DNA of 24,530 nucleotides from a virus. A model generated the notes under the pieces. The model was given only the letters and a program-made list of their open reading frames with translations, was not told the origin of the DNA and made no database searches. How positions within the stretch are numbered: position 1 is the stretch's first letter; the number at the start of each line of letters is the position of its first letter. The translations under genes were made by a program, and so were the position numbers. The stretch is from IMG/VR virus record IMGVR_UViG_3300029309_000332, positions 1 through 24,530 of that record, one strand, 5' to 3'. Of this stretch, positions 1-24,530 are shown in pieces.

Positions 1-55
1 CCTGCGTGGCGACAACACCAACGCCCTCGATGTCTGAATCAGTGACTTTTATCAT
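1..55 (-). CDS. Partial gene, possible SET-domain protein (N-terminus only)
   Basis: An ATG at 55 on the minus strand overlaps the stop of the upstream 414-aa gene in an ATGA junction, and the frame stays open to the window edge. Only 18 residues are visible: MIKVTDSDIEGVGVVATQ. The pattern 'I-x-G-x-G-V-x-A-T' is how many SET-domain lysine methyltransferases begin (typically S-x-I-x-G-x-G-v-f-A-T-r). That is a family-level resemblance over very few residues, so the function is a guess. The overlap and shared orientation support a real gene at the end of the leftward replication operon. Confidence 0.4.
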   Translation of the reverse strand, partial: MIKVTDSDIEGVGVVATQ

Positions 56-1296
56 GCTTGACCCTCTGGATCCATATTCTCAAGGTCAATTGTCTGTGGT
101 TTTTTAGCCTGTAGATCGTAATCATGAATGATCGAACCCAAATTTGGATTGCCAACTTTCATTTCATCAATCCATACACGTTTCTTAATTCTACCAAAGA
201 TGTCTTTAACCGATCTCCAATGTCCGCGTCTCCAGTGTTCTCGTTTAGGACTGCCTTGTCCTGTAAACATACGTTCATATATCCGTTTACCACGAGGCTT
301 GGGCAGATCAATAGTCACCACTTTATATTCACTTTTTGGAATAACGCGACCAAAACATTTATGGTCTATTTGTTTTGGAGTTGTGACTGTATCGTGAACA
401 ACAAGATCATAATTAAGTAAACCTAACAAAGCGATCAAGAATCTAGCATCACCTTGTGATGCCATTAAACTAGCCTCTATCATCTCATTTGCTTGTTCAT
501 TTGTTAATTCAAAACCTTTTTCATGCACATGTTCAGGCACCAACCATTGCATTGCTGAAGATCTTGCTATTCCAAAGGACATCATTAAGTGCTGTTCATT
601 TATATCAGCCCTGTCACCCAAGAACATTTGTTTACCTGAATACCATTGACCTAGAAGGGCAGAGTTTTGATAAAACATATCGTCAAAAATTTGTTTCCTT
701 TCTTTTTCATTTTCTGCTTCATTTAATTTATGTTGCCAATGTAACTCTGTCCCACCTATGAAAAAGCCCATTGGTGAAGACATGATTGTGTCACCATAGC
801 GTTCATCCTTTTCATACCCACAATAGACTTCAAAAAAATATCCTGGTTCGCCTGATGCCGTATCTATTTTCCGTATGTGATACCCAACCCGTCCGGCTCC
901 TCCGCGAGTCTTCAAAGCATCTTCTGGTGGGTTTTCTCCAATTTTTTCAGGATATAATTTGTAGTATTCCTCAAAAAACCCCATACGTTTAAATTCTCGT
1001 GAAATTATTTTAGCCCTAAACCCCTCATCCCATTCTATCCACATATTGTTGAATGGAGGTATGCCGCGATGCATCATCTCAACTAAGTGTTTTGGCTTTG
1101 ACAAACTGGCAAGGTATGCATGTTCTACAAGATTATTACTAACAACAAACTTTTGTGATGTTGCTAAATCTATCTGTGAACTACGTCTTTTCGATTCCGC
1201 ATATTTGCCACCTTGATATCCGGCAATCCCTTTTTTTGGTTCTGCAAGAGCAGCTAGAAATTTATTTGCTAAAGTGGGAAAATCATTTTTTATCAT
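52..1296 (-). CDS. Conserved phage-type protein of unknown function, 414 aa
   Basis: The frame is long and well composed. Its ATG lies in an ATGA overlap with the helicase stop, with AGGT about 9 nt upstream. I recognise no enzymatic domain. Near the C-terminus (about residues 355-375) is an R-R-G-H-W-R-S motif followed by K-R-V-W-I. A similar 'RGHWR...(K)RVWV' signature recurs in phage and plasmid proteins of unknown function. The middle is rich in Trp, Tyr and Met. Its position after primase and helicase, transcribed with them, suggests a replication or recombination accessory. There is no signal peptide or membrane segment. Confidence 0.75.
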   Translation of the reverse strand: MIKNDFPTLANKFLAALAEPKKGIAGYQGGKYAESKRRSSQIDLATSQKFVVSNNLVEHAYLASLSKPKHLVEMMHRGIPPFNNMWIEWDEGFRAKIISREFKRMGFFEEYYKLYPEKIGENPPEDALKTRGGAGRVGYHIRKIDTASGEPGYFFEVYCGYEKDERYGDTIMSSPMGFFIGGTELHWQHKLNEAENEKERKQIFDDMFYQNSALLGQWYSGKQMFLGDRADINEQHLMMSFGIARSSAMQWLVPEHVHEKGFELTNEQANEMIEASLMASQGDARFLIALLGLLNYDLVVHDTVTTPKQIDHKCFGRVIPKSEYKVVTIDLPKPRGKRIYERMFTGQGSPKREHWRRGHWRSVKDIFGRIKKRVWIDEMKVGNPNLGSIIHDYDLQAKKPQTIDLENMDPEGQA

Positions 1297-2813
1297 ATCT
1301 TGTACCTATATGGTGATTGTGATTCCACGACATGCAAGTTATGCCGCGCTCGTGTAACAGCGGTATAGAACACTCGGTGTTCATCATCTTGTTCAGGATT
1401 GTTCACCGCCGGCCATGAAGAGTCAGTCAACAACAGAATATTGTCATCCTCGCCGCCCTTCATGCGGTGTATAGTAGATAAACTGATACGAGGCTTTGTA
1501 AGATCCTCACCACGGCGCCGAACAGCCCCCATGTATCGGATATCTTCGTTGGACATGTTGACCACCACCTCTGGTCTTGTATCCTGTGGTGCAATCAACC
1601 CATGCTCTGCAACCAGATTGTCATAGTTGTGTGTGCCCTGCGGATCGACAGCATCAAATGTTTTTGCTGCGGCACGTTTCAACAGTGCCTTGTCCCCTGA
1701 CTTTGGCATATAGGTGTACATCTTCTTGATCTCACCCACGTTAGCAGTCTGCCCCTTTGACAGCCGCTCCCATACGTTCATGGCCTCAAGCAGTTCAAGC
1801 GAGATCACAGACTTACCAAACCGTTCAAACAAATATCCGTCATCGCGTAAAGTATTGTGAATTTTGTTCAAGGCTTTATTAGTTCTAGCCATGATTGTCC
1901 ACGAACCTTCATCAATATTCACATCATACCAATTCATGTGAAAATCTACGCATCCATCCTCATCCCGTGGACGCCAGTTCTTTTCCTGTCTGTATTGTAT
2001 CCTGTCCACAATTTCATTGGCTAAATCAAAGACCTCTCTTGGCACACGGTAACTTTGACTTAACACTGTCTTATTGTCACAAGCGTTCATGAAACTATGC
2101 AAATCAACACCATTCCAACGGTGGATGCACTGGTCATCATCGCCTGCGTACCAAACCCTTTCGGCTCGTTCTTTTAATATGTTTACCTGTTGCCATTGCA
2201 GCGGCGTTAAATCCTGCGCCTCATCCACGATCAACACTTCAAGCGCAGGTCCTGTCGCTTGTTGTACGAACAGTTCAATCATGTCTGTAAAATCAAACTT
2301 ACCAGTGTCAGATTTGTATTCTTTATATATCGCATCCACACGGCGTAGCATTGACCAATACAGATCATAGTCCCCAAGGTCATTATACTCTTCCTCTAAA
2401 GACACACAGCGCAGTTTGGCACGGCTAATTACATTTAAGTAACGATTGCCCTCTCTCATAGATATGGGTATCAGACCCTCTTCCATGACCTCTGCGGTGC
2501 TACGATCAAACTCCATACCTAACGTGTTGCTTAACGTGCGGAGATCGTGAGGCTGTATCGTCTCGTTCTTCTCCATGCCCAGCCAATTGAAGCCTATCGA
2601 GTGTAGTGTCCTGAACCACGGGACATCCTTTTCGGTAAGCTGGAGCGTTGAACTCACACGCGATCTGGCTTCTTCTATCGACTTACGAGAGAAGGACACA
2701 AAGCCAATGCGATCAGGCGGTGTGCCATTAGCTAACTCTTGGCGCACGATTTCAATCATGGTGTGTGTCTTACCGCAACCAGGCGGACCAAAGATGAGTG
2801 ACTCTTCAGCCAT
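1293..2813 (-). CDS. UvrD/Rep-like superfamily 1 DNA helicase, 506 aa
   Basis: All main SF1A motifs are visible: Walker A GPPGCGKT (residues 9-16), Walker B VDEAQD, motif III with AGDDDQCIHRW, motif IV with QSYRVP, motif V STIHRMKGGE and motif VI VFYTAVTRAR. It should unwind duplex DNA with 3'-5' polarity, as UvrD, Rep and PcrA do, in replication or recombination. At 506 aa it is shorter than cellular UvrD (about 700 aa), as phage versions often are, and no nuclease domain is attached. I chose the ATG at 2813 (MAEESL) over one 13 codons upstream: it sits just before Walker A, overlaps the preceding stop by 8 bp (ATGGCTGA) and follows an AAGGGAAAAG purine stretch. It overlaps the next gene by 4 bp. 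Confidence 0.93.
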   Translation of the reverse strand: MAEESLIFGPPGCGKTHTMIEIVRQELANGTPPDRIGFVSFSRKSIEEARSRVSSTLQLTEKDVPWFRTLHSIGFNWLGMEKNETIQPHDLRTLSNTLGMEFDRSTAEVMEEGLIPISMREGNRYLNVISRAKLRCVSLEEEYNDLGDYDLYWSMLRRVDAIYKEYKSDTGKFDFTDMIELFVQQATGPALEVLIVDEAQDLTPLQWQQVNILKERAERVWYAGDDDQCIHRWNGVDLHSFMNACDNKTVLSQSYRVPREVFDLANEIVDRIQYRQEKNWRPRDEDGCVDFHMNWYDVNIDEGSWTIMARTNKALNKIHNTLRDDGYLFERFGKSVISLELLEAMNVWERLSKGQTANVGEIKKMYTYMPKSGDKALLKRAAAKTFDAVDPQGTHNYDNLVAEHGLIAPQDTRPEVVVNMSNEDIRYMGAVRRRGEDLTKPRISLSTIHRMKGGEDDNILLLTDSSWPAVNNPEQDDEHRVFYTAVTRARHNLHVVESQSPYRYKI

Positions 2814-3027
2814 CGCTCTTTTCCCTTGGCCTTGCCCTGATCCAATCATCAATTTCGGTGCGTAACCAACGTGTCGTACTGTTCTTGTCGTTTTCAGGTC
2901 CGAGCACGAGAGGTTTTGGGAAGTGTCCTGTTCTCACCCATTTGTATATGGTTGTTCTTGCCACTCCCAAGGCTTCTGCCACTTCACCAACCTTGAGATA
3001 CTCTTCGTTATCAGAAGGGTATGTCAT
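2806..3027 (-). CDS. AlpA/excisionase-type helix-turn-helix protein, 73 aa
   Basis: This is a small winged-HTH protein of the AlpA/MerR-like excisionase class. Residues 10-32 read LKVGEVAEALGVARTTIYKW, a helix-turn-helix followed by 'V-R-T-G-x-F-P-K-P', the usual wing and recognition extension. A C-terminal 'W-x-x-x-E-I-D-D-W-I' completes the fold. It should bind DNA, either as a regulator or as a replication/excision accessory. It begins inside the primase gene (17-bp overlap), with a GAGGAGAAAG Shine-Dalgarno encoded by the primase's last codons. No integrase is visible in the window, so a true excisionase role is unsupported. Confidence 0.88.
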   Translation of the reverse strand: MTYPSDNEEYLKVGEVAEALGVARTTIYKWVRTGHFPKPLVLGPENDKNSTTRWLRTEIDDWIRARPREKSDG

Positions 3028-4543
3028 TTTCTTTCTCCTCTATTGGTAGGTCGGTTTCAGTTGAGTCAAACTCTGGTACAAACCAGACGCGAAGATTTTT
3101 CCATTGACCTGTATCTTCGTCTTTAAACTTGTAAACGGTGTTACACTCATGCCCACCGTTTATATCTTTGAGCCGCTGTTGTATCTGTGGACGCTTGAGT
3201 TCTCTGAAACCTCTGTTACGCAAGAACTCCATCAGTCCCTTCAACGTGAACATCGTCAAATCTGTCTCCGTCCATGGCTTACCCAGTACCATCTCCTGCG
3301 GTGACTTTGCTCTGATGCGGCTGTTACAATAGATCTCCAGTAATTCTTCAAACTGTCCTTTGATCGTAAGTTCTTTTGGAACCTCGACATGCGTTGCCTG
3401 TTCCAGAAGTTTGTTTACATATGTCTGCCATTCAGCGGCTTTCATGACTGGCGGCATCACATCCAACTGTTCCATGCAAGCACGTTGGAATTGCAACGGC
3501 ATCTGTAACTGTTCAGTGGATAACTCTAAGCGCCTGCCATCAACATCAAGGAAGTACAATCGAGGCTCTGACTTTTGTATTGTCAGGCCGGTGATGCCTG
3601 GCATTGATCCGTTCTTGCCTACGCCATACTTTGCCCCTCGGCATGCGGCCTTGTCACAATGACTGCCCATGGGTTCTTCTTTACACAGGTAGCCATACTC
3701 TTTCTTCTTGTGTTGATTTTGTATGGTGACAATCTCGCTAGCTGGCAGAGATGGCTTGCAATACTTCTGGTTCCACCTCTCCAATGTTTGTTCCCATGTA
3801 TCTGGGTGCATCATCTTTGCGGTCACAGCGGCATGAAACATGACCTTATTTCTCGTGCCATCAGGTACGGAGGTCGCAAACATAATCCGAAGACATGGCG
3901 GCATCTCCTTTAATTCATCATCGGCACTTGTAAAATCTAAACTCCGTAAGTCCTCCAAGGTAGTCGTGACCCTGTCCACATAGTTCAGGAATCGTTCAAG
4001 CGATAGTTCCTCGCCCTTCTCATTGACTGCATATCGTAAAGTATTCTCCGAGTCGAAGTATGGCAGGTTGATGAAGTTACCCACATCACCACGCTCGGCA
4101 AGGATCTTGTTTTGTTTTGGAAACACCTCACAGCCACCATAACCAAGCACAGCAGCGAACTCGGTGAGATGATCTCTCATATCAGTGGCAGTAATCCAGT
4201 CCTTGGTAAACAAGAACAGATGTGCCCCTCCTGATTTTGACCGGCAAACAACCAGTGGTAATTTAAAACGGCGACACTTCTTGAGTATGGCGACATGATC
4301 AATTGGATATGTATCAATGTCTAACGCACCAAACTTACACATGTTCTGATCATTGATGGGAATAGATCCGACTCCTGTCCCACCTTCCAAATGACCTTTG
4401 ATTAGATCCATCGTCATTGGCTCTCGTACAATGTAACTTTGTGCCTCTGTCTTACCGTTCTTCCTTACATTCCCCACTGTAGTTTGACCGTGTGCAACGC
4501 TTGATCCTTCAAACGCCGCCGCAAAGCGGTCAGCTAAACTCAT
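3011..4543 (-). CDS. Archaeo-eukaryotic-type (AEP, TOTE-like) DNA primase with SSB-like C-terminal tip, 510 aa
   Basis: The N-terminal half carries the AEP catalytic triad: motif I FGALDID (D75, D77), motif II SGGAHLFLF (H108) and motif III C-E-V-F-P-K-Q (E139-Q144). A 'G-N-F-I-N-L-P-Y-F' follows, typical of the AEP branch found in TOTE conflict systems and many phage primases. A Cys cluster in the middle (YLC...HC....C-R-G) is the zinc motif usually seen after these domains. No helicase domain is fused; the separate helicases at 1293 and 6029 may serve. The protein ends E-N-D-I-P-F, matching the acidic tip of bacterial SSB. I chose the ATG at 4543 over a GTG four codons upstream because GGAG lies 6 nt before it. 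It should make primers for phage DNA synthesis. Confidence 0.88.
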   Translation of the reverse strand: MSLADRFAAAFEGSSVAHGQTTVGNVRKNGKTEAQSYIVREPMTMDLIKGHLEGGTGVGSIPINDQNMCKFGALDIDTYPIDHVAILKKCRRFKLPLVVCRSKSGGAHLFLFTKDWITATDMRDHLTEFAAVLGYGGCEVFPKQNKILAERGDVGNFINLPYFDSENTLRYAVNEKGEELSLERFLNYVDRVTTTLEDLRSLDFTSADDELKEMPPCLRIMFATSVPDGTRNKVMFHAAVTAKMMHPDTWEQTLERWNQKYCKPSLPASEIVTIQNQHKKKEYGYLCKEEPMGSHCDKAACRGAKYGVGKNGSMPGITGLTIQKSEPRLYFLDVDGRRLELSTEQLQMPLQFQRACMEQLDVMPPVMKAAEWQTYVNKLLEQATHVEVPKELTIKGQFEELLEIYCNSRIRAKSPQEMVLGKPWTETDLTMFTLKGLMEFLRNRGFRELKRPQIQQRLKDINGGHECNTVYKFKDEDTGQWKNLRVWFVPEFDSTETDLPIEEKENDIPF

Positions 4544-4561
4544 AATATACTCCACGAAAAA

Positions 4562-4583
4562 TGGGGGAGGTTGCCCTCCCCCA
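4562..4583 (-). terminator. Rho-independent terminator or attenuator between the SSB-like gene and the primase
   Basis: TGGGGGAGG (4562-4570) is perfectly complementary to CCTCCCCCA (4575-4583) around a 4-nt loop. Read on the minus strand, the hairpin is followed at once by five Ts. It begins 5 nt past the SSB-like gene's stop and ends 18 nt before the primase ATG. There is no room for a separate promoter downstream, so it probably reduces rather than stops transcription into the primase. Confidence 0.85.
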
Positions 4584-4588
4584 AACTA

Positions 4589-5383
4589 CTAAAAGGGGAT
4601 GTCGTCATCCTTGAGATCATCGGTGCTATCCGAGCCTTTAATCTCAGGATCCGCTGCGGCTTTGACATCGCCTTTAGCAATTGATTCGCGGAACGACTTT
4701 GCTTCATCGAACAATGCCTTGTCCTGCACGAAGCTGACCTTTTCAACCTGCCAGTTGTACCAAGTGCCCATTTGATTAGACTCCTCGGTGGTCGAAAGTT
4801 TCCACATGGTGGCAAACAACGCTGGTGTTCTCATCTGACCCTTTGCGTCCTTTACCTTTTGCATGGCAATCTGTGTCTTCCAACGCCGACTGACCTTCAG
4901 TTGCGTTGACTTCATATCCACGATTGCCGGTTGATGCATGCCATCCTCCCCAATGACAATGCAATAGTGTTGATCTGACTTAACCAACTCGTTTCCGTTG
5001 GGCAAAATTTCTTTTGCGCCATTACGTTCGGTATTTGCCAGATCTGGATCGGTGACGGTTCGCTCTCCTACAAAGCCGCCACCTTGGTCAAGCGGTATAA
5101 ACTCCAAGTATTTTGTTTCTTGGAAACATGGAATGACCGTGATGCCATCCTCGCCCGACCAAAACTGTCCAGTCACTGTGTTGAAGGCGTCACCCTGTGC
5201 CGCGTCTTTAATGAACGCTGGATCGCTCTTCTTAATCTGTGGGGACAGTGCCTGTATCACACGGATGAACGGTATCTGCAATTCTGACGTATCGTAATCT
5301 ACGCCCATACCAGCAGTTGACATGATGTCGTCCATCAATTCGGCTGGCAGACCAGCCTCTTCTTTTTTAACTACGTTACTCAT
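4589..5383 (-). CDS. Phage single-stranded-DNA-binding-like protein, 264 aa
   Basis: The C-terminus is a Gly/Ser/Asp-rich linker ending D-D-L-K-D-D-D-I-P-F, essentially the acidic protein-docking tip of bacterial SSB (D-D-D-I-P-F). The N-terminal body (about 235 residues) is beta-rich with scattered aromatics (QFWSGEDGITVIPCF, WYNWQVEKVSFV) and could be an OB-fold, but it is not a recognisable E. coli-type SSB domain. It lies between a replication-module protein and the primase, and a terminator just downstream would give it more transcript than the primase, as a stoichiometric DNA-coating protein needs. The start has a strong AGGAGGAATAA leader and overlaps the upstream stop by 4 bp (ATGA). 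Confidence 0.72.
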   Translation of the reverse strand: MSNVVKKEEAGLPAELMDDIMSTAGMGVDYDTSELQIPFIRVIQALSPQIKKSDPAFIKDAAQGDAFNTVTGQFWSGEDGITVIPCFQETKYLEFIPLDQGGGFVGERTVTDPDLANTERNGAKEILPNGNELVKSDQHYCIVIGEDGMHQPAIVDMKSTQLKVSRRWKTQIAMQKVKDAKGQMRTPALFATMWKLSTTEESNQMGTWYNWQVEKVSFVQDKALFDEAKSFRESIAKGDVKAAADPEIKGSDSTDDLKDDDIPF

Positions 5384-5952
5384 TTATTCCTCCTAACCTC
5401 GGCAATTCTAGCTACAAATGCTCCAAACAAATCCAAATCAATAGGCTTGCCCTGTTCGACACGCTCTTTCACAAACGCTTTAAGTGTCATTGAGTGGACA
5501 TGTTCTTTTTGTTCTGGGTGAAAACCCTTCTGTTCAAGGTCATACATGACATCGCCAGCTTGGTTGTCTTGCCCACGACCAAACGACACGATGATGTCGT
5601 TCTTAATTATGTCGTCATGACCATGTTCTCGGAGCCAATTGAAAGCCTCCTGCTTCCGGTCAGCAGGGATTGACGCAGACACGAACGCCTTCAGCTTGAC
5701 GGTCACACCGTCAACATCCAAACGCTCTATACCCATCTCATCCATAAGCATGGGTATCTGTTCAAACGCCATCCTCTGTTTTTCTTGTTTCAGTGCTTTG
5801 AGATGTGTTTCAGCGTCTTCTATTTGCTGGTTCACATTATTAAGCTGGCGCACCAAGCCAGACAGTTGTTTACCTTCATCAGCCCCGACATTATCGAGTG
5901 TCGCTGCGTCAGCAAACATTTCTTCTTCAAAGATTGTTTCACTCTGCTTCAT
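5380..5952 (-). CDS. Conserved phage replication-module protein with coiled coil, 190 aa
   Basis: Residues about 30-65 (LVRQLNNVNQQIEDAETHLK and onward) form a heptad-rich coiled coil. They lead into a conserved-looking domain with 'M-D-E-M-G-I-E-R-L-D-V-D-G', 'A-F-N-W-L-R-E-H-G', 'I-V-S-F-G-R-G' and 'T-L-K-A-F-V-K-E-R'. I have seen this block in marine and T7-like phage proteins of unknown function beside replication genes. I chose the ATG at 5952 because the longer reading (to 6039) runs over the Shine-Dalgarno and start of the divergent helicase gene. It is probably the first gene of the leftward replication operon. Its last codons (R-R-N-K) encode the AGGAGG of the next gene. Confidence 0.75.
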   Translation of the reverse strand: MKQSETIFEEEMFADAATLDNVGADEGKQLSGLVRQLNNVNQQIEDAETHLKALKQEKQRMAFEQIPMLMDEMGIERLDVDGVTVKLKAFVSASIPADRKQEAFNWLREHGHDDIIKNDIIVSFGRGQDNQAGDVMYDLEQKGFHPEQKEHVHSMTLKAFVKERVEQGKPIDLDLFGAFVARIAEVRRNK

Positions 5953-5980
5953 AGCAAGTACATCCTCTTCAGGTTTGGTG

Positions 5981-6009
5981 TTGACGAAACCACTTCGCAC
6001 AACTATGTT
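5981..6009 (+). promoter_or_regulatory. Candidate sigma-70-type promoter for the SNF2 helicase gene
   Basis: TTGACG (5981-5986) is separated by exactly 17 bp from TATGTT (6004-6009), giving 5/6 and 4/6 matches to consensus. The -10 forms half of the odd palindrome TATGTT-C-AACATA (6004-6016), a possible operator. The predicted start would leave a leader of only about 13 nt, with AGGAGG (6016-6021) at its 5' end, which is tight. The 76-bp gap between divergent genes must contain promoters for one or both directions. Confidence 0.35.
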
Positions 6010-6028
6010 CAACATAGGAGGACATCGG

Positions 6029-7489
6029 ATGACTGTCAACTACAAATTCAAAACTACACCATATGCACATCAGATCGAGGCATTGGATCGTAGTATTGAT
6101 AAGGCGTCCTTTGGTTTTTTTATGGAGATGGGCACTGGTAAGTCGAAGGTATTGATTGACACTATCGCGACACTTGCCGATCAGCAGAAGATTAACTTTG
6201 CATTAATCATTGCACCCAAAGGCGTGTACCGCAACTGGATAAATAAGGAAATACCGGCACACTTTTCGGATGATGTATCGCACCAAGTGCTGGCATGGCA
6301 GGCAACGCAAACACAATCATATAAGAAAGAGGCAAAGGCTTTCTTTTTTAGCGAAGATCCTGCTGTAAAAATCTTCGTCATGAATGTGGAGGCGTTTTCT
6401 AGTGCCAAGGGTAAGGCAGCCGGCGAATGGATGGCTGAAAGATTCGGGCGCAATGCACTTATAGCTGTAGACGAATCGACTACGATTAAGAACCATAAGG
6501 CAAAGCGCACAAAGTCTCTAATTAAGATCGCGGCAAAGTTCAAGTACAAACGCATCCTGACGGGATCGCCTGTCACAAAATCTCCAATGGATTTGTTTGC
6601 ACAGTTTCAGTTCCTCAATCCTTTGATCCTTGGCTTTGAATCATTCTATGCGTTCCAAAACAGATATGCCGTGCTTCAAAAGCGCAGCATGGGTGCACAC
6701 AGCTTTCAACAGGTGCTTGGCTATCGAAACTTGGAAGAACTGACTGCAAAGATAGATCCGCACATCTATCGGGTATTGAAGAAGGATTGTCTGGACCTGC
6801 CGGATAAAACTTACACCGTGCGTCATGTATCTCTGACCATGGAACAGATCCGTATGTACAAGGATTTGCAGAAGGAAGCTATTACGCTTCTGGATAACGG
6901 CGACTTGGTGTCCGCACCACAGATCATCACACAGATGTTACGACTGCAACAAATCCTGTCGGGGCATATCAAGACTGATGATGGCGATCTGCTTGAAGTG
7001 CCAACACAGCGGCTCGGTGCCATGATGGAATGTATCGAGGAGATATCGGGCAAGATCCTTATCTGGTCACGATTCAGGTATGATATCATCAATATCCGTT
7101 CGGAGCTTACAAAGGTGTATGGTGAAACATCGGTTGTATCTTACTACGGCGACACGACAGAAAAAGACAGGCAACTTGCCATCGACAACTTTCAGGATGG
7201 AGACGCTCGATTCTTTGTAGCTAATCCAGCCACCGCAGGTTATGGCCTTACACTGACCAAGGCCAACACAGTGATCTATTATGCTAATGACTTTAATCTT
7301 GAAACACGAACCCAGTCAGAAGATCGCTGCCACCGTATAGGTCAGAAAAATCCAGTGACATATATTGATTTGATTGCTGATGGGACGATTGATGAGAAGA
7401 TCATCAAGGCGCTTCGTGGTAAGATAGATATAAGCGCACGAGTTCTTGGAGAGGAGGCACGAGAATGGTTAACATTAGTCCCACGGTAG
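6029..7489 (+). CDS. SNF2-family (superfamily 2) DNA helicase/translocase, 486 aa
   Basis: Motifs in order: a Q-motif (P-Y-A-H-Q-I-E-A), Walker A MEMGTGKS (residues 32-39), motif II V-D-E-S-T, motif III TGSPVTKSP, motif IV ILIWSRF, motif V ANPATAGYGLTLTKA and motif VI QSEDRCHRIGQ. The helicase C-terminal pattern 'Y-Y-A-N-D-F-N-L-E' is typical of phage SNF2-like proteins. The DEST box in place of DEAH is common in this phage clade. The ATG at 6029 follows AGGAGG at 6016-6021; the frame is open far upstream but has no support there. It is the only large replication gene on the plus strand, diverging from the primase/SSB operon. It probably remodels forks or aids recombination. Confidence 0.92.
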   Translation: MTVNYKFKTTPYAHQIEALDRSIDKASFGFFMEMGTGKSKVLIDTIATLADQQKINFALIIAPKGVYRNWINKEIPAHFSDDVSHQVLAWQATQTQSYKKEAKAFFFSEDPAVKIFVMNVEAFSSAKGKAAGEWMAERFGRNALIAVDESTTIKNHKAKRTKSLIKIAAKFKYKRILTGSPVTKSPMDLFAQFQFLNPLILGFESFYAFQNRYAVLQKRSMGAHSFQQVLGYRNLEELTAKIDPHIYRVLKKDCLDLPDKTYTVRHVSLTMEQIRMYKDLQKEAITLLDNGDLVSAPQIITQMLRLQQILSGHIKTDDGDLLEVPTQRLGAMMECIEEISGKILIWSRFRYDIINIRSELTKVYGETSVVSYYGDTTEKDRQLAIDNFQDGDARFFVANPATAGYGLTLTKANTVIYYANDFNLETRTQSEDRCHRIGQKNPVTYIDLIADGTIDEKIIKALRGKIDISARVLGEEAREWLTLVPR

Positions 7490-7698
7490 AGGGCACAATT
7501 GATATCCTGATTGATTACAAGAAGGGTGGATTGACACTTGCACAGGCGGTTGATCGCTTTTCAAAGTTGACCGGCATAGATCAAAACATATCTGAAAAAT
7601 ATATTCGGGAGTTGGGTCGTGACAACATCATATCGCTCAATAGTAAGAGACAGGATCGGGCAAGCAAGTCGGAGGAGACAGATGATAGAGCAGGGTGA
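7465..7698 (+). CDS. Small protein of unknown function, 77 aa
   Basis: It starts inside the last codons of the SNF2 gene (25-bp overlap) with AGGAGG at 7452-7457, 7 nt before the ATG. The sequence is mostly helical (TLAQAVDRFSKLTGIDQN), with a basic, Ser-rich tail. The 'T-L-A-Q-A-V-D-R-F-S-K-L-T-G' stretch could be a small HTH or helical bundle, but I recognise no family. Translational coupling to the helicase suggests a helper role. Confidence 0.7.
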   Translation: MVNISPTVEGTIDILIDYKKGGLTLAQAVDRFSKLTGIDQNISEKYIRELGRDNIISLNSKRQDRASKSEETDDRAG

Positions 7699-7849
7699 TG
7701 GCAGTATGGCACGGCACATCGCTGATGGTCTATGCCCCCGATGTCAATCATCTATGCCACCCGTAGAAGTTCACGGTCACATACAATGTGCAGTATGTCA
7801 GTTAGTGATTAGTGAATGCTGTCAGGGTGAAAGGGCTGATGAAGAATAA
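7682..7849 (+). CDS. Small zinc-ribbon protein, 55 aa
   Basis: Two CxxC knuckles are seen: C18-P-R-C21 and C36-A-V-C39, with a further C46-C47 pair. This is the layout of a rubredoxin-like zinc ribbon. The ATG at 7682 follows GGAGGAGACAG and overlaps the preceding stop by 17 bp. A longer reading from 7619 lacks a ribosome-binding site. It is the last gene of the short plus-strand unit, followed by the bidirectional terminator. Partners are unknown; such phage ribbons often bind nucleic acid or host RNA polymerase. Confidence 0.72.
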   Translation: MIEQGDGSMARHIADGLCPRCQSSMPPVEVHGHIQCAVCQLVISECCQGERADEE

Positions 7850-7893
7850 ACGTTGGTTTGATCACAGTCGATTCAAACACAAGCGCAAAAAAA

Positions 7894-7917
7894 TAGGGCG
7901 CTCCGTAAAGCGCCCTA
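7894..7917. terminator. Bidirectional terminator between convergent units
   Basis: TAGGGCGCT (7894-7902) pairs with AGCGCCCTA (7909-7917) around a 6-nt loop. A run of A (7887-7893) precedes it, giving a T tract for leftward transcripts. A T-rich stretch (from 7921) follows it for rightward transcripts. It lies between the plus-strand unit ending at 7849 and the minus-strand operon ending at 7921. Confidence 0.88.
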
Positions 7918-7920
7918 AGA

Positions 7921-8100
7921 TTATTTTTTCTTTTTCGGGGGACGACCCCGCTTCTTCTTCGGGGCTTTCCCATCCTTCCAAGCCTCGTTGATGGTCGGGG
8001 TCTTCTTGTCGTCACCAACTAGTCTACCCCTCTCATCCCTGGCTCTTTCGGGTTTTGAAAAGCATGTCGGCAAAAGTAACTTCAATAATTTATCGAACAT
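7921..8100 (-). CDS. Small basic AT-hook protein, 59 aa
   Basis: This short frame starts at the ATG at 8100 after a textbook AGGAGGATTAA leader and overlaps the upstream stop by 11 bp. It begins MFDKLLKLLLPTCFSKPERA and ends with KKKRGRPPKKKK, a classical AT-hook (core R-G-R-P) that binds the minor groove of AT-rich DNA. The N-terminal amphipathic helix could be a dimerisation or partner surface. It is the last of three consecutive genes encoding AT-hooks and stops 3 nt before the terminator hairpin. Confidence 0.75.
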   Translation of the reverse strand: MFDKLLKLLLPTCFSKPERARDERGRLVGDDKKTPTINEAWKDGKAPKKKRGRPPKKKK

Positions 8101-8305
8101 TTAATCCTCCTAATTTAATGTCCAAGTCAGTCGGGTTTTTGTGTGCAAGATAGGCTTGCTTAATCAGGACTGAAAGCTGTCTAGCGATTGTTCGATCTTC
8201 CACTCCAGCTAACTCCCTGATCATTTCATAAACCTCTATCGGGACAGCAACGTTACGAAACGTTGCCTTTTCATCCACTGGAGGTCTTCCTCTTTTCGGG
8301 GGCAT
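8090..8305 (-). CDS. Ribbon-helix-helix-type regulator with N-terminal AT-hook, 71 aa
   Basis: The N-terminus MPPKRGRPPVDEK contains an AT-hook core. Residues 16-55 (FRNVAVPIEVYEMIRELAGV and onward through TIARQLSVLIKQAY) fit the beta strand plus two helices of Arc/CopG/MetJ ribbon-helix-helix proteins. It probably binds DNA as a dimer, either as an operon regulator or as a nucleoid-like protein. The start codon follows the upstream TAA directly (TAA-ATG), with AGGAGGA as Shine-Dalgarno. The stop overlaps the next gene by 11 bp. Confidence 0.8.
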   Translation of the reverse strand: MPPKRGRPPVDEKATFRNVAVPIEVYEMIRELAGVEDRTIARQLSVLIKQAYLAHKNPTDLDIKLGGLNVR

Positions 8306-8527
8306 TTAATCCTCCTTTCTTGGTCTGCCACGTTTTTTCGGGGCGGGGGCAGCCTGCACATAAACCTGATGTTCTGGATCATATACAAGATTATTTTGAT
8401 CGGCGACCTGGACCAGGTTCGCAATCACTCGCATGTCGGTATCCTCCAAAAGATACCGAATCAGCTTGCCCCGCAGTAAATTCAACGTGTCGTTGACCAA
8501 ATATTTAGTCTCTACTGACATACTCAT
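8306..8527 (-). CDS. Small protein with C-terminal AT-hook, 73 aa
   Basis: A helical, Leu-rich N-terminal part (TKYLVNDTLNLLRGKLIRYL) is followed by a variable stretch. The protein ends A-P-K-K-R-G-R-P-R-K-E-D, an AT-hook. The start at 8527 follows AGAGGAGAC; a second in-frame ATG two codons later is possible. It is first of the three AT-hook genes. The body belongs to no family I recognise, and the hook indicates AT-rich minor-groove binding. Confidence 0.75.
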   Translation of the reverse strand: MSMSVETKYLVNDTLNLLRGKLIRYLLEDTDMRVIANLVQVADQNNLVYDPEHQVYVQAAPAPKKRGRPRKED

Positions 8528-8559
8528 GTCTCCTCTTACAATAAAATTATTTTTTATTA

Positions 8560-8763
8560 TTATTGTTCCTGTTTATAGCTTGTTATCACGCAATCATCCA
8601 GCACTATTTTTTTGTTTCTTGGCAATTCATACATGCGCCACTGCAAAAGTTGCACGTTACATGACTGGACATTGTCAAAAGTGCGCGGATAAAACTCTGT
8701 CACGCACTTTGACTCACCGCCAGAAAACACGGTGCATACCAAGGCCATCGCTTTTACGATCAT
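8560..8763 (-). CDS. Small cysteine-containing protein of unknown function, 67 aa
   Basis: The ATG at 8763 overlaps the preceding stop in an ATGA junction, which supports translation. Four Cys (about positions 10, 20, 35, 58) and an N-terminal hydrophobic stretch (VKAMALVCTVF) are visible. The Cys spacing does not look like a zinc ribbon, and disulfides in the periplasm are possible. A weak signal-like N-terminus is present but there is no convincing cleavage site. An AT-rich 30-bp gap follows. Confidence 0.55.
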   Translation of the reverse strand: MIVKAMALVCTVFSGGESKCVTEFYPRTFDNVQSCNVQLLQWRMYELPRNKKIVLDDCVITSYKQEQ

Positions 8764-9026
8764 CGGTAGTTCTCCATCGCGGCTTCGATCTCCGCGTCTG
8801 ACATATTATCAAAGTCCAAATCCTCAAACTTGGGCTTTGCAATTCGTTTTTTTCGGATCGGCGCATGCTTTGGCAAAACTGGTTCCTTAACCTGTTCCAC
8901 GACCAAGACCTCGATAGTCGAGAACCTGTTACCGCATTTCAAACACCTACGGCGCCTTCGGATTGATCCATCCTTTGGGCGACTGTCCTTAACAACCGTG
9001 TCGGACTTACACTTAAAACATCTCAT
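8760..9026 (-). CDS. Stand-alone NrdR-like zinc-ribbon protein lacking the ATP-cone, 88 aa
   Basis: Residues 3-39 read C-F-K-C, then KDSRPKDGSIRRRRRC, then L-K-C-G-x-R-F-S-T-I-E. This matches the zinc-ribbon DNA-binding head of NrdR, the repressor of ribonucleotide reductase genes (C-x2-C...DSR...IRRRRxCxxCxxRFTTxE). NrdR continues with an ATP-cone of about 100 residues; here that is replaced by a basic linker and an acidic tail (FEDLDFDNMSDAEIEAAMEN). It could bind NrdR boxes without nucleotide control, or another DNA or RNA target. The start has GAGGTATTGCC upstream. The stop overlaps the next gene by 4 bp. Confidence 0.78.
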   Translation of the reverse strand: MRCFKCKSDTVVKDSRPKDGSIRRRRRCLKCGNRFSTIEVLVVEQVKEPVLPKHAPIRKKRIAKPKFEDLDFDNMSDAEIEAAMENYR

Positions 9027-9035
9027 GGCAATACC

Positions 9036-9344
9036 TCAATGAGCCGTAACTTCGACAGTTGCATTACAACCATCATCGGGTAGGCTCTCATCAATCTCGC
9101 ATTGGATGTCATGATATCTGCAATATCCGATCACAGAATACATTTCTGGTTCAGGTGCCGGAAACGAGTGGATCACGACAGCCTGTTTCTTATCTCCGTC
9201 CCTAGACACGATCAATTGCATCCAATAATCCGAACTTTCTCCGGCTGCCCACGCATAATGAGTGCCCAATTCGCCCTCACCCTTGCTGACGAATGTCCCT
9301 GCCACTGATGACAGGAAGCTCAATGTCCAATCTGAATCACTCAT
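9036..9344 (-). CDS. Conserved-looking protein of unknown function, 102 aa
   Basis: I chose the ATG at 9344: it overlaps the upstream 51-aa gene's stop by 8 bp (ATGAGTGA) and has GGAGGG about 6 nt before it. Readings from 9347 or 9386 are less well spaced. The protein begins MSDSDWTLSFLSS, contains W-A-A-G-E-S-S-D-Y-W and 'Q-A-V-V-I-H-S-F', and has acidic surroundings and Cys near the C-terminus. I recognise no family. Confidence 0.65.
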   Translation of the reverse strand: MSDSDWTLSFLSSVAGTFVSKGEGELGTHYAWAAGESSDYWMQLIVSRDGDKKQAVVIHSFPAPEPEMYSVIGYCRYHDIQCEIDESLPDDGCNATVEVTAH

Positions 9345-9492
9345 CATTTCCCTCCACATGTTCAGCAAATTTTCTTCGTGCTTCATGATAAACCTCGATC
9401 ACGCTCTCGCCGTGTTTGGCGCACCATTCCTCCTGCGACATAGACATGGCATCCTCCTCCATATCCATCAGCCATTCTTTTACTTTTCCCAT
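9337..9492 (-). CDS. Small acidic protein, 51 aa
   Basis: The start at 9492 has a strong GGAGGAGTAA leader directly before the ATG, and the stop overlaps the next gene by 8 bp. The sequence MGKVKEWLMDMEEDAMSMSQ continues with EEWCAKHGESVIEVYHEARR, a helical, acidic composition typical of real small phage proteins. It overlaps the C-terminal part of the zinc-ribbon frame at 9383-9601 by 110 bp, and this frame looks the more protein-like over that stretch. Function unknown. Confidence 0.65.
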   Translation of the reverse strand: MGKVKEWLMDMEEDAMSMSQEEWCAKHGESVIEVYHEARRKFAEHVEGNDE

Positions 9493-9601
9493 TTACTCCT
9501 CCATAAATTTGAAACCAACAGTCTGTGCAAAGGAATATCTTACCGTCCTTTGCGGCGGCTTTATTATCACAGTTGTTACATCTACTTATCGACAGCATCA
9601 T
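9383..9601 (-). CDS. Small zinc-ribbon protein, 72 aa as read, possibly shorter
   Basis: The N-terminal 36 residues hold two knuckles, C-N-N-C and C-T-D-C (MMLSISRCNNCDNKAAAKDG and onward), a short zinc ribbon. The ATG at 9601 lies inside the end of the methyltransferase gene (20-bp overlap) with AAGGGG upstream. The tail after about residue 38 is Gly/Arg-rich and looks like an antisense-quality reading of the downstream 51-aa gene. A one-base shift near 9500 would instead end the protein ...F-M-E-E-stop exactly before that gene's ATG. Either the overlap is real or the sequence has an indel here. Confidence 0.5.
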   Translation of the reverse strand: MMLSISRCNNCDNKAAAKDGKIFLCTDCWFQIYGGVNGKSKRMADGYGGGCHVYVAGGMVRQTRRERDRGLS

Positions 9602-10751
9602 GTATCCCCTTCAACAAGTGACAGATAACATCAACGGTAAACCCATTTCCCAACATGCGATAGCGTTGAGTATTTGAAACGTGCGCGGTGTAGTTGTCCG
9701 GTACTGTTTGCAGACGCTCACATTCAACAGGCGTCAGCTTGCGCCAACGCAATTCACTTTCGTTTACAACCACATTGTCTTTATCAACGGTTGTTAGACA
9801 ATTCGACTTGTTATCTGTGCGTGTCTCAACCTTTTGTGTAAATGGGACAGACTTATCATCATCCATGCGGTCACCCTTGTAGTTCAACCTCCGATTGACA
9901 ATGCGACCCATTACAAAATTGTTTTGTTCCCATGCCGAACCGCTCATGGTCGGAACCTTACCGTCCTTCGCTTTGATGCCGCCTTGGTTCTTGCCCCTTG
10001 GCACTTGCAATATCTTCGGTTCAAGATTGCCGCCGGATGCCGCCGCTAATGTCGGCGACTTGCCATCAGGATGATAAACCCTGCGATTGTAATCATGACC
10101 TTTGAGATCCGCTTGCCCTGCCATGATCAAACCTGACTTCGTATCAGGTTCGCTAAAATTAAAAGACATTTGCTCGTACCCATCCGCATACGCGACAGAC
10201 TTCATACTATGATAATATTCTTCGCCTATCTCGCTCACATCCTGCAAAATGTCTTTAAGATATATGCGTTTGTTTTCGGGCAACGACTTGACTGGAATGT
10301 TTGTCCAATACAAGCGATCCCGATTCTGCGCCGATACGATGTTGGAATTTATCCGAACAGGTTTGACGCCCAACTGTTCGTTGATAACGTCCTGATAGAT
10401 TTGTTTCATCGGAACGTTTTCCAACAGGAAATACTTAGGTTTCAACGCCTTCAACAGGCGAACGAATTCAAAAAATAATTTGCTGCGCTCATCATCAAAG
10501 TTCAATTGCTTGCCAGCAAACGAAAAACCTTGGCAAGGCGAGCCGCCTATCAATAAATCTATGGGTGGCAAATCCTCTGCCCTGATTTGCGTCACATCGC
10601 CCAGATGCACCGTGTCAGGATAATTTGCCCTTGCAACTTGGATCGCGTACTTGTCGATCTCACTTGCGAAATAATTTGTAACAGGAAAGCCTGCCCTATC
10701 AAGGGCAAGCCTCCCACATGACATACCGTCAAACAGAGATAAGACGTTCAT
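9582..10751 (-). CDS. DNA (cytosine-5-)-methyltransferase, orphan phage type, 389 aa
   Basis: C5-methylase motifs in order: I (SLFDGMSCG, residues 5-13, SAM binding), IV (GGSPCQGFSFAG with catalytic C73), VI (LLENV, E111), VIII (QNRDRLYW, 142-149), a target-recognition region (about 180-320), IX (LTPVECERLQTVPDNYT) and X (YRMLGNGFTVDV). It transfers methyl from S-adenosylmethionine to C5 of cytosine at a specificity I cannot read. No restriction partner is adjacent, so it probably protects phage DNA from host restriction. Start: the ATG at 10751 in a TAATG junction with the upstream gene; the ribosome-binding site is weak, which suggests re-initiation. Confidence 0.95.
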   Translation of the reverse strand: MNVLSLFDGMSCGRLALDRAGFPVTNYFASEIDKYAIQVARANYPDTVHLGDVTQIRAEDLPPIDLLIGGSPCQGFSFAGKQLNFDDERSKLFFEFVRLLKALKPKYFLLENVPMKQIYQDVINEQLGVKPVRINSNIVSAQNRDRLYWTNIPVKSLPENKRIYLKDILQDVSEIGEEYYHSMKSVAYADGYEQMSFNFSEPDTKSGLIMAGQADLKGHDYNRRVYHPDGKSPTLAAASGGNLEPKILQVPRGKNQGGIKAKDGKVPTMSGSAWEQNNFVMGRIVNRRLNYKGDRMDDDKSVPFTQKVETRTDNKSNCLTTVDKDNVVVNESELRWRKLTPVECERLQTVPDNYTAHVSNTQRYRMLGNGFTVDVICHLLKGIHDAVDK

Positions 10752-11236
10752 TACCAACTCGCTTGGTATTCGACAGAGTGCCAGAATAGTTCGTTTTGCT
10801 GGTCATCGTCTAACCAGCTAGCGGCTTTCTCAAAAATCTCCGCATCTTCATCGGCACGTTCTCGCAACTCATCCCACCATTCTTCGTTACCAAAGAAACA
10901 ACCACGAACAACGTCTTCATTAGATGGCAATCCATATTCACCATCCTCGCCACGCAAAACCTTGGCGATCCATCGCAAATCTTCAGAATGCAAATTAATC
11001 GGACGACAGTTATCCTCGCCATCGGCAAACGCCCTCACGATAAAATCATGCAGAGGCGCATGCTTACGCCAATATCCCAACTCAAGTTTTTCGCTGGTAC
11101 ACTTGAATCCATCGACAAAGACTTCGTTAATCGGAATAATCCCACCATCTTCATCGCGTAAAAAGTTATTCTTATCGTCTCTCGCGTATTGAGTACGCTT
11201 AAATTTATCTCCAGTCAGATACATATCCAATCCCAT
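10751..11236 (-). CDS. Conserved phage 'MGLDMYL' family protein, 161 aa
   Basis: The N-terminus M-G-L-D-M-Y-L-T-G and the motif L-G-Y-W-R-K-H-A-P-L-H-D-F-I-V mark a family widespread in phages, whose members often end S-x-Y-x-A-S-W as this one does. Database copies are sometimes labelled phosphoglycerate kinase, for which the sequence gives no support. The function is unknown. I chose the ATG at 11236 because it begins the conserved block and follows AAAGGAATGG; the reading from 11290 adds 18 unsupported residues. It lies just upstream of the methyltransferase (TAATG). Confidence 0.82.
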   Translation of the reverse strand: MGLDMYLTGDKFKRTQYARDDKNNFLRDEDGGIIPINEVFVDGFKCTSEKLELGYWRKHAPLHDFIVRAFADGEDNCRPINLHSEDLRWIAKVLRGEDGEYGLPSNEDVVRGCFFGNEEWWDELRERADEDAEIFEKAASWLDDDQQNELFWHSVEYQASW

Positions 11237-11237
11237 T

Positions 11238-11423
11238 TTACCATTCCTTTCTATCTTCTTCGTTATCCCAACCATCTTTATAGTCGGCAATTTGTTGTTC
11301 AGTCATAAAGACCTGATGAACCCGAACGCCCTTACCTGTGCCGTTCGGATAATAATGTGGTTCGAACTGACGACCATAATATCTGTCAGCCGAACCACGA
11401 TCCCTTGGACTACCGTTAGTCAT
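11238..11423 (-). CDS. Small conserved phage protein, 61 aa
   Basis: The sequence opens MTNGSPRDRGSADRYYGR, continues F-E-P-H-Y-Y-P-N-G-T and ends with an acidic E-E-D-R-K-E-W. I associate 'G-S-x-x-D-R-Y-Y...P-H-Y-Y-P-x-G' with small proteins repeatedly found in alphaproteobacterial phages and prophages. The function is unknown. The start has GGAGAGTGCC upstream, overlaps the previous stop by 8 bp, and the next gene begins 1 nt after its stop. Confidence 0.8.
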   Translation of the reverse strand: MTNGSPRDRGSADRYYGRQFEPHYYPNGTGKGVRVHQVFMTEQQIADYKDGWDNEEDRKEW

Positions 11424-11580
11424 GGCACTCTCCAGAATCTAAGCCAAGTTCTTCGGTGATGTTTGCCATCGCCCCACAAATCTTGTCCCATGCCTCATCA
11501 TCCCATTGCTCATCTCCATCATCTGCATGAAGTGCATCCCACACGATAGACAAAGCATTTTTCTTTTCTTGTTCAGTCAT
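11416..11580 (-). CDS. Small acidic protein, 54 aa
   Basis: The ATG at 11580 is in a TGATG junction with the upstream gene, and GAGGGTG lies before it. The product begins MTEQEKKNALSIVWDALHAD and continues with a Trp- and Asp-rich stretch (D-E-Q-W-D-D-E-A-W-D-K-I). It overlaps the next gene by 8 bp. The strongly acidic, helical composition is reminiscent of phage inhibitors that mimic DNA or bind host enzymes, but that is only compositional. No family recognised. Confidence 0.72.
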   Translation of the reverse strand: MTEQEKKNALSIVWDALHADDGDEQWDDEAWDKICGAMANITEELGLDSGECHD

Positions 11581-12098
11581 CAAACACCCTCATTCCAAAT
11601 TGCCAAGGCGTCTGCCTCTGGCATATCATTCAACACCTGATAATCTGGATACTTGTTTTTGATGTGCGCGACATGCGCTGGGGTAATCTTACGAGTGCCC
11701 TTGAAACCGATAACTTGTATCGCCTTTGGATCGTCAGATGTTGGTTCAGTGAACACAACTTTTGATTTCATCGTCCTTTTGAAATCTTTGTGAGACAGCC
11801 ACTTGTTGACTTGCATACAGACCCAGCCTTCCATAGTTCTATGCGACTGTTCCTGTGTGAACTCACAATAATAGGTGGGATGTTCCTCTTCCAACCGCGC
11901 AGAAATCTTGTCCCACAGTTTGTAGTCACCACCAAAATTATCAGAACCGCCTTGACCATCATTCGATACATAGCCGATCCTTTTGCCGTTGAAATACACA
12001 CTAGCCTCAAAGCAATGTGTTTCATGTGACGCGAACTCAGAATGCTTGATACCTCTCAACGCGAGTATGTCACCATTTTTAAAAGTAAAACTAAACAT
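11580..12098 (-). CDS. Conserved phage protein of unknown function, 172 aa
   Basis: The motif 'E-F-A-S-H-E-T-H-C-F-E-A-S-V-Y-F-N-G-K-R-I-G-Y-V' followed by S-N-D-G-Q-G-G is a pattern I have seen in phage hypothetical proteins; the Gly-rich turn may bind a ligand. The C-terminal third (TRKITPAHVAHIKNKYP) is helical. It starts in a TAATG junction with the upstream gene. No membrane segment or catalytic signature. Confidence 0.78.
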   Translation of the reverse strand: MFSFTFKNGDILALRGIKHSEFASHETHCFEASVYFNGKRIGYVSNDGQGGSDNFGGDYKLWDKISARLEEEHPTYYCEFTQEQSHRTMEGWVCMQVNKWLSHKDFKRTMKSKVVFTEPTSDDPKAIQVIGFKGTRKITPAHVAHIKNKYPDYQVLNDMPEADALAIWNEGV

Positions 12099-12304
12099 TA
12101 TTTGTCCTCCATAAATTTACATAAGGTTACATTTTGAACAGTCGTGTCCTCTGGATAAATCTCATCATCAATCGTGGCATTCTCCCACGCATCGTCCATA
12201 TCCTGTTCAATCATCTCAATGGCATGCTCTTCTGTTTCGGCCTCAACAAAGACCGTGCCAGATTGATACATGAAACGGCAAAGCTGGATGTTAAACTTAG
12301 GCAT
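12098..12304 (-). CDS. Small acidic protein of unknown function, 68 aa
   Basis: It begins MPKFNIQLCRFMYQSGTVFV, then a helix EAETEEHAIEMIEQDMDDAW and a C-terminal acidic strand region. The pattern of strand, 'V-x-A-x-T-E-E-x-A' helix and strands is common in small phage proteins. I chose the ATG at 12304, which gives GGAGG a 5-nt spacing; an ATG at 12307 and a GTG at 12310 crowd it. It overlaps the upstream stop by 8 bp. Confidence 0.72.
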   Translation of the reverse strand: MPKFNIQLCRFMYQSGTVFVEAETEEHAIEMIEQDMDDAWENATIDDEIYPEDTTVQNVTLCKFMEDK

Positions 12305-12473
12305 CATCACCTCCCACTACATGTTGAAACTTGATGCATGTACCATGGCACTTGTCACAATCAACAACGTCACCATGTGCATCCGACACGAAACCATGAC
12401 CAGCGCACCAGTCACAATAAACAACGTATTCGACCCGTGAACCACGAACCTCGATTCTTTGTACTGCTTCCAT
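12297..12473 (-). CDS. DnaJ-type zinc-finger small protein, 58 aa
   Basis: It carries two CxxCxGxG-like elements, C20-D-W-C23-A-G-H-G and C39-D-K-C42-H-G-T-C46, the zinc-knuckle layout of the DnaJ central domain. No J-domain or substrate domain is present. GGAGGACAAT precedes the ATG at 12473. It is the first gene of the long leftward operon, 24 nt after the predicted transcription start, so probably among the earliest made. It may bind RNA, DNA or a host protein. Confidence 0.75.
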   Translation of the reverse strand: MEAVQRIEVRGSRVEYVVYCDWCAGHGFVSDAHGDVVDCDKCHGTCIKFQHVVGGDDA

Positions 12474-12500
12474 ATTGTCCTCCAAGCAAAAGTATATTTA

Positions 12501-12532
12501 ATTGTTATAACAATATGCGCTACTACATGCAA
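12501..12532 (-). promoter_or_regulatory. Candidate leftward promoter with palindromic operator
   Basis: On the minus strand TTGCAT (12532-12527), 17 bp and TATAAC (12509-12504) form a sigma-70-like promoter: the -10 matches 5/6, the -35 only 3/6. The -10 sits inside the perfect 14-bp palindrome ATTGTTATAACAAT (12501-12514), where a repressor would block it. Transcription would begin about 24 nt before the first gene of the 7921-12473 operon. Confidence 0.5.
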
Positions 12533-12565
12533 CCTATATATAGTGTTCTTATGTTTTGGTTTAGT

Positions 12566-12832
12566 TTGTTACAGTTGTTACACTTCTCTCGTGAAAAAAA
12601 ACTTTTGAAAATTTTTTCAAATGGGGTGTAACAAGTGTAACAAGTGTAACAAGGTATGCTGTAATGATGGCTGGACCAGCCTTTGCCCTTGGCACACTTC
12701 TCGCGTTTTTTGTTACACTTGTTACACTTCTAAGACGTTTTTCACCACTTTTGCAAAAATCTAAAAATTTATAACCAATAAAAAATTGCAAATTTGGTAC
12801 TCTATACGATACAAGTGTAACATGAGTAACAA
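12566..12832. repeat. Iteron array: nine copies of the 9-bp unit GTGTAACAA in four clusters of alternating orientation
   Basis: Minus-oriented copies lie at 12566-12574 and 12575-12583. Three head-to-tail plus copies lie at 12626-12652 (units 12626, 12635, 12644). Two minus copies lie at 12710-12718 and 12719-12727. Two plus copies with one mismatch each lie at 12815-12823 and 12824-12832. Within clusters the period is exactly 9 bp. The last cluster covers the ATG of the small terminase. Between the inner clusters is the small palindrome GGCTGG-A-CCAGCC (12669-12681). Opposed clusters could pair into large hairpins. Roles consistent with this are an iteron-type replication origin, a packaging site read by the small terminase, or a repressor-binding region. 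The 12474-12821 gap holds no gene. Confidence 0.9.
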
Positions 12833-13400
12833 GAACACCGACATTCTTGCAGATGACATGGACGCAGCGACTGGACGCAAACTGACAAATCGTCAAAAAG
12901 AGTTTGCGCGTTTGTATGTTGAAGGCATTTATTCTAACGCTGAATGCGCGAGACGGGCTGGATATGCTTCTGCATCAGCCGCTAGCATTGCTGGGCACTT
13001 ACTAGCTGGCAAAAAATTCCCACATTTAGTCGATCATATACAAGAGTTACGCGAAGAGCGTGAACGTAGATATGGCGTCACGATCATTGGTCAATTAAAA
13101 CGGCTACATGATTTGTCTGCTGGTGCTGAAGAAGCTGGTCAATTTTCAGCCGCAATCAACGCCGAAAAAATACGATCTGCACTTGGTGGATTGACTGTTG
13201 ATAGGCGCGAACAGATTCATCAGCTTGATGACCTGTCACGAGAAGAGATCACCGCAAGACTGTCACAACTTAGACAACAATATCCCCAAGCATTTATTGA
13301 GGGTGAATTTACAGAGGTCAAAGATGCCGACACCAGAGGTGAACTTTTGGAACACGTTGAAACGAAACCTGCCGAAGAACTGTCACACAACGCGAATTGA
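12822..13400 (+). CDS. terS: Terminase small subunit, 192 aa
   Basis: The N-terminal HTH block LTNRQKEFARLYVEG, with N-A-E-C-A-R-R-A-G-Y, is the signature of small terminases (Terminase_2/COG3728 class). It recognises the packaging site and recruits the large subunit at 18630. A helical central part (about 70-130) would form the oligomerisation ring. I start at the ATG at 12822 (MSNKNTD); the upstream extension has only a TTG and no leader. No clear Shine-Dalgarno precedes it, and an iteron cluster covers its first codons, which may couple its expression to repeat binding. Its last 77 bp are shared with the nuclease gene. About 5 kb separate it from the large subunit, which is unusual. Confidence 0.88.
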   Translation: MSNKNTDILADDMDAATGRKLTNRQKEFARLYVEGIYSNAECARRAGYASASAASIAGHLLAGKKFPHLVDHIQELREERERRYGVTIIGQLKRLHDLSAGAEEAGQFSAAINAEKIRSALGGLTVDRREQIHQLDDLSREEITARLSQLRQQYPQAFIEGEFTEVKDADTRGELLEHVETKPAEELSHNAN

Positions 13401-13785
13401 AAACCGTCACGGTGGTGGTGTTCCTGACGTACATATAGTATGGGCAGGGCTTGTGTTTTGGTTAGAATTAAAAACAACAAAAAACAATACTGTCAGGCTG
13501 TCTCCAAATCAAATTGCTTGGAATACCGCGTATTCTCGTTCGGGCGGCTTGTCTTTCATCTTGGTTAAGCACCTCTCTTCGGGCGACCTATTTTTGTTTC
13601 GGGGTTCGGGATCCTTGGATGTCGGGCGTTCGGGACTGGCGGCAGAGGCCGTGTTCCAAGGTTCGGGGTACGATAACCTATGGGCAGCAATTCGGGAGTC
13701 GGGTTCGGGGTTCGGGACTTCGGGGTTCGGGGATCATCGAGCCCTGGACCAGGGGTCAGGGGCTGGGGCACAAGTGCAACAGTAA
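13324..13785 (+). CDS. PD-(D/E)XK nuclease, VRR-NUC/Holliday-junction-resolvase-like, 153 aa
   Basis: The catalytic core is G-G-G-V-P-D-V-H-I-V-W (Asp) followed by W-L-E-L-K (Glu and Lys), then L-S-P-N-Q-I-A-W-N, the typical VRR-NUC/phage-resolvase order. The N-terminal 'E-V-N-F-W-N-T-L-K' also fits. It probably cleaves branched or junction DNA in replication or before packaging. The ATG at 13324 has GAGGTC upstream and lies 77 bp inside the small terminase gene. The C-terminal 30 residues are Gly/Ser-rich (SGSGFGTSGFGDH) and are encoded by TTCGGG repeats, so they look acquired by repeat expansion and dispensable. Confidence 0.85.
   Translation: MPTPEVNFWNTLKRNLPKNCHTTRIENRHGGGVPDVHIVWAGLVFWLELKTTKNNTVRLSPNQIAWNTAYSRSGGLSFILVKHLSSGDLFLFRGSGSLDVGRSGLAAEAVFQGSGYDNLWAAIRESGSGFGTSGFGDHRALDQGSGAGAQVQQ
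13539..13732 (+). repeat. TTCGGG(G) short-repeat cluster, 11 copies
   Basis: Copies begin at 13539, 13578, 13598, 13605, 13629, 13662, 13691, 13704, 13711, 13719 and 13726, closing up towards the 3' end until nearly head-to-tail. They lie within the nuclease gene and code for its Gly/Ser/Phe-rich end. The pair GGTTCGGGGTTCGGG at 13702-13716 recurs identically at 14634-14648. The G-runs make 13694-13732 a G-quadruplex candidate. A further G-rich stretch (13752-13768) follows. Confidence 0.9.
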
Positions 13786-13814
13786 CGATAAGCTGTCCCT
13801 GGCTGATAGTAAAA

Positions 13815-13832
13815 GAGGCGCCGAAGCGCCCC
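13815..13832 (-). terminator. Rho-independent terminator of the moron gene
   Basis: On the minus strand GGGGCGC, TTCG, GCGCCTC (13832-13815) forms a 7-bp stem with one G-T pair and a stable UUCG-type tetraloop, followed by TTTTA. It begins 3 nt past the stop of the 240-aa gene. Confidence 0.85.
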
Positions 13833-13834
13833 TA

Positions 13835-14557
13835 TTAATGCATCACGATTGCGATTGATTTTGCCTTAGTCGCTGCGCCACTACATAGCTTGCAAGTGTC
13901 ACAAGTAGCACGTCGGCCTGCTTCCTTACTGGCAGGGCATAGGATCTCTGAACCCTTGATGACTTGATCAACGTTATCAATAACGCGGAATGTGCGCTTG
14001 CCATTGTCCCATGCTTTTAAGGCATCGGCTTTTGTATCGGCGCTAATCATATAAAGATTAGGGTCAACATCTAGAATGTCTGATTGATGACTATATGCGG
14101 TATGCCCTATAGCATCAGTCAAAAGACTGTCCCAAATATAACTAGGCACGGCCGCACCGTCACCGTAGGTTCCGATTCGTACCATGCGACCGGCGCCAAG
14201 TTTGGCAATTTCAGCGTGTCCGGTCGCGACCGGATACCCGCCTTTTTGTAAATGCTTCCAAACATGCAAAACGCCTTGGAACAATTTAACGTAACAAGTG
14301 CGACCCTTGGCATGCTTTCCGGTCGCGTTTATGTCAACGGGCGTGCCCCTATGTTTACAATTTCCACAAATTGAAAAATCCAAACCTAGCTTATTATTAA
14401 GCATTGGGTCGTTGCCGTTGTCACATAAGATATATGTTTGAACCATATTACCCGTTTTCGTATTGCTACTTTTTACGATAGCAACGACAACGATATTTTC
14501 GTTGGGGTCAATAAGTGACCGACCCCGATATATTATTGAGCTGTTAATTTTTTCCAT
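13835..14557 (-). CDS. Conserved Cys-rich phage/plasmid protein of unknown function, 240 aa (moron)
   Basis: The order S-S-N-T-K-T-G-x-M-V-Q-T-Y-I-L, then S-I-C-G-N-C-K-H-R-G, then G-R-T-C-Y-V, then R-I-G-T-Y-G-D-G-A-A-V-P, and finally I-L-C-P-A-S-K-E-A-G-R-R-x-T-C-D-T-C-x-L-C matches a family I recognise from phages and plasmids but whose activity is unknown. The Cys pairs suggest zinc or an iron-sulfur cluster. The ATG at 14557 follows GGAGGGTTTAACA. The gene runs against its rightward neighbours and has its own promoter (14586-14614) and terminator (13815-13832). TTCGGG repeats flank it on both sides. These are marks of a horizontally acquired moron, perhaps expressed outside the main lytic programme. 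Confidence 0.85.
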   Translation of the reverse strand: MEKINSSIIYRGRSLIDPNENIVVVAIVKSSNTKTGNMVQTYILCDNGNDPMLNNKLGLDFSICGNCKHRGTPVDINATGKHAKGRTCYVKLFQGVLHVWKHLQKGGYPVATGHAEIAKLGAGRMVRIGTYGDGAAVPSYIWDSLLTDAIGHTAYSHQSDILDVDPNLYMISADTKADALKAWDNGKRTFRVIDNVDQVIKGSEILCPASKEAGRRATCDTCKLCSGAATKAKSIAIVMH

Positions 14558-14585
14558 TGTTAAACCCTCCATGATTAACAAGTTA

Positions 14586-14614
14586 ATTGTACGCCAGGAA
14601 CAAGTTAAAAACAA
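14586..14614 (-). promoter_or_regulatory. Sigma-70-type promoter of the moron gene
   Basis: On the minus strand TTGTTT (14614-14609), a 17-bp spacer and TACAAT (14591-14586) match consensus 4/6 and 5/6. Transcription would start near 14579, about 22 nt before the ATG at 14557, with GGAGGG in the leader. No operator palindrome is visible, so it may be constitutive. Confidence 0.6.
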
Positions 14615-14623
14615 GCGCAATCA

Positions 14624-14648
14624 TTCGGGCAGCGGTTCGGGGTTCGGG
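14624..14648 (+). repeat. Second TTCGGG repeat cluster, 3 copies, flanking the moron
   Basis: Copies begin at 14624, 14636 and 14643. GGTTCGGGGTTCGGG (14634-14648) is identical and in the same orientation as 13702-13716, so the 13835-14557 gene with its promoter and terminator lies between 15-bp direct repeats about 930 bp apart. Confidence 0.88.
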
Positions 14649-14658
14649 CATAATAAAA

Positions 14659-14682
14659 ACGGGGAGCCTCGAGGCTCCCCGT
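14659..14682 (-). terminator. Rho-independent terminator, perfect palindromic stem
   Basis: ACGGGGAGCCTC (14659-14670) is the exact reverse complement of GAGGCTCCCCGT (14671-14682). On the minus strand it is followed by TTTTATTA. It ends the leftward unit 15253-14707, 24 nt past the last stop. Confidence 0.88.
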
Positions 14683-14706
14683 CCTACTAGTATGGAGGAC
14701 TAGTAT

Positions 14707-14811
14707 TTAATCCTCATCCTTAATGGCAATATATATTAGCGTCACTAATCCGATAGCGTAGAAGATGAGACAGCCTATCATAAATACGCTGTCCCATTGG
14801 ATATTATGCAT
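14707..14811 (-). CDS. 34-aa single-span membrane peptide
   Basis: The frame overlaps the upstream stop by 8 bp (ATGCATAA). It encodes MHNIQWDSV, then a hydrophobic helix F-M-I-G-C-L-I-F-Y-A-I-G-L-V-T-L-I-Y-I-A and a charged end K-D-E-D: one membrane span with a short polar tail. No good Shine-Dalgarno is present, so it would rely on coupling. Tiny membrane peptides in phages can be holin-like, antiholin or superinfection-related; nothing here decides between these. Confidence 0.5.
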   Translation of the reverse strand: MHNIQWDSVFMIGCLIFYAIGLVTLIYIAIKDED

Positions 14812-15034
14812 TACCATAAAGTTTGTCCGACTCTTCGTCATTCAGATCGAATCTACCGCATGGTGATTTTGTCCGATCTGTTATCATGATTCCGTCATGC
14901 TCAAACTCTTTGCGCTTTCGCGGGACATTCTCCAAGCCTAGGAGCTTTTGAGCCGCTAGTGGAATAGGCTTGATTGTCTCAATGAGACGCCGCTTTCCAT
15001 CCTTGCACACCTTAGTTAAATATCTGTATTTCAT
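14804..15034 (-). CDS. Small basic protein of unknown function, 76 aa
   Basis: It begins MKYRYLTKVCKDGKRRLIET, with many Lys/Arg and a conserved-looking centre (PLAAQKLLGLENVPRKRKEF), and ends acidic (LNDEESDKLYGNA). GAGGACAAA precedes the ATG. It sits between the 69-aa gene (9-nt gap) and the membrane peptide in the same short unit. No family recognised. Confidence 0.65.
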   Translation of the reverse strand: MKYRYLTKVCKDGKRRLIETIKPIPLAAQKLLGLENVPRKRKEFEHDGIMITDRTKSPCGRFDLNDEESDKLYGNA

Positions 15035-15043
15035 TTTGTCCTC

Positions 15044-15253
15044 TTATAGCATCTCTATCATATCTGCAAACAAGTCTTCGCACTCTGAATGTGTCCGATA
15101 TTTACTATCATTCACTTGTTGCTGAACCATTAGCATCATTTCGGCTGTTCTTATATTGGGTGTCGGGTCTGTCACCTTGTTACCATTTATATCTGCAACG
15201 TAATAGTCACAGGGTAAATTAGGCGTATTATATTGCTTTATTCGATATTCCAT
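15044..15253 (-). CDS. Small protein of unknown function, 69 aa
   Basis: I chose the ATG at 15253 (MEYRIKQYNTPNLPCDYYVA) because GGAGGACAAA stands just before it; the reading from 15328 covers the promoter leader. Strands at the N-terminus are followed by a helix with several Met (TAEMMLMVQQQVND) and an acidic end. First gene of the 15253-14707 unit. No family recognised. Confidence 0.68.
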   Translation of the reverse strand: MEYRIKQYNTPNLPCDYYVADINGNKVTDPTPNIRTAEMMLMVQQQVNDSKYRTHSECEDLFADMIEML

Positions 15254-15273
15254 TTTGTCCTCCATATAGACAG

Positions 15274-15315
15274 CTAAAAGGAGGGGTGCTGGTCGCGTGT
15301 CTGGTCGGCGGTCAT
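15274..15315 (-). promoter_or_regulatory. Candidate 13-codon leader peptide within a hairpin-forming 5' UTR
   Basis: ATG at 15315 preceded by GAGGGGTAGCA opens a 13-residue frame (MTADQTRDQHPSF, stop at 15274-15276) between the promoter and the 69-aa gene. Its Shine-Dalgarno GAGGGGT (15326-15320 on the minus strand) is complementary to ACCCCTC at the end of the leader (15287-15281). The RNA could therefore switch between an open and a closed site. Confidence 0.35.
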
Positions 15316-15333
15316 TGCTACCCCTCATGAATG

Positions 15334-15339
15334 ATTATA
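15334..15339 (-). promoter_or_regulatory. Candidate promoter (-10) of the 15253-14707 unit
   Basis: A perfect TATAAT lies on the minus strand within GTATATAATC, just after a T/G-rich tract that also serves as the tail of the upstream terminator. The -35 is poor (TTTGTT at 17 bp). Transcription would begin about 75 nt before the first gene. Confidence 0.5.
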
Positions 15340-15367
15340 TACAAAAACAAACAAAAAACAAACAAAA

Positions 15368-15387
15368 GAGGCGCCTAGCGGCGCCTC
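15368..15387 (-). terminator. Rho-independent terminator of the 15827-15375 unit
   Basis: GAGGCGCC (15368-15375) and GGCGCCTC (15380-15387) pair perfectly around TAGC. On the minus strand a long T-rich run follows (TTTTGTTTGTTTTTTG). The stem overlaps the stop codon region of the 61-aa gene. Confidence 0.88.
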
Positions 15388-15560
15388 ATAATATGTAACA
15401 AGATGGCGCAACCAAAAGCGGCGCCAGCATATATGATCATAGCTAATCGCATCAGTTGATCAGTGAAATTGTCGAGCGGATCAACCAGCCCGTACAATGC
15501 TTGTACGGTAGCTAGCAGGATTAATCCTGCTAGCACCATTGATAGTTTAACGATCCGCAT
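15375..15560 (-). CDS. Two-span small membrane protein, 61 aa
   Basis: Two hydrophobic helices are clear: residues 6-26 (LSMVLAGLILLATVQALYGL) and about 37-57 (LAMIIYAGAAFGCAILLHIM), with an acidic loop between (DPLDNFTDQ) and a basic R-R-R end. This fits class II holin topology, but location on the minus strand away from the likely lysis genes argues against assuming lysis. Superinfection exclusion is an alternative. The ATG directly follows the upstream TAA (TAA-ATG) with GGAATAAG before it. Confidence 0.72.
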   Translation of the reverse strand: MRIVKLSMVLAGLILLATVQALYGLVDPLDNFTDQLMRLAMIIYAGAAFGCAILLHIMRRR

Positions 15561-15827
15561 TTACTTATTCCACTTCAGCGGATAAAACGTATAGGCATTC
15601 ACTGTATAACCATTTCTGGTTTGTGGACTGTCCTTGTCCTCATATGCAATGCCATTGGCTAATGCATTGGCTTTCATATCAGACCGCAACTTTTTAGCGC
15701 GACCCTCAATCCTACCCAATGCCTTATAGGCGGCCTCATTGCATCTAGCACCAATGACCCCAATAAAATCCAGAATGATACTATTGATGTCGTTAGTGCG
15801 CTGAGTGTTTTTTAGTAATGCTTGCAT
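15561..15827 (-). CDS. Small helical protein of unknown function, 88 aa
   Basis: Start at 15827 after GGAGGACTAAACA. The protein is mostly helical and basic (ALGRIEGRAKKLRSDMKANA), with a C-terminal aromatic strand (YTVNAYTFYPLKW). First gene of a two-gene unit with the membrane protein. The perfect palindrome at 15846-15865 lies 19 nt upstream of the start and may control it. No family recognised. Confidence 0.7.
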   Translation of the reverse strand: MQALLKNTQRTNDINSIILDFIGVIGARCNEAAYKALGRIEGRAKKLRSDMKANALANGIAYEDKDSPQTRNGYTVNAYTFYPLKWNK

Positions 15828-15845
15828 TGTTTAGTCCTCCATTCA

Positions 15846-15865
15846 TTAAAGTCTATAGACTTTAA
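15846..15865. promoter_or_regulatory. Perfect 20-bp palindrome, candidate operator
   Basis: TTAAAGTCTATAGACTTTAA is identical to its reverse complement. It stands just upstream of the Shine-Dalgarno of the 88-aa gene, where a dimeric repressor could bind. No T tract follows on the minus strand, so it is not a terminator. Confidence 0.6.
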
Positions 15866-15919
15866 CACCACATGCTACAACATGCAACACATAACCCACA
15901 AGTAAAACACATTTAATAT

Positions 15920-15997
15920 GTCAAACGTTTGACGTATTTAGCACTTGACAGCCAGGGGTTACTTGACCGAATCGGGCGGGGATGTCAAATGTTTGAC
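15920..15997. promoter_or_regulatory. Pair of operator-like palindromes GTCAAA(C/T)GTTTGAC
   Basis: GTCAAACGTTTGAC (15920-15933) is a perfect 14-bp palindrome. GTCAAATGTTTGAC (15984-15997) is the same site with one change. Their centres are 64 bp apart, about six helical turns, so dimers on both would face the same side and could loop DNA. They lie in the 306-bp gene-free gap between divergent units. TTGACA hexamers at 15955 and 16010 have no good -10, so I cannot place the promoters. Confidence 0.65.
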
Positions 15998-16034
15998 CCC
16001 CCAGCCCCCTTGACAAAAAAACGGGTCGGCGCCA

Positions 16035-16049
16035 CCCACCCACCCGCCC
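16035..16049 (-). other. G-quadruplex motif on the minus strand
   Basis: The plus strand reads CCC-A-CCC-A-CCC-G-CCC (16035-16049), so the minus strand has four GGG runs with single-base loops, the arrangement known to form the most stable parallel quadruplexes. It lies about 85 bp before the first rightward late gene. On that unit's template strand it could impede RNA polymerase or mark a structural site. Confidence 0.7.
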
Positions 16050-16133
16050 TAGTTGGGTACATTTATTCCTGTGTTTTTCCATTCGACCAAGGTTCAGGTT
16101 GCAAGATCCACAATTAAATTGTAGGAATGGCCT

Positions 16134-16565
16134 ATGGAGTCCCAAGCGCCCGAAAAAAATTCGTATATAAATCCATTTGAGATGTTGGGTAGGATATTAC
16201 CTTTACTGGTAACGGCGCCCGTGTATCGAGACAAGAGCATCTCGGAACTTGGCACACGGATCATGGCTTCTGTGGCGAGTGGCAGAATACGATATTACTT
16301 TCGTGAGCGCAGCTTGGTTGGTTTTGTGACTTGGGCGTACTTCACATCTGAGGAGGCACGCACTTCGGAGTTTGACTGGAGTGAAGTATTGATGCGAAGT
16401 GAGGGAGAGGAGTTGTGGATAGTGGACATGGTGGGGCTTGATAGTGTACTCTACATTGGTAGAGACATTCGCCGTTACTTGAGTGAAACGACAAATCATA
16501 AAGTTGCGTATTGGCGCAGGAGCAAAAACGGGCGTAGGCTCGGTAAGGCTTGGAGACTTAGATGA
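16134..16565 (+). CDS. HlyC/RTX-toxin-activating lysine-acyltransferase-like protein, 143 aa
   Basis: The family transfers fatty acyl groups from acyl carrier protein to lysines of RTX toxins. This protein aligns by eye with HlyC as I remember it. The N-terminal N-P-F-E-M-L-G-R...A-P-V-Y-R-D parallels HlyC's P-L-E-I-L-G-H...S-P-L-H-R-N. Then come G-F-V-T-W-A-Y-F-T-S-E-E-A and L-W-I-V-D-M-V. D98 matches the catalytic Asp (HlyC D92), but the catalytic His (H23) is Tyr here (Y31). The length is slightly below the usual 160-170 aa. AGGA lies 8-10 nt before the ATG at 16134. It is the first gene of the rightward late block and overlaps the next by ATGA. Activity and target are unknown. Confidence 0.7.
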   Translation: MESQAPEKNSYINPFEMLGRILPLLVTAPVYRDKSISELGTRIMASVASGRIRYYFRERSLVGFVTWAYFTSEEARTSEFDWSEVLMRSEGEELWIVDMVGLDSVLYIGRDIRRYLSETTNHKVAYWRRSKNGRRLGKAWRLR

Positions 16566-18646
16566 AAGTTATCTTCCCAGAACTAAAAAAGAGTTGGAAC
16601 GATGCCTGTCCGGTGATTGCGATAGAACGTGATCCATGGGAAGAGCAATATTACTGCTTTGACAAAGGTCCTAGTGATGATGGCGGTGGCAGTGGAAGTG
16701 GCGCACCAGGTGATCCAAGACCAGACAGTGTGACTTCTGGTAATCAGCCAAAGGGGAAAGGTAAAACAAGTGACGAATCCGATAAGGGAAACACTTTTGG
16801 TGTAGATGGCAAGTCTATCACGGGTAGCATGGAGCAGGATGCGAAGCTCGGTTACACGGACGGTGTTGGCACTGGTAAGAAGGGTCCTAACTTTGATGCG
16901 TTGAACGCGGCGACAGCGGAATCTCTTGCGGCGGCGAAAAACACGGCTGGATTAGTTGATGATGATAACGATGCACAAGGCGCCGTTGCAAATTCTTTGG
17001 CAAATTACACATCTGGTGATGTTACTAAGGCCGGCAACTTCACGGATCAGGGGGCACAAAAGGCGCAGGCGAATATTCAGTCGGCCTTAGACGCACAAGC
17101 CGCACAAGTGCAGGGTGCTGCTGACAGGATTTTAGGAGCACCTGACTTTGTAACTTCAGTTCCGACTGCTGCCACCACATCACCTACCTTTACGGGTATG
17201 CCAAACCAAAGAGGCATCACTGCTCCAACAACGGGCATAGGACCACGACCCCGTGCAAATATAAGCAGGTCATCTGCGTTCATGCCAAATCAGCGTGCTA
17301 TACCTACAAATCCAATGGCATCTATTCTTCAGGATCAAATCAACAGAGGAATTGCAGCAAAGCAGGCGCAAACTGCCGAAAATCTTAGTAACATAACATC
17401 TGGCTTACAAAATCAGCCAACGATAACTCAAGATGCTCCGGCAATGTCTCCTTTTGCACCAGGTGTAACTCCTGAAACCTTACAAACGGCTCAAGATAGA
17501 TTAGCTGGTAGAGCAACACCTGTGGGCATCATGTCTACGCCGCAGGCAACGGCGGCGAATGTTGTTGGCACTGATAACATGAACCTTGTTAATGATCCAA
17601 AGTTCGGAGGTCCTGCCGCTTTGCCTACGTCACGCCCAGAGTTGCAAGGCCCACCTGAGTTTATTGAAACCAGCAGAACGGCTAATCCTCGTACATTTGA
17701 TCCATCAGCGCCAAATGTTGCCGTTGATGCCGTCAGTGGAATGCTTGATTACCCTGGCACATCGCGTGATCGAGAGGTCACGGATGCTTTAGTAGCCTCT
17801 GGAACAACCATGTCGCCTAGTCAATTTGCTGCAACTAGCACCACGGCTCCCGCAACTAGCACCACGGCTACCGACCCCTTGACTGAGCAAATACAAGCGG
17901 CCATCTCGGCTAGTTCTCCATCTGCTGAAAAACCAGTTGGTCAAGATCCTAGTTTTTTCAGTGATGCCTATCAAGATTTATTTGGGCAAAATGCTAGAGG
18001 CACGGCCTTGAACACGGTGCTACAGGCGGGACCTCTTAGCGGAGTGTTAGGCGAATTGTTGGGTTTACCATCACCACAAGAACAAGCCGCTATGACAGCA
18101 GGGCAAATGTTTAGTTTAGCTCGGCAAGACTTAACGCCAGAGCAAGAGGCTGGATTGATGTCTGGCAAAAATCCTATGTTTGATGCAGAAACTGGCACTT
18201 TCACAGATGTGCCAATCGGTAGCAAAGGCGGCACTATGTCTACAGGGTTTTTAGGTACTCCGGTTTATAGCGGACCTAATGACCCTGATTACACAGGTCT
18301 GTTTCAGAATCAAGTGACAGGTAATTTTGGAGGAACAGATGGAGGACCTGAAGATCCACCAAAAGCACCGAATGATCCGTGCCCACCAGGGTTTCAGATG
18401 ATAAACGGCACCTGTACACCAGTTAATCAACAAGAAGAGGAAGATGCTGGCACAGGCTTTCAGATTAATCCCGTAACCGGATTGCCTACTTTATTTGCTC
18501 CGTTCACGCAAGGTACGCCATTTGCTGGTACAAATCCGTTTGCATTGCAGCCATACACACCTAATCAGGCGGAATACATACAACAACAGCGTTCTGGTAT
18601 ACAGGCATTGTCTCCAACAGGGGCGGCACTTGGAAAACAGGTTTGA
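16562..18646 (+). CDS. Large low-complexity (probably virion-associated) protein, 694 aa
   Basis: A short ordered N-terminus (MKVIFPELKKSWNDACPVIA; residues 1-35) is followed by a Gly/Asp/Ser-rich linker and several hundred residues rich in Ala, Gln, Thr, Pro and Ser: mostly disordered. M-P-N-Q-R occurs twice and a 7-residue T-S-T-T-A repeat is tandem. Near the C-terminus D-P-C-P-P-G-F-Q-M-I-N-G-T-C-T-P is a disulfide-like motif I associate with marine phage structural proteins. There are no RTX nonapeptides, signal peptide or enzymatic motif. GGAGACTTAG precedes the ATG, which overlaps the acyltransferase-like gene (ATGA). Place and composition suggest a virion or ejected protein. Being coupled to that gene, it is a possible acylation substrate. 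Confidence 0.72.
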   Translation: MKVIFPELKKSWNDACPVIAIERDPWEEQYYCFDKGPSDDGGGSGSGAPGDPRPDSVTSGNQPKGKGKTSDESDKGNTFGVDGKSITGSMEQDAKLGYTDGVGTGKKGPNFDALNAATAESLAAAKNTAGLVDDDNDAQGAVANSLANYTSGDVTKAGNFTDQGAQKAQANIQSALDAQAAQVQGAADRILGAPDFVTSVPTAATTSPTFTGMPNQRGITAPTTGIGPRPRANISRSSAFMPNQRAIPTNPMASILQDQINRGIAAKQAQTAENLSNITSGLQNQPTITQDAPAMSPFAPGVTPETLQTAQDRLAGRATPVGIMSTPQATAANVVGTDNMNLVNDPKFGGPAALPTSRPELQGPPEFIETSRTANPRTFDPSAPNVAVDAVSGMLDYPGTSRDREVTDALVASGTTMSPSQFAATSTTAPATSTTATDPLTEQIQAAISASSPSAEKPVGQDPSFFSDAYQDLFGQNARGTALNTVLQAGPLSGVLGELLGLPSPQEQAAMTAGQMFSLARQDLTPEQEAGLMSGKNPMFDAETGTFTDVPIGSKGGTMSTGFLGTPVYSGPNDPDYTGLFQNQVTGNFGGTDGGPEDPPKAPNDPCPPGFQMINGTCTPVNQQEEEDAGTGFQINPVTGLPTLFAPFTQGTPFAGTNPFALQPYTPNQAEYIQQQRSGIQALSPTGAALGKQV
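17831..17869 (+). repeat. Tandem 21-bp repeat inside the 694-aa gene
   Basis: GCAACTAGCACCACGGCT occurs at 17831-17848 and 17852-17869, period 21 bp, coding A-T-S-T-T-A-P then A-T-S-T-T-A-T. The frame is kept, pointing to recent slippage duplication in a disordered region. Confidence 0.9.
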
Positions 18647-20096
18647 TACTGTACCCGAAGAAGCGTTAAAAGAGATTTATGCGCTTCAAAATCAGCAAAT
18701 TCGCCTGCAAATTCGTGGAGAAGCACGCGATAAGTTCATGCCATTCGTTCATCATGTGTATGACGGGTTCATTGAAGGCCGTCATCACCGTGTAATTGCT
18801 GAAAAATTGGAAAAAGTGGCACGCGGAGAGCTAAAAAGGCTCATTGTGAACATGCCACCGCGTCATTCTAAGTCAGAATTTGCTTCATATCTGATGCCGG
18901 CGTGGTTTTTGGGGCGAAATCCGAAGCTAAAGATCATTCAGGCCACTCATAACACCGAATTGGCGGTCAGATTTGGCAGAAAAGTGCGAGATTTGATTGA
19001 TACGCCCGATTATCACACCGTTTTTCCGAATACGGCGCTAAAAGCTGACGATAAAGCCGCCGGAAGGTGGGGAACATCGGCTGGAGGCGAATATTTTGCC
19101 GCTGGAGTGGGTGCAGCGATGACTGGACGCGGTGCAGACCTCTTAATTATTGACGATCCGCACTCTGAGCAGGATGCATTGTCATCTACGGCGTTCGATA
19201 ACGCTTTTGAGTGGTATACATCTGGTCCTAGGCAACGTTTACAGCCTGGCGGCTCGATAATTATCGTTATGACACGCTGGGGCATGAAAGATTTGACCGG
19301 ACAGGTCATAAAAATGCAAGGAACGGACACTTTGGCTGATGAATGGGACGTTGTGGAGTTTCCTGCCATTTTACCGTCAGATAAGCCCTTATGGCCTGAG
19401 TTTTGGGATCATGAGTCGTTAGTTAAGGTCAAAGCGTCACTGCCCGTGGCTAAATGGAATGCACAGTGGCAACAAAACCCGACAGCCGAAGAGGGCGCCA
19501 TCGTTAAGAAGGAATGGTGGAACTGGTGGGAGAAGGAAGAGATACCCACGGTAAAGTATATCATACAGTCGTATGACACCGCGTTTAGTAAGAAAGAGTC
19601 TGCGGATTATTCTGCAATCACAACATGGGGAGTATTTACCAATGAAGAAACTGGTGCCGACAATATTATTCTCATGGATGCGAGACGCGGCAGATGGAAT
19701 TTTCCAGAGCTTAAAAGCGTTGCTAGCGAAGAGTATGAGTATTGGGAACCGGACATGGTCATCATTGAAGCGAAGGCTTCAGGGCAACCGTTAACGGACG
19801 AACTGCGTGCAGCCGGCATTCCTGTTATGAACTATACACCAAGCAAGGGTCGTGATAAGATCACCCGCATGCACACGGTAGCGCCGCTGTTTGAGGCGGG
19901 GATGGTGTGGGCACCGGAACAGAAGTTCTCGGAGGAAGTTATCGAGGAATGTCTTGCATTTCCGCACGGAGAGCATGATGATTTTGTTGATAGCATGACC
20001 ATGGCTTTGATACGTTTCCGGCAGGGTGGCTTTATCGAACTTGAAGGCGAGAACGATAATGATGATTGGTATCCTAGGAAACGGGAGTATTATTGA
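18630..20096 (+). CDS. terL: Terminase large subunit, 488 aa
   Basis: The ATPase part has the Walker A-like P-P-R-H-S-K-S-E (residues 76-83), Walker B L-L-I-I-D-D-P-H and the coupling motif V-M-T-R-W. The nuclease part has S-Y-D-T-A-F-S (first Asp), M-V-I-I-E-A-K-A-S-G (Glu) and H-D-D-F-V-D-S-M (last Asp), as in Terminase_6-type proteins. It pumps DNA into the procapsid and cuts the concatemer. There is no usable ATG before residue 37, and conserved sequence (E-E-A-L-K-E-I-Y-A-L) lies upstream of it. I therefore start at TTG 18630, preceded by AGGGGCGG and overlapping the previous gene by 17 bp. The inefficient TTG may limit TerL level. Confidence 0.93.
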   Translation: MENRFDTVPEEALKEIYALQNQQIRLQIRGEARDKFMPFVHHVYDGFIEGRHHRVIAEKLEKVARGELKRLIVNMPPRHSKSEFASYLMPAWFLGRNPKLKIIQATHNTELAVRFGRKVRDLIDTPDYHTVFPNTALKADDKAAGRWGTSAGGEYFAAGVGAAMTGRGADLLIIDDPHSEQDALSSTAFDNAFEWYTSGPRQRLQPGGSIIIVMTRWGMKDLTGQVIKMQGTDTLADEWDVVEFPAILPSDKPLWPEFWDHESLVKVKASLPVAKWNAQWQQNPTAEEGAIVKKEWWNWWEKEEIPTVKYIIQSYDTAFSKKESADYSAITTWGVFTNEETGADNIILMDARRGRWNFPELKSVASEEYEYWEPDMVIIEAKASGQPLTDELRAAGIPVMNYTPSKGRDKITRMHTVAPLFEAGMVWAPEQKFSEEVIEECLAFPHGEHDDFVDSMTMALIRFRQGGFIELEGENDNDDWYPRKREYY

Positions 20097-20545
20097 TGAC
20101 TGACAGACAAAAAGAGAACATTGGCAATCTGAAGAAGCTCAGAGCCATGATCAAAAAGGACATGAACACCGTTGCACAGGTCAATAAAGCACAAGCTGCC
20201 CTTGAGAGTTTGAACGCGGCGGGAAGAAAAGAATTATTACCAGAAATTAAAAAGTTCAGAGCACTTAGAAGGAACGTGCTTGCTAGAAAAGAACTTGATG
20301 CTCCGCCATCTAAAAAAACTATGGCTCCTAAAGAGGGTGGTCCGAAGACTCCTACAAAACTTCCAAAGCCAAAGCCAAAGCGTCCTACAGAGACAGCGGC
20401 AAAGAAAAAGTCTTCAGGTGTTACGTTTGATACTAGTGGTACACTTCCTGGTCAAACTATCCAAAGAAAGAGTAAAGGTGGCTCTTTGAGTGAGTTCCGC
20501 AACGGCGGTAAGGTTTCGTTGGGTGAGTTTAAAGGGAACTTCTAA
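20096..20545 (+). CDS. Small basic K/P-rich protein with GG-FKGxF tail, 149 aa
   Basis: The ATG at 20096 is in a TGATG junction with terL. A helical basic N-terminal half (about 1-70, KLRAMIKKDMNTVAQVNKAQ) is followed by a Lys/Pro linker (PTKLPKPKPKRP) and a tail K-G-G-S-L-S-E-F...G-G-K-V...G-E-F-K-G-N-F. A similar tail ends the next gene. The position between terminase and portal suggests a virion assembly, head-completion or scaffold-like role. Its end codons AAAGGGAACTTC provide the Shine-Dalgarno of the next gene (TAATG). Confidence 0.75.
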   Translation: MTDRQKENIGNLKKLRAMIKKDMNTVAQVNKAQAALESLNAAGRKELLPEIKKFRALRRNVLARKELDAPPSKKTMAPKEGGPKTPTKLPKPKPKRPTETAAKKKSSGVTFDTSGTLPGQTIQRKSKGGSLSEFRNGGKVSLGEFKGNF

Positions 20546-20757
20546 TGACATCTAAGAAAACTACTAGAAAGTTTGATCTCAGAACTGCCACAATAGAAGA
20601 GCTTGAACAGAAGATTGCTGAACTCAAGGCGGCACAAGAGCCAGTCAAGAAAGCTAAAGGTGGTTCTTTGAACGAGGCTATTGCTCGTGTGAAACAAGAA
20701 CAGGGTCTGCGTGACGGTGGTTTGGTACGCAGAGGCACATTCAAAGGATATTTCTAA
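20545..20757 (+). CDS. Small coiled-coil protein with GG-FKGxF tail, 70 aa
   Basis: The N-terminal half is a short coiled coil (TIEELEQKIAELKAAQE). The tail K-G-G-S-L-N-E-A...D-G-G-L-V-R-R-G-T-F-K-G-Y-F resembles that of the gene before it. Start and stop are both in TAATG junctions, so translation of this gene and the portal is coupled. Probably a structural or assembly factor acting with the portal. No named family. Confidence 0.77.
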   Translation: MTSKKTTRKFDLRTATIEELEQKIAELKAAQEPVKKAKGGSLNEAIARVKQEQGLRDGGLVRRGTFKGYF

Positions 20758-23231
20758 TGGCATTACCACCTAGACCTATGGGCAGCTTGACAGACTCTGG
20801 CATTGAAGCAGTAGAGGGGATGACCGTTGAAGTCCCGCAGGCACAAGACTTTGCCGGCGGTGCAGAGGTTATGCAAGGGGCTGACGGCAGTGCAATCATT
20901 CAGGCACTGATGGGTGGTCAGCCAGAAGCTATGATGGTTGAGGCAGAACCATACAACCACATGGCAAATCTTGCAGAAATTATAGATGAAAACGTTCTTG
21001 GTGAGATTTCTAGTGAACTTCGTGGTTTGTACGAGGAGGACAAAGAGTCTCGTGAAGATTGGAAAGAAGCCTACACAAAAGGACTTGATTTACTTGGAAT
21101 ACGGTATCAAGAACGCACACAGCCATTTGAAGGGGCGTCAGGCGTTACACATCCTTTGATAGCTGAGTCGGTTACCCAGTTCCAAGCACAGGCGTACAAG
21201 GAGCTTCTACCGGCAGGAGGACCTGTTAAAACGCAGGTTTTAGGATCAAAAACTAAAGAGAAGGAAGCACAGGCGTCACGGGTCAAGAACTTCATGAACT
21301 ATCAGGTTACTGAGGTCATGGAGGAGTTTGATCCTGATACGGACCAGATGCTGTTCTATCTGCCTTTGTCTGGTTCTACATTCAAAAAGGTTTACTTTGA
21401 TCCCACAAAAAACAGAGCCGTGTCTGCTTTTGTGCCAGCCGAAGATCTTGTGGTTTCTTATTCTGCCACAGATCTTGCTACGGCTCCTCGTGTCACTCAT
21501 GTCCTGCGAATGGACGACAATCAAGTTCGTAAGATGCAGGTTGCCGGCATGTATCGTGACGTTGAGATATCAACGTCAGATGATACAGACGACAGGGTAA
21601 GAGACAAAGTTGACGAGATAGAGGGTTTAAGTAAAGGATACACGGAAGAGACACATGTAATACTTGAGATGCATGTTGAAATGGATCTTGAGGGTTTTGA
21701 AGATGTTACAGCAGACGGTCAGCCTACAGGCATAAAACTACCATATATAGTTAATATTGATCACGGGTCAGGTGAAATCCTGTCAATTGTCCGCAACTAT
21801 GATCAAGAGGATCAACTCAAGCGCAAACGTCAATATTTTGTGCATTACAAGTTTTTACCTGGCCTAGGGTTCTATGGCTTTGGTCTGATACATATGATTG
21901 GCGGTTTAGGTAGAGCAGCCACCAGTATTCTTCGCCAACTTATTGACTCAGGCACATTAGCCAACTTGCCGTCTGGTTTCAAAGCCAGAGGCATTCGTGT
22001 TCGTAATGATGATGAGCCTATTGCTCCTGGTGAGTTTAGAGATATAGATGCACCTGGTGGGGACATCAGAAATTCAATCATACCTTTGCCATACAAAGAA
22101 CCGTCTGGCACTCTCGCACAACTTTTAGCGTCACTTATTGAAGGTGGGCGCCGTTTTGTATCAATCGCAGATCAACAGATAGGCGATAACAAAGGCGGTG
22201 ACATGCCTGTAGGTACAACTGTAGCGTTGTTAGAGCGCGGCATGAAAGTTATGTCAGCTATTCATAAGCGCCTGCACTACGCTCAGAAAACAGAGTTCCG
22301 GCTCCTCGCAAGAATCTTCGCGGAAAATCTCCCTTCTACTTATCCGTATGAGGTAGCCGGAGCACCCTCAGAGATCAAGGCACAGGATTTTGATGGTAGA
22401 GTAGACGTAATACCTGTTTCTGATCCCAACATCTTTTCGATGTCTCAGCGTGTCACATTAGCACAAACACAACTTCAACTGGCACAATCCAATCCTCAGA
22501 TACATAATTTGTATGAGGCATTTAAGCGCATGTATCAGGCGCTGGAAGTTCAGAACATTGATGAGATACTACCGGCCAAAAAAGAGCCACAGCCTACGAG
22601 TCCGAGCATCGAGAACGCGAAAGGCATGCAAGGCGAACTGCTGACAGCCTTCCAACAGCAGGATCATGATGCACATATCATGACACATATTACGTTCATG
22701 AAGCTACCACTGGTGTCCACATCACCGAATATTTATGCTATATTCATGGGGCATCTTCAGGATCATATATCCATGAAGGCACGTTTGACTGTAATGGCAC
22801 AGGTCCAGCAACAGCAAATGCAGGCACAACAAGCAGCCATGTTGGCACAAACGGGTGCGATGGATCCTATGATGGCGCAACAGCAAATGCAGGCTGCCGG
22901 CGCCATATCAGAGGATATGGTTGAGGCAGAGGTAGCAAAACTTGAGGCACAGTTTACTCAAGAGATAATACAGATGCTTGCACCGCCAGAGGGTCAGTCA
23001 GATCCGCTCGTGCAGATACGGCAACAAGAGCTTGCAATCAAGGCCGCTGAAGCACAGCGCAGGGCACAACAAGATGCCGCAGAACTTGAACTAGAACGTC
23101 AGAAAGCTAATCAAAGAGCTACGACTGACGCGGCAAGAATCGAACTCCAAGAAGAGATCGCAGCAGAAAGGGCAGATGTGAATCGTGAGCGCATCCAGAC
23201 CCAGAGGGACCTGGCATCGCGCTCCAGCTAA
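20757..23231 (+). CDS. Portal protein, P22-like, 824 aa
   Basis: The features of P22-type portals of marine phages are present: an acidic N-terminus, then W-K-E-A-Y-x-K-G-L-D-L-L-G-I, G-A-S-G-V-T-H-P-L-I-A-E-S, K-K-V-Y-F-D-P-T, H-Y-K-F-L-P-G-L-G-F-Y-G-F-G and Q-I-G-D-N-K-G-G-D-M-P-V-G-T-T-V-A-L-L-E-R-G. The last passage is characteristic of this family. The C-terminal 150 residues are Gln/Met/Ala-rich and turn into a long coiled coil (about 755-820), suited to the barrel that enters the capsid. It forms the dodecameric vertex through which DNA enters and to which TerL docks. A 17-bp direct repeat (22809-22825, 22878-22894) encodes a duplicated Q-Q-Q-M-Q-A. Confidence 0.92.
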   Translation: MALPPRPMGSLTDSGIEAVEGMTVEVPQAQDFAGGAEVMQGADGSAIIQALMGGQPEAMMVEAEPYNHMANLAEIIDENVLGEISSELRGLYEEDKESREDWKEAYTKGLDLLGIRYQERTQPFEGASGVTHPLIAESVTQFQAQAYKELLPAGGPVKTQVLGSKTKEKEAQASRVKNFMNYQVTEVMEEFDPDTDQMLFYLPLSGSTFKKVYFDPTKNRAVSAFVPAEDLVVSYSATDLATAPRVTHVLRMDDNQVRKMQVAGMYRDVEISTSDDTDDRVRDKVDEIEGLSKGYTEETHVILEMHVEMDLEGFEDVTADGQPTGIKLPYIVNIDHGSGEILSIVRNYDQEDQLKRKRQYFVHYKFLPGLGFYGFGLIHMIGGLGRAATSILRQLIDSGTLANLPSGFKARGIRVRNDDEPIAPGEFRDIDAPGGDIRNSIIPLPYKEPSGTLAQLLASLIEGGRRFVSIADQQIGDNKGGDMPVGTTVALLERGMKVMSAIHKRLHYAQKTEFRLLARIFAENLPSTYPYEVAGAPSEIKAQDFDGRVDVIPVSDPNIFSMSQRVTLAQTQLQLAQSNPQIHNLYEAFKRMYQALEVQNIDEILPAKKEPQPTSPSIENAKGMQGELLTAFQQQDHDAHIMTHITFMKLPLVSTSPNIYAIFMGHLQDHISMKARLTVMAQVQQQQMQAQQAAMLAQTGAMDPMMAQQQMQAAGAISEDMVEAEVAKLEAQFTQEIIQMLAPPEGQSDPLVQIRQQELAIKAAEAQRRAQQDAAELELERQKANQRATTDAARIELQEEIAAERADVNRERIQTQRDLASRSS

Positions 23232-23246
23232 CTGGAGTTATGAGGC

Positions 23247-23720
23247 ATGGTCGTTGCGGAAATTCTAACAGGCATTGCGCTTGTTCAGAAAAGTGTCGAA
23301 TTCATAAAATCAAATATTGATACTGCCTCGGACATCAAGAGCCTAGCAGGCTCTATTGATGATTTGATCCGTGGGGAACAAGAGTGTCAAAAGGCTCGTA
23401 ACAAAAGAAGCGGTCAATCACTGACCGATCAGTTTGGCGTTGAGAACGTTGCCAACGAAATCATAGATGCAAAGCTGGCTCAAGAAAAGTTGCAAGAAAT
23501 GAGGACACTTATTGACTTGAGATTTGGTCATGGCACATGGGCAAGCATCATTGCGGAGAGAAACAGGCGCATCCAAGAAGCTAAGGCGGCTGAGAAAAAA
23601 GCCCGTATCGAGGCTAGAAGGCGTCAGGAACAATTGACCGAAAATATACTGATTGCGGCTGGTATAATTGCAGCAATAGGTCTTTTCTTGTTAATGTTAT
23701 TCATTGTAACGAGGATATGA
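23247..23720 (+). CDS. C-terminally membrane-anchored phage protein, 157 aa
   Basis: A helical N-terminus (EILTGIALVQKSVEFIKSNI) leads to a central block with L-R-F-G-H-G-T-W, then a highly charged Arg/Lys/Glu coiled coil (about 108-130), and one membrane span at the extreme C-terminus (NILIAAGIIAAIGLFLLMLF). I have seen the F-G-x-G-T-W block in marine phage proteins of unknown function downstream of portals. A tail-anchored coiled coil could act in lysis (spanin-like) or in DNA ejection. GAGGC lies only 1 nt before the ATG at 23247 and GGAG about 8 nt before it. The next gene begins 1 nt after its stop. Confidence 0.75.
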   Translation: MVVAEILTGIALVQKSVEFIKSNIDTASDIKSLAGSIDDLIRGEQECQKARNKRSGQSLTDQFGVENVANEIIDAKLAQEKLQEMRTLIDLRFGHGTWASIIAERNRRIQEAKAAEKKARIEARRRQEQLTENILIAAGIIAAIGLFLLMLFIVTRI

Positions 23721-23721
23721 T

Positions 23722-24042
23722 ATGGCACAGAAAAAGTTACAAAAGGAGTCAGTTTACGCGGATTATGATGAAGATGGTGATGGCATCGTTAGTGACGAGG
23801 AACTGTCTCATGTAAAGGCCATTAAGGAGACTGAAACGGAACTCCGTAAGAACCTAGCTCAACTGCGTATGGCTAGATATACCTTGATCTTTATGGGATG
23901 TTATGCTGTGTTTTTAGCATCTCCGTGGTGTTCTGCGGAAAAACTTGAGGGTTTGGGGGCTGTTACTGACCTCATTTTCTTAAGTGGCGCTGGTATAGTT
24001 GGCGCCTACATGGGCACCACGGCGTGGATGTCGAAAAAATAA
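23722..24042 (+). CDS. EF-hand plus two-span membrane protein, holin-like, 106 aa
   Basis: Residues 16-27 (D-E-D-G-D-G-I-V-S-D-E-E) are a canonical EF-hand loop: acidic ligands at positions 1, 3, 5, Gly at 6, hydrophobic at 8 and Glu at 12. A charged helix follows, then two membrane segments, about 51-69 (RYTLIFMGCYAVFLASPW) and 78-101 (LGAVTDLIFLSGAGIVGAYM), ending W-M-S-K-K. I recall this combination in marine phages, where the ending 'G-I-V-G-A-Y-M-G-x-T-A-W-M' is well kept. The two-span topology and neighbouring membrane genes suggest a holin, perhaps calcium-sensing, but no lysis function has been shown here. GAGGATATGAT precedes the ATG. Confidence 0.8.
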   Translation: MAQKKLQKESVYADYDEDGDGIVSDEELSHVKAIKETETELRKNLAQLRMARYTLIFMGCYAVFLASPWCSAEKLEGLGAVTDLIFLSGAGIVGAYMGTTAWMSKK

Positions 24043-24054
24043 CAGAGTAGGTTC

Positions 24055-24225
24055 ATGGAAAATGTTGTAATAGCCGCAATCTTGGCGGCGATGATACACG
24101 GTCATATGACTGGTGATAAAGAAACTCCAACTGTAACAGAAAGTTCAAGTTCTGAGTTTGCAACAAAATTTAGAACGGAAAGCACTCCCAACACCGTTCA
24201 GTGGGTGATAATCACGGATGAGTGA
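24055..24225 (+). CDS. Small protein with hydrophobic N-terminus, 56 aa
   Basis: The frame starts 13 nt after the EF-hand gene and overlaps the next gene by 8 bp (ATGAGTGA). It begins MENVVIAAILAAMIHGHMTG, a short hydrophobic helix that could be a membrane anchor or signal. A Thr/Ser-rich linker and W-V-I-I-T-D-E complete it. The Shine-Dalgarno (AGTAGG) is weak. Probably an accessory of the membrane/lysis cluster. No family recognised. Confidence 0.55.
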   Translation: MENVVIAAILAAMIHGHMTGDKETPTVTESSSSEFATKFRTESTPNTVQWVIITDE

Positions 24226-24460
24226 GGTTCATCATACGGTTGAAACTTTGTTCATCATGGTTATTAGCATGTGGGGTTTTGACGGTCGTGAGTGGCAGTA
24301 CATTGGAAATCAGGTTGCTTTGCAACAACCAATGACAGAAGCTCAATGCGAATACTTGATAAATGAAGATATGTGGCAAGCCACATATAAAAATGAATAT
24401 TACCGCATGATGGCGCATTGTTTTCCTACCGAGTGTGCAGGACAGGACAAGTGTGATTAA
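24218..24460 (+). CDS. Small secreted-looking Cys-rich protein, 80 aa
   Basis: A short hydrophobic segment near the N-terminus (TLFIMVISMW) is followed by an aromatic, polar domain with four Cys (C44, C68, C73, C79) and the end C-F-P-T-E-C-A-G-Q-D-K-C-D, which suggests periplasmic disulfides. The body (W-G-F-D-G-R-E-W-Q-Y-I-G-N-Q) looks conserved but I cannot name it. It is coupled to the genes on both sides (8-bp overlap upstream, TAATG downstream). It could belong to the lysis group. Confidence 0.68.
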   Translation: MSEVHHTVETLFIMVISMWGFDGREWQYIGNQVALQQPMTEAQCEYLINEDMWQATYKNEYYRMMAHCFPTECAGQDKCD

Positions 24461-24530
24461 TGCCAAAACTGAATGAAAATACAGAATTATCTATGCCAAT
24501 CCGCAACCTTATCGCGTTGCTTATAGCGGC
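24460..24530 (+). CDS. Partial gene, probable membrane protein N-terminus
   Basis: An ATG in a TAATG junction with the preceding stop opens a frame that runs off the window. Visible are 23 residues beginning MPKLNENTELSMPIRNLIAL and continuing L-I-A, the start of a hydrophobic helix. 'L-N-E-N-T-E-L-x-M-P-x-R-N-L' recalls small anchored coiled-coil proteins of marine phages. The overlap and hydrophobicity support a further member of the membrane cluster. Confidence 0.6.
   Translation, partial: MPKLNENTELSMPIRNLIALLIA

Follow-up and report, generated by a model that had tools for sequence, protein, structure and literature searches.

The Repeat Array and Its Setting

In the DNA analysed here, a 24.5-kb contig of an uncultivated marine phage (the window), a 348-bp gap between a leftward early operon and rightward terS carries short repeats in both orientations. 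What reads these repeats, and for what purpose? The preliminary description had proposed nine 9-bp iterons in four clusters of alternating orientation, and these are borne out: of the nine GTGTAACAA units in the gap, six match exactly and the other three have a single mismatch. As matched to GTGTAACAA, they run RR, FFF, RR, FF, where F and R denote forward and reverse units. The count of nine is confirmed, but a degenerate tenth unit at bp 12689–12697 had been missed. With it, the full layout is RR, A-tract, FFF, 45 bp, R, 21 bp, R, 9 bp, R, FF. The features of the gap are as follows.

12535–12542, minus strand: TATATATA, possible −10 of the leftward early operon (read from the sequence)
12566–12583, minus strand: left iteron pair RR (GTGTAACAA, CTGTAACAA read on the minus strand; unit search)
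12593–12621, no strand: A-tract/AT-rich quasi-palindrome between left RR and FFF, candidate DNA-unwinding element (read from the sequence)
12626–12652, plus strand: central triplet FFF, three perfect GTGTAACAA at a 9-bp period; AAC, the barcode, is at unit positions 5–7
12689–12697, minus strand: degenerate tenth iteron R1 (GTGTGCCAA), 45 bp past F3 and 21 bp ahead of R2
12710–12727, minus strand: right iteron pair R2R3, both units perfect
12803–12808, plus strand: TATACG, possible −10 of terS (read from the sequence)
12815–12832, plus strand: iteron pair FF across the terS start codon, one mismatch each
12822–13400, plus strand: small terminase subunit TerS (Terminase_2), neighbour of the array and not the reader of its barcode

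The last cluster overlaps the terS start codon (ATG 12822), as had been described. The repeats in the gap are real and beyond chance. Across the whole window, 18 matches to GTGTAACAA at no more than one mismatch are observed versus 6.6 expected, a number reached by none of 100 dinucleotide shuffles, and the six exact units of the gap compare with a maximum of one in 3000 Markov-1 simulations. A sigma-70 consensus scan of the gap found no promoter and supported neither candidate −10 (TATATATA, TATACG). GC skew tracks gene orientation in the window and, being thus confounded, is uninformative about an origin.

The Layout Is Kept While the Barcode Changes

Relatives of the window phage were collected through TerS; they are metagenome contigs, so that chimeras are possible. 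A search of relatives had been named beforehand as a test, with absence of the repeat counting against the iterons. The array is present in them in conserved layout: the core FFF-R-RR keeps its spacings although the unit sequence differs. The position of R1 in the window holds an intact unit in the close relatives L006 and L007. The FF pair over the terS start is found in the window and G007-type clades and is missing from other clades. An AT-rich segment adjoins the iterons in the relatives as it does in the window, and the relatives inspected have an A- and T-tract segment to the left of FFF. In the window and in the relatives' genomes the iterons are tandem direct repeats forming one compact array per replicon, and no second repeat cluster is found elsewhere in either. 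In one contig, L588, no array was found in the upstream sequence examined.

The units share the frame GTGT-NNN-AA. The three middle bases, the barcode, usually switch jointly in almost all copies of one array. Barcodes in this frame are AAC (window), GAC with GCC (G007 type), TAC, CTT, CGA, CTC, and others. A second clade has the frame GTGT-NNN-CA with near-identical flanks and the barcodes AAT, TCT, AAA, ACT, CAA, CCT, and CAT. G027 and G029 are 98.7% identical over 6.6 kb, yet their barcodes are AAA and TCT. Mixed arrays also exist (L284, L045, and G010). That of L284, upstream of terS, is chimeric, with forward units GTGTCATCA and right reverse units GTGTCCTCA, as if caught in the middle of a barcode switch.

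F and R units are complementary, so pairing between them as RNA or single-stranded DNA hairpins, or as a cruciform, would also couple changes among copies, the barcode changes then being compensatory base-pair changes. The conserved F/R mismatches are, however, of non-wobble type (A/C at position 6 in the G007 clade; TT/GG in the L040 clade). Two clades differ in R1–R2 spacing (21 and 10 bp) by one helical turn, as for proteins on duplex DNA, and pairing needs no identity among tandem F copies. We find this explanation scarcely credible, and RNA or cruciform pairing was rejected on the non-wobble mismatches and helical phasing. The cruciforms of the preliminary description are disfavoured on the same grounds.

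No cultured close relative with the same array at terS was found among HTVC027P, HTVC023P, 023Pt_psg01, and DSL-LC04. Pelagibacter phage HTVC023P does have ACTAGGAAAA-like repeats upstream of terS (L388:11650–11800), all in the same orientation, which may be a distant counterpart.

Neighbouring Proteins Do Not Track the Barcode

TerS and the AlpA-type, RHH, and NrdR-like proteins had been put forward as candidate binders. As readers of the variable bases they are unsupported. G015 and G016 have TerS proteins of 100% identity but differ in every array copy, and the RHH domain is likewise identical in this pair, whose units are entirely different, and unchanged across several barcodes. AlpA is 100% identical in phages with the barcodes TCT, ACT, and AAA. 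Each of the three was rejected as barcode reader because it is unchanged across differing barcodes, and the NrdR-like protein because most relatives lack the gene. A regulator reading the array as its operator should change with it and be present wherever it is; that pattern was found for neither RHH nor AlpA, and no RHH homologue was found in the G022 genome, which carries a perfect array.

G022 is informative in another respect. Its array, of GTGTCTCAA units, lies at the early/late junction beside a VRR-NUC gene. In this genome (L185), terS has been relocated into the late structural genes (record 45084–45653), 24 kb from the usual place; the array stayed. The array and terS are therefore separable. 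Together with the identity of TerS, AlpA, and RHH across barcode switches, this argues that the array is not simply a terS or packaging element.

A packaging start (pac or cos) bound by TerS would account for the place of the array, which is next to terS in most relatives and extends across the terS start codon in the window. TerS and its site would then be expected to change specificity together and to lie side by side across relatives. Instead, TerS is invariant in G015 and G016, adjacency is usual and not obligatory, as G022 makes plain, and in cultivated relatives (see below) the array lies beside the primase gene and not terS. We regard a packaging site as highly improbable; the suggestion that packaging starts here is disfavoured by G022.

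Two HTH proteins were also considered. A 68-aa HTH protein at first looked like the sole outlier gene in the G015/G016/G018 clade. It was rejected, as homologues are common in phages without a detected array, and it looks like a gene moving between phages. This protein (L171:9782–9988, minus strand; loci L189–L244) has a variable patch after "GVH" and differs greatly even where the genomes are otherwise close. In the L281 group, the corresponding position is occupied by a 118-aa HTH protein, which was rejected because it does not sort by barcode.

Other observations concern gene content nearby. At window bp 13835–15827, and in the same place in G025–G029, a variable block of small minus-strand genes lies between the VRR-NUC gene and the late operon; its gene content differs between near-identical phages. 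A small early protein (L151:6657–7082; G007:45657–46082, plus strand; homologues in G006, G008, G009, G010, and G019) belongs to the family of window 8306–8527. In G006–G010 and G019 this family has a C-terminal stretch resembling the N-terminus of the apparent major capsid protein (AISRAQLAKELEPGLNALFG.EY), and possible mimicry of the capsid N-terminus is suggested by that likeness.

The Primase Co-Varies with the Barcode

The protein that does co-vary with the barcode is a primase, encoded 8 kb from the array. Its features are as follows.

3014–4540, minus strand: AEP (TOTE-type) primase, 509 aa, proposed initiator on the array (Pfam AEP-TOTE, 1.6e-14; CAPP PrimPol 7nqd; co-variation)
3056–3373, minus strand: primase residues 390–495, C-terminal domain, predicted winged helix (pLDDT 90, pTM 0.83)
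3092–3139, minus strand: primase residues 468–483, two-stranded wing with candidate specificity residues 468/469/471 and 482/483

Twenty-two primases, each with an array on the same contig, were aligned, and every variable column (353) was ranked by its association with each barcode base, overall distance being controlled. The top-ranked column is residue 469 for base 1, 482 for base 2, and 471 for base 3, the tests of bases 2 and 3 being partly confounded with clade. K471 is paired with C at base 3 in 22/22 array–primase pairs, which are not independent of one another. Residue 469 follows a class code, V/I with A, T/Y/F with G, Q/M with T, and K with C, that holds in 20 of the 22, the classes having been named after most of the data had been seen. 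Unrelated clades (window, L232, and L549) share the pairing of V or I at 469 with base A. The code is chemically sensible: where the base is C, lysine would face the guanine paired with it, and where the base is A, a hydrophobic residue would face the thymine. The exceptions are G010, which has a mixed array, and L572, discordant at base 1 and the one clear exception. The L572 contig (L590) combines the array GTGTTATAA with the wing KINIK, which accompanies CCT in L551; either a recent array exchange or a chimeric contig would give this combination. Six pairs were obtained by scanning once the correlation had been noticed, and these agree in 5/6 cases at base 1, one of the five (F469) only as an aromatic like Y, and in 6/6 at base 3. 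In the second clade, with the frame GTGT-NNN-CA, the barcode is associated with primase residues 468 and 483.

In the tight group, differences between primases of differing barcode concentrate in the C-terminal domain. The primases of G025 and G026 differ at 8 of 19 wing positions versus 8 of 491 elsewhere (p = 8e-9), and the wing is similarly enriched for differences in G020/G022 (p = 1e-4), G025/G027 (p = 6e-4), and G026/G027 (p = 4e-4). G027 and G028, both with the barcode AAA, have identical primases. Of the relatives of G027 with a switched barcode, G029 is the closest, and its contig stops short of the wing. For G015/G018, G018/L193, and window/G007, wing differences number only one or a few, with no enrichment over the whole wing.

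A requirement for the array and the primase to switch specificity together would explain why these loci, 8 kb apart, keep their match when the DNA between them fails to sort. The match of these two loci, with intervening genes unsorted by barcode, is the strongest single argument for the primase as the putative reader.

It also bears on a reading in which AlpA, RHH, or another small regulator recognises the constant GTGT as its operator, and the barcode is neutral, homogenised by template switching between inverted copies. AlpA and RHH do belong to DNA-binding families, and the mixed arrays of L284, L045, and G010 resemble intermediates of such a process. Yet a correlation with primase wing residues 8 kb off, in several clades, is not expected of a neutral barcode, nor is an array without an RHH homologue (G022) expected of an RHH operator; AlpA, RHH, and TerS stay the same from barcode to barcode. 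This reading is very unlikely in our judgment.

Domains and Predicted Fold of the Primase

The AEP catalytic domain is present, as judged from the Pfam AEP-TOTE and CAPP PrimPol matches, and D74 and D76 are invariant. No ATPase domain was seen in the primase. Modelling of the C-terminal domain by itself yields a winged helix with high confidence; modelling of the full-length protein is less secure (pTM 0.49). Of the two predicted wing strands, one carries residues 468, 469, and 471 and the second carries 482 and 483. A PDB search with the C-terminal domain returned no significant match (best E 0.12), and the domain matches the C-terminus of other phage primases in BFVD.

Cultivated Phages with the Same Primase Family

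Fifteen cultivated phages of Acinetobacter, Klebsiella, Pseudomonas, Providencia, and Salmonella encode primases about 30% identical to that of the window, and each has F and R units in a gap of 280–455 bp directly upstream of the primase gene. The unit is AGCAACCG in Acinetobacter DMU1 and its relatives, of GGTAAC type in JeffCo and Barton, TGGAACGG in Klebsiella VLCpiS6a and Pseudomonas PSA28, ATGGAACC in Providencia Kokobel2, and TGGAACGC in Salmonella PMBT28. Most of these arrays have an FFF-like tandem; JeffCo and Barton have spaced units only. Among Acinetobacter primases 94–99.8% identical to that of DMU1, wing residues 497, 498, 504, and 509 differ when the unit differs. In these phages the array is beside the primase gene, not terS, and there is no divergent operon at the gap.

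These phages help in weighing a further possibility, namely that the primase binds the array as an autoregulatory operator, an early/late switch, and not as an origin. In its favour, many initiators autoregulate, divergent operons flank the array, units are found close to TATATA boxes, and in certain clades they overlie the start of terS. In the cultivated relatives, however, the array precedes the primase gene without a divergent operon. The RR/AT-rich/FFF layout fits an origin, and a dedicated repressor role is hardly expected of a primase. An operator that is not an origin is, on balance, unlikely.

A Model for the Array

We suggest that the phage's own AEP primase binds the array, serving as a sequence-specific initiator, and that the array is most likely the replication origin; we put the probability of this reading, which is drawn from comparative sequence analysis, at roughly three in four (0.77). 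That iterons serve an initiator had been proposed in the preliminary description, and the conserved layout in relatives and the co-varying primase support it. Primase subunits would bind the iterons through the wing, which would read the barcode, and the remainder of the C-terminal domain would read the constant GTGT. Cooperative binding may then open the A-tract, after which the primase would prime synthesis. Because divergent early and late operons flank the site, their promoters are probably repressed by the bound initiator as well.

The joint rewriting, in related phages, of the word and of the primase residues points to an evolving lock-and-key pair. Diversification may serve to evade satellites or origin-directed nucleases, or to keep coinfecting relatives from using one another's origins. 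More specifically, and tentatively, at a little under even odds, near-identical lytic marine phages may rapidly diversify three-base origin barcodes, read by a short wing code, which would block use of the origin by coinfecting relatives and satellites and attack by origin-directed nucleases. This would be an incompatibility-like barcode in free phages. No antagonist directed at the origin was found here.

Nature seems to have repeated a specificity-switch experiment many times. The system makes testable the base-by-base recognition of DNA by a wing, the joint change of a site of about ten copies and its reader, and phage competition through origin specificity. It also offers a candidate origin for the uncultivated phage group and for the cultivated phages sharing the primase.

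Comparison with Known Systems

No paper describing the array was found among open-access full texts. The alpha protein of P4 is a primase that recognises its own repeat-bearing origin and also has a helicase domain. The proposed system would resemble it in pairing a primase with its own repeat-bearing origin and differs by the helicase domain.

Primase and initiator functions occur together, sometimes fused, in the replication modules of PICIs (Pri-Rep, iteron ori; PMC6092414, where the P4 alpha protein is also named). Here, the array is in a free phage and not an integrated island, with no Phage_integrase match in nine relatives, some of them fragments, and consists of 9-bp units with a three-base barcode. 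In domain layout, an AEP domain plus a C-terminal WH, the primase is like PrimQH and PolpTN2-like AEP primases, whose WH domain has been suggested to recognise origins (PMC5862659). What the present case would add is natural covariation that names a probable cognate site and candidate reading residues.

In PLE, the origin and the origin-binding domain of RepA diversify together, and origin changes escape ICP1 Odn, a nuclease mimicking the initiator (PMC8263062). There, the iterons are semi-palindromic, of about 30 bp, and whole domains are swapped, whereas here the code is one of three bases and a few residues. The repressor and stoperators of Cluster A mycobacteriophages provide a case of asymmetric short sites that vary between relatives with the DNA-binding protein (PMC6550527). 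Stoperators are many and scattered over temperate genomes; here there is one compact array per genome, the Phage_integrase search above found no integrase, and the co-varying protein is a primase.

Initiator–origin pairs are known already. What stands out here is a short and legible candidate code, in which residue 469 would correspond to base 1, 482 to base 2, and 471 to base 3.
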